Part shown: positions 1 through 64,000 of the stretch, one piece after another | Layout of the letters: each line of letters begins with the position of its first letter | Position numbering within the stretch: position 1 is the first letter of the stretch | DNA from: Acidobacteriota bacterium | Lineage (GTDB): Bacteria > Acidobacteriota > Blastocatellia > Pyrinomonadales > Pyrinomonadaceae | DNA length: 64,000 nt | Reading direction: 5' to 3' | Assembly (NCBI GenBank): GCA_003223935.1 | Contig: QHXQ01000019.1 | Span: 1 to 64,000 of the forward strand | Program-made: the position numbers and the translations under genes | Notes under the pieces: generated by a model | The model's database searches: none | What the model was told of the DNA's origin: nothing | The model's input: the letters and a program-made list of their open reading frames with translations, nothing else

Positions 1-1981
1 GGAGACGGTCAACACCGTCCCGCCCGCAACCTACACCGCCATTCGCGATCACGGCACGCCGAAGCTTACGCTTGAAGAGGGCATCGCGGAGTGCCGCAAG
101 CTGTTCGACGATCTCAAGGCTGTCGGCATTGACATCAAGGCTGTGACGGAGAAGTTGCAGCAGGAAGGGCTGGCCTCTTTCGTCACCTCGTTCGATACGC
201 TTGTCGAATCCATCAAGTCGAAGCGCGACGCACTGCTCTCAGGCATACACGAAAGGCTGACCGCAAGCTTGGGCAAGTATGGCGACGCCGTCTCGGCCGC
301 CATCAAGGAAGCAGACAAGGGCGACGTGATGCGGCGCATCTGGCGTAAAGACGCCGCACTCTGGAAGGATGACCCAGAGCATCAGAAGATCATCAAGAAC
401 GCGCTCGGCTGGCTGACCGTGCCCGATCAAATGATCGGCACTGAGGATGATCTGGTCGAGTTCGCCGACCGCATCCGCAACGTGCGCGAGTTCAAACACG
501 TGATGGTCTGCGGCATGGGTGGCTCGTCCCTTTGTCCCGAAGTTTTGCGTCAGACTTTCGGCAAGCAGGAAGGCTACCCCGAACTGCTCGTGCTCGACTC
601 GACCGACCCCGATGCCTTCTCCGGCATCGCCGATCAGATCGACATCACGCACTGCATGTTCATCATCTCGTCGAAGTCGGGCACGACCACCGAGCCGGCC
701 GTCTTCTACAAATACTGGTACGATCAAGTTAGCCAGCGCAAAGAGAATCCGGGCGAGTGCTTTATCGCGATCACCGATCCGGGCACGAAGATGGAACAGG
801 ATGCGACGCGCGACAAATTCAAACGCATCTTCCTCAATCCGGCCGACATCGGCGGGCGCTACTCCGCGCTCTCCTATTTCGGCCTCGTCCCCGCCGCGCT
901 CGCGGGTGTGGACATACGCAAGCTGCTCGACCGCGCCGAACGCATCGTCCATGCGTGCGCGCAGGTCGTGCCGGCGGCCGATAATCCGGGCGCGAAGCTC
1001 GGTGCGATCTTGGGCGAGTGTGCAAAAGCTGGGCGCGACAAGTGCACGATCATCTGCGACGAGAAGATCGGTTCATTCGGTCTGTGGGTGGAGCAGTTGC
1101 TTGCCGAGAGCACGGGCAAGGAAGGCAAGGGCATCATCCCGATTGCGGGTGAGTCGCTCGGCTCGCCTTCGGTCTATGGCGATGATCGTCTGTTCGTCTC
1201 CGTCTCGGTCGGCAAGCTCGACAGCGAAACGGAAGCGAAACTAAAGGCGCTCGAAGCCGCCGGGCATCCGGTGGTCTATCGCACCTTGAATGACACCTAC
1301 GATCTCGGTGAAGAGTTCTTCTTGTGGGAGATCGCGACGGCGTTCGCCGGTTGGCGACTTGGCATCAATCCGTTCGATCAGCCGAACGTGCAAGAGTCGA
1401 AGGACGCGACCAAAGAGTTGCTCGAAGCTTACGCCCGCGACGGCAAGCTGACGGAGCAGCCGGTCGTCGCCACCGATGGCGCGTTGACCATCCATGCTGA
1501 CGACAAGACGCGCACGGAGTTGGCCACAGACAACGCAGCCGACGCGATCAAAGCGCATCTGGCGCGCGTCAAGCCTGGCGACTACATCGCGCTCCTTGAT
1601 TACATCGAAGAGACGCCGGAGCACGAAGAGGTCATTCAAGCGATTCGCACGCACCTGCGCGATGCGACCAAATGCGCGACCACGACGGGCTATGGCCCGC
1701 GCTTCCTGCATTCGACCGGCCAACTACACAAAGGCGGCCCCGACACAGGCGTCTTCTTGCAGGTCACCGCGCCCGACACGCGCGACGTGCCGATTCCGGG
1801 CGAGCCTTACACCTTCAACACCTTGAAGCAGGCGCAGGCGCTCGGCGATTTTCGTTCGCTCTCGACGCGCGGCCGCCGCGCCATCCGCGTTGACTTAGGC
1901 GCAGACGTGCTCGCTGGACTCAAACGCTTACAAGAGTTGATCGGCGAGGCCGTACCCGTAGCCGGCGCAACGGCGAAGTAA
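1..1981 (+). CDS. tal-pgi: Bifunctional transaldolase / glucose-6-phosphate isomerase, 5' partial
   Basis: The reading frame is open from base 2, so the gene begins before the window. The first codons read VNTVPPATY, the C-terminal signature of transaldolase, and the chain continues without a stop into a complete phosphoglucose isomerase half (MGGSSLCPEV at about base 515, SKSGTTTEP sugar-phosphate SIS motif at about base 670, then a second SIS-like half). Transaldolase moves a dihydroxyacetone unit between sugar phosphates; the isomerase interconverts glucose-6-P and fructose-6-P, so the fusion joins the exit of the pentose phosphate pathway to glycolysis. Such Tal-Pgi fusions of about 950 residues are known in some bacteria. 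It heads a run of pentose phosphate genes on the same strand. An internal start at 143 would cut the transaldolase tail and is rejected. Confidence 0.93.
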   Translation, partial: ETVNTVPPATYTAIRDHGTPKLTLEEGIAECRKLFDDLKAVGIDIKAVTEKLQQEGLASFVTSFDTLVESIKSKRDALLSGIHERLTASLGKYGDAVSAAIKEADKGDVMRRIWRKDAALWKDDPEHQKIIKNALGWLTVPDQMIGTEDDLVEFADRIRNVREFKHVMVCGMGGSSLCPEVLRQTFGKQEGYPELLVLDSTDPDAFSGIADQIDITHCMFIISSKSGTTTEPAVFYKYWYDQVSQRKENPGECFIAITDPGTKMEQDATRDKFKRIFLNPADIGGRYSALSYFGLVPAALAGVDIRKLLDRAERIVHACAQVVPAADNPGAKLGAILGECAKAGRDKCTIICDEKIGSFGLWVEQLLAESTGKEGKGIIPIAGESLGSPSVYGDDRLFVSVSVGKLDSETEAKLKALEAAGHPVVYRTLNDTYDLGEEFFLWEIATAFAGWRLGINPFDQPNVQESKDATKELLEAYARDGKLTEQPVVATDGALTIHADDKTRTELATDNAADAIKAHLARVKPGDYIALLDYIEETPEHEEVIQAIRTHLRDATKCATTTGYGPRFLHSTGQLHKGGPDTGVFLQVTAPDTRDVPIPGEPYTFNTLKQAQALGDFRSLSTRGRRAIRVDLGADVLAGLKRLQELIGEAVPVAGATAK

Positions 1982-2061
1982 ATGATGAAGGCGGAATGAT
2001 GAATGTTGAATGAGAAGTAGCTCGGCTTTCATTCATCATTCCGCCTTCATCCTTCATCATT
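1981..2061. repeat. Intergenic inverted repeat made of GATGAAN 7-mers
   Basis: The left arm (1981-2005) is a run of degenerate heptamers of the form GATGAAN. Its reverse complement reappears at 2030-2061, except that the right arm carries one extra 7-nt unit (CCTTCAT). The left arm starts in the stop codon of tal-pgi and the right arm ends about 20 bp before gnd. A transcript would fold into a long hairpin between the two genes. Confidence 0.8.
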
Positions 2062-2082
2062 TTCTGAATCGAGGATAAGACA

Positions 2083-3540
2083 ATGGCAACAGCAGAACCC
2101 GAAGTGACTCCGCAGAGCGCGAAGATCGGCATGATCGGTCTCGCCGTGATGGGCGAAAACCTCGCCATGAACATCGAACGCAACGGCTACCCTATCGCCG
2201 TTTACAATCGCAGCCCCGACAAAGTTGATGAGTTCGTCGCCCGCGCGGCGGGCAAAAAGGTGATCGGCACAAAATCGCCGGCCGATTTCGTCAAAGCATT
2301 GGAGCGCCCGCGCAAAGCGATCCTGCTCGTCAAAGCGGGCGAGGCCGTTGATAAGACCGTCGAGTCAATCATGCCCTATCTGGAAGAGGGCGACATCATC
2401 ATTGACGGCGGCAACTCTTACTTTCTCGACACCGAACGACGCGAGAAAGATTTGAAGGCGAAGGGCATCAACTTCATCGGCTCCGGCGTGTCGGGCGGCG
2501 AGAAGGGCGCGCTCTGGGGCCCATCTTTGATGCCGGGCGGCGACCGCGCGGCTTATGAGCAGATTCGGCCCATCTGGGAAGCGATTGCCGCGAACGTCGG
2601 CGACGGGCCATGCGTCACTTACATCGGCCCCGGCGGCGCAGGCCATTACGTCAAGATGGTGCACAACGGCATCGAGTACGGCGACATGCAACTCATCGCC
2701 GAAGCCTACGACATGATGCGCGGCATCCTCGGCATGTCGGCGGACGAAATGGCCGATGTGTTCGACGAGTGGAATAGCAGCGATCTGGAATCGTTCCTCG
2801 TCGAGATCACGGCGAAAATCCTGCGCGTCAAAGACCCTGAGACGAAAAAACCGTTAGTTGATCTCGTGCTTGATGTCGCCGGCCAGAAAGGCACGGGCAA
2901 GTGGACTTCAGACATCGCGCTCGACCTCGGCATCGTCACGCCGACGATTGATGCGGCGGTTGATACGCGCAACCTTTCGTCGCGTAAGCAAGAGCGCGTC
3001 GAGGCAAGCAAAGAGATCAACGGCCCTGAGCGCGGCTCATACACGGGCGACCGCAAGGAGATGATCCAAGCGATCCACGACGCGCTCTATGCGTCGAAGA
3101 TTTGCTCGTACACGCAGGGCATGAACCTGATTCGCGCCGGCTCGCAGGCGTGGAACTGGAACATAGACCTCGGCGAGTGCTCGCGCATCTGGAAGGGCGG
3201 GTGCATCATCCGCGCGCAGTTCCTCGACAAGATCAAACAGGCATATCAACGCCGCGCAGACCTGCCGAGCCTGCTGCTCGATTCGGACTTCAAAGCTTGG
3301 GTCGAACAGGCGCAACCGAATTGGCGCAAGGCCGTCGCGGCTGCCATTCAGACCGGCGTCGCCGTGCCCGGCATGTCGGCTTCAATCGGCTACTTCGACA
3401 CGTATCGCACGGCCGAACTGCCCTTGAATCTGACGCAGGCGCAGCGCGACTTCTTCGGTTCGCACACCTATGCGCGCACCGATAAGCCTGAGGCCGGCAT
3501 GATCCATACCGAGTGGGAAGAACTGCTCGGCAATCAATAA
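2083..3540 (+). CDS. gnd: 6-phosphogluconate dehydrogenase (decarboxylating)
   Basis: Oxidatively decarboxylates 6-phosphogluconate to ribulose-5-phosphate, making NADPH; cytosolic. The 485-residue length fits the dimeric long-chain family. The N-terminal Rossmann motif GLAVMGENLAMN lies at residues 19-30, the SGGEKGALWGP substrate loop at about 147-156, and the catalytic stretch KMVHNGIEYGDM at about 191-202 with the lysine and glutamate in place. The start ATG is preceded by GAGGATAAGA, a reasonable ribosome-binding site. It sits between tal-pgi and zwf, so the oxidative and non-oxidative branches are co-located. All core motifs are intact. Confidence 0.96.
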   Translation: MATAEPEVTPQSAKIGMIGLAVMGENLAMNIERNGYPIAVYNRSPDKVDEFVARAAGKKVIGTKSPADFVKALERPRKAILLVKAGEAVDKTVESIMPYLEEGDIIIDGGNSYFLDTERREKDLKAKGINFIGSGVSGGEKGALWGPSLMPGGDRAAYEQIRPIWEAIAANVGDGPCVTYIGPGGAGHYVKMVHNGIEYGDMQLIAEAYDMMRGILGMSADEMADVFDEWNSSDLESFLVEITAKILRVKDPETKKPLVDLVLDVAGQKGTGKWTSDIALDLGIVTPTIDAAVDTRNLSSRKQERVEASKEINGPERGSYTGDRKEMIQAIHDALYASKICSYTQGMNLIRAGSQAWNWNIDLGECSRIWKGGCIIRAQFLDKIKQAYQRRADLPSLLLDSDFKAWVEQAQPNWRKAVAAAIQTGVAVPGMSASIGYFDTYRTAELPLNLTQAQRDFFGSHTYARTDKPEAGMIHTEWEELLGNQ

Positions 3541-3547
3541 CGGCTCA

Positions 3548-3589
3548 GTCGTTGTGGGCGCGCGCATGTCCGTGCGCGCCCGCAACGAC
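3548..3589. other. GC-rich hairpin between gnd and zwf
   Basis: GTCGTTGTGGGCGCGC pairs with GCGCGCCCGCAACGAC, a 16-bp stem with one G-U pair around a loop of about 10 nt, starting 8 bp after the gnd stop. No T-run follows, so it is not a standard intrinsic terminator. It may be a processing or mRNA-stabilising structure separating gnd from zwf. Confidence 0.55.
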
Positions 3590-3735
3590 GACAAGCTCCC
3601 TGCGCCGGGCGAAAGCATGCTGGTCATCAATGAAACAGTTTGAAATATTTGATCGGCTTTCGCAGTTCGACCGGCGCAGGGCGTATATCTCTAAGCTCCA
3701 CGCCATTTCTTAAAGTTATTATCGAGGGCCAAGCG

Positions 3736-5277
3736 ATGTCAGCAACTGTAATGGATAACCCTCTGCGCGCAGGTGTTCGCCTTGAGCGCACGGCCGACCC
3801 ATGCACCGTCATCATCTTCGGCGCGACCGGCGATCTGACGAAAAGAAAACTCGTGCCCGCGCTCTACCGGCTCGTGCAAGAGCGACTCGTGCCCGGCGAG
3901 TTCGCCGTCGTCGGCGCGGCCCGCAGCGAGATGGGCCACGACGATTTTCGCGCGAAGATGAAAGACGCCGTCGCGCAGTTTTCCGAAGCCAAGCGCGTGG
4001 ACGAAGAGGTCTGGGACTCGTTCGCGCAAGGGCTATATTATTTGCCCGTCAACATTGACAGCCCCGACGATTACAAAAAACTGTCCGACCTGCTCGATCA
4101 GATTGACCGCGAGCGCGGCACGCAAGGCAATCGCGTCTTCTATCTCTCGACCGCGCCCGCGCTCTACGCCGAAGCGGTCAAGCAACTCGGTCAGTCGGGT
4201 CTCGTCAATCAAGAGAAGGGCTGGCGGCGCGTCATCATTGAGAAACCGTTCGGCACAGACTTGGCGACCGCCAAGCAGCTCAATCGCGACATCCATGAGC
4301 ACTTGGAAGAGTCGCAGATTTATCGCATCGATCACTATCTCGGCAAAGAGACAGTACAGAACCTGATGATCTTCCGGTTCGCGAACGGCATCTACGAACC
4401 GCTCTGGAACCGGCAGTACATTGACCACGTGCAGATCACGAACGCAGAGACGGTCGGCGTCGAAGGACGCGGCGGTTATTATGACAAGGCGGGCGTCGTC
4501 CGCGACATGATCCAGAACCACGTCTTTCAAGTGCTCTCGCACGTGGTGATGGAGCCGCCCGCGAGTCTCGGCGCAGAGGCCGTCCGCGACGAGAAGATCA
4601 AAGCGATGATGTCGGCACGGCCTTTCACTGCGGAGCGCGTGCGCAATGAATGCGTGCGCGGGCAATACGGCGCAGGCTCGATCAACGGCAAGCCCGTGCC
4701 CGGTTATCGTGAAGAGGAGGGCGTGCCGAAAGATTCAACGACCGAGACGTTCGCGATGGTCACGATGCGTTTTGACAACTGGCGCTGGTCGGGCGTGCCT
4801 TTCTACATCCGTTCGGGCAAGCGGCTGGCGAAGCGCGTCACGGAAGTGGCGATTCAGTTCAAGGATGCGCCGCACCAACTCTTCGGCCGCGAGATGATGG
4901 AGCAGGTTGCGCCGAATCAACTCGTCATACGCATCCAGCCCGACGAAGGCATTACCCTGCGCTTCGGCGCGAAAGTGCCCGGCCAGGTCACGCGCATCCG
5001 CGACGTGAACATGGACTTCCGCTACGGCGCATCGTTCGGCGTCCAACTCGCCGAAGCTTACGAACGCCTGTTGCTCGATTGCATCCTCGGCGATCCGACG
5101 CTTTATGCGCGCACGGACATGACCGAGCGCGGTTGGGAGATCGTCATGCCGATCCTCGAAGAGTGGGCCGCGACGAAAGCGGAAGCGCCGTTCCCGAACT
5201 ACGAAGCCGGCAGTTGGGGCCCGCAAGCCACGCATGATCTGTTGGCGAGTCAAGGGCGTCGTTGGAGAAGGCCGTAA
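3736..5277 (+). CDS. zwf: Glucose-6-phosphate 1-dehydrogenase
   Basis: First enzyme of the oxidative pentose phosphate pathway: oxidises glucose-6-P to 6-phosphogluconolactone with NADP+. The chain is 513 residues from ATG 3736, chosen because it has a GAGGG site 8 nt upstream; the open frame extends to 3640 but that extension has no family character. The nucleotide-binding motif GATGDLTKRK lies at residues 29-38, EKPFG at 169-173, and the active-site signature RIDHYLGKE at 197-205. The gene is followed at once by opcA, its assembly or activation partner in actinobacteria and cyanobacteria. Confidence 0.96.
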   Translation: MSATVMDNPLRAGVRLERTADPCTVIIFGATGDLTKRKLVPALYRLVQERLVPGEFAVVGAARSEMGHDDFRAKMKDAVAQFSEAKRVDEEVWDSFAQGLYYLPVNIDSPDDYKKLSDLLDQIDRERGTQGNRVFYLSTAPALYAEAVKQLGQSGLVNQEKGWRRVIIEKPFGTDLATAKQLNRDIHEHLEESQIYRIDHYLGKETVQNLMIFRFANGIYEPLWNRQYIDHVQITNAETVGVEGRGGYYDKAGVVRDMIQNHVFQVLSHVVMEPPASLGAEAVRDEKIKAMMSARPFTAERVRNECVRGQYGAGSINGKPVPGYREEEGVPKDSTTETFAMVTMRFDNWRWSGVPFYIRSGKRLAKRVTEVAIQFKDAPHQLFGREMMEQVAPNQLVIRIQPDEGITLRFGAKVPGQVTRIRDVNMDFRYGASFGVQLAEAYERLLLDCILGDPTLYARTDMTERGWEIVMPILEEWAATKAEAPFPNYEAGSWGPQATHDLLASQGRRWRRP

Positions 5278-5282
5278 CAGTT

Positions 5283-6452
5283 ATGGAAACTCAAACGCAT
5301 AATAGCAGTGCTGCGGTCTCTGTCTCAGGGATTGACGTCAGCAAGCTGGAAAAAGAACTCGCGGCGATGTGGCAGCCGGCCAAAAATGAGGATGGCACGG
5401 TCGCGGAAGCGGGCACGACGCGCGTATGCGTGTTGAACCTGATCGTCTATGCGGCGCAGCAAGAGGATCGCGCGGAGATTGATCAATTACTCGATGAGGT
5501 GACCGAGCAGACGCCGGGGCGCTCGATCATCCTCGTCGCTGATCGCGATTCGGCGGACGCGAAGCTTGAGGCTTACGTCTCGACGCGCTGTCAGACAAGC
5601 AGCCGAGGCGCGAAGCAGGTCTGCGGCGAACAGATCACGATTGAAGCGAGTGGGCCTGTGATCGAAACGGTCTCAACCGCCATCGAACCGCTCTTGATGC
5701 CCGACATGCCGGTCTTCCTCTGGTGGAAGGATATTCCGCATTATGAAGACAAGCTGTTCAACCGGCTCGTCGGCTTAGCGGATCGCGTCGTGATTGACTC
5801 GCTCGCCTTCGATCACCCGCACGAAGACTTGCTGCGTCTGGCCGAAATCATTCGCACGAACCCACAGTTCATGCTTGTGAGCGATCTGAACTGGGGGCGC
5901 ATGACCGCTTGGCGCTCGCTCGTCGCCAGCTTCTGGGACGTGGACGACTATCGCCCGCTGCTCGATCAGATTGACACGGTCATCGTCGAATACGATCCGC
6001 CCGATGTCGCACACAGCGCAATTGCGCCGCAGGCTTTGCTTATCATCGGTTGGCTCGCTTCGCGGTTGGGTTGGCAGTTCTTAGGGCAAGCGCCGCACAG
6101 CGACGGACAGACAACGCATTTCACCTTGCAGGCGCTCGGCGGGCGTGAGGTGAAGATTGAACTGCGCGCGCTGCCCGACCGTGAAGGGCGCGACGGTTGG
6201 CTCGCGTCTTTGACCTTGCGTGCCACACAAGCGGGCGCGGAGTTTCGTGTCGCGATGAACGAAGCGGGCACGAAGCTTGAGACGGAAGCGCGCATCGGCG
6301 ACGCGCACCACGTTGAGCGTGTGGTCGCTTATGAACAGAAGACGGAAGGGCAGCGGCTCAGTCGTGAGTTGGGCTTGCTCTTGCGCGACCGGATTTACGA
6401 AGCAGCGGTTACGGCGGCGGCGCAACTGCTCGCTGCCTTGTCACAAAGTTAG
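5283..6452 (+). CDS. opcA: Glucose-6-phosphate dehydrogenase assembly protein OpcA-like
   Basis: About 389 residues, starting 5 bp after the zwf stop. In cyanobacteria and actinobacteria OpcA activates or assembles glucose-6-P dehydrogenase. Family-like features are the central stretch MPDMPVFLWWKDIP, the adjacent LADRVVIDS, and a conserved C-terminal part ending in an alanine-rich helix. No catalytic motif is visible, as expected for an accessory protein. The open frame extends upstream to TTG 5262, inside zwf; ATG 5283 is preferred, with GGAGAAGG about 11 nt upstream. The zwf-opcA pairing is the strongest support for the assignment. Confidence 0.88.
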   Translation: METQTHNSSAAVSVSGIDVSKLEKELAAMWQPAKNEDGTVAEAGTTRVCVLNLIVYAAQQEDRAEIDQLLDEVTEQTPGRSIILVADRDSADAKLEAYVSTRCQTSSRGAKQVCGEQITIEASGPVIETVSTAIEPLLMPDMPVFLWWKDIPHYEDKLFNRLVGLADRVVIDSLAFDHPHEDLLRLAEIIRTNPQFMLVSDLNWGRMTAWRSLVASFWDVDDYRPLLDQIDTVIVEYDPPDVAHSAIAPQALLIIGWLASRLGWQFLGQAPHSDGQTTHFTLQALGGREVKIELRALPDREGRDGWLASLTLRATQAGAEFRVAMNEAGTKLETEARIGDAHHVERVVAYEQKTEGQRLSRELGLLLRDRIYEAAVTAAAQLLAALSQS

Positions 6453-6484
6453 ACGAGCTTGAAATAGTCCACCTTCCAAAGATC

Positions 6485-7468
6485 ATGATTCTGGCCGGAG
6501 ACATTGGCGGGACGAAAACCAACGTCGCGCTCTTCGAAGCGGACGCCGCACAACTCGGCGCGCCCATCACGCAACAGAGCTTTCCTTCCAAGCAGTATGA
6601 CTCGCTCGACGCGATCATCAAGGAGTACGTCGCGGCGCATCCGGCTGAAGTCAAGTACGCTTGCTTCGGCATTGCTGGCCCTGTGGTCGGCGGGCGCGTC
6701 GAGACGCCGAACCTTGCTTGGAAAGTTGATGGCAATGTGCTCGCCGAGACCATCGGCGTCGCGCGCGTCGCTCTTATTAACGACCTCGAAGCCACAGCCT
6801 ACGGCATCGAAGGCTTGAAAGATGCGCAACTCCACACGTTGAACGCAAGCGATCAGCCGCGCACAGGTCATCGCGCCCTGATCGCTGCGGGCACTGGCCT
6901 CGGCATGGCCGGTCTCTTCTGGGATGGCGGGCGTTATCACCCTATCGCCTCCGAAGGCGGGCACGCAGACTTCGCGCCGCGCAATGATACAGAAGTCGCG
7001 CTGCTGCGTTACCTGACTGAGAAGTTCGGCGGGCACGTCTCTTACGAGCGCGCGCTGTCCGGCCCCGGTCTCTTCAATATCTATAGTTTCCTGCGCGACA
7101 CGAAACAGGCGGACGAGCCGGACTGGCTCGCCGAAGAGATCGCGAGCGGCGATAAGACTGCGGCCGTGTCGAAGGCTGCGTTGGCGAACAAGGCTGAGTT
7201 GGCCGTCAAGGCGCTTGATCTGTTCGTCGAAATTTACGGCGCGGCGGCGGGCAATCTGGCGCTTACGTTCAAGTCGGTCGGCGGTCTCTACATCGGCGGC
7301 GGCATCGCGCCGAAGATCATAGAGAAGTTGAAGAGCGGCGGATTCTTGCATGCGTTTCAAGACAAAGGGCGTATGTCGTCGCTCGTCGCTTCGATCCCCG
7401 TGCACGTCATCCTCGACGACAAGACTGCACTCTACGGCGCGGCGCGCTGCGCCTACAACAACAGGTGA
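6485..7468 (+). CDS. glk: Glucokinase
   Basis: Phosphorylates glucose to glucose-6-phosphate with ATP, feeding the adjacent zwf and pgi. The 327-residue protein has the N-terminal phosphate-1 motif AGDIGGTKTNVALFE (residues 4-18), the INDLEATAYG segment with the catalytic aspartate, the AAGTGLGMAGLFW adenosine motif and SEGGHADFAP. The layout matches the Glk (COG0837) class rather than ROK kinases, because the ROK zinc-cysteine motif is absent. It lies 32 bp after opcA and its stop overlaps a GTG at 7465, so co-transcription with pgl is likely. Confidence 0.93.
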   Translation: MILAGDIGGTKTNVALFEADAAQLGAPITQQSFPSKQYDSLDAIIKEYVAAHPAEVKYACFGIAGPVVGGRVETPNLAWKVDGNVLAETIGVARVALINDLEATAYGIEGLKDAQLHTLNASDQPRTGHRALIAAGTGLGMAGLFWDGGRYHPIASEGGHADFAPRNDTEVALLRYLTEKFGGHVSYERALSGPGLFNIYSFLRDTKQADEPDWLAEEIASGDKTAAVSKAALANKAELAVKALDLFVEIYGAAAGNLALTFKSVGGLYIGGGIAPKIIEKLKSGGFLHAFQDKGRMSSLVASIPVHVILDDKTALYGAARCAYNNR

Positions 7469-7476
7469 CAAGAGAC

Positions 7477-8226
7477 ATGGCTACCCCGGAAACTACACCG
7501 GACGTTCGCATCTTTGAAGACTCAGAGGCGGTCGCGCGCGCGGCGACAGAGCGTTTCATCGAGCTTGCCCGCGAAGCGATTGACGCGCGCAGTCGTTTCA
7601 GCGTTGCGCTGGCCGGCGGCTCGACGCCGAAGCGCGTCTATGAACTGCTCGCCAGCGACGAGTTCAAAGATCAAGTTGATTGGGCGAAGGTGCATATCTT
7701 CTTCGGCGACGAGCGCTGCGTGCCGCCCGATCATCACGAAAGCAACTATCGCATGGCGCGCGAAGCACTGCTCGCGCAGGTCATGCTGCCACTTGAGAAC
7801 GTCCATCGCATGATCGGCGAAGGCGACGCGGTCGCCAATGCACGACTTTACGAAGATGAGCTACGCCAGTTCTTCGACGGCGCGCAGTGGCCGCAGCTTG
7901 ATCTCGTCATGCTCGGCATGGGCGACGACGGGCACACCGCCTCGCTCTTTCCCGGCTCGCGCGCGCTCCACGAAGACAAAGCTTGGGTCACGGCCAACTG
8001 GGTCGAGAAGTTCAGCACCTTCCGCATCACGTTGACTGCGCCCGCGATCAATCATGCCGCGCACATCATGTTCATCGTCACCGGCGCGGGCAAGACCGAC
8101 CGCCTACCCGAAGTCTTGAAGGGGCCGCGCGAGACGGATCGGCTGCCCTCGCAATTGATCCACCCCGTCAACGGCACGCTCGAATGGTTCACGGATAAAG
8201 CGGCAGCAGCCAAGCTATCAAACTGA
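7477..8226 (+). CDS. pgl: 6-phosphogluconolactonase (Pgl/DevB type)
   Basis: Hydrolyses 6-phosphogluconolactone to 6-phosphogluconate, the step between zwf and gnd. Family features are VALAGGSTPKRVYELL near residue 40, the HIFFGDERCVPPDHHESNY core at about 73-91, and LVMLGMGDDGHTASLFPG at about 140-157. About 249 residues, typical length. Two starts are possible: GTG 7465, which overlaps the glk stop as GTGA, and ATG 7477. I list ATG; the choice changes only four residues. With zwf, opcA and gnd present, the whole oxidative branch is encoded here. Confidence 0.94.
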   Translation: MATPETTPDVRIFEDSEAVARAATERFIELAREAIDARSRFSVALAGGSTPKRVYELLASDEFKDQVDWAKVHIFFGDERCVPPDHHESNYRMAREALLAQVMLPLENVHRMIGEGDAVANARLYEDELRQFFDGAQWPQLDLVMLGMGDDGHTASLFPGSRALHEDKAWVTANWVEKFSTFRITLTAPAINHAAHIMFIVTGAGKTDRLPEVLKGPRETDRLPSQLIHPVNGTLEWFTDKAAAAKLSN

Positions 8227-8246
8227 TCCTATAGTCGAGAGAAATT

Positions 8247-8699
8247 ATGAAACCGAAACGAATCGCCATCGGCAGCGACCACGCGGGCTTTGAGGCGAAA
8301 GAGCAGGCGAAGCGCGAGATCGAGCATCTCGGTCTTGAGATCGAGGATAAGGGCACGAACAGCTTGCAGAGTGTTGACTATCCAGACTTCGGCGCGGCTG
8401 TCGGCCAAGCCGTAGCAAACGGCGAGGTGGATCGTGGCGTCGTCATCTGCGGCAGCGGCATCGGCATCTCGATTGCCGCGAACAAAGTGCACGGCGTCCG
8501 CGCGGCGCTCTGTTGGAACGAAGAGACGGCGCGGCTCGCGCGCCAACACAACGATGCCAACGTGCTCTGCATCGGCGCGCGTTTCATCCCAGCGGACGAG
8601 GCGGCGCGCATGATCCGCGTCTTCATGGAGACGGAGTTCGACGGCGGTCGCCATGCGGAGCGCATCGAGAAGTTGACGAAATTGGACGAGGCGCGGTGA
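8247..8699 (+). CDS. rpiB: Ribose-5-phosphate isomerase B
   Basis: Interconverts ribulose-5-P and ribose-5-P, the step after Gnd. The 150-residue chain has the RpiB/LacAB signatures [12 protein letters not shown] (residues 7-18), [10 protein letters not shown] near 44-53, [16 protein letters not shown] near 65-80 with the active-site cysteine, and the [13 protein letters not shown] segment near 100-112. ATG 8247 has GAGAGAAA upstream. It lies 20 bp behind pgl and looks like the last gene of the compact pentose phosphate run, being followed by an inverted repeat. Confidence 0.95.
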
Positions 8700-8738
8700 A
8701 GCGCCGAGACGAGCTTGAATGGATGTAGCGCGAAGAGT

Positions 8739-8833
8739 CTCATACCAAGACGCAAAGTCGCAAAGGAAGACGCAAAGAAGTTGAACGGCTCTCTTTGCGT
8801 CCTTTTCTTTGCGCCTTTGCATCTTGGCGTGAG
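8739..8833. repeat. Intergenic inverted repeat of CGCAAAG words, carrying an SD
   Basis: The left arm (8739-8779) carries CGCAAAG words; the right arm (8793-8833) is its imperfect reverse complement ending in CTTGGCGTGAG. The outermost right-arm bases plus the next G form GAGG, 5 nt before TTG 8840. A related element lies at 11602-11692. Folding would pair that ribosome-binding site with the left arm. Confidence 0.75.
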
Positions 8834-8839
8834 GTTAAT

Positions 8840-11593
8840 TTGACGAAGAAAAGTTTGCGTCGTCCAAGCCAAGATCAAATTCCATTCACTGAAAAATTCA
8901 TGCCGACCAAAGAACAAGAGCGTTTGCGCGAGTCTTACACGACACCCGTCCCGCCTTGGCGCAGATGGGGCCCTTACGTCTCTGAGCGCGCGTGGGGCAC
9001 TGTGCGCGAGGATTATAGCGCCGACGGCAACGCTTGGGACTACTTCCCGCACGACCTCGCGCGCTCGAAAGCCTATCGTTGGGGCGAGGATGGGCTAGCG
9101 GGCATCTGCGACCGCTATCAGTTGCTCTGCTTCGCGCTCGCTTTGTGGAACGAGCGCGATCCGATCTTGAAAGAGCGACTCTTCGGCACAGTCTCCAGCG
9201 AATCGAATCACGGCGAGGATGTCAAAGAGTATTACTTCTATCTCGATTCGACGCCGACGCACTCGTACATGAAGTATCTGTACAAGTATCCGCAGGCAGA
9301 GTTTCCTTACGCGAACTTGATCGCAGAGAATCGCGCGCGCGCCGGGCGCAACCTGCCTGAGTTCGAATTGTTGGATACGGGCGTGTTCGATGAGGATCGT
9401 TACTTCGACGTGTTTGTCGAGTATGCCAAAGCCGAGCCGGAAGACATCTGCATTCGGATCGAAGCCTTCAATCGCGGCCCCGCAGACGCACCGCTCCACA
9501 TCTTGCCGCACCTCTGGTTTCGCAACACTTGGGCTTGGGGGCCGGAAGCTTGGGGCCCCGAAGCGAAGCCTGAGCCAAGCATACGCGCAGGCGCGCAGGG
9601 CAAAGATTGGTTGAGCCTCGAAGCTGCGGAGGATGCGAGCGAGCCGCTCCCTAATCTGCCGTTCACTTATGAACTCGGCCCGCGCTACCTCTACGGCGCA
9701 AGCGAGGGTGCGGAACTGCTGTTCACAGACAACGAGACGAACGGCCAGCGCGTCTGGGGCTGGGGCGCACAGAGCCGCAAGCCTTACGTCAAAGATGCGT
9801 TTCACCGGCACGTCATCGCGGGCGAACAGTGCGTCAATCCCGCACAAGTCGGCACGAAGGCTTGCCTTCATTACAAGCTGAACGTGCCGGCGGGCGGCTC
9901 GGTCGTTGTGAGTTTGCGCTTGTCCGATCAGCAGTTGGCCAATCCGCTCAAGGACGTTGAAAAGATCGTCAAGCAGCGACGCAAGGAAGCCGACGAGTTC
10001 TACGCAGCGATTCAACCGCCGCAGGCGACCGAAGACGAGCGACGCGTGCAGCGCCAAGCGTTCGCCGGCATGCTGTGGAGCAAACAGATTTATCTCTACG
10101 ATGTGGAGCGTTGGTTCACTGGCGATAATCCAAACTTCCCGCCGCCCGAATCGCGCCGCCACATACGCAACTTTCGCTGGCTGCATTTGAACTCGATGCG
10201 CGTCCTCTCAATGCCGGACAAGTGGGAGTACCCTTGGTTTGCGGCGTGGGATTTGGCGTTTCATTGTGCGCCGCTTGCGATAGTCGATCCTGAGTTTGCG
10301 AAAGAACAGTTGTGGCTCTTGCTCTTCGAGCAGTTCCAACATCCGAACGGACAGATACCCGCTTACGAATGGGAGTTCTCCGATCTTAATCCGCCGGTGC
10401 ATGCTTGGGCCGTGTGGCGCGTCTATAACATGGATCGCGTGAGTTCGGGCAAAGGTGATCGGCTGTTCCTCGAAAAGTGTTTCCACAAGTTGATGATCAA
10501 CTTCGCTTGGTGGGTCAACAAGGTGGACAGCGAAGGCAACAATGTCTTTGAGGGCGGCTTCCTCGGTCTCGATAACATCACGGTCGTTGATCGCAGCACG
10601 CCGCTGCCAAACGGCGCGCGGCTCGAACAGTCGGACGCGACCGGCTGGATGGGCATGTTCTGTCTGAACCTGATGCGCATCGCGCTTGAGTTGGCCAAAG
10701 AGGACAAAGCTTACGAAGGTTTGGCGACGAAATTTTTCCAGCACTACGTCTATGTCGGCGCGGCGATGAAGCACATGGGCAACCGCAATTATCAGTTGTG
10801 GGACGAGAAGGACGGCTTCTTCTACGATGTGCTGCGCTACGCCGACGGCACGTTCCACAAGTTCCGCGTCCGCTCGCTCGTCGGCTTGATCCCGCTCTAT
10901 GCGATTGAACGTCTGGAAGAAGATTGGATTGAGCCGTTCGCCGAATTCAAATCAAACCTCCATTGGTTTTTGAAGAACCGGCAGGACATCGTCCAGCGTT
11001 GTGTGACGACTGTTGAGCACGGCGGCCGTGTCGTGCACGTGCTCGCCATTGTCAACGAAGAACAGATGCGGCATCTGCTCGAACGCATCTGGGACCCGCA
11101 CGAGTTTCGCTCTGACTACGGGTTGCGCAGCCTCTCGAAGTTTCACGAGCAGCATCCGTTCTCGTTCGGCGACAACCGCGTCGGCTATGAGCCGGCCGAA
11201 TCCATCGTGATGCTCAAAGGCGGCAACTCAAACTGGCGTGGGCCGCTCTGGTTTCCGACGAGCTTTTTAATGATCGAATCGCTGCGCAAACTCGGCAAAG
11301 CGTTCGGCGCGGCCGTACAGATTGACAGCCCCGTCGCGGGCGAGCCGCCCGTCACGCTCGACCAGATGGCGCGCGGTTTCGCCGACCGCATGATCTCGAT
11401 CTTCACGCGCAATGAAGAGGGTCGCCGCCCCGCGCACGGCTGGTACGAAAAATTCCAGACCGATCCACATTGGCGCGACCTCGTCCTCTTCTACGAATAT
11501 TTTCACGGCGACACAGGCATGGGTCTCGGCGCATCGCACCAGACGGGTTGGACGGGATTGGTCGCATCTTTGATTGACGAGTGGCGACGATGA
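8840..11593 (+). CDS. GH63/MGH1-like glycoside hydrolase (glucosidase)
   Basis: A cytosolic-looking protein of about 917 residues with no signal peptide. The C-terminal two thirds resemble the (alpha/alpha)6 catalytic barrel of GH63/mannosylglycerate-hydrolase-like enzymes: [60 protein letters not shown] and the C-terminal [18 protein letters not shown]. The likely role is release of glucose from an alpha-glucoside or compatible solute, fitting the neighbouring glucokinase; the true substrate is unknown. Starts are ambiguous: TTG 8840 has GAGG 5 nt upstream, inside the preceding repeat, and ATG 8900 has no clear site. The open frame reaching 8795 runs into the repeat itself and is unlikely to be translated. 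Confidence 0.8.
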
Positions 11594-11601
11594 GAAGACA
11601 T

Positions 11602-11692
11602 CTCACGCCAAGGCGCAAAGCCGCAACGCAAGAGCGTGAAGATCATTCAATCACTTTGCGTCCTGCTTTGCGGCTTTGCGCCTTGGCGTGAG
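11602..11692. repeat. Intergenic inverted repeat, CGCAAAG family, carrying an SD
   Basis: Bases 11602-11624 and 11670-11692 are perfect 23-bp reverse complements, with imperfect pairing continuing inwards. The right arm ends GGCGTGAG and the following G completes GAGG 4 nt before ATG 11697. Both arms resemble the element at 8739-8833, down to the shared CTTGGCGTGAGG end. Confidence 0.85.
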
Positions 11693-11696
11693 GCTT

Positions 11697-13682
11697 ATGT
11701 CCGCGTCCACGCAATTAGAGTTAGAAAGGAATTATCTAGCCATGCCAGCTTCATACAACGGCTCTGAGATGACGCTCTTGAACGCGCTGGCGCAGAACTA
11801 TCCGACGGCCGATGTGGCGCTCGCCGAAGCCGCCGCTCTGCATGCCGCGCTCGCGTTGCCGAAAGGCGTCGTGCATATCGTCAGCGACGTGCACGGCGAA
11901 TATAAGAAGCTGCGCCACATCATCAACAACGCTTCAGGCAGTCTGCGTCCGCTCGTGCAGCAACTATTCAAAGATCGTCTGAGCGAAGGTGAGCAGCAAC
12001 ACCTGTTGGCGGCGCTCTACTATCCGCGCGAGTACATGGAATACAAGCGCGCCGAGTTGAGCGACGCGGACGGGCGGCGCGCTTGGGTGCGCAAGACTCT
12101 CCGGCAGCAATTCGAGATCGTGCGCCGATTGGCGACCAACTATCGCCGGCCGCAAGTCACCGCGTTATTACAACCGGAGTTTGCCGAACTATTCGAGGAG
12201 TTGCACGACGAGCCTTTCACGGGGCGCGATGAGTCTTACGTCAACGCCATGCTCGACGCGCTCGCCGCGCACGACCAAGACCTCGCGGCGGTGCGTGCGG
12301 CTTCAAGACTCGTGCGCGACCTGTCGGTCGCGGAGATCATCGTCGCAGGCGATCTGGGCGACCGCGGCCCGCGCGTGGACAAGGTGATTGATTATCTGAT
12401 GGAGCAGCCGCACGTTGCGTTCACTTGGGGCAATCATGATGCTTCATGGATGGGCGCGTGCCTTGGGCAAGAAGCGTTGATCGCAACCGTCTTGCGTATC
12501 TCTTTGCGCTATCGGCGGCTCTCACAACTCGAAGAAGGCTACGGCCTCATCATCACGCCGCTCGAAAAACTAGCGCGCACGGTTTATGCGGACGACCCGG
12601 CCGAGTGCTTCAAGACGAAGGGCACTGGCTTGCGCGACGACCTGTTGATGGCGCGGATGCAGAAGGCGATTGCGATCATACAGTTCAAACTTGAAGGGCA
12701 GACGAGCCGGCGGCATCCTGAATGGCAGTTTGAAGAACGCAATCTGTTGCACCGGATCAACTTCTCGGAGCAGACGGTCGAGATTGATGGGCACGTGCAT
12801 CCTTTGCTTGATTCGTTCTTGCCGACGATTGATCCGGCCGATCCTTACGCGCTCTCGATGGAAGAGCGCGCGTGCATGGATCGCTTGCGCCAGTCGTTCG
12901 TCTCAAGTAGTCGGCTGTGGCAGCACATGTCTTTTGTTGTGCGGCACGGCGCGATGTGGCTTGTGCGCGATCATGCGCTCATCTTTCATGGTTGCACGCC
13001 GGTTGACGAGCGCGGCGAGTTTCTGTCGCTGGCTGTTGACGGGCAAGAACGCGCGGGCCGCGAACTGTTCGATGCGCTCGATTCGGTCGTGCGACGCGCC
13101 TTTCGCAAGGGCGCGCAAGGGCGCGACGCGGATGCAGACTGGCTCTGGTATCTCTGGACGGGTGCGCGTTCGCCGCTCTTCGGCAAAGATCGCATGGCGA
13201 CCTTTGAGACCTACTTCGTCGCAGACAAAGCGGCGCGCAAAGAGAATAAGAACCCTTACTTCAAGTTGATCCATGACCCGGAGTTTTGTCGGCGCGTCTG
13301 CATGGCATTTGGAGTAATGGAGAACAGTTTGATCGTGAACGGGCACGTGCCCGTCAAAGTCGAGAAGGGCGAGGAGCCGGTCAAGCAGGGCGGCGGCGCG
13401 GTGACGATTGACGGTGCGTTCTCGGAAGCCTACGGCGACCGCGGCTACACGCTCATCCTCGCGCCCGAACGGATCGCGCTCGCCGAACATCATCACTTTG
13501 AATCAATCGCCGATGCGATCACTGCGGGCGCAGACATCGTGCCCAAAGTGATGACCGTCCGCGCGTATGAACGCCCGCGCCTTGTCGCCGACACAGAAGA
13601 GGGCGCGGCCATGCAACAACGACTCGGCGCGCTCGAACGACTTGTGCGCGCTTACGAAGAGGGCGCGCTGCTGGAAAAATGA
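11697..13682 (+). CDS. fbp: Class III fructose-1,6-bisphosphatase
   Basis: Removes the 1-phosphate from fructose-1,6-bisphosphate, the committed step of gluconeogenesis; cytosolic. The chain is about 661 residues, the length of the large Firmicutes-type family. Metallophosphoesterase motifs are visible: VSDVHGEYKKL with D64 and H66, AGDLGDRGPRVDKV, WGNHDASWMGA and, near the end, NGHVPVKVEKGEEP. It follows a glucosidase and the pentose phosphate genes, letting triose and pentose carbon return to hexose phosphate. ATG 11697 is chosen for its GAGG site; ATG 11742, with AAAGGA upstream, is an alternative that keeps the whole catalytic domain. Confidence 0.92.
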   Translation: MSASTQLELERNYLAMPASYNGSEMTLLNALAQNYPTADVALAEAAALHAALALPKGVVHIVSDVHGEYKKLRHIINNASGSLRPLVQQLFKDRLSEGEQQHLLAALYYPREYMEYKRAELSDADGRRAWVRKTLRQQFEIVRRLATNYRRPQVTALLQPEFAELFEELHDEPFTGRDESYVNAMLDALAAHDQDLAAVRAASRLVRDLSVAEIIVAGDLGDRGPRVDKVIDYLMEQPHVAFTWGNHDASWMGACLGQEALIATVLRISLRYRRLSQLEEGYGLIITPLEKLARTVYADDPAECFKTKGTGLRDDLLMARMQKAIAIIQFKLEGQTSRRHPEWQFEERNLLHRINFSEQTVEIDGHVHPLLDSFLPTIDPADPYALSMEERACMDRLRQSFVSSSRLWQHMSFVVRHGAMWLVRDHALIFHGCTPVDERGEFLSLAVDGQERAGRELFDALDSVVRRAFRKGAQGRDADADWLWYLWTGARSPLFGKDRMATFETYFVADKAARKENKNPYFKLIHDPEFCRRVCMAFGVMENSLIVNGHVPVKVEKGEEPVKQGGGAVTIDGAFSEAYGDRGYTLILAPERIALAEHHHFESIADAITAGADIVPKVMTVRAYERPRLVADTEEGAAMQQRLGALERLVRAYEEGALLEK

Positions 13683-13749
13683 CGAGGGGCCACACGTCCT
13701 AAATCTGAGCAAGGGGGAATATCCGTACATCGCCGAAGGAGAAATTCTC

Positions 13750-13989
13750 ATGGCAAAGAAGAAAACGAAAAAGACAGTCGCCAAGAAACGAGGCCGCGTC
13801 AAAACCGACAAGCTGAAGAGGCCGGCGAAGGAGATGGACGCTGGCGATATGAAGAAAGTACGGGGCGGACTCACGTTCAATCTGCAACAGATTCAACAGA
13901 CTCTGAATAGAGTCAACGAGACCGTAACCAACCTGAGCAGAAGTCAGTCCGACGCAGAAAAATCGGTTACGCAGAATCTTTCGGTCTAG
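13750..13989 (+). CDS. Small protein with double-glycine leader, putative exported peptide
   Basis: 79 residues behind a strong AAGGAGA site 8 nt upstream. Residues 1-25 are Lys/Arg-rich. Residues 26-40 read AKEMDAGDMKKVRGG, resembling the leader of double-glycine peptides (acidic/hydrophobic helix, then Val-x-Gly-Gly). The remaining 39 residues are rich in Gln, Asn, Ser and Thr, without cysteine, and look helical. Such leaders are normally cut by C39-peptidase ABC exporters or used by modification enzymes; neither is in the window. The longer open frame back to 13567 overlaps fbp and lacks a good site. It could equally be a basic nucleic-acid-binding protein; I do not recognise a family. Confidence 0.7.
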   Translation: MAKKKTKKTVAKKRGRVKTDKLKRPAKEMDAGDMKKVRGGLTFNLQQIQQTLNRVNETVTNLSRSQSDAEKSVTQNLSV

Positions 13990-14037
13990 CTGCTGAGAGC
14001 GCTCAAGCTTAAAAGTGTCGGCATTGGCGAAGGCACA

Positions 14038-14084
14038 CAGTCTGAGGCGCTGCGTTAGATAGTCTAACGCAACGCCTCAGACTG
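14038..14084. terminator. Near-perfect 22-bp hairpin between convergent genes
   Basis: 14038-14059 and 14063-14084 are reverse complements with a single mismatch, closing on a 3-nt loop. It lies 49 bp after the small-peptide stop and 69 bp beyond the end of the convergent cyclase gene. No T-run is present on either side, so bidirectional termination or mRNA 3'-end protection is inferred from position and stem strength. Confidence 0.6.
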
Positions 14085-14152
14085 ATGTCGGTTGTAGTAA
14101 GCCACCCGCAGGCGGACGATCTATTTAAGCGGCTGATCGCGGGCTGCGTCCC

Positions 14153-16177
14153 TCACGCGACAGGCGCAAGTTGTGGCGCGGATTTGCGCTCGGCTATCTT
14201 GACCGTAAAGACGGTTGTGTTGAGCGTCTTGCCTTTGACGAGCACGTCACCGAGCGGTCTGGTCTCATAGTCTTGACCGAGCAGTTGCGCGGTCGAGTCG
14301 CTGATGAGAATCGGCACCTTTTTCTCTTTGGTCGTTGATTCGAGGCGCGCCGCCAGATTCACCGTGTCACCGATGATCGTGTATTCGAGCCGTCCCTCTG
14401 CGCCGACCACACCGCAGGTCGCCTCGCCCGTGTGAATGCCGACGCCGATGGCTAGCTTCGGCCGACCCGTGCCCGCCCAGTCTTTGCTGATCTGCTCGAC
14501 CTCTTCGAGCATCGCCAGTCCGCAAGCGACAGCCGCGCGCGCTTCCAGTTTGTCGCCGCGCGCGACCGGCGCGCCGAAGACGATCATCAAGCCGTCGCCG
14601 ATGTACTTGTTGATATGCCCGCCGTAGGACGTGACGATCTTGTGCATGCGACTGAAGTATTCGTTCAGCCAAGTGACGACCACTTCGGAGTCAACCGACT
14701 CTGAGAGCGTTGTGAAGCCGCGTATGTCAGTGAAGATGAGCGTGACTGTCCGGCGCTCGCCGCCGAGATGCAGTGATTCACGCCGATCCCATAACTCGTC
14801 TGCGACCTCAGGGCCGACAGCGCGCGAGAAGATGTCCATGATCTGCGCCCGCTCCGCTTCCTTCTCTTCACGCACCGCGCGCTCGTGCGCGTAGCGCACC
14901 AGGAAGCCTGAGAGCGATAAGGCGGCGACGCCCATCTCCGAAGTCATCAACGGCAAGATGAGGGCGCGATGATTGAACGTCCAAGCCGACAGCGTGAGCA
15001 CGCCGATGGCGACGACCACCACGGTGAGCGCGCCGAGGCTGGCGCGGAACTTGAAGATCGCTAACGTCACCAGTCCGATCACGATGAGCAACATCAGCAC
15101 ACGCGGCCAGTAAGAGACTTGGCGCAGATTTTGGCCGAAGAGCATCGTGGCGGCGATGTTGCCATGTATCTCGACGCCGGGCATGAGCGCGGGCGCGGTG
15201 TTGATCTGGCGGCCGCGCACGCGCGCCCAGAAAGTGGCGATCAAGCCCGGCTTGTAATAGGGCGTCTGAAACAGATCGGGTGCGTCGTTGTTAGTTGCGC
15301 CGATCAAAACGATGCGATCTTTGAATAGGTCGTCGGGGATCGCCGTCGGGTCTTTGAAGAGGATATCGCCGGCAGAGATATATTTGAAGCTGGGCGTGCG
15401 ACTGCGAAAGTCAATCTGCATCGTCGCGTCGTTGCGCAGAGGGATAGTGCGGTCACCGAACTTGATCGTCTGGTTGGGCTGTGCATCCACCGGCTTGTCG
15501 GCATAAATTTGCGCGACGTTACTGGCAAAGCTCGTGTCAATCGAGCCGTCTTGGGCCACGTGGCCGAGCAAGGCTGTGCGCCGGACGCCGTCGCTGTCCG
15601 ACGGCAGATCGGAGAAGCCGACGGCCGAAGCGGCCTCGGCGAATTCCGGCAACGGGTTGATCGCTTCCGAGCCGCCTTCGGGCAGCTTCTTGACGATGAC
15701 GACGTTACCGGCGTTATTGATCGCATCAACTAACTGCTGATCCCAAGCCTTGTATTCATCCGTCAGTCCGCCCCGCTCGCTGAAATAAACGTCCACGCCG
15801 ATCACACTCGCGCCACCTTGACTCGCGCGGTCAATGAGCCGTGCGTAATAGCTGCGCGGCCAGTTCTGCAAACGCACGTTCGAGGCGCGGATCGTCGCTT
15901 CATCCACGCCAATGATCGTGATCGGCTCTTGCAGGCCGCGCTCGCGCATGTCCGGGTGCAGCACGTCGCGCATCTGAAATAGTAAGTCCAGCCCAAACTC
16001 TTCGAGGTTCGTGACCAGTCCGTAAGAGTAGGAAGTGAACTTGCCGTTGGCGTCCGGCAAGGGGCGCATGGCGAGTGCGAACACGCCCCAGATGATGACG
16101 GAGAGACCGAGCGCGAGCGCCCAGTACCAACGGCGCAAGAGATATGATGCGATGGCGAATTTACGTCGTTTAGTCAT
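14153..16177 (-). CDS. CHASE2-domain class III adenylate cyclase
   Basis: 674 residues. An N-terminal membrane anchor (about 16-36) leads to an extracytoplasmic CHASE2 sensor domain (about 45-330, with PITIIGVDEATI and VIGVDVYFSERG), three further membrane helices (about 345-425), a short linker, and a C-terminal cyclase catalytic domain. The cyclase shows FTDIRGFTTLSE (first metal Asp), NKYIGDGLMIVFG (adenine-type lysine and second metal Asp), EYTIIGDTVNLAARLE (second adenine-specificity position, then transition-state Asn and Arg). All key residues are present, so it should make cAMP from ATP in response to an unknown external signal. A second cyclase-like gene lies just upstream on the same strand. 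Confidence 0.9.
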   Translation of the reverse strand: MTKRRKFAIASYLLRRWYWALALGLSVIIWGVFALAMRPLPDANGKFTSYSYGLVTNLEEFGLDLLFQMRDVLHPDMRERGLQEPITIIGVDEATIRASNVRLQNWPRSYYARLIDRASQGGASVIGVDVYFSERGGLTDEYKAWDQQLVDAINNAGNVVIVKKLPEGGSEAINPLPEFAEAASAVGFSDLPSDSDGVRRTALLGHVAQDGSIDTSFASNVAQIYADKPVDAQPNQTIKFGDRTIPLRNDATMQIDFRSRTPSFKYISAGDILFKDPTAIPDDLFKDRIVLIGATNNDAPDLFQTPYYKPGLIATFWARVRGRQINTAPALMPGVEIHGNIAATMLFGQNLRQVSYWPRVLMLLIVIGLVTLAIFKFRASLGALTVVVVAIGVLTLSAWTFNHRALILPLMTSEMGVAALSLSGFLVRYAHERAVREEKEAERAQIMDIFSRAVGPEVADELWDRRESLHLGGERRTVTLIFTDIRGFTTLSESVDSEVVVTWLNEYFSRMHKIVTSYGGHINKYIGDGLMIVFGAPVARGDKLEARAAVACGLAMLEEVEQISKDWAGTGRPKLAIGVGIHTGEATCGVVGAEGRLEYTIIGDTVNLAARLESTTKEKKVPILISDSTAQLLGQDYETRPLGDVLVKGKTLNTTVFTVKIAERKSAPQLAPVA

Positions 16178-16369
16178 GGATTAATCCGTTGGACAAAATG
16201 TGTGTGACTATTGTAGCGAGCTTTACAGGCGCGATTGGAACTGACTCAAATACCCGAGCGCGGTCGTTGAATGGGCGTAATTGTACCGCTCACACAGGGC
16301 ACGGTCAATGCAACTGATCGAGCTATCTCGACGCCGCGCGCAAGCGTTTAGCCTCTATGCCGTGTCGGC

Positions 16370-17017
16370 TCATTTCTGCTGCACGCTGAAGTAGGCCAAC
16401 TCCAGCCCGGAGACGCTGATGACCTCTTCACGGCAATTGATATTCGGATCGTTCAACTGCCCGTAAGCAGCGGCGGTCAGCAAGATGTCGCCCAACTTGC
16501 CCACGTCTTCGCCCAGCTTGCAGGCTAGATTGACCTCACTGCCGAAGAGATCGTGATCTTCTATGTTCAGAATGCGGCCGTAGCCGATGCCGATGGAGAC
16601 GTAGAGCCGGTGCTCTTCGGGCAACAGACGATTAGCTGTGTTCAAGTGGCGCGTGATCTTCTGGCTGGCGCGCACCGCGTCGGCGACCGTGTCGAACAGA
16701 CAATACAGATTATCCGCCTCGGCCTTGAGCAACAACCCATCCTCCTCCGTCACGCACGGGCAGGCGACGAGTTGCATCTGATGGATCATCAACAGGAACG
16801 AGACGATGCCGTGTTGATATGTGGTGCGCGAAAAGCCGGACATGTCGAGGATCATGACCGCTTTGTCTTGTCCGAAAATCTCGTCAACCTCGTGCGTAAT
16901 ATCGGCGCGTCGTTCCGGCTGCTCGATCATCTGATCCAGCAGGCGTTTGAGATTGGCGCGTGTGTTGTGGCGCGCAACCGCTTCGTTGTTGTCGCTTGGG
17001 GCTGAGGGCGTTGACAT
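16370..17017 (-). CDS. Soluble class III cyclase-like protein, divergent
   Basis: 215 residues from ATG 17017, chosen for AGGAGA 6 nt upstream; the frame extends to 17116 without support. A short N-terminal helix is followed by one cyclase homology domain: ILDMSGFSR (first metal Asp), LLKAEADNLYCLFD in place of the usual K-x-x-GD, and DLFGSEVNLACKLGED with the Asn retained. The spacing matches a cyclase fold, but the second metal loop is altered (EADN for IGDG) and the transition-state Arg seems replaced by Lys (NLACKLGE), so activity is uncertain. It lies 192 bp upstream of the CHASE2 cyclase on the same strand and could pair with it or regulate it. Confidence 0.72.
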   Translation of the reverse strand: MSTPSAPSDNNEAVARHNTRANLKRLLDQMIEQPERRADITHEVDEIFGQDKAVMILDMSGFSRTTYQHGIVSFLLMIHQMQLVACPCVTEEDGLLLKAEADNLYCLFDTVADAVRASQKITRHLNTANRLLPEEHRLYVSIGIGYGRILNIEDHDLFGSEVNLACKLGEDVGKLGDILLTAAAYGQLNDPNINCREEVISVSGLELAYFSVQQK

Positions 17018-17130
17018 ATTTCTCCTGTTTGTTTGAAGCTCAAACCTGCGCGCCATTGTTACCATAAAATGCCCGCTTCGCCCAACAAATTTGCGCCTCG
17101 TTGGCAGTTGCCGCACGGCAGCCGCTAATC

Positions 17131-17160
17131 TTGACTTAAAAGTAAGGATTCACCTATAAT
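17131..17160 (+). promoter_or_regulatory. Sigma-70 promoter of the rrf2-suf operon, possible Rrf2 operator
   Basis: TTGACT and TATAAT are separated by 18 bp, ending 44 bp before the regulator start. The -35 box lies in an imperfect dyad (CTTGACTT, AA, AAGTAAG) that resembles half-sites bound by Rrf2/IscR-type regulators. Autoregulation is inferred from position; the operator is not proven. Confidence 0.65.
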
Positions 17161-17204
17161 CGCCATGTGCCGCAAACAATGCGTGTGAAGTTGGAGCGTG
17201 TGTG

Positions 17205-17690
17205 ATGAAAGTTTCCGCACAAGAAGAGTACGGGCTGCGTTGCTTGTTGCAGTTAGCGCCGCTAGATGCGGACGAGTATCTGACGCTGGCGCAGTTGGCC
17301 GAGCGTGAAGGATTGTCGGTGGCAAACGCCGGCAAGTTGATGTGGATTTTGAATAAGGCCGGTCTCGTCAAATCCATTCGCGGCACGAAGGGCGGCTACC
17401 GGCTTGCGCGCCTTGCGGCCGAAATACATCTGAGCGAGATCATCAAAGTGCTCGACGAAGGTGCGATTGCCGGCCATTGCCAGAGCCACACGGGTGTGCT
17501 CGACACTTGCGTGCATACGGGCAATTGTGGCATCCGGCCCGTTATCATCGGCTTGCACGACATTGTCCAACAGGCGCTCCAGAACATCACGCTCGCGCAA
17601 CTGCTCGGCACGGAGGCGAAGGTCTTAAACCGGCTCTATCAGATTCACGCGCTGCCGCGCCACGTCGAGCCGACGCGCACGCGCGCGTGA
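17205..17690 (+). CDS. Rrf2-family iron-sulfur cluster regulator
   Basis: A 161-residue winged-helix regulator. KVSAQEEYGLRCLLQLA and the helix-turn-helix stretch LTLAQLAEREGLSVANAGKLM are followed by the wing GTKGGYRLAR. Three cysteines, C92, C102 and C108, fall in the loop where IscR/SufR-type members bind an Fe-S cluster. Direct neighbourhood with sufBCDSU implies that it senses Fe-S status and controls that operon and itself. ATG 17205 has GGAG 8 nt upstream; GTG 17202 is the less likely alternative. Which cluster it binds cannot be read from sequence. Confidence 0.9.
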   Translation: MKVSAQEEYGLRCLLQLAPLDADEYLTLAQLAEREGLSVANAGKLMWILNKAGLVKSIRGTKGGYRLARLAAEIHLSEIIKVLDEGAIAGHCQSHTGVLDTCVHTGNCGIRPVIIGLHDIVQQALQNITLAQLLGTEAKVLNRLYQIHALPRHVEPTRTRA

Positions 17691-17763
17691 GTGACATTGG
17701 CGCGGGCAACTTGATTTGGATTGACAGGGCATTCATCGGAAGGGCCATTAAAGAGAGAACGCG

Positions 17764-19200
17764 ATGAGTTCAATCGAACTACTGACCAACAAAGAATACA
17801 AGTACGGGTTCGTGACCGACATTGAATCGGACGTGATCCCGAAGGGCCTAAGTGAAGACACTATCCGGCTGATCGTCGAGAAGAAGAACGAGCCGGACTG
17901 GATGCTTGAGTTTCGCCTCAAGGCTTACCGGCACTGGCTCAAGATGCAGGAGCCGAAACACTGGCCCAACATCACGTACCCAGAAATCAACTATCAAGAC
18001 GTTATCTACTACAGCGCGCCCAAGCAGAAGGCGACGAAGGCGAGCCTCGATGAAGTTGATCCCGAACTCTTGCGCACTTTCGAGAAACTGGGCATCCCGC
18101 TCTCGGAACAGAAGCAACTCGCAGGCGTCGCTGTTGATGCCGTGTTTGATTCGGTCTCAGTGGCAACGACATATAAAGAGAAGTTAAAGAAGCACGGCGT
18201 CATTTTCTGTTCGTTCACCGAAGCGATCAGAGAATATCCCGAACTCGTCAAGCAGTATCTCGGCTCGGTCGTGCCGACGAACGACAACTACTTTGCTGCG
18301 CTCAATAGCGCGGTCTTCTCAGACGGCTCGTTCTGCTTCATCCCGAAAGGCGTCCGCTGCCCGATGGAGCTTTCGACCTACTTCCGCATCAACAACGCCG
18401 AATCGGGTCAGTTCGAGCGCACGCTCATCATCGCCGAAGAGGGCGCTTATGTCTCCTATCTCGAAGGCTGCACCGCACCCAAGTTTGATCGCAATCAACT
18501 GCACGCGGCTGTCGTCGAACTCGTCGCGCTCGACGACGCGGAGATCAAATACTCGACCGTGCAGAACTGGTACGCGGGCGACGAGACCGGCAAAGGCGGC
18601 ATCTACAACTTCGTCACCAAGCGCGGCGCGTGTCGCGGGCGCAACTCCAAGATTTCTTGGACGCAAGTGGAGACCGGCTCGGCCATCACTTGGAAGTATC
18701 CATCGTGCATCCTGCAAGGCGACAACTCCATCGGCGAGTTCTATTCGGTCGCGCTGACGAACCATGCGCAGCAAGCCGACACCGGCACGAAGATGATCCA
18801 CATCGGCAGGAACACGCGCTCGACGATCATCTCGAAGGGCATCTCTGCGGGCAAGTCGAACAACAGCTATCGCGGTCTCGTCAAAGTGCTGGCGGGCGCT
18901 GCGGGTGCGCGCAACTACACGCAGTGCGATTCGCTCTTGATCGGCTCGAAATGCGGCGCGAATACGTTCCCTTACATTGAAGTGATGAACAACACGGCGC
19001 GCGTCGAGCATGAAGCGACCACCTCGCGCATCAGCGAAGATCAACTCTTCTACCTGATGCAGCGCGGCATCTCGCAAGAGGACGCGGTCTCGCTTATCAT
19101 CAACGGCTTCTGCAAAGATGTGTTCCGCGAACTGCCAATGGAGTTCGCCGTTGAAGCGCAGCGTCTGCTGGGCATGAAGCTGGAAGGCAGTGTGGGTTAG
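17764..19200 (+). CDS. sufB: Fe-S cluster assembly scaffold protein SufB
   Basis: 478 residues, typical SufB length. SufB forms the SufBC2D complex where Fe-S clusters are built. Recognisable segments are [18 protein letters not shown] near residues 14-31, [19 protein letters not shown] in the middle, [18 protein letters not shown] and [13 protein letters not shown] with a conserved C-terminal-domain cysteine, and the tail [20 protein letters not shown]. It lies 73 bp after the regulator and is the first structural gene of the operon. Confidence 0.97.
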
Positions 19201-19210
19201 AACAGAGGCT

Positions 19211-19279
19211 AGAGGTCAGAGGTTAGAGGTTAGTAAGAAATGTTTTTCACTGACCTCTAACCTCTAACCTCTGACCTCT
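19211..19279. repeat. Intergenic inverted repeat of AGAGGTY heptamers (sufB-sufC)
   Basis: Bases 19211-19233 and 19257-19279 are perfect 23-bp reverse complements, each made of three AGAGGTY 7-mers in tandem, with a 23-nt loop. It lies inside the suf operon, between the sufB stop and the sufC ribosome-binding site. The same word builds the element at 56906-56985. Confidence 0.85.
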
Positions 19280-19302
19280 TAAATTTTCGGAGAAAATTTA
19301 CT

Positions 19303-20088
19303 GTGTTAGAGATTCGTAATTTGCACGCGACCGTCGAGGGCAAAGAGATTTTGCGCGGCCTCGATCTGACGATCAACAAGGGCGAGGTGCACGCCATCAT
19401 GGGGCCGAACGGGTCGGGCAAGTCAACGCTGGCGAAGGTGCTGGCGGGGCATCCGGCGTATGTGGTGACGGCGGGCGAAGTCTTGTACGAGGGCAAAAAT
19501 TTATTGGAGCTTGAGCCGGATGAACGCGCGCGTGCGGGCATCTTTCTTGCATTCCAGTATCCGGTCGAAGTGCCGGGCGTATCGAACGCGCAGTTTCTGC
19601 GCCTCGCGTACAACGAGCAGCGCAAGTATCGCGGCGAAGAGGAGCTTGATCCGCTTGAGTTCAAAGACTTGCTCGCTGAGCGCGCGAAGATCGTTGAGAT
19701 GGACGCGGGTCTCATGTCGCGTTCGGTCAACGAAGGCTTTTCTGGCGGCGAGAAGAAGCGCAACGAGATTTTGCAGATGGCTGTGCTTGAACCGAAACTC
19801 GCCGTCTTGGACGAGACAGATTCTGGCTTAGACATTGATGCGCTGCGCATCGTCGCCGACGGCGTCAATCATCTGCGCACGCCTGAGAACGCCATCATAC
19901 TTGTCACGCACTATCAACGGCTCTTGAACTACATCGTGCCTGATTTCGTCCACGTCCTCTGGCGCGGGCGCATCGTGCGTTCGGGCGGCAAAGAGTTGGC
20001 GCTTGAGTTGGAAGCGAAGGGCTACGATTGGCTGAAAGAGCAGGGCGCGGAGGCGAGCGAGTCGGCTGTGACGGTCAGCGCAAAATAG
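19303..20088 (+). CDS. sufC: Fe-S cluster assembly ATPase SufC
   Basis: 261-residue ABC-type ATPase of the SufBC2D complex; soluble, not a transporter. Walker [10 protein letters not shown] lies at about residues 32-40, the signature [12 protein letters not shown] at about 147-158, Walker [13 protein letters not shown] at about 167-178 and the switch histidine in LVTHYQRLL. The SufC-typical SGGEKKR form distinguishes it from transporter ATPases. It starts at GTG 19303 behind CGGAGA and is separated from sufB by an inverted repeat. Confidence 0.96.
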
Positions 20089-20097
20089 TTTCAAGTG

Positions 20098-21441
20098 ATG
20101 ACACAAGCGATAAAAGAAGAGAACGAATACGCGGCGGCGTTCCGCGCCTTGCAAGAGACAGCGGAGCGCGTCGCGCCCGCATGGGTCGCGCGTCTGCGCG
20201 AGCAGGCGTTAGCCCGCTTCGAGCAAGTCGGTTTTCCGACAACGAGTGAAGAGGATTGGAAGTACACGAACGTCGCGCCAATCGCGCGCGCTTCGTTCGC
20301 GCCGACCTTTGATAAAACGTCTGATGATTTAACGCCTGATGCGCTCGCGGCTTACACCTACGCGGAAGCGGCGCAGAGCCGACTCGTTTTCGTCAATGGC
20401 AGTTACCGTGCGGAACTATCGGACTTACGCGAGCTGCCTGCGGGCGCGGTCATCCGCAACTTAGCCGACGCGCTGACAAGCGAGCATGAAGCGATCTTGC
20501 GCGCGTATCTAGCACGCGCAGCGTCCATTGATGAAAGCACAGACGGATTCACGGCGCTCAATACAGCTTTCATCAACGATGGCGCGTTCGTCTATCTGCC
20601 AAAAGGCGCGCAGTTATCCGCGCCGCTGCATCTCTTGTTTCTTGCCAACGAGACGAACGAACAGACTGCGATCTTTCCGCGCGTGCTCATCGTCGCCGAA
20701 AGCGAAAGCGCCGCGACGATCATTGAGAGCTATGAAGCGACGGACGAGTCTGTCTATTTCACGAACGCGGTTGTTGAAGTCTTCGTCGGCGCGAACGCGC
20801 GCGTGACGCATTACAAGGTGCAGCGCGAGAGCGACGCGGCGTTTCACATCGCCACGACGCAGGTAGAGCTTGAACGCGACGCGCATTACGACTTGACCAC
20901 GATCACACTCGGCGCACGTCTGTCGCGTCACGGCATTCACGTAAAGATGGCGCACGCTGGCGCGTCATGCGCGGTTGACGGACTCTATCTGGTCGGCACG
21001 GGACAGCACGCAGACACGCACTCGCTCATTGATCACATCGCGCCACACTGCACGAGTCGGCAGCTTTACAAGGGCATACTCGATGGCAAGTCGCGCGCGG
21101 TCTTCAACGGCAAGGTCTTCGTCCGACGCGACGCGCAGCAGACAGACGCGCAGCAGACGAACAAGAATCTGTTGCTCTCGACGGACGCGCGCGTGGACAC
21201 CAAGCCGCAGCTTGAGATTTTCGCCGACGACGTGAAGTGCGCGCATGGCGCGACCGTCGGGCAACTCGAAGAGGAAGAGTTGTTCTATCTCTTGAGCCGC
21301 GGCCTGCACACGGAACTGGCGCGCAACCTGTTGACTTACGGTTTCGCCGAAGAGTTGGTTGAGAAACTCAAGATCGAATCCATCAAAGCGCAACTCGACG
21401 AGGCGATCCTGAATCGGCTGCATGCGCGGCTTGAAGTATAA
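20098..21441 (+). CDS. sufD: Fe-S cluster assembly protein SufD
   Basis: 447 residues, starting 9 bp after the sufC stop. SufD pairs with SufB in the assembly complex. The N-terminal helical part (FPTTSEEDWKYTNVAP near residues 43-58) is characteristic of SufD, and the C-terminal beta-helix domain ends with CAHGATVGQLEEEELFYLLS and the ARNLLTYGFAEELVEK tail. Within the beta-helix a short DAQQT motif is directly repeated (around base 21135), probably a local duplication. No good ribosome-binding site is seen, so translation may be coupled to sufC. Confidence 0.94.
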   Translation: MTQAIKEENEYAAAFRALQETAERVAPAWVARLREQALARFEQVGFPTTSEEDWKYTNVAPIARASFAPTFDKTSDDLTPDALAAYTYAEAAQSRLVFVNGSYRAELSDLRELPAGAVIRNLADALTSEHEAILRAYLARAASIDESTDGFTALNTAFINDGAFVYLPKGAQLSAPLHLLFLANETNEQTAIFPRVLIVAESESAATIIESYEATDESVYFTNAVVEVFVGANARVTHYKVQRESDAAFHIATTQVELERDAHYDLTTITLGARLSRHGIHVKMAHAGASCAVDGLYLVGTGQHADTHSLIDHIAPHCTSRQLYKGILDGKSRAVFNGKVFVRRDAQQTDAQQTNKNLLLSTDARVDTKPQLEIFADDVKCAHGATVGQLEEEELFYLLSRGLHTELARNLLTYGFAEELVEKLKIESIKAQLDEAILNRLHARLEV

Positions 21442-21449
21442 AGGTTTGA

Positions 21450-22721
21450 ATGATGATTGCGACTGAGAAAACGATCCAGACGGACACACAGTCAACGGGC
21501 AATGCTTGGGACGTGGTACGCATCCGGCGCGACTTTCCGGTGCTCGCGCAGACCGTGAACAGCAAGCCGCTCGTCTATCTCGACAATGCGGCCTCCTCAC
21601 AAGTGCCGCAGGTCGTGATTGATCGCGGCAGTCGTTACTTGCGCGAGGAGCACTCGAACATACATCGCGGCGTCCATTACTTGAGCCAACGCGCGACGAC
21701 CGCTTACGAAGGCGCGCGCGAAAAGGTGCGCCGCTTCATCAACGCACGCGAGGCGCGCGAGTGCATCTTCGTGCGCGGCTCGACCGAAGGCATCAACCTC
21801 GTCATGCACGGCTACGGGCGCAAGTCTGTCGGTGTGGGTGATGAGATCGTCATCTCCGCGATGGAGCATCATGCGAACATCGTCCCTTGGCAGATGCTCT
21901 GCGAGGAGAAGGGCGCGAAGCTTCGCGTCATTCCGATGAATGATGATGGCGAGTTGCTGCTCGACGAATACGAAGCGTTATTGAACGAGCGCACCAAGAT
22001 CGTCGGCGTGATGCACGTCTCAAACGCGCTCGGCACAATCAATCCGATCAAAGAGATCGTCGCGCGTGCACACAAGCAAGGCGTGCCGGTCTTGGTTGAT
22101 GGCGCACAAGGCGCGCCGCACTTAAAAGTTGACGTGCAGGATTTGGATTGCGATTTCTACACCATCTCGGGGCACAAGATGTTTGCGCCCACAGGTAGCG
22201 GCGTCGTCTATGGCAAAGCCGAACTGCTTGAACGCATGCAGCCATTCATGGGCGGCGGCGACATGATCCGCACAGTCACATTCGAGCAGACAACCTACGC
22301 CGGGCTGCCGAATAAGTTTGAAGCCGGCACACCCGCCATCGCTTCGCAGATCGGTCTGGGCGCGGCGATTGATTATCTGAACAGTCTCGACCGCGCGGCC
22401 GCGCACCGTTATGAGCAAGAGTTGCTTGCCTATGCGACCGCTAAGCTCTCAGCCATCGAAGGCGTCCGCATCATCGGCACGGCGCGCGAAAAAACTGGCT
22501 CGCTCTCGTTCGTGATCGAAGACGTGCACCCGCACGATGTCGGCACGATCCTAGATCAAGAAGGCATCGCCATCCGCGCCGGTCACCACTGCGCGCAGCC
22601 CACAATGAAACGCTTCAACGTGCCCGCGACTGCCCGCGCCTCGTTCGCTTTCTACAACACGAAAGAGGAAGTTGATCGGCTCGTCGCGGCCGTGCAAAAA
22701 GTGATCGAGGTGTTCAGCTAA
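21450..22721 (+). CDS. sufS: Cysteine desulfurase SufS
   Basis: PLP enzyme of 423 residues that removes sulfur from cysteine and supplies it to SufBC2D through SufU. Motifs are YLDNAASSQVPQVV near the N-terminus, RGSTEGINLVMHGYG, the internal-aldimine lysine in TISGHKMFAPTGSG, and the catalytic cysteine in RAGHHCAQPTMKRF close to the C-terminus. The short cysteine loop marks class II (SufS/Csd) desulfurases. It starts 8 bp after sufD behind AAAGG and ends 1 bp before sufU. Confidence 0.97.
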   Translation: MMIATEKTIQTDTQSTGNAWDVVRIRRDFPVLAQTVNSKPLVYLDNAASSQVPQVVIDRGSRYLREEHSNIHRGVHYLSQRATTAYEGAREKVRRFINAREARECIFVRGSTEGINLVMHGYGRKSVGVGDEIVISAMEHHANIVPWQMLCEEKGAKLRVIPMNDDGELLLDEYEALLNERTKIVGVMHVSNALGTINPIKEIVARAHKQGVPVLVDGAQGAPHLKVDVQDLDCDFYTISGHKMFAPTGSGVVYGKAELLERMQPFMGGGDMIRTVTFEQTTYAGLPNKFEAGTPAIASQIGLGAAIDYLNSLDRAAAHRYEQELLAYATAKLSAIEGVRIIGTAREKTGSLSFVIEDVHPHDVGTILDQEGIAIRAGHHCAQPTMKRFNVPATARASFAFYNTKEEVDRLVAAVQKVIEVFS

Positions 22722-22722
22722 C

Positions 22723-23211
22723 GTGTCGGAACTGAGCGAACTCTACCAGCAGGTCATCCTCGACCATAACAAGAAGCCGCGCAACTTCAAGCGACTTGAA
22801 ACGGCGAACCGCACGGCCGAGGGCGTCAATCCGCTCTGCGGCGATCAGTTGACTGTGTATCTGTTTGTTGAAGACGACGTGATCAAGGACGTGAGCTTTG
22901 AAGGATCGGGCTGTGCGATCTCGAAAGCGTCGGCGAGCATGATGACGCAGAGCGTGAAGGGCAAGACGCGGGCGGAGGTTGGAGCGCTCTTTGATGAGTT
23001 TCATCGCATGGTGCTCGGCGAGTTGGATGAAGAGCAAACGCCGAACCAGCTTGGTCGGTTAAAAATCTTCGCGGGCGTGCGCGAGTTTCCGGCGCGCGTC
23101 AAATGCGCCAGCCTCTCTTGGCACACGATGCACGCGGCGCTCAACCATCAGAGCGCCACGACGACTGAAGACCTCGGCCCCGATGTTGTCAACGAACAAG
23201 CCGCCGGTTGA
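22723..23211 (+). CDS. sufU: SufU-like zinc sulfurtransferase
   Basis: 162 residues, GTG start 1 bp after sufS. SufU takes persulfide sulfur from SufS through a zinc-bound cysteine. The three expected cysteines are visible in NPLCGDQL, GSGCAISKASASMM and the C-terminal RVKCASLSWHT, together with the zinc-ligand aspartate in CGDQL. The 19-21 residue insertion between the second and third cysteines, typical of SufU compared with IscU, fits the distance seen here. Its fusion-tight spacing with sufS supports the pairing. Its stop codon is shared with the left arm of the next inverted repeat. Confidence 0.93.
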   Translation: MSELSELYQQVILDHNKKPRNFKRLETANRTAEGVNPLCGDQLTVYLFVEDDVIKDVSFEGSGCAISKASASMMTQSVKGKTRAEVGALFDEFHRMVLGELDEEQTPNQLGRLKIFAGVREFPARVKCASLSWHTMHAALNHQSATTTEDLGPDVVNEQAAG

Positions 23212-23310
23212 TTAACCGCAAAGAGAAGGCTGAGCGGGGAGCGCTGAACGGTGAATTAAAAATGGTTCACCGTTCAGCGTTCCGCCTTTCGCATTTCTTT
23301 TGTGGTTAAT
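23211..23310. repeat. Long intergenic inverted repeat, ATTAACCGCAAAG family
   Basis: Two 45-bp arms, 23211-23255 and 23266-23310, of exactly equal length, with perfect outer and inner ends and a diverged middle, around a 10-nt loop. The inner left arm shows a 7-nt rhythm. The outer ends (ATTAACCGCAAAG / TGTGGTTAAT) match those at 46374-46450. It separates the suf operon from the amino-acid genes. Confidence 0.85.
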
Positions 23311-23376
23311 TGCTCGCCTGCGCTGGCAAAATCCCACCGCATCTGTTCATAATAACTGTCAAAGGGAGTCAGCCAA

Positions 23377-24492
23377 TTGCAGATCAAAGCAATCGAGTTG
23401 CGGGAAATTCGCCTGCCGCTCGTGCACTTCTTCGAGACCAGTTTCGGGCGCACATACGAGCGCCGCATTCTACTCGCGCGCGTGCACGACCAAGACGACG
23501 CGACGGGTTGGGGCGAATGCACGGCGGGCGAAGGCCCTTTTTATTGCGAGGAATGGACGGAGAGCGCGTGGGCCGTTACAAAAGAGTTCCTCGCGCCGTT
23601 GCTCGTCGGACAAAGGTTTGATGAACCTGCGGACGTGTTCGCGCTCATGCGGCGCGTGCGCGGCAATCGCATGGCGAAGGCAGCGCTTGAGACTGCGTGC
23701 TGGGATTTGGCCGCAAAGAAAACGGGCGTGCCTCTGTGGCAAATGCTCGGCGGCACGCGCCGCGAGATCGCCTGCGGCGTCTCCATCGGCATACAAGAGA
23801 CGCCCGATACCTTGCTCGACAAGATCGAGAGCGAACTGGCGGCCGGTTATCAACGCATCAAGATCAAGATCAAACCCGGCTGGGATGCTGCGATTGTCGA
23901 ACGCGTGCGCGCGCGGTTTCCCGACATACAGTTGATGGTTGATGCCAACTCCGCTTACACGCTCGCCGACGCCCCGCTTTTTCAATCGCTTGACCGTTTC
24001 GACCTGCTGATGATCGAACAGCCGCTCGCCTACGACGACATGTACGATCACGCGGCGTTGCAAAGACAAGTCTATACGCCTGTCTGTCTCGATGAATCAA
24101 TTCGTTCAAGTGAAGCCGCGCGCAAGGCGTTTGAGTTGGGCGCGTGTCGCATCATCAACGTGAAGCTGGGGCGCGTCGGCGGACACGCTGAAGCGCAGCG
24201 CGTCGAGCAGACAACTCGCGAGCGTGGCGTGCCCGTGTGGTGCGGCGGCATGCTTGAGTCGGGCATCGGTCGCGCGCACAATATCGCCATGTCCACGCTC
24301 GCAGGATTCACGCTGCCCGGCGACGTGTCCGCGAGCGCCCGTTATTGGGCGGAGGACATCATCGAGCCGCCGGTGACTGTCACGCCGCACGGCACGATCA
24401 TTGTGCCCGATGCACCCGGCATCGGTTTCGCCGTGAACGAAGCGCGCGTTGATGCGTTGACCGTCCGGCGCGAAAACTTTACGGCCACGTGA
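23377..24492 (+). CDS. N-succinylamino acid racemase / o-succinylbenzoate synthase family enzyme
   Basis: A 371-residue enolase-superfamily enzyme of the NSAR/OSBS subgroup. Metal ligands D189, E214 and D239 lie in LMVDANS, LMIEQPL and VCLDESI; the catalytic lysines are K164 in IKIKIK and K263 in INVKLGR. R266, associated with racemase activity in this subgroup, is present. The C-terminal [17 protein letters not shown] is a hallmark. Context favours racemisation of N-succinyl amino acids: the next two genes, 15 and 0 bp away, encode an M20 deacylase and a GNAT acyltransferase, and no menaquinone gene is near. Dual NSAR/OSBS activity remains possible. Start is TTG 23377 with AGGGAG 8 nt upstream. 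Confidence 0.85.
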
Positions 24493-24507
24493 AGCGAATT
24501 AAGACTT

Positions 24508-25680
24508 ATGACTGCGGAACTGAATCGAACTGATGCCGATGCGTTATTGAAGCAACTGGCGAGCAGGCAAAGCGAACTGCTCGCGCTCACGCGCGCGCTC
24601 GTCGAAACCGAATCGCCGTCAGGCGATGAGGACGGCAGTCGCGCCGTCGTCACGCTGCTCGCAGACGCCGCGCGTAACTTGCCCGGCGTCACAACGGTCG
24701 AACGCCTTCCCGTCGAGAACTACGGCGAGCATCTGCGCATACATCTCTACGCAGACGATCCGCGCGATACACACACGACGCTGCTGCTCGGTCATACCGA
24801 TACTGTTCACCTGCGCGGCTCGCTCGGCCTACGTCCGTGGCGTGAAAGCGAAGGGCGCATCTACGGCCCCGGCATCTACGACATGAAAGCCAACTGCGCG
24901 CTGGCACTCGAAGCCTTGCGCGCCTGCGCGAGCGTTGGACTGACGCCCGCGCGCCCCGTCGTCCTGCTCTTAACCTGTGACGAAGAGGCGGGCAGCAATT
25001 CGGGGCGCGCACTGGTTGAAGAAGAGGCGAAGCGCGCCGAACACGTGTTGGTGCTTGAACCGTCTGCGCCCGGCGGACGCGCCAAGACCGCGCGCAAAGG
25101 CACAGGCATGTACACGCTCATGATCAAAGGTCGCGCCGCGCACGCCGGTCTCGATCCAGACAAGGGCGCGAGTGCGATCCACGAACTCGCGCGCCAGATC
25201 GAGCGGCTGCGTTCGTTGGCTGATGCTGCGCGCGGCACGACCGTCAACGTCGGCGTCGTCAGTGGCGGCACGCGCTCAAACGTCGTCGCGGCCGAAGCGC
25301 GCGCCGAGATTGACGTGCGTTTCAACACGTCGGCCGAAGCCTTGCGGCTCGACGAAGCGATCAAAACCTTGCGCGCGTTTGACGAGCGCACACAACTAAC
25401 GGTCGCAGGCGGCATCAATCGGCCGCCGCTTGAACGCAACAACGGCGTGATGCAACTCTACGAACATGCGCGTCGCCTTGCTGCTAGTTTCGATTATGAA
25501 CTCGGCGAGACGCAGGTCGGCGGGGCGTCGGATGGCAACTTCGCGGCGGCCGTCGGCGCGGCTGTGCTCGATGGTCTCGGTCTCGACGGCGACGGCGCGC
25601 ACGCGGATCATGAGCACATCATCGCGGCCGACATCGTGCCGCGCGGTGCGCTGCTCGCCGCGCTCATCGCAACGCTTTAG
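24508..25680 (+). CDS. M20-family metallohydrolase (N-acyl amino acid deacylase type)
   Basis: 390 residues with the full dinuclear zinc site of M20 enzymes: GHTDTVH (H96, D98), YGPGIYDMKAN (D125, bridging), CDEEAGS (base E159, ligand E160), LEPSAPG (E184) and a late histidine near H365. A lid/dimerisation domain containing GRAAHAGLDPDKGASAIHE sits between. The family includes ArgE, DapE, carboxypeptidase G2 and N-succinyl or N-acyl amino acid hydrolases. No signal peptide, so cytosolic. Placed between a racemase and an acyltransferase, it most likely removes the N-succinyl group from the L-amino acid; this is inference. Confidence 0.85.
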   Translation: MTAELNRTDADALLKQLASRQSELLALTRALVETESPSGDEDGSRAVVTLLADAARNLPGVTTVERLPVENYGEHLRIHLYADDPRDTHTTLLLGHTDTVHLRGSLGLRPWRESEGRIYGPGIYDMKANCALALEALRACASVGLTPARPVVLLLTCDEEAGSNSGRALVEEEAKRAEHVLVLEPSAPGGRAKTARKGTGMYTLMIKGRAAHAGLDPDKGASAIHELARQIERLRSLADAARGTTVNVGVVSGGTRSNVVAAEARAEIDVRFNTSAEALRLDEAIKTLRAFDERTQLTVAGGINRPPLERNNGVMQLYEHARRLAASFDYELGETQVGGASDGNFAAAVGAAVLDGLGLDGDGAHADHEHIIAADIVPRGALLAALIATL

Positions 25681-26142
25681 ATGGAACTTCGCTCGCCCAT
25701 CAATGACACCGATTGGGCGCAGGCGCGCGAGTTGTTTCTTGAATATGCGGCCGCGCTCGGCGTCGATCTCTGTTTTCAGAATTTCGAGCAGGAGTTGGCC
25801 GAGATGCGCAGCATCTACGCGTCGCCGACGGGGTGTCTGTTGCTTGCGCAAGCGGAAGGAGCAAGCGCGGGCTGCATCGCTTTGCGCAAGATTGAAGCGG
25901 GCGTCTGTGAGATGAAGCGTCTGTACGTGCGCCCCGCTTTCCGCGCTCAGGGTTTGGGTCGCCGCTTGGCGCTCGCGATCATCGAACAGGCGCGCAAACT
26001 CGGTTACGCGCGCATGCGGCTCGACACGCTGCCGACGATGCGGGCTGCGCAAGCGCTCTATCGCACACTTGGCTTTAGCGAGATCGAGCCTTATCGCCAT
26101 AACCCAATCGTCGGTACGCTGTTCATGGAGTTGCAAATGTAA
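25681..26142 (+). CDS. GNAT-family N-acyltransferase
   Basis: 153 residues, ATG directly abutting the stop of the M20 gene, which implies coupled translation. The acyl-CoA-binding motif A is clear: MKRLYVRPAFRAQGLGRRLA (residues 78-97), with Arg-x-x-Gly-x-Gly at 88-93, followed by motif B TLPTMRAAQALYRTLGF. The acceptor is not readable from sequence. Given its partners, transfer of succinyl (or acetyl) from CoA to a D-amino acid is the most economical role; an unrelated acetyltransferase is possible. Confidence 0.8.
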   Translation: MELRSPINDTDWAQARELFLEYAAALGVDLCFQNFEQELAEMRSIYASPTGCLLLAQAEGASAGCIALRKIEAGVCEMKRLYVRPAFRAQGLGRRLALAIIEQARKLGYARMRLDTLPTMRAAQALYRTLGFSEIEPYRHNPIVGTLFMELQM

Positions 26143-26207
26143 TGGCAGGTACAAGTTTTGCGCCTACCATTTAATTCTGCGCGCTAGATACTGAAGAGGT
26201 CGAAGCT

Positions 26208-27986
26208 ATGTCAAGCAAACGCATCGTGCTCTTATTAGCATTGACGTTTCTATTCGTCTCCGCGCCGCTTGCGCCGCTCGTACCGGACGCGAGTGTATCG
26301 CGCACGGCCGGGGCCGCTTCACGTGCGCCGGTGCGTGCGCCGCACGGGATGGTGGTGGCGGCGAATCGCATCGCGACCGAAGTCGGCGTGGATGTGTTGC
26401 AGCGTGGCGGCAACGCCGTTGATGCGGCGATTGCGGTTGGCTTCGCGTTGGCGGTCGTGTATCCATCGGCGGGCAACGTCGGCGGCGGCGGTTTCATGTT
26501 GCTTCGTCTGCGCGATGGCCGCACGACCGCGATTGATTACCGCGAGATGGCGCCGGCCGCTGCGACGCGCAACATCTATTTGGATGAGCAAGGTAATTTG
26601 ATCGAAGGCGAAGGTTCATCAACGCTCGGCTATCGCGCGGCGGGTGTGCCGGGTACAGTTGCGGGCATGGCGCTCGCGCTTAAAAAGTACGGTTCGGGTC
26701 GGCTGACTTGGGCGCAGTTGCTTGAGCCTGCGCGCAGGCTCGCGGCCGGAGGCTTCAAGGTCAGCTATGCGCTGGCCAATTCGCTCGACAGCAAGCGCGA
26801 CACGTTCGGGTTGTACTCGGACAGTCGGCGCATCTTTCTCAACGGCGGTCGGCTTTACAAGGAGGGCGACATCTTTCGTCAGCCTGAGTTGGCTGCGACC
26901 TTCCGGCGTTTGCAAAGCGGCGGCGCACGTGAGTTCTACGAAGGCGAGACCGCGCGTCTGATCGCGGCCGACATGCGCCAACACAACGGCTTGATGACCC
27001 TCGCAGACCTGCGCGGCTATGTCGCGAAAGAGCGCGTGCCTGTGCGGACAACCTATCGCGGCAACGAGATCATCTCGATGCCGCCGCCATCTTCGGGCGG
27101 TGTGATCCTGATCGAAGAGTTGAATATACTCGAAGGCTATGATCTGCGCGCGATGGGTTGGTCATCCGCCAATCGTTATCACGTGATGGCCGAAGCAATG
27201 CGCCGCGCTTACGCCGACCGCGCAGAGTATCTGGGCGACGCGGATTTCGCGAACGTGCCAGTGGCTGGATTGATCGACAAAAGTTATGCGGCGCGGCTGC
27301 GCGGCACGATCAACATGGAGCGCGCTTCGACGAGCGAGAAGGTGCGTGCAGGCCATCCACCCGGCGCGGAGTCGGCCGAGACGACGCACTTCACCGTCGT
27401 TGACCGCGAGGGCAACGTCGTCGCCAATACGTACACGCTCAATAGCTCTTACGGCGGCAAGGTCGTGGCGCATGGCACGGGCTTCCTCTTGAACAACGAG
27501 ATGGACGACTTCGCGGCGAAGCCGGGCACCGCCAATCAATTCGGCTTGGTGCAGGGCGAGCGCAACGCGGTTGCGCCGCGCAAGCGGCCGCTCTCGGCGA
27601 TGACGCCGACGATTGTGTTGCACCCGGACGGCGCGGTCTGGTTCACCGTCGGCTCGCCCGGCGGTTCGACGATCATCAACACGGTGATGCAAGTCATCAC
27701 CAACGTGATTGACTACGACATGAACATGCAGCAGGCGATTGATGCGCCGCGCATACATCATCAATGGCTGCCTGACGAGTTGGACTTCGAGCCTTACGGT
27801 CTCTCGGCCGACACCGAGCGGATTCTCAAAGCGCGCGGGCATCAAGCGTTCGTCCGGCCGAACGCAGGTTGGACGACCGGCGGCGGTTACATGGGCGACG
27901 CGCAAGGCGTGATGATTGAACCGCAGACCAACGCGCGGCTCGGCGCAAGCGACTCGCGGCACGAAGGCGTGGCGCTTGGATATTAA
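26208..27986 (+). CDS. ggt: Gamma-glutamyltranspeptidase
   Basis: 592 residues. A signal peptide (about residues 1-40, hydrophobic LLLALTFLFVSA) sends it to the periplasm. Family motifs are MVVAANRIATEVGVDVL, GGNAVDAAIAVGFAL, NVGGGGFMLLR with the substrate-binding region, and the autoprocessing site just before TTHFTVVDREG, where the threonine becomes the N-terminal nucleophile of the small subunit. The late GSPGGSTIINTV closes the gamma-glutamyl site. It cleaves gamma-glutamyl bonds of glutathione and similar peptides and releases amino acids, in keeping with the neighbouring salvage genes. Confidence 0.94.
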   Translation: MSSKRIVLLLALTFLFVSAPLAPLVPDASVSRTAGAASRAPVRAPHGMVVAANRIATEVGVDVLQRGGNAVDAAIAVGFALAVVYPSAGNVGGGGFMLLRLRDGRTTAIDYREMAPAAATRNIYLDEQGNLIEGEGSSTLGYRAAGVPGTVAGMALALKKYGSGRLTWAQLLEPARRLAAGGFKVSYALANSLDSKRDTFGLYSDSRRIFLNGGRLYKEGDIFRQPELAATFRRLQSGGAREFYEGETARLIAADMRQHNGLMTLADLRGYVAKERVPVRTTYRGNEIISMPPPSSGGVILIEELNILEGYDLRAMGWSSANRYHVMAEAMRRAYADRAEYLGDADFANVPVAGLIDKSYAARLRGTINMERASTSEKVRAGHPPGAESAETTHFTVVDREGNVVANTYTLNSSYGGKVVAHGTGFLLNNEMDDFAAKPGTANQFGLVQGERNAVAPRKRPLSAMTPTIVLHPDGAVWFTVGSPGGSTIINTVMQVITNVIDYDMNMQQAIDAPRIHHQWLPDELDFEPYGLSADTERILKARGHQAFVRPNAGWTTGGGYMGDAQGVMIEPQTNARLGASDSRHEGVALGY

Positions 27987-27993
27987 AGAGCCA

Positions 27994-28014
27994 TGACAGG
28001 TGATAAGTGACAGG
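27994..28014. repeat. Three tandem TGAYARG heptamers (single-arm repeat)
   Basis: TGACAGG, TGATAAG and TGACAGG stand in tandem between ggt and the aminopeptidase gene. No second arm is seen, so this may be a decayed or half copy of the word-repeat palindromes found elsewhere in the window. Confidence 0.6.
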
Positions 28015-28063
28015 ATCATTTCAAGCGAGTCGGCGCGAGCACAATCGGCGCAGTAAAGTTTCG

Positions 28064-29707
28064 ATGAATCTCAAACGAGTGCGGCAATGGGTTGCTTTGC
28101 TCGCGTTGCTATCTTTGATTCACTCGTTCAATGCGCTCACCGTCTGCGCGTCAGGCAACAACAACGCAACTGCGCCGTTGATTCAGGTCACCCCGCCTGA
28201 GCCGGTGTTTAATGATGAGGCGCGGCGGACTGAGTTGGCAGCGCGACGTGCGCATGTGGCAGAGCAGATCGGGCCGAAGTCTGTGCTCGTTTTGTTTAGC
28301 ACAGAGGCGCGCGTCTATACGGGCGATGTGGATTATGAGTACCGGCAGGAGAATAATTTTTATTATCTCACGAACCTGAACAAGGAAGGTGCGACGCTCG
28401 TGCTCATGCCGGGGCACAAGGCGCTGCATGAGATTCTATTCTTGCCGCGCCGCAGACGCGGGATTGAGTACGGCTCAGAGACATGGACGGGTCGGATGTA
28501 CAGCCCGGAAGAGGCGCAAAGCTTATCGGGCATCGCGGAGATTTGGGACGCGCGCGAGTTTGCGCCCTTCATGCGCGCGCTCAAAGCGCAATTCGCTTAT
28601 CAACCGAAACCGGAAAACGTTTTTCTGTCGGCAGTATTCAAGCACGAAGCTGCTTCGTCTGAGCAGTCGGCTAATGTCAACGCCGATTACGAAACGCTCT
28701 TCAGCGCGATGCGCAAGAACGATGCGTCAGTCTATCTCTTGATCCCCGAAGAACAAGACAGCCGCGCATACAAGCAGGAGCAGACGTTCGCCGCGCAACT
28801 CGCGCAGTCTGCGAGCGGGTTCACGGTGCGCAACGCTTGGCCCATCTTCGCTGAGATGCGTGTGCGTAAATCGCCGATGGAATTGCAACTCTTGCAGCAT
28901 GCCGTTGACATCAGCATCGAGGCCCACGAGAGCGCGCAAGCGTCGGCAGCACACGCGCAGTGGGAGTATGAAGTGGCGGCGGAAGTTGATTACACGTTTC
29001 GTCGGCGGCACGCGGATCATTGGGGTTATCCTTTGATCGTCGGGAGTGGTGTGAACGCGACGACGCTGCACTATGAAGAGGCGCAAGGGCCGGTTAAGGC
29101 GGGCGATCTGTTGTTGATGGACGTGGGCGCAGAGTATGGGCACTACACGGCGGACGTGACGCGCACGTTTCCGGTGAACGGGCATTTCAGTCCGGCGCAA
29201 GCAGACATCTACAACATCGTGCTCGCGGCGCAAGAGAAAGCCATGAGCGTCGTCCATCCCGGCGCGACCTTCGCGGACGTACACAACGCTGCGGTCGAAG
29301 TGCTCAAAGATGGATTATTCAAGCTCGGTCTGATCACAGAGCGCAATTCAAGTCAGTACCGGCTCTGGTTCATGCACGGCACGTCGCACTTCCTCGGCAT
29401 GGATGTGCACGATGTGGGCGGGCGCATCCCGCTTGAGCCGAACATGTGCTTCACCATCGAACCCGGCATTTACATCCGCCCGGACGCCCTCGACCTGCTG
29501 CCCGACACACCCGACAATCGCAAGTTCATCATCGCCGTGCGCCCCGCGTTTGAGAAATATAAAGGCAGCGGCGTGCGGATCGAAGACGATATACTGGTAA
29601 CGCCTGCCGGCTATCGCAACATGTCCGGCGCGCTCCCGCGCACAATCCCTGACATCGAAAATTTCCTCGCCCGCGCCGCGCGCGAACTGCACAACGAACC
29701 GCGTTGA
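28064..29707 (+). CDS. Exported Xaa-Pro aminopeptidase (M24B)
   Basis: About 547 residues from ATG 28064. The N-terminus, MNLKRVRQWVALLALLSL, is a signal peptide, so the enzyme acts outside the cytoplasm. The N-terminal creatinase-like domain (about 60-260) precedes the pita-bread domain with the dinuclear metal ligands: LLMDVGAEYGHYTADVTR (two Asp), GTSHFLGMDVHDVG (His), IEPGIYI (Glu) and VRIEDDILVT (Glu). It removes the N-terminal residue from peptides with proline second. The open frame reaches 28007, but that extension would bury the signal peptide. It adjoins ggt, consistent with extracellular peptide use. Confidence 0.92.
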   Translation: MNLKRVRQWVALLALLSLIHSFNALTVCASGNNNATAPLIQVTPPEPVFNDEARRTELAARRAHVAEQIGPKSVLVLFSTEARVYTGDVDYEYRQENNFYYLTNLNKEGATLVLMPGHKALHEILFLPRRRRGIEYGSETWTGRMYSPEEAQSLSGIAEIWDAREFAPFMRALKAQFAYQPKPENVFLSAVFKHEAASSEQSANVNADYETLFSAMRKNDASVYLLIPEEQDSRAYKQEQTFAAQLAQSASGFTVRNAWPIFAEMRVRKSPMELQLLQHAVDISIEAHESAQASAAHAQWEYEVAAEVDYTFRRRHADHWGYPLIVGSGVNATTLHYEEAQGPVKAGDLLLMDVGAEYGHYTADVTRTFPVNGHFSPAQADIYNIVLAAQEKAMSVVHPGATFADVHNAAVEVLKDGLFKLGLITERNSSQYRLWFMHGTSHFLGMDVHDVGGRIPLEPNMCFTIEPGIYIRPDALDLLPDTPDNRKFIIAVRPAFEKYKGSGVRIEDDILVTPAGYRNMSGALPRTIPDIENFLARAARELHNEPR

Positions 29708-29766
29708 AAGGGATGAGGGATGAGTAAGAAGCGGCTCAAGTTGAGCGCTCTTCTTTTCATCCCTTT
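29707..29766. repeat. Inverted repeat of GGGATGA heptamers between convergent genes
   Basis: The left arm has two GGGATGA words followed by TAAGAAGCGGCTCAA; the right arm is the complement with only one word (TTCATCCC). It overlaps the stop codons of both convergent genes and could act as a bidirectional terminator. Confidence 0.65.
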
Positions 29767-31586
29767 TCGGTTACTCGCCACAATTCGATCCGTTCTTCGT
29801 CAAAGCCTTTCAACATCGCTTCGACCGGTTCGATCTGCAAGCCGTTCTCTGGCGCTTCGATCATCACGGTGACTTTGGGATCGTCGCGGACGGCGGTCGA
29901 GATGATGATGTCTTGACCGGAGGAGAGCGGTTCGAGGCGAGCGGCGATGTTGACGTTCGAGCCGAAGTAGTCGAGCCGGCCGTTGAGGTTAACGGCGATG
30001 CAGTGGCCCGTGTGCATACCGACTTTGAGCAGGAAGGGGCGCGTGCCTTCGGGTGGATTGGCGAGTCGGCGTTGCGCTTTGAGCATCGCGCGCAGGGCGG
30101 CGGCGGGGCGACGAAAGACGGCCATAATCGCATCGCCCAATGTCTTGACGAGTGCGCCCTCTTCTTCGTCAACAGTTTCGCGTAGGATGTCGAAGTGGCT
30201 CATCACCGCGCCGAAGGCGGGCGCGTCGCCGATCTCGCGGTAGAGGCGCGTCGAGCCGCGCAGGTCTGTGAAGACGATGGTCATGCTGCCGACTGAAATC
30301 TGTTGGTGCGGGCGCAGCGCCTCGGTGGCGAACAGGTCGCGGAAGATTTGCAGGGCCGTCACCTCTGCCGCCGTCACCGCCTGATCGCTCCAAGCCATGC
30401 GCTCCAAGACGAACAACTGTTCAACGTCGGTCGCGTTCTCATAGTTGAGCGACGGACGCAGACTCAACGTTAGCTCATCGTTGCTCCAACCTTTTTCATC
30501 TGTGCGCAAGTTGATCTCCGGCGCGCCTTCATCTGTGACGAGCAACGCCTGACCGCCGGGTTGTTTGAGCGTGCGCAGGCGATAGCGACCCGGTTCAAGC
30601 GCCAACTGAAGCTCGCGCCGTTCGCCGGGCGCGAGTAGTTGCTGCGCGATGATGTGCGGCGTGACTTGCGGCCCGCCGATGCAGAACTCGCCCACTTCAA
30701 CGAGCCGCACGGCCGAATTGGGCTTGAAGGTCAACTCGACGGAGCGGTCGAAGTTGACGGTGAAATCTATGTTGCACGTGTCGCAGTGGACGTTGTTCTG
30801 TAGGTCTGCGAGCGACGCGCTCGTCTCTTTCGCGCCACGACAGAGTGGGCAGAGCATGTCCCAACGCAGATCGAGTAGTCCCGCGCGCGTGGCCCACAGA
30901 CAAAGCTCAAGCACGGCGCGGCGCGGCGCGCCCCAATAGTCCGCAAGCGTGTAAGGGCGCAGGCGCGTGAGCGTGAGATCGTCGGCCTGTTCGATTGTGG
31001 CGACGAGCCGCGCGACGAGTTCGGGCGGCGAGCCTTGCGCGATCAGCTTCTCGCTCATCTGCACGAGCCGCTTGCGCCCACTCGTCGGAAACCGCGCATC
31101 CGGCGCGGGCGCGCTAATGTGCGGCGCGCCCGTCGCCATCTCATCGTAGCGACGCATGACCGCATCGAACCGGCGCGCGCTGATCTGGCCCACTTGAATC
31201 GGAATTACAACCAGCCCAAGCAGCGATTTGGGCCGCGCCCAGACTTGATAGATGAGATGCGTGCCGCCGTCTGGTTGCGGTTTCAGTTCGGCGGTGACGC
31301 GCATCTCCACGACGGGGCCGCGCGTCAGTCGGCGCACCACGCCGAAGCGAAACGGGCGCACCCACTCGAACGGCTCTTCCACCCATTCGATGGTCAAGCC
31401 AAATCTGCGGAAGCGCAAACGCCGATGCGCGTTCGCAAACGCAGCACTACCTTCTGCGGGCGGCGCGACGACCGGCAGACCGGCGTCACGGTTGAAGCGA
31501 TTCGTGTCCGACAAGAGCGGCCAGAGCGACTCAGGGCTAGAGCGTAGTTGCCACTCCCAACGATAATGAAAGTCTCGATAGCGCAT
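29757..31586 (-). CDS. Adenylate/guanylate cyclase with SRPBCC and DUF5939-like regions
   Basis: 609 residues, soluble. Residues 1-150 look like a START/SRPBCC ligand-binding fold (RDFHYRWEWQLRSSPESLWPLLSDTNRFNRD). A middle region contains a zinc-ribbon-like Cys4 (CPLCRGA then CDTCNID) as in DUF5939 cyclases. The C-terminal class III cyclase domain (about 430-600) has VFTDLRGSTRLY, VKTLGDAIMAVF and DYFGSNVNIAARLE, with both metal aspartates, the lysine, the Asn and the Arg intact. It probably makes a cyclic nucleotide in response to a small hydrophobic ligand bound by the SRPBCC part; the ligand is unknown. It is the last gene of a minus-strand run. Confidence 0.85.
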   Translation of the reverse strand: MRYRDFHYRWEWQLRSSPESLWPLLSDTNRFNRDAGLPVVAPPAEGSAAFANAHRRLRFRRFGLTIEWVEEPFEWVRPFRFGVVRRLTRGPVVEMRVTAELKPQPDGGTHLIYQVWARPKSLLGLVVIPIQVGQISARRFDAVMRRYDEMATGAPHISAPAPDARFPTSGRKRLVQMSEKLIAQGSPPELVARLVATIEQADDLTLTRLRPYTLADYWGAPRRAVLELCLWATRAGLLDLRWDMLCPLCRGAKETSASLADLQNNVHCDTCNIDFTVNFDRSVELTFKPNSAVRLVEVGEFCIGGPQVTPHIIAQQLLAPGERRELQLALEPGRYRLRTLKQPGGQALLVTDEGAPEINLRTDEKGWSNDELTLSLRPSLNYENATDVEQLFVLERMAWSDQAVTAAEVTALQIFRDLFATEALRPHQQISVGSMTIVFTDLRGSTRLYREIGDAPAFGAVMSHFDILRETVDEEEGALVKTLGDAIMAVFRRPAAALRAMLKAQRRLANPPEGTRPFLLKVGMHTGHCIAVNLNGRLDYFGSNVNIAARLEPLSSGQDIIISTAVRDDPKVTVMIEAPENGLQIEPVEAMLKGFDEERIELWRVTEKG

Positions 31587-31710
31587 GTTAGTTGTAACCG
31601 CGAGCAGATACGAATGGACGAGGCGCGGCAGATTGTAGAACAGATCGGCGAGCAGTGAGAATATGAAACCGACGACTGACCAAAAGACGCGTTGGGATAA
31701 GTGCCCATCA

Positions 31711-33921
31711 TCATTCGTAACTCAAAGCGTCAACCGCGTCTTGCCGTGCGGCGCGCAGCGCGGGATAGAGCGCGCCGATGGTGCCGCCGAGCAATCCGAT
31801 CAACAGCGAGACGAGCACCCAGCGCGGCTCGATCTCGACGACCAAGGTGCTCGCGCGCTGCAATGCGAAGCGCGCGCCGAAGGTTAGGATCAACCCGACC
31901 ACAACACCCAATACGCTCACCAGCAGCGCCTCTTGCTCAATCACCCAAGCGATCATCGCGTTCGACATGCCGAGCGCCTTAAGGATGCCGATCTGGCGCG
32001 TGCGCTCGGTTACGGTCGTGTACATCGCCAACAGGATGACGAGCATGCTGATCGCTGCGGCGACCGCGACGATCACATCAATGAAGATGTTCAGAGCCGG
32101 CACGCCCGCCGCATACAACTCCGGCAGGTCGCGCGTGAAGATGATCTGATCGTCGGGGAAGGCTTGATGGATGCGCTCGGCCACTGCGTCTTGCGCGGCC
32201 GGATTTTGCGCGGCGACGAGAATGCTCGCGCAACGATCCTCCGTGCCGACCTGCTCCTGCATCGTGGCGAGTGGAATCTTGATGCGCCCGCCGCCCGGCG
32301 GTTCATAGACGCCGACGATCCGAAACGGCCGCTCGTAAACTTTCACCGTGTCGCCCACGTGTGCGCCCTTGTGTTCCTTCACCCACTCCGTATCAACGAT
32401 GGCCACGTCGCCTGCGGTCAACTTCGAGCCTTCGACGAGATGTATGCCGGACATCGCTGCATATTCATCGTAGTTGATGCCGTCAATGATGTGACTGCCG
32501 AAGCCGCCCTCGGCCGTGTCGGCCATCTGACCAAGCGGCACGGCGGCGCGCACGCCCTCGATGCGCGCGAGTTCAGCGGCGTGGCCGACCGGCATCAGAA
32601 ATCCTTGCGAGTTGAACAGCCCGCGCGTGCCCGGTGCACGCAGCATGATCTCTGCGCCGATGCTCGCCTCGCGCCGCCCGCGTTCGCGCAAGACGCCGTG
32701 CGAGAGTCCAACTGTGAAGACAATCAAAAGCACGCCGATGCCGACGCCGAAGATGCTGACGAGCGTGCGCGCGGGGCGATGCGCGATGTTTGAGAAGACC
32801 AGATTGTCCATAGCTGTTTGCAGGCGCGGATGGCGCGCGATGACGCGGCGCGTCGCCGTGGGCACGGTGCGCGTGGCCAAGATCGCCAGTCCGACGACAG
32901 TCCAGAAGATGATAGCGGCTTTACGCACGAGCGCAAGCGCTAATCCAGTCGCGGCGGCGAAGCCAAGCCGTTTTAGGATGACGACGTTGCCGCTCTCATA
33001 GACGCCAATCGTGCCGGGCACGAAGCCGAAGACGAAGTTGATCACTTTCGTCAACGACTCGATCACGAAAGGCGCAGCCGTCGCCGGTCGAAAGCCGAGC
33101 ATGCGCAAGGTCACGTAAACCTCAAAGACCGATGAGGCGTGCGATAACAGATCAAGCGCGACGATGTTGAAGAACGCGCCGCGCCGGTGGCGATAGAAAT
33201 GATAGAAGTGGCCTTCGACGCGCAGGATGTGCTCGCGTCGTGCGAGCAGCGCGCGCCGTTTGAAGCCTTTCACGATCAGCCACTTGATCAAAGCCGACGC
33301 GGGCATGACGCGCCGGCTCAAGGCGAAGACGACGCCGAACAGAGTCAAGAACGCCGAGACCGCGATAACAAGCAGCGCATAGAAGACCGGCCGCGGGACT
33401 CTGTACGTTGCTAGCATGACGCACGCGCCGCTCAAAATAAAGAGCGCGACTGAAAGGTTGTAGAGCAGATTATCAACAACGAGCGCCTGCGCGGCCGTAA
33501 CGAGCGTCACACGCTTGCGCAACAGTGCCGCTTTCGTCGCTTCGCCGAGTACGGGGCCGGTGAAGGTTAAGAACGAGACAGCCTCGCCGCCGAGTCTTGT
33601 GGTGAACGCTTGCCAGACGTTGAAGTGCCTGTGCTCCGGCGGGACGGCGACGCGCAAGGCGACGGCGCGGATGAGATGGCGCGCGCCGTTGATGGCGAGG
33701 ATGGCGAAGAGACCGAAGCCGATCTGCGCGAGCGCGTCGAAGATCGGTTGCACGCCGACGCGGTTGATGATGTAAACGAGCAGCGCGAGACCGAGCAGGA
33801 AGGCGACGACCTGCAACCAAAAGATCGAGCGGCGCGCGGCGCTCTTGCGCCCAGCCGTGATGGGCACATTCGCTTCGTCCGGCGCGGCTGCTTCTTTGAT
33901 CTGCTCTTCGACCGAGATCAA
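31711..33921 (-). CDS. Fusion of UPF0104/LPG-synthase-type membrane domain with MacB/FtsX permease
   Basis: 736 residues. Residues about 30-360 form a polytopic domain resembling UPF0104 (AglD/HpnL/MprF N-terminal) proteins: GARHLIRAVALRVAV, FTTRLGGEAVSFLTFTGPVLGE and GFVPGTIGVYESGNV. Residues about 375-736 form a complete MacB-type permease: one helix, a periplasmic MacB_PCD domain, then three helices with TERTRQIGILKALGMSN, the cytoplasmic coupling region before the last pair. The TTG start overlaps the stop of the phosphatase gene as TTGA, implying coupling. No cognate ATPase lies nearby. UPF0104 relatives flip or synthesise lipids; FtsX/MacB permeases move lipoproteins or lipids mechanically. 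A lipid-handling role is inferred. Confidence 0.82.
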   Translation of the reverse strand: MISVEEQIKEAAAPDEANVPITAGRKSAARRSIFWLQVVAFLLGLALLVYIINRVGVQPIFDALAQIGFGLFAILAINGARHLIRAVALRVAVPPEHRHFNVWQAFTTRLGGEAVSFLTFTGPVLGEATKAALLRKRVTLVTAAQALVVDNLLYNLSVALFILSGACVMLATYRVPRPVFYALLVIAVSAFLTLFGVVFALSRRVMPASALIKWLIVKGFKRRALLARREHILRVEGHFYHFYRHRRGAFFNIVALDLLSHASSVFEVYVTLRMLGFRPATAAPFVIESLTKVINFVFGFVPGTIGVYESGNVVILKRLGFAAATGLALALVRKAAIIFWTVVGLAILATRTVPTATRRVIARHPRLQTAMDNLVFSNIAHRPARTLVSIFGVGIGVLLIVFTVGLSHGVLRERGRREASIGAEIMLRAPGTRGLFNSQGFLMPVGHAAELARIEGVRAAVPLGQMADTAEGGFGSHIIDGINYDEYAAMSGIHLVEGSKLTAGDVAIVDTEWVKEHKGAHVGDTVKVYERPFRIVGVYEPPGGGRIKIPLATMQEQVGTEDRCASILVAAQNPAAQDAVAERIHQAFPDDQIIFTRDLPELYAAGVPALNIFIDVIVAVAAAISMLVILLAMYTTVTERTRQIGILKALGMSNAMIAWVIEQEALLVSVLGVVVGLILTFGARFALQRASTLVVEIEPRWVLVSLLIGLLGGTIGALYPALRAARQDAVDALSYE

Positions 33922-36482
33922 TGTCTGCTCCCAGTTGTGTCTGTGCTGACGGGCTGCGCGGGCTGGCGCGGTGCGGCGAACAGTTCGGTGATGACGCGAC
34001 CGGGAAACTGTCCCGGTGCTTGCGCATAACCGACTGACAACATCGCGCCCGGCACAGGCAGTTGTCCAGTCAAGGTTAAGACAGTCGGGACGAAACTCAA
34101 ACTGTCGTAAGGCTCACTGATGATCAGCCCGCGCGGGATGCCAGTGTTTGCGCCGCCGGCAAACATCAAAGTCGAGTGGGTCGAGACGCGTTGGAATGAG
34201 CCGTGATTGCCACCGGGATTGAAGCCGCGCACGTCGAAGTTCCAATGATTGCTCGCGTGGACGAAGAGATCGGTTTCGATCAAGGTGCGTTGCCGCCGAC
34301 GGAAGCGGTGCATTAATTGTTCGTCACGTGTGAGACCCGGCACGTCCGGCTCGGTCGCAAGCGTCGGGAATTTCGCCAGCTCTTCATGCAAGCCGATCAG
34401 CCCGTTCGAATACTCCGTCTGATGAAGCGCGTGCAGCCACTCGACGTCCGTGTGCCAGCCGCTCAACCACGCGGCGCGATCCGCGCCCGCAGGCAGCGAG
34501 ACGTTCGCGTCCTCCCAAATCTTCAAAGGCAGATCGGCGCGCCACGCTTGCCGCTCGAAACTGATGCGGCCGTCCGCGTCTTGGCGCAAACGCGCGATGG
34601 GCAAATAACGCAGCAAAATTTTATCGCCACGTTCGCGGCGCGCGAGCACGAGCGCCTGCCGGTCGTCGCCGCGATAGAGCCAGATGCAATCGTCGGCGCG
34701 CAGATCGGGATCGCCCGTTGCTGAACGCAATGCTTCGACGGGAAGCTGCGCGGCCAGAAAATCTATCGGGTGATTATCGAGGCCGGGCTGCACGTTGTTG
34801 CGCACGGTCGTGTTGCGCAGCAATGCGAAGTAGTCAATGCGTTTGAAACTGCGCGCCATGTCGAGCGCGCCGTCGGGCGCAAGTTGCAAGCCTGTGGGCA
34901 TGAGGCCGACGACGTAGTTCTGTAGTTCGTTGATGTTGTTGCGCGTGCCCATCGCGCCTTTGGCGATCACGTCGGGGATGCGTATGTGCGCCGGATCAAC
35001 ATTCTCGGCCTTGAGCGCGAGCAGATTTTCGAGCGTGCGCGCGTACTCCGTGTAGTCGAGTTCATCGCCTTGCCATGAATCGAGCCGCACCGCCTGGCGC
35101 AGCGCCTCCTTGTCGCGCCCGACGGCCGCGTCCTTAGGTGTCCACTTCTTCGGCTGCGCTACGACAAGGGCGCGCTGTCGTTCGATCAGACGATGAAGCG
35201 CGCCCAACTCTTCCTGCAACTCTTCGAGCGTGCGCTGCCATTCGGGCCGGCGGCGGTCGAGCGCGGCGAAGAACGCGGCGGTCGCGGCGCGGCGCACATC
35301 GGGCGCGAGGTCTCTGCGTTGCAATTGGAGCAACAGAATATGGAGCAGATTGAGATCGCTATCGCGCAGATGTAGGCCGGAACGCTCGTTGCCGTCAAAA
35401 TCCACGAGCGCGGTCGGGTAATCGCTGCTCTGACCTTTCAGATAATAAGAGTCGGGCGTCGTCGTCGTGATGAGCGGCACGAGCGGGTAGATGCCTTTGA
35501 GCGCGTAGTCGTTTAGGAGTCGCCGTTTGGTGATGATGTGATGACCACCGCCCTCTGCGCTCGCCAATAGTTTGACGAGATTGAACCCTTGACTGTAGTA
35601 ACGCTCGTCAGAGTTAATGCCGTGATCGGAGACGACGATGAACGCGGTGTCAGCCGCCAATGGACTCGCCTCAATCGCCGTCCAGATGCGCCCGACGATG
35701 CCGTCCAACTCTTGCAGCGCGGCGAGGTGTGTGGCGCGGTCGCGGTTGTGATGCGCGGCATGATCGAACTCGGAGGTGTAGTAGTCCAAGTAACGAACGC
35801 GCGGGTCGTTCAAACGCTGGATCAACTCGCGCTCTACTTCGTCATAGATCATGTTGCGCGCGCCGATCCCCAGCGTCCATTCATCGAACAACTCTTCGGG
35901 CGAGTGCGTGGCGAGATAGTTCTTGCCTGCGCCTTCGAGCAGGGAATAGTGTATGCCGCGCTCGTAGGTTTGAAAGCTGACGTAGCGTTCGTAATTTTTG
36001 TAACGATCAATCAGAAGCGGCACGCCGAGTTCGTCCAATACTTCAGACCCCGGCATGTCAATGCGCCGCTTGGCGATGTTTGCGAGCCAGACGGGCAGGA
36101 AGCTCAGATAGTCGTATGAGTGCTGCGTGAAGCGGTCGAACTCGACGTTGCCTTTGATCTGCAGGTGCTGGCCCGTATCAAGCAGCGACCAAGAGGGCGC
36201 AGACAAACTCATGCCGCGCACGTAAAAATTCTCGACCCGCGTGCCGTTCTCATAAAACAGATGATCGATCCACGGCAGCAGACTCTTGCCCGTGCGCGGG
36301 TCGCGCTCGCGCACATATCTATCAACCTCCGCGCCCGGCAACCCATCAACCTTGAGAATCACGACGCGCCGCGCCTGTGCGTGCGCCAGTAGGCAGAAAG
36401 CAGAAAGCAGAAGGCAGAAAGCAGAAGGCAGTCGGCAGTAGGCGGAACGCAGACGAGGTTGACAAGAGCGCCTACGCCACAT
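33918..36482 (-). CDS. Exported alkaline-phosphatase-superfamily phosphodiesterase-like protein
   Basis: 854 residues from ATG 36482. The signal peptide ends AHAQA at residues 33-37, just before RRVVILKVDGLPG with the first metal aspartate. The nucleophile is probably the serine in MSLSAPSWSLLDTGQH; VVSDHGINSDERYYSQG and GGNHGSFQRVSTHSTLMFAGG supply the other Asp/His ligands. This order fits type I phosphodiesterase/phosphopentomutase-like AP-fold enzymes acting on phosphodiesters or phospho-lipids. Residues about 11-32, most of the signal peptide, are encoded by an intergenic heptamer repeat. Starts at 36578 or 36530 would only lengthen the N-terminus into repeat. The next gene overlaps its stop. 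Confidence 0.82.
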   Translation of the reverse strand: MWRRRSCQPRLRSAYCRLPSAFCLLLSAFCLLAHAQARRVVILKVDGLPGAEVDRYVRERDPRTGKSLLPWIDHLFYENGTRVENFYVRGMSLSAPSWSLLDTGQHLQIKGNVEFDRFTQHSYDYLSFLPVWLANIAKRRIDMPGSEVLDELGVPLLIDRYKNYERYVSFQTYERGIHYSLLEGAGKNYLATHSPEELFDEWTLGIGARNMIYDEVERELIQRLNDPRVRYLDYYTSEFDHAAHHNRDRATHLAALQELDGIVGRIWTAIEASPLAADTAFIVVSDHGINSDERYYSQGFNLVKLLASAEGGGHHIITKRRLLNDYALKGIYPLVPLITTTTPDSYYLKGQSSDYPTALVDFDGNERSGLHLRDSDLNLLHILLLQLQRRDLAPDVRRAATAAFFAALDRRRPEWQRTLEELQEELGALHRLIERQRALVVAQPKKWTPKDAAVGRDKEALRQAVRLDSWQGDELDYTEYARTLENLLALKAENVDPAHIRIPDVIAKGAMGTRNNINELQNYVVGLMPTGLQLAPDGALDMARSFKRIDYFALLRNTTVRNNVQPGLDNHPIDFLAAQLPVEALRSATGDPDLRADDCIWLYRGDDRQALVLARRERGDKILLRYLPIARLRQDADGRISFERQAWRADLPLKIWEDANVSLPAGADRAAWLSGWHTDVEWLHALHQTEYSNGLIGLHEELAKFPTLATEPDVPGLTRDEQLMHRFRRRQRTLIETDLFVHASNHWNFDVRGFNPGGNHGSFQRVSTHSTLMFAGGANTGIPRGLIISEPYDSLSFVPTVLTLTGQLPVPGAMLSVGYAQAPGQFPGRVITELFAAPRQPAQPVSTDTTGSRH

Positions 36483-36600
36483 ACTCAGCAAATTATTGCC
36501 GACAACAGATCGCCGACAAGCTATTGCCATCTGCCTATTGCTTTCCGCCTGCTGTTTTCTGCCTTCTGCCTTCTGCATATTCTTAATTGCCTACTGCCTT
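36388..36600. repeat. Large heptamer-word inverted repeat, partly inside a coding region
   Basis: Left arm 36388-36450: nine tandem 7-nt words of the type AGAARGC. Right arm 36524-36600: eleven tandem words of the type CTGCCTT, complementary to the left. The region between also shows 7-nt rhythm (CCGACAA twice, 14 nt apart). The right arm ends at the stop codon of the upstream minus-strand gene; the left arm lies inside the signal-peptide codons of the downstream one. Confidence 0.85.
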
Positions 36601-38682
36601 TCACTGTCCGCCCATCTCCGCGATGATCTTGGCGGTGGCTGGAGTGATGCGTTGGTCTTCGCGGGCGGCACGACGCAAGTATTCGGCGCTGAGCGTGCGC
36701 CAGCGTTCATCCTGCGCTTCGTCGCCGTAGATGCGCGCGAGTGCGTCCTTGGCGGTCTCATTATTGATGCGATAGAGACCGTTCAGGCAGAGACGCTGCG
36801 TCTCTTCATCCTGCGTGTGCGCGAAGATGCGCGCGACGGCCGCCGCAGTCTGGCCGTCGGCGCGCGCGCCGTGCTCAGCGATGAACGCAAGCGAGCGGCG
36901 CACGTCTGCGATGTTCCATTGCACTTCGACGCGCACACTCGTCCGCGCCACCTCGCGCAAGAAGTGGCGATGATAGGCGAGTTGACGTGTGGTATCGAGC
37001 GCAGTCGCTGCTTCGTTGGGCGCGGCCTGCTCGCGATGCGTGTAGAGACCGAAGCTCAAGGTGTTGGCGAGGCGAAAGAGCGTCTGCTCTGTGCGCGTGT
37101 GTTTGAGCGGCACCATCTCTGCGCGCCGGTCGCGGTCGAGTTGCGCCGGCAACCCATCAGGTCGCTGCGCGTATTCAAGCAGCGCCTCATACTGCGCGCG
37201 TGCCAGACGCACCTCCGCCGCGCGCCCGTTCTCCAGTGGGTTCAGCGAAACGTGTTCGAGCCGTTGGCTCACTTCGTGGCGCAGTTCCGGGTCGAGCGAA
37301 GCGTCGAGCGAGAGCAACAGTTTGAGTTGCGAGTAGGCGCGCAGCCGCGAAGGTTGATTTATGTCCATGCCGCGCTTGTCGGTGACGTAATCGTAAACGG
37401 TACGGCCGAGCAAATAGGGCAAGTCGAAGCGTGAGACAGCGAGCACGTTGCGCGCCACGTCTTCAAGCACGCGCTTCGACATCTCGCGCTCTTTCGGGTT
37501 GAACGCGTTGCGAAAATCAACGAGCAGGATTGGAATCTTCGGATGATCTAGGCCGTAGAGCGCGAGCGGGAGCAACTCGACCGCGTGCGCGCCCGGCGTG
37601 TCTGCCGCAACGACGCGATTGTCTGCGTCGTAGTAACGCGTCTCAGTGTAGCCCTGCCACGCGCGCAGGCGTCTGTCGTCCCAAGGGCTGGCGATGTTGA
37701 GAAAGCGCCCTTTGAATTTGCGGCCGCGATTGGCATCCAAGTCTGAACGAGCGACCCAAAGCAGCGCGTGCGTCGTGCTGCCATCGGGCAGTTCCAACGG
37801 CTCGAAGATGAGTCCGGTCGCTTCCGCCTGTTGGCGCAGCAACTCCCAGTTGTGCCCGCGCGTATCGCGCCATTGGCTGGTCTGTTGCTGATAGACGCGC
37901 TGCAAATAAATATCGTCAACGATGCCGCCGAAAGTTTTCTCGGTCAGCATCAAACGCGCTTGTATCTCCTGCAACTCGCCGGGCGAGAAGACCGGCTGCT
38001 CGCCTGTCTGCGCTTCGTAGAGCGAGAGGATGGCGAGCGCGCTGATGATGTGCGCCTTGCGGTAATCGTCCACGTTGCGCCGGTAGGTGCGCGTCGTGGC
38101 CTTGAGCATGAAGCCGTAAGAGTCGAGCAGAATTGCCTGTGTCGCCGTCCAGAAAAGTTTCTGCCAGACATCGCGGCCGGTCGCGGCGAGATCAACGACG
38201 GGTGGCGGCACGCGCTTCGTCGCGCCCTTGTTGCCGACGCGATTGTAAAAGAAAGGGACGGCGGCGGCGGCGCGTTGCTCTGCGCGTGGGCGCGTGTAGG
38301 TGTGCATCCAGACGTAGCGCAGGCGGTCGTTCTCGCGCACGTCATCGCCGAGCGTGTCGCGCAGGATCGTAACGAGCGGTACGTCTTGATCCGCTTCCTC
38401 CATGTCGCTTGCGCTGGCGTGTTGCGACATGCGCTCGGCGGCTGCGACGCCGGGCAGTTTGCCAAAGATGGTCAGCAACTCCGCGCCGCCTGCGACGGGT
38501 ATGCGTTCAAGTCGGAAATCGGATTGTGCGGGCGCAGAGGCGGCCGGCGGCACGAGTTGTGTATCGGCGACGGGCGTTTGCGCCCGCAGTGTACGCTGAG
38601 CGGCCGGCAGGAAGATGAAGAGGAGGGAGAAAAATATCGAGATCGTTTGCCGCGCCCCGCGCCCCACGCTCAAGTTATTCAT
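36601..38682 (-). CDS. Secreted protein of unknown function with C-terminal helical repeats
   Basis: 693 residues. The N-terminus ISIFFSLLFIFLPAAQRTLRA is a signal peptide. I do not recognise a characterised family. Visible features: a Pro/Ala-rich linker after cleavage, a central region with many aromatic and charged residues (PLALYGLDHPKIPILLVDFRNAFNPKERE, then DLPYLLGRTVYDYVTDKRG), and a C-terminal part (about 600-690) of short amphipathic helices resembling HEAT/ARM repeats (AKDALARIYGDEAQDERWRTL). It sits between a glycosyltransferase and the exported phosphatase in the same direction, so an envelope role is likely. No active-site motif can be named. Confidence 0.75.
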   Translation of the reverse strand: MNNLSVGRGARQTISIFFSLLFIFLPAAQRTLRAQTPVADTQLVPPAASAPAQSDFRLERIPVAGGAELLTIFGKLPGVAAAERMSQHASASDMEEADQDVPLVTILRDTLGDDVRENDRLRYVWMHTYTRPRAEQRAAAAVPFFYNRVGNKGATKRVPPPVVDLAATGRDVWQKLFWTATQAILLDSYGFMLKATTRTYRRNVDDYRKAHIISALAILSLYEAQTGEQPVFSPGELQEIQARLMLTEKTFGGIVDDIYLQRVYQQQTSQWRDTRGHNWELLRQQAEATGLIFEPLELPDGSTTHALLWVARSDLDANRGRKFKGRFLNIASPWDDRRLRAWQGYTETRYYDADNRVVAADTPGAHAVELLPLALYGLDHPKIPILLVDFRNAFNPKEREMSKRVLEDVARNVLAVSRFDLPYLLGRTVYDYVTDKRGMDINQPSRLRAYSQLKLLLSLDASLDPELRHEVSQRLEHVSLNPLENGRAAEVRLARAQYEALLEYAQRPDGLPAQLDRDRRAEMVPLKHTRTEQTLFRLANTLSFGLYTHREQAAPNEAATALDTTRQLAYHRHFLREVARTSVRVEVQWNIADVRRSLAFIAEHGARADGQTAAAVARIFAHTQDEETQRLCLNGLYRINNETAKDALARIYGDEAQDERWRTLSAEYLRRAAREDQRITPATAKIIAEMGGQ

Positions 38683-38958
38683 AACCGATGCGTGCTTCCC
38701 CTTTTACTCAGCAACCCACTCCTGTTGGAGCGAAATGACTGCGCCTTCAACGGTCAGCCCTTGATGTAAACCGTGGCGTTTGTAGGTGCCCTATTCTACC
38801 GCAGGATCGCTCGGCAACAAGTGTGCCGTAAAACGGGCGAGGGGCTTGTTGGTTAAGCTAGCTTAGAACCATTGACGCAAACGGTCGCCAGACCGTTAAC
38901 AATTCGGGCTTGCGATGCCGCCGCGCCGCGCGTACGTTGCCAACAAGCACGAGGGAAG

Positions 38959-40659
38959 TTACTGCCGCAGCGAGGGGGCGAGCGTACGCAACGTCGTTGC
39001 GTCAAGCACGAAGACGCGCACAGCCGGCGTGTCGCCGAGAGCGATGACCATCGCGGGTTGGCTGACTTCAGAGAGCTTTGCGACGAGCGCATCGTTGGTG
39101 AAATAACGACGCCCGCGCGCGGCAATGATGATGTCGCCGGGCGTGAATTCGTTGAGCGCAGCGCGGTCTGAGAGTGAGATGGAAATCAGATCGTCGCGCC
39201 CGGCGGCGTGCGCATAGTGTGTGAATAGTTCGGGCGTCTCGCAGGCGATGCGCGCCTGCGCGCGTGCGCGCGCGGCGACCGCAAAGGCCGTGTCGCGCAT
39301 GCTTGCATCATAGAACTCGTCGTGGGGGAAGTAGCTGCCGGCGCGCGCGTGCCCGCCGCCGAGCGCGTTCGTGTAGAGCCGGTAGTAGGGCATCGCGCTC
39401 GCAGAGGCGTAAGCCGAGCCGGTGAGCGCGCAGAGCACGATGCACGCTTGCACGTAGGTCTGGAACGTTTCAGTTGCGCCGATGCGGCGCGAAGTCAGCG
39501 CGACCCACCGGATGAGCGCATGGACGCCGACCGCCGTTGTGATCAGCACGACGGGTAGGGCGAGCGTGAAGTAGCGCAAAAATTTTCCGCCGAGCAGCGT
39601 GAAGGGGAAGAACCAGAAGAAGAGCCAGAAGAGAATGAAGTAGCGCGCGTCGCCGAGTCGTTTAGTGAAGAGCAGAGGCAACCCGACGAGAAAGCCTGCG
39701 CCCACCGTGAGCGGCAGCTTGAACGCCATGAAGACATAGTAAAAGTACCAAGCCATACCGCGTAGCCAGAGCGATAACTGATTGGGATAGAGCCGGCCCA
39801 TGAACTCGTAGCCTTCATGCCCGATCCGATGCTCGCCCGCGAAGAGGCGCATCTGGTGCCAAGTGCCCGGCAGCAGGATCGTCGGGCTGAGCACGACGAA
39901 CACCGCACCCATCAACACAAAGAACATGAGCCAGCGCCGCCGGCCCAGACGCCAGCGTGTCGCCGGAATGTCCTGAAAGATGTGGTAGTAGCTCGTACTG
40001 ATCGCCAACAGGTGCAGCAGATACTTCGACGCGAGCATCGCACCGAAGGCGGCCGCTGTCGCCCAAGCGTAACGTAAATAATTTTGTGCGCCCGACTCGG
40101 CCGCGCGCCGACAGCGCAGCCAAAAGATATTTGCCAGCAGGAAGAAGAAGAGTAGGAATGTGTCCTCTTTGGCGATGCGATTGAAGCCAATGGCTGCTGG
40201 GTCAAGCGCCCACAGTGCCGCCGTAATCAGCGCGGTCGTCGGGCCGAACAGTTCCGCGACGAGCAGGAACAACAGCAGCGCGGTGAAGGTACCGAATACC
40301 ACTGAGGGCAGACGCAAGGCCGTCTCTTCCGCGACGCGCAGTTGCGGGTGCGCGGCGACGATGCGCGATTCGTTCCACTGTTCGCTCGCCAACACGCTCA
40401 GCGTCAACAAAGCTTTCATCAGAAACGGATGTTCGCCGTTCGCCGAAGTCAACCCGTGCGCGCGATAGTCCGCGACGGCGTTCAACTTGTTGAGTTCGTC
40501 TTCGCTCAGCCCTTCGGCGCTCAGATGATAGGCACGTAGCCCGAAGCCGACGAGCAAGATCAAACTCAAAAGCGAGACGACGAGCGCGCGACTATGCGCC
40601 CGCGCGCCTTGCGCGGCGAACAGTTTCGGCGTGTCGAACGTGGCGGCAGTTGCGGACAA
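38959..40659 (-). CDS. GT-C type glycosyltransferase (PMT/ArnT-like membrane protein)
   Basis: 566 residues with 10-12 predicted membrane helices. The first periplasmic loop carries LSAEGLSEDELNKL, where PMT/ArnT enzymes have the catalytic acidic pair, followed by NGEHPFLMKALL. Such enzymes move a sugar from a polyprenyl-phosphate donor to a lipid or protein on the outer face of the inner membrane. The C-terminal 150 residues are a soluble periplasmic domain. It is the first gene of a minus-strand run with a secreted unknown, an exported phosphatase and a flippase-like fusion. Donor and acceptor are unknown. The 276 bp between it and the next gene hold no gene; a TAAGCTAGCTTA palindrome lies at 38854-38865. 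Confidence 0.82.
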   Translation of the reverse strand: MSATAATFDTPKLFAAQGARAHSRALVVSLLSLILLVGFGLRAYHLSAEGLSEDELNKLNAVADYRAHGLTSANGEHPFLMKALLTLSVLASEQWNESRIVAAHPQLRVAEETALRLPSVVFGTFTALLLFLLVAELFGPTTALITAALWALDPAAIGFNRIAKEDTFLLFFFLLANIFWLRCRRAAESGAQNYLRYAWATAAAFGAMLASKYLLHLLAISTSYYHIFQDIPATRWRLGRRRWLMFFVLMGAVFVVLSPTILLPGTWHQMRLFAGEHRIGHEGYEFMGRLYPNQLSLWLRGMAWYFYYVFMAFKLPLTVGAGFLVGLPLLFTKRLGDARYFILFWLFFWFFPFTLLGGKFLRYFTLALPVVLITTAVGVHALIRWVALTSRRIGATETFQTYVQACIVLCALTGSAYASASAMPYYRLYTNALGGGHARAGSYFPHDEFYDASMRDTAFAVAARARAQARIACETPELFTHYAHAAGRDDLISISLSDRAALNEFTPGDIIIAARGRRYFTNDALVAKLSEVSQPAMVIALGDTPAVRVFVLDATTLRTLAPSLRQ

Positions 40660-40799
40660 GACTAAATAAATGCTCCCGGCTAGTTAATCATTTGAATCAA
40701 GCATCGTGCCGCACGGCGGGCGATCCGCGTGCGTTCAAAAGTCGCAAGGTTAGCCTGTCCAGTAACTGTCTGTCAAAAACGCATGACCGAGAAGCAGGC

Positions 40800-40828
40800 G
40801 CAAAATTACGACAGATTGATAATTTTGC
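40800..40828. other. Small AT-rich hairpin in gene-free stretch 40660-40902
   Basis: GCAAAATTA and TAATTTTGC form a 9-bp stem with an 11-nt loop, about 75 bp downstream of the FHA-protease gene on the minus strand. No T-run follows. I see no gene in 40660-40902; a weak terminator or the glycosyltransferase promoter region are possibilities. Confidence 0.35.
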
Positions 40829-40902
40829 AGGCGGGCTTGTGGTGCTTTTCAGTTTGTTACGAGGCCGGCAGAGCGTGACAGATTGAGCTTGAAGACGTAA
40901 GG

Positions 40903-42528
40903 CTAATGAGCTTGATTGGTCGCCGTGCCGGCGCGCGCTTCTTTAACTTGGGCATTGGTATTGGCCGTCGTCTCCTTCTCAGGCTCTTCCGATTTCCAAC
41001 CGGCGCGTTGTAGGAGCGTGATGGCGTAGCGGACGGGGATGGCGAAATTGGCGTCTTGAATCTCTGTGAAGATGGCGAAGTTGATGCCGATGACGCGCCC
41101 CGATTGCCCGAAGAGCGGCGCGCCCGAACCGCCCTCGGCGGTGCGCGCGTCGTAGATGATGCGGTGCGCCTCGTAGTCTGTGATGTGCCCTTGCGTGGTG
41201 AGCGGTTTAATTAGGCTGAGTTCCGCGAGCCGCCCGACGAGCACGTCAACAGACGAACCGAAGCGCTGCTTGATGTTGTTCGCGTCCTCGTCCGGCAACG
41301 AAGCGAGGATGCGATCCGGCCCCGAAGGATAGCCCATCAAGACGACCGCTTTGCCGACCGCCGCCGCGTCCGATTCGCTGTCGAGCGGGAGCGCCGGAAT
41401 CGTCGTCGGCACTTCCGTCGTGTCGAGCGTGCAGACCGCGAGGTCGTCGCGCGGTGCGGATTGCTTGAAGCGCAGTGTGAACGGCTCTTTGATGCCGGGA
41501 AAGTAGGCGAGCAGTTTCGTCAGACGCGGCTTGCCGTTGACCGTGCTGCTGAAGACCATCGAGCGTTCGTCCGCGACCCAAGGCTCGACGGCGACATGCC
41601 GGTTGGTCACGATGAACCCGCCGCCGACGTGAAAGCCCGTGCCGACGTAAGGAAACTCGGCGACAGGGCCGCGACCTTCTGGTGTTAAGAGCGGTGCTTG
41701 TTCGGTCTGCGGCACGCGCTCATCGGCCGGGGTCGGCTGTGGCTCGGGATAACGCAAGGGGCGGCCCGTGCCGGACTCGACGAAGATGTATGTGCCGGAG
41801 ATCAGACAGACGCCGCTGCCGTATTCGCTGCGCAGCTTCGGCGCGAGCGACAAGCTATAGATGATGTCCTTATTGCTCTTGTCCACCTGCTCGAACTGGT
41901 GCTTTGAATCTTCGAGTTGCTTGTTCTGTTGTGCCAGCGTGTTGTTCAAGGTCTCGATCTGATGCCGGCTCTGCTTGAGTTCTTTGAAGACGGCGAAGCC
42001 CAGATAGAGCGTGCCGCCGACGAGCACGAGTGCAAACAAGAGTGTGATGAGCTTGGTGCTGGGATTGATCTCGCGCATCAGTTCGCGCGTGAACTCGCGC
42101 AGGAATACTTTGGCGTCGTCGCGCCGCGCTGTGGCTGCGGCTTCGATAGCTGCGTCTTGAATGAAAGGCGCGACGTGAACATCCGCGCCGCGCTCAGGCA
42201 CGAGCGCAGGCGGCGCACTCAGAGGGAAAAATTGCAGCGTGAAATCAGAGTCGGCGAGTTGCACTTGATCGCCGTCTTCGATCTTGCGCCCTTCTGTGAG
42301 CGGCGCGCCATTGTGCGTCAGCCCGAGCGCCGGGTCGAAAGCAGCGATGTGATAATGACCGTTGGTGCGCGCAAGTTCGAGTAGCAACGGCGGCGCGTCA
42401 GGGATGAGGTCGGGCTGGAAGCGCAGGTCACAATCGGGGCCTGCGCCGATGCGTATGCGCTCTTGAGCGAGCACTTCGGTGTGCCGCTCCGAGCCGACTT
42501 CGATGTGAATCACTAATCCTTGAGCCAT
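40903..42528 (-). CDS. FHA-domain, membrane-anchored trypsin-like serine protease
   Basis: 541 residues from ATG 42528. An N-terminal forkhead-associated domain (about 5-102, IRIGAGPDCDLRF then THNGAPLTEGRKIEDGDQVQL) is cytoplasmic; one membrane helix lies at about 158-181, a coiled coil at about 183-222, then an extracytoplasmic trypsin-like domain. The catalytic triad is visible: H311 in VTNRHVAV, D362 in RDDLAVCTLD and S468 in EGGSGAPLFG. No PDZ domain is seen, unlike DegP. The FHA domain usually reads phospho-threonine, so protease action may be tied to a Ser/Thr kinase signal; no kinase is in the window. The frame extends to 42579, but ATG 42528 begins the FHA fold. Confidence 0.85.
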   Translation of the reverse strand: MAQGLVIHIEVGSERHTEVLAQERIRIGAGPDCDLRFQPDLIPDAPPLLLELARTNGHYHIAAFDPALGLTHNGAPLTEGRKIEDGDQVQLADSDFTLQFFPLSAPPALVPERGADVHVAPFIQDAAIEAAATARRDDAKVFLREFTRELMREINPSTKLITLLFALVLVGGTLYLGFAVFKELKQSRHQIETLNNTLAQQNKQLEDSKHQFEQVDKSNKDIIYSLSLAPKLRSEYGSGVCLISGTYIFVESGTGRPLRYPEPQPTPADERVPQTEQAPLLTPEGRGPVAEFPYVGTGFHVGGGFIVTNRHVAVEPWVADERSMVFSSTVNGKPRLTKLLAYFPGIKEPFTLRFKQSAPRDDLAVCTLDTTEVPTTIPALPLDSESDAAAVGKAVVLMGYPSGPDRILASLPDEDANNIKQRFGSSVDVLVGRLAELSLIKPLTTQGHITDYEAHRIIYDARTAEGGSGAPLFGQSGRVIGINFAIFTEIQDANFAIPVRYAITLLQRAGWKSEEPEKETTANTNAQVKEARAGTATNQAH

Positions 42529-42627
42529 ACAGCAAGGGCCGCGACCGACAACAATTAAGCGACCACGTAAGAACCGCACTCAAGCAAAGAACCGGCGGTC
42601 TCGTGCGCAGTCGCCTACGCACATCAT

Positions 42628-42655
42628 TTTATACTAAGATTTCGCGCGCGAGCAA
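42628..42655 (-). promoter_or_regulatory. Candidate promoter of the FHA-protease gene
   Basis: On the minus strand, TTGCTC and TATAAA are 16 bp apart, about 100 bp upstream of ATG 42528, in the 257-bp gap between divergent genes. The -10 is good and the -35 weak. Confidence 0.4.
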
Positions 42656-42785
42656 AATCCGAATGCAACAGGCGCTTGCGCCCGGCGCATCCTAGAGGGC
42701 GCGTGCGCAGTAGCGTTAATGCTTGATCGACTGCTCCAACATACAACTGCGCTTTTGTCTGAACCTCAACGGGGAGCGAATTCTT

Positions 42786-44231
42786 ATGCTTGATCGGGTC
42801 TCGGCTGTTTCGTTGGCTTGTGCATTAGCATTGACCACGCTGTTGTGTGCGCCTGCGACGCGCGCGCAACAGGTCACGATGCCGCGCCTCAACTTCAAAG
42901 AACGCACGCTCGCCAACGGCTTGCGTGTGCTGAGCGTGTTGGACACTTCTAGCCCGACCGTCGCGATAGATCTCTGGTATCACGTCGGCTCGAAAGACGA
43001 CCCCGAAGGGCGGAGCGGCTTCGCGCACCTGTTCGAGCATTTGATGTTCAAATCAACGGCCCACATGAAGTCCGAGATGATGGATCGTTTGACCGAAGAT
43101 GTGGGCGGCCTTAACAACGCCTACACGCAATCGGATGTGACGGTCTATTACGAGGTCGTGCCGTCAAACTATCTTGAGACCTTGCTCTGGGCTGAAGCCG
43201 ACCGGCTCTCGACGCTCAACGTTGACGAGGCGAACTTCAAGTCGGAGCGGTCGGTCGTTGAAGAAGAGTTTCGCACGCGCGTGCTCGCGCCGCCATATGG
43301 CCGGCTCGACTATTTGCTTGAGCAAAAATCTTTCTTCAAGCATCCGTATCGCCGCCCGACCATCGGCAGCATTGAAGAATTAGAAGCTGCTTCGCTCGCA
43401 GACGTGCGCGCTTTCCACTCGACCTTTTATCGGCCCGACAACGCCACGCTCGTCGTCGTCGGCGACTTCGATCAAGCGCAACTCGATGCATGGGTGGACA
43501 AATACTTCGCCGCTATCCCGAAGCCAAGCACACCGATCCCGCGCGTACAGGTGAAAGAGCCGCCGCATGAGCAGGAGATGCGCGTCACAGAATACGGACA
43601 GAACGTGCCGCTGCCAGCGATTGCGTTCTCATACCTGATCCCGCCGAAGTCCAGTCCAGAAACAGACGCGCTTCGCGTCGCCGACGCGCTCTTATCGGCC
43701 GGCGAATCGTCGCGGCTCTATCAATCGCTCGTCTATCAGCAACAACTCGCGCAGAGCGTCAACACGTTCACAGACCTGCGCGAAGACGCGAGCCTCTTCA
43801 TCTGCTATGCCATCCTCGCCAGTGGCAAGAAAGCGGACGAAGGCGAGCGCGCGCTCGCCGCCGAGATCAAAAAGTTACAGGATGCGCCCGTGCCCGCCGC
43901 CGAACTTGAGAAGGCGAAGAATCAACTGATCACGAACCAACTGCGCGAGCGCGAGACGAACGAAGGCAAAGCGCAGGCGCTCGGCGATGCGGTTGTCCTG
44001 CTCGGCGATCCGAACCGCGTCAATACAGACATCGCGCGCCTCCAAGCCGTCACCGCCGCCGACGTGCAGCGCGTGCTGAAAAAGTATTTCGTTGACACGA
44101 ACCGCGTCGTGATTGATTACCTGCCCGAGTCAATGCGTCCGGGCAATACTACAGGCACAAACGGCGACTTGAGATTCAGACAGACCGAACCGCACGCTGC
44201 ACAGTCGGGCAAAGGAGGGCGGGCGAGATGA
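42786..44231 (+). CDS. M16 zinc peptidase, catalytic subunit
   Basis: 481 residues from ATG 42786 (GGGGAG 10 nt upstream). A signal peptide covers about residues 1-28. The inverted zinc motif HLFEH lies at H81-H85 and the third ligand, a glutamate in VVEEEFRTR, is at about 161, the standard spacing. Two homologous halves follow as in pitrilysin/processing-peptidase clans. It should be a periplasmic peptidase that degrades unfolded peptides. Its stop overlaps the next gene by 4 bp (ATGA), and that gene encodes a partner without the zinc site, so a heterodimer is likely. Confidence 0.92.
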   Translation: MLDRVSAVSLACALALTTLLCAPATRAQQVTMPRLNFKERTLANGLRVLSVLDTSSPTVAIDLWYHVGSKDDPEGRSGFAHLFEHLMFKSTAHMKSEMMDRLTEDVGGLNNAYTQSDVTVYYEVVPSNYLETLLWAEADRLSTLNVDEANFKSERSVVEEEFRTRVLAPPYGRLDYLLEQKSFFKHPYRRPTIGSIEELEAASLADVRAFHSTFYRPDNATLVVVGDFDQAQLDAWVDKYFAAIPKPSTPIPRVQVKEPPHEQEMRVTEYGQNVPLPAIAFSYLIPPKSSPETDALRVADALLSAGESSRLYQSLVYQQQLAQSVNTFTDLREDASLFICYAILASGKKADEGERALAAEIKKLQDAPVPAAELEKAKNQLITNQLRERETNEGKAQALGDAVVLLGDPNRVNTDIARLQAVTAADVQRVLKKYFVDTNRVVIDYLPESMRPGNTTGTNGDLRFRQTEPHAAQSGKGGRAR

Positions 44232-45718
44232 AGATGAGCGGGAAAGTTTTCAAACGCTTGTTGTGTGTACCGGCGCTCTTGGTGCTGCTCGTTGCCGCGT
44301 GCCCCGCGTTCGCGCAAGAGCCGAATGCGACGCCACCGCCGCCCGCCGTGCCGCGCTCGCCGCAGATTCCAAAGCCGGTCGAGCGGACGCTCGCGAACGG
44401 TCTGCGCGTCATCGTCGTCGAGCGCAAGAACGTGCCGCTCGTGACGGCGGCCATCTATATCAAGAACGGCGGCGAGGTTGATCCGCCGCAACTCGCGGGC
44501 CTCGCCGACATGACCGCCTCGCTTTTGACGAAGGGTACGGACAAACATAGTGCGCCGGAGATCGCTGAAGCCATAGAGGCGCTTGGCGGCACAATCGAAT
44601 CGGGGGCGGGTTGGGATAGATCGAGCGCGAACGTCAACGTCATGTCGGCGCGCTTCGTGCAGGCGCTCGCGATCCTCGCCGAAGTCGTGCGCCGGCCTGT
44701 GTTCAAGGATGAAGAGATCGAGCGGCTGCGCCAGCAGTACCTTGATGATCTCCAAGTGGCGCTTGGCGACCCCGGCCAGATCGCGCGCTTCGTCGCCGCG
44801 CGCGTCGTCTTCGGTGACATGCCTTACGGTCATCCGCTATCGGGTACGCCCGAATCAATCGCACGCATCAAGCGCGACGACATCGTGAAGCTGCACGCAA
44901 CCTACTATCGCCCGGACAACGCCATCCTCGTCGTTGGCGGTGACATCGCGCCCGCGACCGTCTTCAATCTGGCCGCGCGTCTGTTCGGCGACTGGCGGAA
45001 GCCTGCGACACCTTTGAGTAAACCGGGCGCGTCGGCTGTACGCAACGTGGAGTCGTATCGCAAGCAGCGCGTCATCGTGATTGATAAACCGGATGCGGGA
45101 CAGGCGGCCGTCTATGTCACACGGCTCGGTCTCAATCGCAATGACCCGGATTACTATCGCGGCCTCGTGGCCAACTCCGTTTTGAGCGGCTATTCGGGCC
45201 GGCTCAATCAAGAGATTCGCATCAAGCGCGGCTTGAGCTACGGCGCGGCCAGTGCGCTCGACGTGCGCCGCGATACGGGCCCCTTTGTCGCTTCGGCACA
45301 GACGAAGAATCAGTCGGGCGCGCAAGTCGCCGGCCTGTTGCTCGGCGAACTCGGTCGCTTGGCGACAGGCGCGCTGCCGGAATCAGAACTGACGCCGCGC
45401 AAGGCTGTGCTCATCGGCAACTTCGCGCGCAACCTTGAAACCTCAAGCGGCTTGGTCGCGCAGGTCGGCGCGCTCGCGCTCTATGGCATCAGCCTCGACG
45501 AGATCAATCGTTACATCAACAGCGTGCAGGGCGTCACCGCCGCCGACGTGCACCGCTTCGCCGGTTCGCGCCTCGCCGCGCAAGGCGCGAGCATCGTCAT
45601 CGTCGGCAACGCGAAAGAGTTTCTGCCGGAGTTGCAAAAGCAATATCCGAGTGTCGAAGTCCTGCCCGTCGCCGAACTCGATCTCAACAGTGCTACCTTG
45701 CGTAAGCCGAAGGTCTGA
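44228..45718 (+). CDS. M16-family partner subunit lacking the zinc motif
   Basis: 496 residues with a signal peptide (about 1-30, LLVLLVAACPAFA). It is homologous to the previous protein (RTLANGLRVIVVERKNVPLVTAAIYIKNGG), but where the zinc motif should be it reads LAGLADMTASLLTKGT: both histidines and the glutamate are gone. Such proteins pair with a catalytic M16 subunit and provide the opposite wall of the chamber, including a glycine-rich or Arg/Tyr substrate-holding region in the second half. The ATGA overlap supports equimolar production. Confidence 0.9.
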   Translation: MKMSGKVFKRLLCVPALLVLLVAACPAFAQEPNATPPPPAVPRSPQIPKPVERTLANGLRVIVVERKNVPLVTAAIYIKNGGEVDPPQLAGLADMTASLLTKGTDKHSAPEIAEAIEALGGTIESGAGWDRSSANVNVMSARFVQALAILAEVVRRPVFKDEEIERLRQQYLDDLQVALGDPGQIARFVAARVVFGDMPYGHPLSGTPESIARIKRDDIVKLHATYYRPDNAILVVGGDIAPATVFNLAARLFGDWRKPATPLSKPGASAVRNVESYRKQRVIVIDKPDAGQAAVYVTRLGLNRNDPDYYRGLVANSVLSGYSGRLNQEIRIKRGLSYGAASALDVRRDTGPFVASAQTKNQSGAQVAGLLLGELGRLATGALPESELTPRKAVLIGNFARNLETSSGLVAQVGALALYGISLDEINRYINSVQGVTAADVHRFAGSRLAAQGASIVIVGNAKEFLPELQKQYPSVEVLPVAELDLNSATLRKPKV

Positions 45719-45723
45719 TCGTG

Positions 45724-46359
45724 ATGCACAAACATATCACCTGGTTCAAAACCTGCCTGCTCATCTGCCTGTGCGCGTGCGCCGTCAGCATCAAAGCACA
45801 GACGACGGACGATGCGGTCGCGACGAAAAACACGCAGGGCGAGGCCGCCGATGCAGCGAAACAGTTGACCGACCGCGATCCGCTCGTGCGTCAACGCGGC
45901 GCGGAAGAACTCGCACGGCTGGCTGCGACCGATTGGCTGCATCTGGTTGAAGGCTATCGCTTGCAGGAGAAGAACGCGCGCGTGCGCGTCGCGCTAGATT
46001 GGGCGCTCTATCGCATGGGCAAAGACGAATCGCTCTACATGGTTGTGCGCGCGCTCGACTCTGCGCACGATGCACAAGCGGCCGGCTATCTCGCGCAACT
46101 CGAAACGCCGCAGCCGCTCTATCCAGTCCTCCCACACGTCAACGGCAATACGCAGATCAAACTACTCAAAATCCTCGCGCGCATCGGCGACGCCACGACG
46201 CTCGAACAGATCAAGCCTTACATAGACTCGTTCGATCCTTTGATCGCAGAAGCGGCGCGCCAAGCCGAGCAAGATATCAAGCACCGGCTCGCCAATCAGC
46301 CCAGCGATGCAACCACACGCCCGCGCCAAGTTCATAAAGGTAAACCGCCGATGCTGTGA
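45724..46359 (+). CDS. Small secreted HEAT-like repeat protein
   Basis: 211 residues from ATG 45724, 5 bp after the M16 partner gene. A signal peptide (TCLLICLCACAVSIKA) precedes helical repeats: TDRDPLVRQRGAEELARLA, KDESLYMVVRALDSAHDAQA and LLKILARIGDATTLEQIKPY look like HEAT/PBS-type units that would form a small solenoid. No catalytic motif. Co-transcription with the M16 pair suggests an accessory or adaptor role in the periplasm, which is inference. Confidence 0.7.
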   Translation: MHKHITWFKTCLLICLCACAVSIKAQTTDDAVATKNTQGEAADAAKQLTDRDPLVRQRGAEELARLAATDWLHLVEGYRLQEKNARVRVALDWALYRMGKDESLYMVVRALDSAHDAQAAGYLAQLETPQPLYPVLPHVNGNTQIKLLKILARIGDATTLEQIKPYIDSFDPLIAEAARQAEQDIKHRLANQPSDATTRPRQVHKGKPPML

Positions 46360-46373
46360 AGCGTTATCTAAAA

Positions 46374-46450
46374 AATTAACCGCAAAGAAGCGAAGGACAC
46401 AAAGACGATGAAAGTTTCTCTTTGTGTCCTTCGTGGCTTTGTGGTTAATT
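46374..46450. repeat. Intergenic inverted repeat, AATTAACCGCAAAG family
   Basis: Arms 46374-46405 and 46419-46450 are 32 bp each and almost perfectly complementary, with a 13-nt loop. The ends match those of the element at 23211-23310, showing a shared family at two distant sites. It precedes the UbiD-family gene by 8 bp, so the translation start lies directly at its foot. Confidence 0.85.
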
Positions 46451-46458
46451 CTCAGCCG

Positions 46459-48216
46459 ATGCACCGGAACCTGCGCTCATTCATGGCGCTGCTTGAACGC
46501 GAGCATGATCTCGTCGCGGTCGAAGCAGAAGTTGATCCATATCTCGAACTTGCAGAGATTCATCGGCGCGTGATCGCGCGCGGCGGCCCCGCGCTGCTGT
46601 TCAAGCGTGTGCGCGGCAGTCGCTACCCTGTCGTCACGAACTTATTCGGCACGGCGCGGCGCATCGAGTTGGCCTTTGGGCCGAAGCCTGAAGCGTTGGT
46701 GCGCGAGGTTGTGCGCGTCGCCGGGTCGCTTCTGCCACCGCGTCCGCGCGAGTTGTGGCAGCATCGTGCGCTCGCGCTCGATGCGTTGAAGTTGGGCACG
46801 CGGCGTGTGCGACGCGCACCTGTGCTTGAAGTGATGGACCGGCCGGCGCGGCTCGACGAGTTGCCTGTGCTCACGACTTGGCAAGAGGACGGCGGGCCGT
46901 TCTTCACACTACCGCTCGTCTATACGGAATACCCAACGACGCACAAGCACAACCTCGGCATCTATCGCATGCAACGCTACGATGCCGCGACGACCGGCAT
47001 GCACTGGCAGATACACAAAGGCGGCGGCTTCCACTATCACGCGGCGGAAGCGTTGAATCAATCGCTGCCGGTCACAGTTTTTTTAGGCGGCCCGCCCGCG
47101 CTCATCCTCGCGGCCGTCGCGCCTCTGCCTGAAGACGTACCGGAGCTTGTGCTCGCTTCCTTACTCGCGGGCGAGAAGATCGGCGTCGCGCAAGCTGCGA
47201 ACAGCGCGCACCGGCTCGTCGCCGAAGCTGAGTTTGCTTTGACTGGACGTGTGCCGCCACATGAGCGCAGACCCGAAGGGCCGTTCGGCGATCACTACGG
47301 TTACTATTCACTGCAACACGACTACCCGGTCTTTCACGTCGGGTCGGTCTATCACCGGCGCGATGCGATCTATCCGGCGACGGTCGTCGGCAAACCGCGA
47401 CAGGAAGATTTCTTCATCGGCGATTATTTGCAGCAACTGCTCGCGCCGCTCTTTCCCGTCGTCATGCCGAGCGTGCGCGACCTTTGGTCTTACGGCGAGA
47501 CGGGTTTTCATTCACTCGCTGCGGCCGTCGTGCGCGAACGCTACGGGCGCGAGGCGCTGGTCTCAGGCTTCCGCATCCTCGGCGAAGGCCAACTATCGCT
47601 CACAAAATTTCTACTGCTCACAGACACGCCGCAAGACCTGCACGACTTCCGCCGCCTCTTCGAGCACATACTCGCGCGCGTGCGGTTCGAGCGCGACCTG
47701 TTCATCTTCTCGAACGTTTCGATGGACACGCTCGACTACACGAGCGGCAAAGTCAATGAAGGCAGCAAAGCGATCATGCTCGGCTTGGGCACGCCGGTGC
47801 GCGATTTGCCGCGCGAGTTTCGTGGGCAGTTGCCGCGCGACATCAAGTGCGCTGAAGTCTTCTGCGGCGGCTGCCTCGTCGTCGAAGGTCTGCCTTACAC
47901 GCAAGACGCAGAGCAAGCCGCGCGGCTTGCCCGCGCCGAAAGTTTCGCCGATTGGCCGCTCATCGTCCTGCACGACGATGCCTCGGTCGCACATTCAACG
48001 CCAGATTTTCTCTGGGCCACTTGGACGCGCTTCGAGCCTGCGGCCGACATCCATGCGGCCGACACAAGCGTCCAACGTCACCATCTCGCCTATCGCGCGC
48101 CCATCGTCATTGACGCACGCATGAAGCCCGGCTATCCAGATGAACTGGTCGTTCGGCCAGACATCGCTGAGCTAGTTGACCGACGTTGGTCCGAATTCTT
48201 CCCGCGCGAGTTTTAA
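46459..48216 (+). CDS. UbiD-family decarboxylase
   Basis: 585 residues. UbiD enzymes use prenylated FMN to (de)carboxylate aromatic or unsaturated acids, as in ubiquinone or menaquinone synthesis. Features: the N-terminal NLRSFMALLE, the central GMHWQIHKGGG with the metal/prFMN region, the motif ERRPEGPFGDHYGYYS holding the catalytic Arg/Glu, and the late FSNVSMDTLDYTS. The frame opens at 46408, inside the inverted repeat; ATG 46459 matches the family N-terminus. No UbiX-type prenyltransferase or quinone gene is in the window, so the substrate cannot be assigned. Confidence 0.88.
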   Translation: MHRNLRSFMALLEREHDLVAVEAEVDPYLELAEIHRRVIARGGPALLFKRVRGSRYPVVTNLFGTARRIELAFGPKPEALVREVVRVAGSLLPPRPRELWQHRALALDALKLGTRRVRRAPVLEVMDRPARLDELPVLTTWQEDGGPFFTLPLVYTEYPTTHKHNLGIYRMQRYDAATTGMHWQIHKGGGFHYHAAEALNQSLPVTVFLGGPPALILAAVAPLPEDVPELVLASLLAGEKIGVAQAANSAHRLVAEAEFALTGRVPPHERRPEGPFGDHYGYYSLQHDYPVFHVGSVYHRRDAIYPATVVGKPRQEDFFIGDYLQQLLAPLFPVVMPSVRDLWSYGETGFHSLAAAVVRERYGREALVSGFRILGEGQLSLTKFLLLTDTPQDLHDFRRLFEHILARVRFERDLFIFSNVSMDTLDYTSGKVNEGSKAIMLGLGTPVRDLPREFRGQLPRDIKCAEVFCGGCLVVEGLPYTQDAEQAARLARAESFADWPLIVLHDDASVAHSTPDFLWATWTRFEPAADIHAADTSVQRHHLAYRAPIVIDARMKPGYPDELVVRPDIAELVDRRWSEFFPREF

Positions 48217-48228
48217 TCGGCGCGCAGT

Positions 48229-49662
48229 TTAATCTTGCAATGGTAAGCGAATGGTGAAGAGTGCGCCGCCGGTGGGCGCGTTGGTTGCGGTGAGCGTGCC
48301 ACCGTGCTCGGCGATGACGCGGTGGGCGAGGGCGAGACCGACGCCGTGTCCTTTGGATTTGGTGGTGAAGAAGGGGATGAAGATGCGTTGCAGGTCGGCG
48401 GGCGCGATGCCCGCGCCGTTGTCTTCGATCTCGATGACGGCCCATGCGTGACCGCTTGCGTCCACCGTGTCTGCGCCGCGCACGCTGACACGTCGTTCGC
48501 TTGGCGCTTCTTCGACGGCCTCGGCGGCGTTGCGCAGGAGATTCAAGAGCGCCTGTCGCAACATGCGCTCGTCGGCGCGCACGCGCGGCAGGTCGCCGTT
48601 CGTGTCGAGCGCGACATGGCGCGCGGCGAAGAACGATTGTAACTCGGTCGCGCAGTCGGCGAGCAGTTCTGCGAGCGAGACATCAGAGAGCGTGAGCGGT
48701 TGCGGGCGCGCAAAGTTGAGAAAGCCCGTGACCAGTTCGGTGAGGCTGCGGACTTCTTGCAAGAGCGCGGCGGCGGCCGTCTGCCCGCGCTCGTCGAGTT
48801 CGAGCTTCTGTAAGAGTTGCGTGTAGCCTTGCAGCGTAGCGAGCGAGTTCTTGAACTCGTGCGCGAGTCCGGCGGACATCTCGCCGAGACTTTCGAGATT
48901 GCGCTTGAGCGCAAGCGCTTCGCGTAGTTGCGCGACTTCTGTGATGTCTGTGAGCAAGCAGAGCGCACCGCGTGCGCCCGCGCCCGGTCTTGGATCAATC
49001 GGCGCGACGGTCGTGCCCAGCCGCCGCACGCGCCCATCCATGCCCGTCGTCGTTACCTCTTCACGGCGATAAAGCTCGCCGGTCTGTAAGCAATGCGCGA
49101 CCAACTCCGCGAGTTCGGGCGTAGCGCGCAAGAGGCGCTCGACCGGCTGTCCTTCGGCTTCGCCATCAACCTCGAGCAAAGCGCGCGCGGGCGTATTGAC
49201 GACTGTGGCCCGTCCTTGCGCGTCGAAGGCGACGAGACCCGACGGCACGCTGGCGATAATCCGCTCGCTGAACTGTTCCGCGCTCGCCGCACGTGCGCTT
49301 GCCCGCGCGCTCAATATCTCAAGCTCTCGCTGTTGGGCGCGCAGTTGCGCCACGACCGCTTGAAATGTTTCCAACACGAACTCCGTCTCATCGCGTGCGC
49401 CTTCCGGTCGAGCCGCAACGGGCGCGCGCTCCGCTTCGCCGAGCAATTGCCGGTACGGGCGCAGCAACCAACGCGGCAGCAACACGACGCAGGGCACGCT
49501 CACGATAAGCGTGATGACGAAGACCGTTAAGAGCACGGGCGCACGTGCTGCGCGCGTCTGCGGCGTCAGCGCCACGAGCGTCAACGTGAACAGGTTTGCC
49601 AACAGCAACAAACCAATTACCAGCGCCAACGCCAACTGCACGCGATTTTCGTAACGAGACAT
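48229..49662 (-). CDS. PAS-domain sensor histidine kinase (NtrB/PilS-like)
   Basis: 477 residues. Two membrane helices (about 10-32 and 41-62), then a coiled linker (about 90-130), a PAS domain (about 135-245), a HisKA domain with the phospho-acceptor in GLAHEFKNSLATLQG (about 265-279) and an HATPase_c domain (NLLRNAAEAVEE N-box, IEIEDNGAGI G1, GHGVGLALAHRVI G2). Autophosphorylates on the histidine and should signal to a response regulator, which is not in the window. It converges with the UbiD-family gene and lies downstream of prepilin peptidase on the same strand, which hints at, but does not show, a PilS-like role. Confidence 0.88.
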   Translation of the reverse strand: MSRYENRVQLALALVIGLLLLANLFTLTLVALTPQTRAARAPVLLTVFVITLIVSVPCVVLLPRWLLRPYRQLLGEAERAPVAARPEGARDETEFVLETFQAVVAQLRAQQRELEILSARASARAASAEQFSERIIASVPSGLVAFDAQGRATVVNTPARALLEVDGEAEGQPVERLLRATPELAELVAHCLQTGELYRREEVTTTGMDGRVRRLGTTVAPIDPRPGAGARGALCLLTDITEVAQLREALALKRNLESLGEMSAGLAHEFKNSLATLQGYTQLLQKLELDERGQTAAAALLQEVRSLTELVTGFLNFARPQPLTLSDVSLAELLADCATELQSFFAARHVALDTNGDLPRVRADERMLRQALLNLLRNAAEAVEEAPSERRVSVRGADTVDASGHAWAVIEIEDNGAGIAPADLQRIFIPFFTTKSKGHGVGLALAHRVIAEHGGTLTATNAPTGGALFTIRLPLQD

Positions 49663-49667
49663 GATTT

Positions 49668-49742
49668 AGTGGTCAGCGATCAGTGATCGATGGTCAGTGA
49701 TAGACAGTTTAGCTGACCACCGACCACTGACCACCGATCACT
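49668..49742. repeat. Inverted repeat of GTGGTCA-type heptamers
   Basis: Arms 49668-49697 and 49713-49742, 30 bp each, differ at six positions, all transitions. Each arm is a run of GTGRTCA-like 7-mers. It fills the gap between pilD and the kinase gene, both transcribed leftwards; five of the six differences remain G-U pairs in that transcript. Confidence 0.8.
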
Positions 49743-49743
49743 T

Positions 49744-50628
49744 TTAGGGCATGAAGCGCCCGACGTACCAGCTGATGATCTCTTGGCCGACGAAGAGACT
49801 GACGAGGGCGCCGATGCCGAGAAAGATGCCGAAGGGCAAAAGCATCTGCATGTCGCGCTCGCGCCGCCAGAGCATGACAAAGATGCCGGCGAGCGAGCCG
49901 GCGAAGACGGCAATGAAGATCGTCAAGAGCGTCAGCGGCCAACCCAGCAGCGCGCCGACCATGAACATCATCTTCACGTCGCCCAAACCCATCGCCTCGA
50001 CGCCGCGCAGACGTTGCCACAGCCAACCGACCAACCAGAGCGAGCCGCCGCCTAATACAGCGCCGAAGAGTGCGCCGAAGAGTGAGACTGTCCACGTAGG
50101 CCAGCCTGCGAGTAGTCCGTTGATAACGAAGCCAAGCCCGAAGAAATTCGGCACGAGCGCGCGACAGACGAGCATGATCAGGAGACCGGGCAGCGTGATC
50201 ACATCGGGCAGGATCATGTGCTCCGCGTCAATGAAGATGAGCGCGATGAGCGCGGCGACGAAGATGAGATCAAACGGTAGCACGGGCGCAAGGCCGTCGT
50301 GCAAGAAGGTCATGGCGAACAGCAGTCCGGTTAATGCTTCGACCGCCGGATAGCGCGCAGAGATTGGCGTCCGGCAGTTGCGGCAGCGACCGCGCAGCAC
50401 TAGGTAACTGATGACCGGCACGTTGTCATACGGCCGGATCGCGACGCCGCATTCGGGGCAGCGCGAGTTTGGAAAGACGATGGACTCGTCGCGCGGGACG
50501 CGATGGATGACGACGTTCAGAAAACTGCCGATAGCGAAGCCGAGCGCGATGACGCCGCAAAGAAGCAGAGGGAAGGGTAGCAACAGTGGTGCGGTCGGGC
50601 CAGTTTGCAGTATGAGCGATAAGATCAT
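49744..50628 (-). CDS. pilD: Prepilin peptidase / N-methyltransferase
   Basis: 294 residues, seven or eight membrane helices. It cleaves type IV prepilins and pseudopilins and methylates the new N-terminus. The N-terminal domain has GSFLNVVIHRVPRDESI and the two zinc CxxC pairs RCPECG and GRCRNCR. The catalytic aspartates are in FIDAEHMILPD and GLGDVKMMFMVGALLG. All key residues are present. No pilin or secretion genes lie in the window, so targets are elsewhere in the genome. Confidence 0.95.
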   Translation of the reverse strand: MILSLILQTGPTAPLLLPFPLLLCGVIALGFAIGSFLNVVIHRVPRDESIVFPNSRCPECGVAIRPYDNVPVISYLVLRGRCRNCRTPISARYPAVEALTGLLFAMTFLHDGLAPVLPFDLIFVAALIALIFIDAEHMILPDVITLPGLLIMLVCRALVPNFFGLGFVINGLLAGWPTWTVSLFGALFGAVLGGGSLWLVGWLWQRLRGVEAMGLGDVKMMFMVGALLGWPLTLLTIFIAVFAGSLAGIFVMLWRRERDMQMLLPFGIFLGIGALVSLFVGQEIISWYVGRFMP

Positions 50629-50765
50629 GCTGTGGGGTTAAGAGCGTTGCCCAGTTTCATGGCCGCGCGCTGACTGCTTGACGCCCGCGCATGCCCGCAA
50701 GCATATTAAAGCTTCGCAATGATTTGCGAAAGACTGAAAAGAACAAACCGAAGGGAGAGGCGCGC

Positions 50766-52034
50766 GTGAATCCTCGCAGACCTGTGATCTTGATGTTGGT
50801 GCTGGGCGCGGTCTGCGTCGCTGTACTCGCCTTCGTCCCTCATTCTCTGACGCTTGCCAAACGTGCGGGCGCGCGCTTGGCGGACGCCGCCGTCACGGCG
50901 TTTGCGCCCGCGTCCGATCCAACCTTCGAGGCGGAGATCAACAAGCCGCCTGAGCCTGCGTTCGACGTGGCGACGTGGTACGGCGCACGCGGCGAAGAGC
51001 CTGAGCGGCACGGCGTCTTAATCGAATCTTACGACGGGCAACACGTCTTCGCCACACACAACGCCGACACGACCTTCAACCCCGCTTCGCTCGTCAAACT
51101 CACTACCACGCTCGTCGCTTTGCAACGACTCGGCAAAGATTATCGCTTTGAGACGCGCGTCGTCGTTGACGGGCAGATCGATCAAAAGAAGACGCTGCAC
51201 GGCGATCTTTGCTTGGACGGCAACGATCCGAGTTTCGGCGATACATCGGCCGTGCAGGTGGCGCGCGAGTTGAAGGCGCGCGGCATCGAGCGCGTGCAGG
51301 GGAAAATTCTCGTAACGCCGAGCTTCTCATTTAACCTGAGCGAGAAGCCGGAAGACTCTGCGAAGTACGTTGCGCAAGTGCTGCAACTCAAGCAGACGGG
51401 CACGGGCGCGGTTGCAAACGCGCATGGGCGGCAACTGTTCGTCATGCGCTCATATCCTCTGCGCGACATCTTGCTCTACATGAACGCGCACTCGGTCAAC
51501 TTCATCGCGCATCGCATCGGCGATCAACTCGGCGGTGCGGACGGCGTGGCCCGCGCGATCAGTGACGGACTCAAACTGCCGCCCGATCAAGTGCAACTTG
51601 AGACGACTTCGGGGCTGTATAACAATCGGATGAGTCCGCGCGGTCTGGTCGCCGTCATCCATGCGTTGATTGAAGAGACGGCGCGACAGGGCTTGAAGCT
51701 TGAAGATGTGCTGCCGGTGGCGAGTTGCGATGCGGGCACGCTCAAGCGGCGGATGGAGGGCACAGGTTTTGAGGGCGCGGTCGTCGGCAAGACCGGCACG
51801 CTCACGCAGCAGGACGGCGGCATGTCGAACTTGGGCGGCCTCGTCTATACGAAAGACGACGGCATGATCCTCTTCGTCATCCTCGCGCAAGGGCAAAGAA
51901 TTTGGGACAACAAACAGATGGCCGATCAACTGCTTGCCGAAGTCTTGCACGAGCACCCGGCCGCTTGCGTCTTTCAGCCGGGCGAGATGCGCCGGCAACT
52001 GTTGCCGCCAGCCGATCTGCAAATCGGCGATTAA
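50766..52034 (+). CDS. dacB: D-alanyl-D-alanine carboxypeptidase/endopeptidase, PBP4 (S13) type
   Basis: 422 residues from GTG 50766, chosen for AGGGAGAGG just upstream; the frame extends to 50691. An N-terminal signal anchor (about 7-28) sends it to the periplasm. The three penicillin-binding motifs are present: SLVK at S108-K111, the SxN motif in YMNAHSVNF, and KTG in VVGKTGTLTQ. It is shorter than E. coli PBP4, and the large extra domains between SxxK and SxN appear reduced. It trims peptidoglycan cross-links. The gene converges with the TolC-like gene. Confidence 0.88.
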   Translation: MNPRRPVILMLVLGAVCVAVLAFVPHSLTLAKRAGARLADAAVTAFAPASDPTFEAEINKPPEPAFDVATWYGARGEEPERHGVLIESYDGQHVFATHNADTTFNPASLVKLTTTLVALQRLGKDYRFETRVVVDGQIDQKKTLHGDLCLDGNDPSFGDTSAVQVARELKARGIERVQGKILVTPSFSFNLSEKPEDSAKYVAQVLQLKQTGTGAVANAHGRQLFVMRSYPLRDILLYMNAHSVNFIAHRIGDQLGGADGVARAISDGLKLPPDQVQLETTSGLYNNRMSPRGLVAVIHALIEETARQGLKLEDVLPVASCDAGTLKRRMEGTGFEGAVVGKTGTLTQQDGGMSNLGGLVYTKDDGMILFVILAQGQRIWDNKQMADQLLAEVLHEHPAACVFQPGEMRRQLLPPADLQIGD

Positions 52035-52056
52035 GAAATTTTCGATTGAGCTGCTA

Positions 52057-52106
52057 AACACTAACGGCGAGCAGAGAGAAATTCTTCCATGCCCGCCGTT
52101 GGTGTT
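52057..52106. terminator. Hairpin between convergent dacB and tolC-like genes
   Basis: AACACTAACGGCG (52057-52069) pairs with CGCCGTTGGTGTT (52094-52106), 13 bp with one G-U pair and a 24-nt loop. It starts 23 bp after the dacB stop and ends 23 bp from the tolC-like stop, the position of a bidirectional terminator, though no T-run follows. Confidence 0.5.
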
Positions 52107-52128
52107 TCAGTCTCGGCTGCGAGATCGT

Positions 52129-54189
52129 TTAAGGCAGCGTCGGCGTTTCGACGATGACGTTGTTGGCGCGCAGTGTGGTTGAGGTGGCGCGTTGCAGATC
52201 GGCGAGCGCCTTGTTGTAGTCGGTCTGGGCGCGCAGTTCTTGATTGCGCGCGTTGACCAGTTCGTTCTCGCGTTGGAAGAGAATAAATGTGGTCGAGCGC
52301 CCGACTTGATACAAGCGCCGCTCACCCGCCAGTTGCAACTCTGCATTTTGCCGCGCCTCACGCGCCGTCAACACGGTCTGCCGCGCGGTCTCAACGGCCT
52401 GCGCTGCGTTGCGCACCTCAACTTCGATGCTCTGTTCCTGCAAGCGCGTCTGCGCTTCGATCTGATCGCGTTGGATACGCGCACCCGCAAGATTCGCTTG
52501 GGCGGTGCGATTGTGCAAAGGCAGTTGAATTGTCGCGCCGACGACGACGTTGCGCGTTTTGAAATTGAACAGATTCTGCAACGTCTGACCGTAGCCGCCG
52601 ATCACATCGGGCGAGACGCCGGATGATTGCACGGTGACGTTCGGGACGACGATGTTATCGGGCAAGCCTGCATCCAAACGCAGACGCCTGAGTTCGGCGA
52701 GCAGGAAGGCGTTGGCGTTCGTCGCCGGGTCGCCACTGATGAGCGGCACAAGCCCACTCGGCGAGTTAAGGCCGGGCGCGGGCGTGCCGGCGAGGCCCGT
52801 GGTCGAAAGCGTCGCCGTTAGATCAACGCGCGGTTTGGTCTGGTTTTTGAAATAGCTGATGTCTATGTCGTTAATCTCTCGCTGCAACGACTGGCGGCGC
52901 AACTCAGGGCGATTGGCGCGCGCCTCTGTGAGCGCAGCATTGAGATCGATGGGCGTCTCGTCAAACGTCGGCTGGTCGGTCGGCACGAGCGCCGCAGACC
53001 ATTCGGGCGCAAGCTGGTCTTTGAGGAGCAACTGCTTCAAAGTGTTCTCCGCGACGGAGACAAGTTGCGTGGCGCTCAAGAGCGCCGCGATGCGATTCGA
53101 CAACTCGGTCTGCACCTCTGCGCGTTGAAGCGGTGCGGCCGCGCCCGCCGCAACGCTCGCCTCCGTGCGCCGGAAATTCTCCTGCGCCAGCTTCACGTTC
53201 GCCATCTGATTCTCTTGATCTTTGAGGGCGAAGACCAAATCCCAGTAGGCGCGCTGCACCTGTTGGATCACATCAATCGTGCGGCGACGGAAGTCTGCAT
53301 CGGACTGTTCAAGCCGTTTGCGCTGGACGCGAATCTGATGCCGGTTGCCGTCAATCGAACGATTGCGGAAGAGCGGTTGCGTGAACTGTATGCCCTGATT
53401 GGCCGAGTAGAACGGATTGAGCGTCGTAAAGCGCGAGTTGGTGGTCTCGCGTGTGTTGTTGAAAAAATAAGTGTAGTTGCCGCCGCCGCGACTGAACTGC
53501 TTGTTGACTGAGAAGTCGTTGTTGATGTCGGTCGTCGTCACGGTCGAGCCTTGATTCGAACCGGCAAGCGTGCTCGACACAGGGCGCACGGAGTTGTTGA
53601 TCTGCGGCGTGTACTGGAACAGGGGATCGAAGACGCCTTCGAGCGCGCGCAGTTGCGTCTCGGCGAACTTCACATCGTCACGTGCAACCTGTATGTCGTT
53701 GTTATTTTCTAGCGCCCGCCGGATCGCTTCGTTGAGCGTGAGCGGCAGATTGTTGCCGCTCTCTACGCCGAGCCGTGTGAGTGGCGGGAGCGGCGGCACA
53801 GGGCGCGGCGTCGTGTCGGTTAACACGGGCGCGGCTTGCTCTAAGCCCGTCTCTGGCTGCTGTGTGGACGGCGTAGGCGACTCGATGGGCGTCGCGCTGG
53901 TCGTGGGCGTTTCACTTGGCGTCGGCTGTTGCGCCGCAGGCGGCAAGTTTGTACCGGGCGGCGCTTGCGGGTTGGGCCGCTCGACGCTCGGCGGTTGCGT
54001 CGGGTTCTGCGACGGGCGCGCTTGTTGCGGCACGTTGGGCTGTTGCTGCTGCGTGCCGGGCGGGCGCGTCGCATCTTGTTGCGCCGGATTCTGCGGCGTG
54101 GGCGCGGGCGTCTGGGCGAATGTGACCGCACACAGCGAGAGCCAGATGGTCGCGGTCTGCAAATGTGTGCGCAGGCGATGACTCGACAT
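52129..54189 (-). CDS. TolC-like outer membrane efflux protein
   Basis: 686 residues. A signal peptide (about 1-25) is followed by an unusual Pro/Gln/Thr-rich, low-complexity stretch of about 110 residues, then two outer-membrane efflux (OEP) repeats: LPLTLNEAIRRALENNNDIQVARDD opens the first, LNAALTEARANRPELRRQSLQ the second, and the long coiled coils end with RLYQVGRSTTFILFQREN and YNKALADLQRAT. It should form a trimeric channel-tunnel in the outer membrane serving an efflux pump or type I exporter that is not in the window. GAGGAG lies 12 nt upstream of the ATG. The low-complexity segment may span peptidoglycan or be a lineage feature. Confidence 0.92.
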   Translation of the reverse strand: MSSHRLRTHLQTATIWLSLCAVTFAQTPAPTPQNPAQQDATRPPGTQQQQPNVPQQARPSQNPTQPPSVERPNPQAPPGTNLPPAAQQPTPSETPTTSATPIESPTPSTQQPETGLEQAAPVLTDTTPRPVPPLPPLTRLGVESGNNLPLTLNEAIRRALENNNDIQVARDDVKFAETQLRALEGVFDPLFQYTPQINNSVRPVSSTLAGSNQGSTVTTTDINNDFSVNKQFSRGGGNYTYFFNNTRETTNSRFTTLNPFYSANQGIQFTQPLFRNRSIDGNRHQIRVQRKRLEQSDADFRRRTIDVIQQVQRAYWDLVFALKDQENQMANVKLAQENFRRTEASVAAGAAAPLQRAEVQTELSNRIAALLSATQLVSVAENTLKQLLLKDQLAPEWSAALVPTDQPTFDETPIDLNAALTEARANRPELRRQSLQREINDIDISYFKNQTKPRVDLTATLSTTGLAGTPAPGLNSPSGLVPLISGDPATNANAFLLAELRRLRLDAGLPDNIVVPNVTVQSSGVSPDVIGGYGQTLQNLFNFKTRNVVVGATIQLPLHNRTAQANLAGARIQRDQIEAQTRLQEQSIEVEVRNAAQAVETARQTVLTAREARQNAELQLAGERRLYQVGRSTTFILFQRENELVNARNQELRAQTDYNKALADLQRATSTTLRANNVIVETPTLP

Positions 54190-54635
54190 TAAAACTAAAA
54201 CTCCTCAGATAGAAGCGTTGGTGATCCAGAACCTGTCGGCGCAAATGATTTTAGCGTTGATGATAGAAGCGCGCCGCCGGTCTGTCCCTACTACGTCACG
54301 CTTGCGCGCGGAGTTTCAAATAAGCAAGCGATAGACCGCAGCCGAGCCGCGATTTATGGGCGAAAAATCGGTGCTTTGCGACTGAGGATAGTGCGTGCGT
54401 CGCAAATTCGTGAACGGCTGATCCCGTTTTCGGGAAACGTTGCGGGCGAGTTCCTTGACACTGACTGCGCGCGCACATTATCTTGCCGATCTTCAAGTCG
54501 CAATTAATTCTTTGCGCAAGTGAACGCGGGCGCGGGGCCGCGCCAGAGATGTGCCGCGTATGTGCGCACGCGAGTTTGAACGTGCCCGCGCCTGTGCGTG
54601 CTGATCATCAAAGAGGTTGAGGAGGCTGGTTTGAT
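54190..54635. other. 446-bp divergent intergenic region with the glycolytic promoter
   Basis: No convincing gene: the minus-strand open frame at 54296-54496 has no ribosome-binding site and no family character. The region separates the tolC-like gene from gap and carries the promoter noted at 54455. The 5' leader of gap would be about 145 nt; I see no recognisable riboswitch. Confidence 0.6.
54455..54484 (+). promoter_or_regulatory. Candidate sigma-70 promoter of gap-pgk-tpiA-secG
   Basis: A consensus TTGACA at 54455-54460 is followed after 18 bp by TATCTT (54479-54484). It is the best match in the long gap upstream of gap; the -10 is only moderate. Confidence 0.5.
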
Positions 54636-55643
54636 ATGGCTGTGAAAGTCGGCATCAATGGTTTCGGACGCATCGGGCGCAACATCCTGCGCGCCAGTCT
54701 CGGCGACACAGAAATTGATTTCGTCGCCGTCAACGACATCACCGACACGCGGACGCTTGCGCACCTGTTGAAATACGACTCAGTGCTCGGCAATCTCGAA
54801 CACGAGATCAAAGCGAGCGAGAACGGCATCACGGTCGAAGGTAACGAACTGCGCGTCTTCTCTGTGCGCGACCCGGCGGCGATCCCTTGGGATGAGGTCG
54901 GCGCAGAGGTGGTCATCGAGTCAACGGGTCTCTTCACGAAAGCCGAAGACGCGCGCAAACATCTGCGCGGTTCAGTCAAGAAGGTAATCATCAGCGCACC
55001 TGCGAAGAACGAAGACATCACCATCGTGCTCGGTGTCAACGAGCACGCTTACGACCCGGCGACGCACAACGTCATCTCGAACGCCTCCTGCACGACCAAC
55101 TGTCTCGCGCCCGTCGCCAAAGTCATTCATCAAAATTTTGGCATACGCTCGGCGCAGATGACGACGATCCACTCGTACACGAACGATCAGCAACTGCTCG
55201 ATCTGCCGCACAAGGATTTGCGCCGCGCGCGCGCCGCCGCGCTCTCGATGATCCCGACCTCGACCGGCGCGGCCAAAGCCGTCGCGCTCGTGCTGCCGGA
55301 ACTCAAGGGCAAGTTTGACGGCATCAGTGTGCGCGTGCCGACGCCGAACGTCTCGCTCGTTGATGTGGTGATGGAAGTTGAGCGCGAGACGACGACCGAC
55401 GAGGTCAACACCGCGTTGAAAAACGCCGCCAACGAAGAACTGCGCGGCATCCTCGCCTTCTCCGAAGAGCCGCTCGTCTCGGTTGACTTCCGCAAGAACG
55501 ACAACTCGTCCATCGTGGACGCAGAGTACACCAAAGTCATTAACGGCAATCTCATCAAAGTGCTCTCTTGGTACGACAACGAATGGGGCTACTCCTGCCG
55601 CGTCCGCGACCTAGTCAAGTACATCGCGGGGAAAGGACTGTAA
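54636..55643 (+). CDS. gap: Glyceraldehyde-3-phosphate dehydrogenase
   Basis: 335 residues. Oxidises and phosphorylates glyceraldehyde-3-P, or the reverse in gluconeogenesis. NAD motif GINGFGRIGRN lies at residues 6-16, the NDITD acidic turn at 33-37 favours NAD over NADP, the catalytic cysteine is C152 in SNASCTTNCLAP and its partner is H179 in TTIHSYTNDQ. Ribosome-binding site GAGGAGG lies about 11 nt upstream. It heads a gap-pgk-tpiA-secG run, the classic lower-glycolysis operon order. Confidence 0.97.
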   Translation: MAVKVGINGFGRIGRNILRASLGDTEIDFVAVNDITDTRTLAHLLKYDSVLGNLEHEIKASENGITVEGNELRVFSVRDPAAIPWDEVGAEVVIESTGLFTKAEDARKHLRGSVKKVIISAPAKNEDITIVLGVNEHAYDPATHNVISNASCTTNCLAPVAKVIHQNFGIRSAQMTTIHSYTNDQQLLDLPHKDLRRARAAALSMIPTSTGAAKAVALVLPELKGKFDGISVRVPTPNVSLVDVVMEVERETTTDEVNTALKNAANEELRGILAFSEEPLVSVDFRKNDNSSIVDAEYTKVINGNLIKVLSWYDNEWGYSCRVRDLVKYIAGKGL

Positions 55644-55646
55644 AAA

Positions 55647-55695
55647 CAGTGACGAGTGACGAATTCAAAACCGTCTGGCTCTTCACTTGTCACTG
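55647..55695. repeat. Short inverted repeat of GTGACGA heptamers between gap and pgk
   Basis: The left arm CAGTGACGAGTGACGAA (55647-55663) has two tandem 7-mers; the right arm TTCACTTGTCACTG (55682-55695) is its imperfect complement. It starts 4 bp after the gap stop and ends 6 bp before the pgk ATG. Confidence 0.65.
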
Positions 55696-55701
55696 CTTTC
55701 T

Positions 55702-56901
55702 ATGAAGCTATCGATCAAAGACCTCGATCTGAACGGCAAGCGCGTCTTTGTGCGTGTGGATTTCAACGTGCCGATCAAGGATGGCAAGGTGACGGACGAC
55801 ACGCGGATTCGCGCGGCGCTGCCGACGATTCAGTATGCGACCAGTCAAGGCGCGCGCGTGATTCTCGCGTCGCACTTGGGCCGGCCCAAAGGCGAGCGCG
55901 TGGAGAAGCTCAGTCTGCGGCCGGTGGCTGAGCATCTATCGGAGTTGTTGGGCCAGCCCGTCGCGTTCGCGGAGGATTGCATCGGCGAGGCGGCGCGGGC
56001 GCAGGTCGAGAAGTTGCAAGATGGCGATGTGTTGTTGCTTGAGAATCTGCGTTTCCATCCTGAAGAAGAGAAGAACGACGAAGGGTTCGCGCGCGCGCTT
56101 GCTTCCTTGTGCGACGTGTATGTGAACGACGCTTTCGGCGCGGCGCATCGGGCGCATGCTTCGACCGCAGGGATTACGAAATTTGTTGCGCAAGCTGCGG
56201 CGGGCTTATTGATGCAGCAGGAGCTTGATTATCTCGGCCGCGTCATCAACAACCCTGAGCATCCGTTCGTCGCCATACTCGGCGGCGCGAAAGTGTCTGA
56301 CAAGATCGCTGTGATTGAAGCACTCATCGCGCGCAAAGTTGATCGGCTGCTCATCGGCGGCGCGATGGCTTACACATTTTTCAAGGCGCAAGGGTTCACC
56401 GTCGGCAAGTCACTCGTTGAAGACGACAAACTGGAGACGGCGCGCGAGATCATGCAGCGCGCCGAGAGTGCGGGCGTCGAGTTGTTGTTGCCAACCGATC
56501 ACGTCGTCGTGGACAGCTACGATCCGCTCAAGTCGAAGAAGACGATCCCGATTGAGTTCACCAACGCGGGCCACGTCGGCGTGGATATAGGCATCGAAAC
56601 CATCGCGCATTTCGCGCGCGCCTTGCAGGATGCGAAGACCGTCATCTGGAACGGCCCGATGGGTATCTTTGAAGAGAAAGAGTTGGGCTTCGATGAAGGC
56701 ACAGTCGGCGTCGCGCGCGCCGTCGCAGAAGCGGCCGACCGAGGTGCGACCGTCATCGTCGGCGGCGGTGATTCAGTCGCCGCCGTCACACAGGCCGGCG
56801 TCGCCGACCGCATCACGCACATCTCCACCGGCGGCGGCGCAACGCTCGAATTCTTAGCGGGCGACGAACTGCCGGGCGTTGCTGCATTGAACGACAAATG
56901 A
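55702..56901 (+). CDS. pgk: Phosphoglycerate kinase
   Basis: 399 residues from ATG 55702 (the frame opens at 55687 inside the inverted repeat). Transfers phosphate between 1,3-bisphosphoglycerate and ADP. Motifs are [18 protein letters not shown] near the N-terminus, SHLGRPKGE, the long [40 protein letters not shown], and the C-terminal nucleotide loop [14 protein letters not shown]. All are canonical. Spacing to tpiA is 87 bp and includes another word-repeat palindrome. Confidence 0.97.
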
Positions 56902-56905
56902 AGAG

Positions 56906-56985
56906 GGCAGAGGTTAGAGGTCAGAGGTCAGCTAAAACAAAAGCCGATTTCACTGATCTCTAACCTCTAACCTCTAACCTCTGCC
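56906..56985. repeat. Inverted repeat of AGAGGTY heptamers between pgk and tpiA
   Basis: Arms 56906-56931 and 56960-56985 (26 bp, two mismatches) consist of tandem AGAGGTY words; one more word extends the right arm inwards. Same family as 19211-19279, 37 kb away in the suf operon. Confidence 0.8.
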
Positions 56986-56988
56986 TTT

Positions 56989-57747
56989 ATGCGTAAACCG
57001 ATCATCGCCGGTAACTGGAAGATGTATAAATTGGTCGCAGAGTCAGTGGCGACCGCGCTCGCGCTTCGTCCGCTCGTGGCGAATGCGAATCACTGCGAAG
57101 TGATTATCGCGCCGCCGTTCACATCGTTGAAGACGGTGGCGGACAGGCTCGAAGGCTCGAACATCAAGGTCGCCGGGCAGAACTGTTCGACCGAGTTAAA
57201 GCACGGCGCGCACACGGGCGAGATCGCGGCCGACATGCTACGCGACGTGGGCTGCACGCACGTCATCATCGGCCACAGCGAGCGGCGACATCTCTACGCC
57301 GAGACCGATTCGATGGTCAATCATAAAACGCAGGCTGCGTTGGCGGCCGGTTTGACTGTGATTTTGTGCGTCGGCGAGACGTTGGCGCAGCGCGAAGCGG
57401 GGCATGCGGAGCCGGTCGTGCGCGGGCAGTTGGAGGGCGGTTTGCGCGGTTTGACATCAAACGATCTCGCCCGTATCATCGTGGCCTACGAGCCTGTCTG
57501 GGCCATCGGCACCGGGCACACTGCGACGCCGGAGCAAGCGCAGGAAATGCATGCGTTTATCCGGCGCGTTTTCGCGGAGAGGCACAACGAGGACGCAGCC
57601 GAGGTGTTACGCATCCTCTATGGCGGCTCGGTTAAGCCCGACAACGTCGTGGGCTTGATGGAGCAGACGGACTTAGACGGCGCGCTCGTCGGCGGTGCAA
57701 GTTTGGACGCCGAGACGTTCGCGCAGATCGTGCATTTCAATCTTTGA
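56989..57747 (+). CDS. tpiA: Triosephosphate isomerase
   Basis: 252 residues. Interconverts glyceraldehyde-3-P and dihydroxyacetone-P. The N-terminal AGNWKMYK holds catalytic Lys11, [15 protein letters not shown] carries the electrophilic histidine, [11 protein letters not shown] the catalytic glutamate with loop 6, and YGGSVKPDN plus LVGGASLD the phosphate-binding loops. It begins 3 bp after the inverted repeat, with no obvious ribosome-binding site besides repeat sequence (CTCTGCC...), so translation may depend on the hairpin or on coupling. Confidence 0.97.
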
Positions 57748-57772
57748 GTTTGAGCTTAAGAGGACTTAAGTT

Positions 57773-58198
57773 TTGCTAGTCTATTTATTATACGGGCTGT
57801 TCATCCTCGCATGTCTCGTGATGATCATCTCGGTCTTGTTGCAACCGGGCAAATCTGACGCGGGCGCGCTCTTCACCAGTTCGGTGTCGAGCGCAGCCTT
57901 CGGCCCGCGCGGCACGCAGACGTTGCTCGCCAAGATCACCATCGCGGCGGCGGCCATCTTCATGTTGGTCGCACTGATGCTCTCGTTGCCTGCGCTCACA
58001 GGCTCGCGCTCCGTGCTGCAATCAACGCAGGCCGAACCGACGCCGACACCCGCGCCGGTCGCACCTGCGACACCGCAACCGACCATCGCGCCCGTCGCCG
58101 TGCCTGCGACCAACGTGAACGCGAACGCGAACACCGCGCCCGCGAGCAACACGAACACAACGAAGAACGCGAACGACAAGTCGCAGCCGAAGAAGTGA
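57773..58198 (+). CDS. secG: Protein translocase subunit SecG with extended tail
   Basis: 141 residues from TTG 57773 (AGAGGA upstream). SecG is the small SecYEG subunit that helps preprotein translocation. Two membrane helices (about 2-22 and 53-73) flank the conserved LLQPGKSDAGALF and SAAFGPRGTQTLLAKIT. The remaining 60 residues are a Pro/Ala/Thr then Asn/Lys-rich tail, longer than in typical SecG of 75-110 residues. Position after tpiA is common in several phyla. Confidence 0.92.
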   Translation: MLVYLLYGLFILACLVMIISVLLQPGKSDAGALFTSSVSSAAFGPRGTQTLLAKITIAAAAIFMLVALMLSLPALTGSRSVLQSTQAEPTPTPAPVAPATPQPTIAPVAVPATNVNANANTAPASNTNTTKNANDKSQPKK

Positions 58199-58266
58199 AG
58201 AGATAGAGCAGACCGTTCGCGTGGGCGACGCTACAATAGCAGCCGCGCTGTTTGATAAATTAAGTC

Positions 58267-58348
58267 TGGGGATGTGGCGGAACTGGTAGACGCGCACGTT
58301 TGAGGGGCGTGTGGGGCAACCCGTGTCAGTTCGATTCTGACCATCCCC
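58267..58348 (+). tRNA. tRNA-Leu (anticodon GAG)
   Basis: 82 nt. Acceptor stem GGGGATG pairs with CATCCCC (58341-58347) with discriminator A. The anticodon stem CACGT/GCGTG closes the loop TTGAGGG, giving anticodon GAG, which reads CUC and CUU. The long variable arm (TGGGGCAACCCG) marks a class II tRNA, and the T arm is GTCAG-TTCGATT-CTGAC. CCA is not encoded. TACAAT at 58232-58237 could be its -10 box, but no -35 is clear. Confidence 0.95.
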
Positions 58349-58405
58349 ATTAAAATTTTGCTGCCGAGTATGCGCGATAATTCGCGGCTCAGCAGGCAAG
58401 CGATG

Positions 58406-58442
58406 CGGCAAGCGGTTTGTTTCAACTGCTTGCCGATTTTTT
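58406..58442 (+). terminator. Strong intrinsic terminator after tRNA-Leu
   Basis: CGGCAAGCGGTT (58406-58417) pairs with AACTGCTTGCCG (58424-58435), 12 bp with one G-U pair and a 6-nt loop, followed by A and six Ts. It lies 57 bp after the tRNA and should end transcription from the tRNA and possibly the glycolytic operon. Confidence 0.9.
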
Positions 58443-58539
58443 ATCTCCGGTGCGCGAGCGCAAACCGATGCTTCTTGTTGTGAGCGGCTTGCGACCCTGC
58501 TAAACTCCCGCCAGCCTGTCTCGTCTTGCGCGTGCTCTG

Positions 58540-59706
58540 ATGAAGAAAAGATCGAGAAGTAGATGGATGTTACGACGCTATGCGCTTGCATGGGCGTTCG
58601 TGTTAGTTGTGCCTGCTTGGGTGGCCGCACAGTCGCCCGATCTCAATCTACCGACGCCGGTTGGCACAAACGAAATTGAAGGGCGCATTGTGCCGCGCGA
58701 CCTCGGCGACTCGCGCCTGACCAGCCACTTCTACACGTTCAACGGCACGCAGGGCGACCTAGTGCTCACAATCGAGAGCAACAATCTTGACGGCGCAATC
58801 GATCTATTTCTCACCAATGGCTTGCGCCCGCTCACGCAGATCACGCTCTATGGCGGCATCGGCGCGCTCAACGTAACGAAGTCGGTCTTTCTGCGCAAAG
58901 AAGAAGCGCTCGTGCTGCGTGTGCAGGCGCGCACGCCGAATGATACGGACGGCACATATCGCATCCGGCTCGGCGGCACGTTTCAGCCAGTCGCTAATGT
59001 CGCGGCCAATACGCCCGCACAAACGGAGAACGCCGCCGCGAATCGTCCGCCCGCAAGGTCGTCGGGCAGAAACCTACATCGCGTGAACGCGGTCGGCGCG
59101 CGTATCGAAGAGCCTGAGCCGAAGGCCGAAACGAACGAGAAGGAAGCGAAGACGGAAACGCCAGCCAGCGATTCAAGCACAACGCCGCGAGCTACTACAA
59201 CTCGAACCAGACCGACCCGTCGCGGTCGGCCTGCGGCGCGTACCACGACGGCGCGTAAGCCCACGCCTGCGCCCGTAGAGTCAAACAAAACCGAGACCAC
59301 TAAGACTGAGACGGCAGAGACGAGTGCGCCAACCGAAAGCACGAGCACGCCGACAGAGACCGCGACCGCTGCGCCAACGCCGGCCAAGCCTGCGCCGACA
59401 CGTAACACGCGCACGGCCCGCAGGCGCAACGCTCGTACCCCACGCACTGGTCAGACGGCGCAGCGCACTAACGAGCCGGCAAATGAGACAACGCCCGCGC
59501 CGGCGAACGGCGGAGCCGTCGCAGCACCGCAGATTGGCGCGACACGTCTCGTCATCGAGATTAAAGATGGCACGAAGGTCGAGCATGATATGAACGAAGT
59601 GGGCCGCGTCACGGTGGTTAATCAACTGATCGTAGTCGTGCTCAAGAACGGACGCATCGAGCGTTATCCTTTGACCAACGTGCTGCGTATGGCCATCGAG
59701 CCATGA
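58540..59706 (+). CDS. Secreted protein with PPC-like domain and low-complexity linker
   Basis: 388 residues. A signal peptide (about 10-31, ending AWVAAQ) leads to a beta-rich domain (about 40-150; GTNEIEGRIVPRDLGDSRLTSHFYTFNGTQGDLVLTIE, cut here for length) that resembles bacterial pre-peptidase C-terminal (PPC) domains. Residues about 155-325 are a Thr/Pro/Lys/Ala-rich linker with no fold. The last 60 residues form a compact beta domain (TRLVIEIKDGTKVEHDMNEV, then IVVVLKNGRIERYP). No catalytic motif is visible; a surface-binding or envelope role is likely. I do not recognise a named family for the whole protein. Confidence 0.72.
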   Translation: MKKRSRSRWMLRRYALAWAFVLVVPAWVAAQSPDLNLPTPVGTNEIEGRIVPRDLGDSRLTSHFYTFNGTQGDLVLTIESNNLDGAIDLFLTNGLRPLTQITLYGGIGALNVTKSVFLRKEEALVLRVQARTPNDTDGTYRIRLGGTFQPVANVAANTPAQTENAAANRPPARSSGRNLHRVNAVGARIEEPEPKAETNEKEAKTETPASDSSTTPRATTTRTRPTRRGRPAARTTTARKPTPAPVESNKTETTKTETAETSAPTESTSTPTETATAAPTPAKPAPTRNTRTARRRNARTPRTGQTAQRTNEPANETTPAPANGGAVAAPQIGATRLVIEIKDGTKVEHDMNEVGRVTVVNQLIVVVLKNGRIERYPLTNVLRMAIEP

Positions 59707-59751
59707 ACAGATCGCTCGCAGCACAAAATCATCTTCGAGCAGGGAACAGGG

Positions 59752-60564
59752 ATGTCAGCCAACATCAATCAAGAGCAGAGTGCACCGCAACGTCTGCGCG
59801 GGCGGCGGGCGCTAGTGACCGGTGCGAATAGCGGCATCGGGCGCACGATTGCGCTGCGGCTGGCGCGTGAAGGCGCGGCCGTTGCGATCAACTTTGTCAA
59901 GAATCCAGCCGAAGCCGACGAGATGGTGCAAGAGATCGTTGCGCAGGGCGGACGCGCCATCGCCGTGCAAGCCGACATATCGAACGAGCAACAGGTTGAT
60001 GCGATGTTTGAGCGCGCGCGCGCAGAGTTCGGCGGCATTGATGCGCTCGTCAATAATGCGGGTTTTGAAACGCAGCACCCGATCCTTGAGATGCCTGCGG
60101 ACGCTTGGCGCAAAGTGCTCGACGTTGATCTGACCGGCGCGTTTCTGTGCGCACAGAGAGCCGCACGGCAGATGGTCGAAGCAAAGACGGGCGGCGCAAT
60201 CGTCAACATCTCTTCGGTGCACAACGTCATCCCTTGGGGCGGATTCGCGCACTACTGCGCCGCCAAGGCCGGTCTCGACATGTTGACGAAGACGATGGCG
60301 CTTGAGCTTGCGACCGAACGCGTGCGCGTGAACTCCGTCGCGCCGGGTGCGATTCAGACGCCGATCAATCAAAACGTCTGGGGCGACCCGGCGATGTTGC
60401 AAGACCTCTTGCGCAAAATTCCCTCCGAGCGTATGGGGCAGACCGAAGAGGTCGCCGCGTGCGTCGCCTTCCTCTGCTCGGACGAAGCGAGCTACGTCAC
60501 CGGCGCAATCCTCTACGTTGACGGCGGCATGACGCTCTATCCCGAATTCCGGCACGGTGGTTAG
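59752..60564 (+). CDS. SDR-family oxidoreductase (glucose 1-dehydrogenase-like)
   Basis: 270 residues, classical short-chain dehydrogenase. Cofactor motif [16 protein letters not shown] lies at about residues 23-38, the NNAG motif at about 101-104, the catalytic serine in [15 protein letters not shown], and the YxxxK pair in [14 protein letters not shown]. The end [16 protein letters not shown] is typical of glucose-1-dehydrogenase-like members. The substrate cannot be deduced. It lies 23 bp before the chelatase gene on the same strand and may be co-transcribed with it. Confidence 0.88.
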
Positions 60565-60587
60565 CAAAATATTTTCGATCGTTCACG

Positions 60588-62663
60588 ATGAGCAAACAGA
60601 CAACGCGACGAACTAACAACGCGCATGTTGACGGCGCGTTGTCGGCGCACGCCTTTCCGTTCGCGGCATTGGTCGGGCAAGAGGAGATGAAGCTCGCGCT
60701 GTTGCTCAACGTGATCGAGCCGGCGGTCGGCGGCGCGCTCATCATGGGGCAGCGCGGCACGGGTAAGTCAACCGCCGTGCGCGCGCTCGCTGAACTCTTG
60801 CCGCCGCTCGCGTGTGTGCGCGGCTGCGCATATAACTGCGACCCGGACGATGCGGCGCGCTTGTGCGCGGATTGTCGCGCGCGTTTGCAAGTCGAGGGGC
60901 GTCTGCCGCGTGTGCGCGCGCATGTGCCGGTCGTCGAGTTGCCTTTGAACGCGACGGAGGATCGCGTAAGCGGCACGATCAATTTTGAGCGCGCCATAAG
61001 CGAAGGCGTCAGAGCGTTCGAGCCGGGGTTGCTCGCGCGCGCCAATCGCGGCTTCCTCTACATTGACGAGGTGAATCTGCTCGAAGACCACCTCGTTGAT
61101 CTGCTGCTCGATGCAGCCGCAACCGGCCGCAATCGAGTCGAACGCGAAGGCATCTCTGTCGAACACCCGTCGCGCTTCGTGCTCGTCGGCTCAGGCAATC
61201 CGGAAGAGGGCGAACTGCGCCCGCAGTTGCTTGATCGCTTCGGTCTCTACGTCGAGATTCAAACGCCCAACGATGTGGCTGAGCGCGTCGAAGTCGTCGC
61301 ACGCCACGAAGCCTTCGCGCGCGACCCGCAAACTTTCTGCGCGCAAATGGATGATCAGCAAGCACAACTGCGGCGACGCATCGCACGGGCGCGGCGCATG
61401 GTTGCAAGCGTCGAAGTCGCGCGCGCACTATTGCAGCGCATCGCCGAACTCTGCGCGAGCCTGCAAGTGGATGGCCATCGCGGTGAGTTGACGATCACGC
61501 GCGCGGCGCGCGCTTTGGCCGCATTCGAAGGACGCAAGCGCGCGACCGATGCGGACGTGCGCCGCGTTGCCCTGCTCGCGCTGCAACATCGCCAGCGGCG
61601 CGATCCACTCGAACAGACCGCGAGCCGCGCGCGCATCGAGCAAGCAATCGAAGAGCTGTTCGGCGCGGATGAAACCGACGCGAACCAGAAGTCTAGTGCG
61701 CACAAGACTGTCGGCCCTGATCAGCTATCGCCCGAAGATGACGATGCAGGCAAGCGGGCTGCTAATCGGCCAACGCGCACAGACCCGGACGGACGCGCAA
61801 GCGAAACGCGCAGCAGCGAACAGACTGCGCCGCCAGCAGCCGGTCGGATCACGTTTGATCTGCGTAGCGCACAGACAACTATCACGCAGCCACGACGCGC
61901 CGCATCGAGTCGGCGGCAAAGTGGCGGCCGTTCATCCATGTCGGCGCGCAGGGGGCGCTATGCGCGCGCAGTCGTGCGCCCAACCGAAGAGTTGCGGCTT
62001 GCGCTTGATGCGACGTTGCGCGTGGCCGCAAGCAGGCGGACGCGGAGTGTTGCAGGCACGCGCGCGTTGGTAATCTCAAAAGCTGATCTGCGCTTCAAAG
62101 AGTTTAGACGGTGCGCGGGCACGCTCTACATCTTCGTCGTTGACACATCAGGCAGCATGGCGCTCAACCGGATCGGGCAAGCGAAAGGCGCGCTCGCGCA
62201 TCTGTTGCGCCAGTCATACATCAACCGCGACCGCGTCGCGCTCATCAGCTTTCGTGAGCGCGGCGCGCAACTCTTGCTGCGACCAAATCGTTCAACTGCG
62301 CTCGCGCGCCGGCTGCTCGACGCGCTGCCGGTCGGTGGTGCAACGCCGCTCGCGGCCGGTCTCCTGCGCGCGTATGAATTGGCGCAGCAGGCGCGTCGGC
62401 ACGGCGCAGAGCGCATCGCCGTGCTAGTCTTCACCGACGGCCGCGCCAACGTGCCGCTCGTTGGCCAGACGATGGGCGCGCGCGCGCAGTTGCGCCAGCG
62501 CATCGCAGATGAGCTTGCCCGCATCAGCACGGCGCTACGTCAGACGGGCGCGCACACAGTCGTCGTGGACACACGTCAGCGCTTCACGGCCGGCGACGAA
62601 GGCGAAAGGTTGGCGCGTGCGCTCGGCGGTCAATATCTGCCGCTACCGGCAGTGCAAGTTTGA
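60588..62663 (+). CDS. Fused I-D subunit of Mg/Co-chelatase (AAA+ ATPase and VWA)
   Basis: 691 residues. The N-terminal AAA+ half (about 15-350) is BchI/ChlI-like: [20 protein letters not shown] with an intact Walker A, a cysteine-rich [10 protein letters not shown] then LCADC loop, Walker [18 protein letters not shown] and sensor [18 protein letters not shown] charged linker (about 355-470) leads to a VWA domain with a full [20 protein letters not shown], a threonine in [10 protein letters not shown] and FTDGRANVP. It is thus one-chain I plus D, powering metal insertion into a tetrapyrrole by the large H/CobN subunit. The next gene encodes such a subunit. Confidence 0.9.
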
Positions 62664-62680
62664 AGCTGAGTCAAGTACCG

Positions 62681-64000
62681 ATGAAAAGGGCTGAACCACG
62701 AAGCCACACGAAGAGAAGCACAAGACACTTGAACGACCCCGCGCACAATTTACAAATAGATTCGGCCGAGCGCGACCGGCGCGTGCTCGATCTCTACGAG
62801 CAGTTGCTTGAGATCGAGCAGCGTCTGATCCCGACGGGCCTGCACGTCTTCGGGCGCGCGGCCGGTGCGGACGACTGCGCTGACCTGCTCTACATGATTG
62901 CTTCGTTCGACCGGCCCGAGGCAGGCGTACGTGCGTTACCTGATCTTGTTGCGGAAGGTTTATCGCTCGGCTCTTATGAAGTTTTAAGCGCGGAGAGCAG
63001 ACAGAGCGATGCACGCTTGCGCGCACGCGAGTATGTGGAGATGTTGGCGCGTGAAGCGATCACACGCTTACTGCGCGATGGAGCAGATGAAGCGGCCGCT
63101 TGGCTTGAGCAGGCGGCGCACGTTGAACGCGCTGAATCGCGCCCCGTCTTTGTGTTGCTTGAGCGCGTGCGCACGCAGTTGCGGCGCAATCAGGAACTTG
63201 ATCAGTTCGTGCGCGCTTTGCGCGGCGAGTACATCGAGCCGGGGCCGGGCGCAGACCTAGTGCAAAATCCGTCGGTGCTACCGACCGGGCGCAACACGCA
63301 CGCCGTCAATCCATATAACGTCCCGTCCGATTCGGCGTACAGACGCGCCGAGCCTCTGGTCAAACAATTACTCGCGCGGCATCATGCGGAGCACGGACGC
63401 TTTCCGGCCGCGATGGCGCTCGTGCTTTGGGGTCTCGACAACATCAAGACGCAGGGCGAGGGCGTGGCGCAGGCGCTCTGGCTGCTCGGCGTGCGCCCGG
63501 TGCGCGACAGGATGAACCGCGTCACGGACGTCGAGCCGATCCCGCTTGAACAGTTGCAAAGACCACGCATTGATGTTGTCTTAACCGTCTCCGGCATCTT
63601 CCGCGATCTGTTCGGCGCGACCATGAACCTGCTCGACAGGGCCGTGCGCGCGGTCGCGCAATTGAATGAGCCGCCGGAGTTGAACTACGTGCGGCGCAAC
63701 ATCTCGGCGCAGATGACGGAAGCGCGTTGCACGTTCGACGAAGCCGCGTTGCGTGTGTTCTCAAATGCGCCGGGCAACTACGGCACGAACGTCAACTTCA
63801 TGGTGCTCGATTCGCAGTGGGAGCACGACGGCGCGCTCGCCGATCTGTTCATCACGCGCAAGTGCTTCGCCTACGGGCGCGGGCGCGACGGCGTCACGCT
63901 TGAAGGGCGCGAGGCGCGTGCCTCTCTGGGGCGCGCGCTGGCGGTGGTTGAAGCGACGTATCAGAACATTGACTCGTTCGAGATCGGCATTACCGACGTG
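62681..64000 (+). CDS. BchH/ChlH-type chelatase large subunit, C-terminal part, 3' cut by window
   Basis: The frame is open from ATG 62681 to the window edge (440 residues seen). Hallmarks of Mg-chelatase H: IEQRLIPTGLHVFG at about residue 41, EYIEPGPGADLVQNPS and LPTGRNTHAVNPYNVPS at about 190-215, ALVLWGLDNIKTQGEGVAQ, PRIDVVLTVSGIFRDLF and FSNAPGNYGTNVN. The wording is closer to BchH/ChlH than to CobN. The gene starts where a full-length H subunit would already be past its middle: the module normally preceding IEQRLIP is missing, and the adjoining DNA encodes only the chelatase I-D gene. Start could also be TTG 62729. The ion may be Mg or Co. Confidence 0.82.
   Translation, partial: MKRAEPRSHTKRSTRHLNDPAHNLQIDSAERDRRVLDLYEQLLEIEQRLIPTGLHVFGRAAGADDCADLLYMIASFDRPEAGVRALPDLVAEGLSLGSYEVLSAESRQSDARLRAREYVEMLAREAITRLLRDGADEAAAWLEQAAHVERAESRPVFVLLERVRTQLRRNQELDQFVRALRGEYIEPGPGADLVQNPSVLPTGRNTHAVNPYNVPSDSAYRRAEPLVKQLLARHHAEHGRFPAAMALVLWGLDNIKTQGEGVAQALWLLGVRPVRDRMNRVTDVEPIPLEQLQRPRIDVVLTVSGIFRDLFGATMNLLDRAVRAVAQLNEPPELNYVRRNISAQMTEARCTFDEAALRVFSNAPGNYGTNVNFMVLDSQWEHDGALADLFITRKCFAYGRGRDGVTLEGREARASLGRALAVVEATYQNIDSFEIGITDV

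Follow-up and report, generated by a model that had tools for sequence, protein, structure and literature searches.

Heptamer spacer arrays as a probable source of signal peptides for exported proteins in Blastocatellia

How does a seven-nucleotide repeat of a kind otherwise found between genes come to lie at the start of a gene for an exported-type protein? The window, a 64,000-nt stretch of DNA from an Acidobacteriota bacterium, contains such a gene, which has profile matches to the alkaline phosphatase superfamily (Table 1). From the letters of this stretch it had been suggested that a mobile or expanding non-coding element became a working export signal in that one gene. The phenomenon is broader than this single case, with array-bearing leaders in many genes of several genomes.

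Table 1 Features of the phosphodiesterase start region and the neighbouring gene in the window
Feature	Position	Strand	Basis or remark
Exported-type phosphodiesterase/phosphatase gene (alkaline phosphatase superfamily)	33918..36578	minus	PF01663 and PF00884 profile matches
Predicted signal peptide, residues 1-35	36378..36482	minus	ATG 36482 to AHA; ends where the ordinary leaders of repeat-free orthologues end
Pyrimidine-sense heptamer array	36387..36453	minus	About 9.5 CTGCYTW-type units; period 7, tandem and inverted repeats, translation
Loop between arms	36454..36524	minus	Contains ATG 36482 and the basic stretch MWRRRSCQPR
Purine-sense inverse arm	36525..36596	minus	Complementarity to the downstream arm; contains ATG 36530 and ATG 36578
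Upstream gene of the pair, exported-type protein with an ordinary repeat-free signal peptide	36601..38682	minus	Leader MNNLSVGRGARQTISIFFSLLFIFLPAAQRTLRAQ; negative control family

The leader of the window phosphodiesterase

The product of the array-bearing gene matched the type I phosphodiesterase profile (PF01663 Phosphodiest, E=1.7e-12, 48.1 bits, above the curated cut-off of 23) and the sulfatase profile (PF00884 Sulfatase, E=1.4e-5). An NCBIfam search with this protein and the product of the upstream gene found no family for either, and a search of PDB chains by sequence with the phosphodiesterase gave no match. A phosphodiesterase match was present in 62 of 116 relatives, and a contig search returned five orthologues, from Blastocatellia / Acidobacteria gp4.

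TRF reported a period of 7 at 36387-36443, with periods 14 and 21 extending to 36453. On the coding strand the units run TCTGCGT TCCGCCT ACTGCCG ACTGCCT TCTGCTT TCTGCCT TCTGCTT TCTGCTT TCTGCCT ACTG, a degenerate array of imperfect units with at most two identical ones in succession. Its translation, RLRSAYCRLPSAFCLLLSAFCLL, makes up the leader's hydrophobic core. Read from ATG 36482, the array makes up residues 11-32 (LRSAYCRLPSAFCLLLSAFCLL) and is followed by AHAQA, giving the leader MWRRRSCQPRLRSAYCRLPSAFCLLLSAFCLLAHA|QARRVVILKVDG. The TRF period and this translation confirm what the sequence-only reading had stated, namely that 7-nt words encode residues 11-32 and that a hydrophobic core precedes AHAQA. 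The matching palindrome arm that it had placed just upstream was also recovered, with 79% complementarity between 36400-36451 and 36525-36576 and longer, weaker pairings (70-72%) reaching out to 36596-36599. In the same open frame as the leader, this inverse arm reads QKAEGRKQQAESNRQ. For the start region as a whole (36381-36605, minus strand) an RNA hairpin of -109 kcal/mol is predicted (z -7.4), which could affect translation.

Three in-frame ATGs (36482, 36530 and 36578) are candidate start codons, none with a clear Shine-Dalgarno site, and the array forms the hydrophobic core of the leader whichever of them is used. The layout is that of a Sec-type signal peptide, with a net charge of +3 ahead of the core, a best 13-residue hydropathy of 2.63 and AHA|QA or AQA|RR at its end. 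Repeat-free orthologue leaders have a mean charge of 2.5 and a mean hydropathy of 2.63 (range 1.61-3.28), leader quality being assessed here by hydropathy and charge and not by a SignalP-type predictor. The period-7 score of the window leader was 33.6, a value reached by 0 of 200 shuffles, and other periods scored 5 or less. Judged from these features, the phosphodiesterase is probably translated from an upstream start and exported with the array leader, which would be cleaved at AHA|QA.

Leaders of orthologous proteins

Most of the 30 phosphodiesterase orthologues have ordinary signal peptides that end at a common (A)Q(A/T)KRVVV boundary, so the repeat-free versions of the gene that had been recommended for comparison do exist. 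Two orthologues (L029 and L035) have a Tat-like RRDFLKR leader at this boundary in place of a Sec leader. The ordinary and Tat-like leaders support export of the window protein.

Across three exported families, period-7 arrays were found in 41 of 89 leaders, which is no genome-wide rate because the families were selected for having arrays in the window genome (G000). These comprised 7 of 30 phosphodiesterases (one of the seven, L016, being doubtful with a GC-rich signal), 16 of 30 SurA-like proteins and 18 of 29 cytochrome c lipoproteins. By comparison, such arrays occurred in 1 of 710 coding windows and in 0 of 4,450 shuffles, and any other period was seen in 0-3 of the 89 leaders. The corresponding Fisher P of ~1e-42 is only indicative since the rows are related. 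In hydropathy and charge, array leaders matched those that lack an array. In the control exported family, that of the gene upstream of the phosphodiesterase, none of 27 orthologue leaders contained a period-7 array. Arrays therefore enter leaders where the element faces the gene, not at every signal peptide.

The heptamers are genome-specific and differ between genomes at one and the same leader site. Genome G025, for example, has 0 CTGCYTW matches and 159 GCATTCC matches, and its phosphodiesterase leader is built of GCATTCC. On trees of the mature proteins, the presence of an array changes at least nine times in the SurA-like family and at least six times (one doubtful) in the phosphodiesterases, and sister rows can have different heptamers. 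Some relatives have purer leader arrays than the window (L251, L293).

Heptamer elements and the genes behind them

A search for three CTGCCTT units with up to two mismatches gave 96 matches in the 5.27 Mb genome against 0 for the reversed control, and the degenerate form of the heptamer gave 266 against 0. A partial census, drawn from fetched stretches of the genome, counted at least 79 elements, of which 58 are purine-then-pyrimidine inverted pairs and 0 have the opposite order. Most of their edges lie no more than a few bases from a stop codon, and often include it. Arms measure 16-102 nt and loops 7-91 nt; the loops are mostly unrelated to each other, and several long ones in tail-to-tail gaps contain a hairpin of the intrinsic-terminator type. 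Three tail-to-tail elements (L045:10524-10607, L187:5000-5082 and L172:5711-5795) share such a terminator-like hairpin (GGCCGTCGGTTGA...TCAACCGACGGCC) in their loops; here the arrays flank the terminator and adjoin the stop codons on both sides. With many dispersed tandem arrays lying chiefly between genes, the elements correspond to intergenic heptamers (STRR-type), and they look like spacer filling around working parts rather than one transposing unit. The suggestion of a 'mobile or expanding' element is thus best kept in its second half: 'mobile' is unsupported, since the loops differ, often with terminator-like hairpins, and the arms adjoin stop codons, and expanding spacer filler fits better.

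Of 119 genomes in the family, 81 contain CTGCYTW arrays, at a very uneven load (0 to 736 matches); outside it, few families of the class have them, one of these strongly (f2). A second heptamer type (AGAGGTT / CTCTAAC-like) forms purine-then-pyrimidine inverted pairs at 19204-19279 and 56902-56982 of the window. Elsewhere in the same genome a TIR-domain and NB-ARC/AAA gene lies directly 3' of an array (L074:4069-6684).

Every pyrimidine-sense array in the window genome was translated into the next gene. Behind 20 arrays stands a gene classed as cytosolic or other, with an in-frame ATG 0-17 codons 3' of the array. These include adenylosuccinate synthetase, a class I tRNA synthetase, FabA-type and Clp-type proteins, lumazine synthase and tRNA pseudouridine synthase, and also one VTT-domain membrane protein. 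In 10 exported-type genes the frame instead runs through the array to an upstream start, giving Sec, lipoprotein or prepilin leaders. They are the window gene, PIG-L, SCO1, YCF48-like, an SBP_bac_5 lipoprotein (leader ending LLPA|C), Reg_prop, SurA-like, a cytochrome c lipoprotein (ending LPSA|C) and two prepilins (G|FTLLE and, read by eye, G|WTLIE). With the classes assigned from family knowledge, an in-frame ATG upstream of the array was present in 8 of the 10 exported-type genes but only 1 of the 20 others (P=6e-5), the sole cytosolic exception being at L062. In four of the 10 exported-type genes an ATG also follows the array at a distance of 3-13 codons, but a conserved lipobox, AxA or prepilin motif precedes that ATG. 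Lipobox cysteines and prepilin motifs stand directly behind the arrays. In every case checked the arrays were open in all three frames; array leaders mostly have only one frame with a good upstream start.

N-termini of the SAFCLL type, which had been proposed as a search target, thus recur in the genome, and relatives contribute more array leaders, e.g. in a VWA protein and in the SurA-like orthologue of G036. Two neighbouring prepilin-type genes (L054:4061-4093 and L054:4813-4843) both have array-made leaders before G|(W/F)TL(I/L)E. Many cytosolic genes on L043, L174, L187, L188 and L189 have a pyrimidine-rich array immediately 5' of the ATG. With little room for a Shine-Dalgarno site, cytosolic genes behind arrays may use initiation of another kind.

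Origin of array leaders and comparison with known systems

We consider it very probable that expanding heptamer spacer arrays repeatedly replaced the ordinary signal peptides of exported-protein genes, the window phosphodiesterase being one case. That a non-coding repeat turned into a leader, as the sequence-only reading had it, is supported by the ordinary signal peptides at the equal boundary in orthologues and by the many further cases; the change would have run from ordinary leader to array leader. In the mechanism that we propose, heptamer arrays would expand as spacer DNA adjoining stop codons in the Blastocatellia lineage, the expanded element usually running from a purine-sense arm through a loop to a pyrimidine-sense arm. 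Because 7 is no multiple of 3, a CTGCYTW array gives one hydrophobic heptapeptide in all three frames; CTGCCTT reads LPSAFCL in every frame, its reverse complement tending to give a basic heptapeptide (KAEGRRQ), and the pyrimidine sense of CTGCYTW is stop-free with hydrophobic heptapeptides such as LPSAFCL, LLSAFCF and LPTAYCL. Among all heptamers open on both strands, the hydropathy of a strand and that of its reverse complement are correlated at -0.71, because a hydrophobic NTN codon becomes a hydrophilic NAN codon when read on the opposite strand. An element composed of purine arm, loop and pyrimidine arm thus tends to encode a basic region and then a hydrophobic stretch, in any frame and on either strand. 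A start codon that lies within the element or ahead of it and shares the frame of the next gene would add a basic n-region to a hydrophobic core and would therefore yield a signal peptide whatever frame joins the array to the gene. Besides that start codon, selection would need no more than a cleavage site, and what remains of the old leader's end may serve as one. Genes for cytosolic proteins would leave the array untranslated, their start codon lying immediately 3' of it. The GCATTCC peptide is less hydrophobic than the CTGCYTW type, so heptamers are not all suited to leaders. We lean slightly towards the wider proposition that palindromic heptamer arrays act generally as raw material for new signal peptides, leaders being re-made from whichever heptamer spreads, across Sec, lipoprotein and prepilin types.

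The same arrays could be read otherwise. If the array were an untranslated 5' spacer, with the start behind it (e.g. at the GTG of the RRVVILK stretch, which in the window gene stands four codons inside the conserved, mature part), the open frame would be accidental. A pyrimidine-sense array is by nature open in all frames, and about 20 cytosolic-type genes clearly start translation after theirs. We nevertheless regard this as unlikely, since the real signal peptides of array-free orthologues join directly to the equal mature start, the first ATG 3' of the array in the window gene is 58 codons in and past the conserved start, the in-frame upstream start is kept in exported-type genes and mostly absent in cytosolic ones, and lipobox cysteines and prepilin motifs immediately follow arrays. 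About as improbable is that the leader repeats are phase-variation switches in the manner of Neisseria opa, in which slippage by one unit would shift the frame and turn the exported protein off. A 7-nt unit does change the frame, there is mostly only one frame with a good upstream start, the CTCTT repeats of the opa leader region behave in this way (PMC3960869), and the arrays of some relatives (L251, L293) are purer. Against this, the genes are housekeeping-like and not surface antigens, and slippage is disfavoured in the window array, where no more than two identical units stand in a row.

A transposing palindromic unit (MITE or REP-like) that jumps 5' of genes and brings a signal peptide with it would account for inverted-repeat elements dispersed at many places, and it has a precedent in Yersinia RU-2 (PMC2759123). 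A conserved unit with constant ends and core at many places was, however, not what we found. Loops are unlike except for terminator-like hairpins in tail-to-tail gaps, arms vary from 16 to 102 nt, element edges follow stop codons, and the heptamer at one site differs among genomes, which makes this explanation very improbable. Chance convergence, by which signal peptides of simple sequence would give period-7 DNA, draws on the biased codons of hydrophobic cores; the enrichment is for period 7 only, identical heptamers fill other intergenic gaps of the respective genome and the control exported family is free of arrays, and we give it almost no credence.

Replacement of ordinary leaders by spacer arrays matters because the origin and turnover of signal peptides are hard to see, as signal peptides change quickly. 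In the present lineage the starting material can still be recognised: spacer-derived leaders bear the mark of a genome-specific heptamer, repeat-free orthologues serve as natural controls, and it becomes possible to date and test how export signals are born from non-coding DNA. Such arrays would also offer a simple plan for a leader, one that functions whichever reading frame is used. Start-site annotation is unreliable in array-bearing genomes.

The Rickettsia palindromic elements are palindromic repeats retained in frame inside proteins. They are discrete inserted units at many protein positions, whereas here tandem heptamers stand at N-termini. Heptamer repeats between genes have been described from Beggiatoaceae (TAACTGA; PMC4679880), from Xanthomonas (GGGAATC; PMC4692102) and from cyanobacteria (GGGGAYT in Nostoc; PMC4692102). 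The present arrays resemble them as genome-wide degenerate heptamers near starts or stops, with inverted pairs noted for Xanthomonas; TAACTGA, with stops in all frames of one sense, has been proposed as a translational control site (PMC4679880). Unlike the present arrays, these heptamers are not described as leaders of exported proteins. In Neisseria opa, CTCTT coding repeats in the leader-peptide region switch by slippage (PMC3960869), and the window shares with opa a non-triplet tandem unit within the leader-coding region of an exported protein. However, opa is one surface-antigen family whose near-perfect repeats switch expression, whereas the heptamers here are degenerate rather than near-identical and slippage-prone, occur in many unrelated proteins, are otherwise intergenic, vary by genome and have an inverse arm upstream. 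Our literature search for repeat-derived leaders, which could miss a report in subscription papers, returned only opa and Yersinia RU-2, and recurrent, genome-specific, frame-independent use of heptamers as leaders was not found in it. The leader predicted for Yersinia YPO1552 is made in part of the RU-2/YAPL palindromic element (Delihas 2007, PMC2759123). RU-2 is a single case of a 168-bp MITE-like unit, whereas the heptamer leaders are made of short tandem units in many genes and genera and show both frame independence and turnover of the unit.
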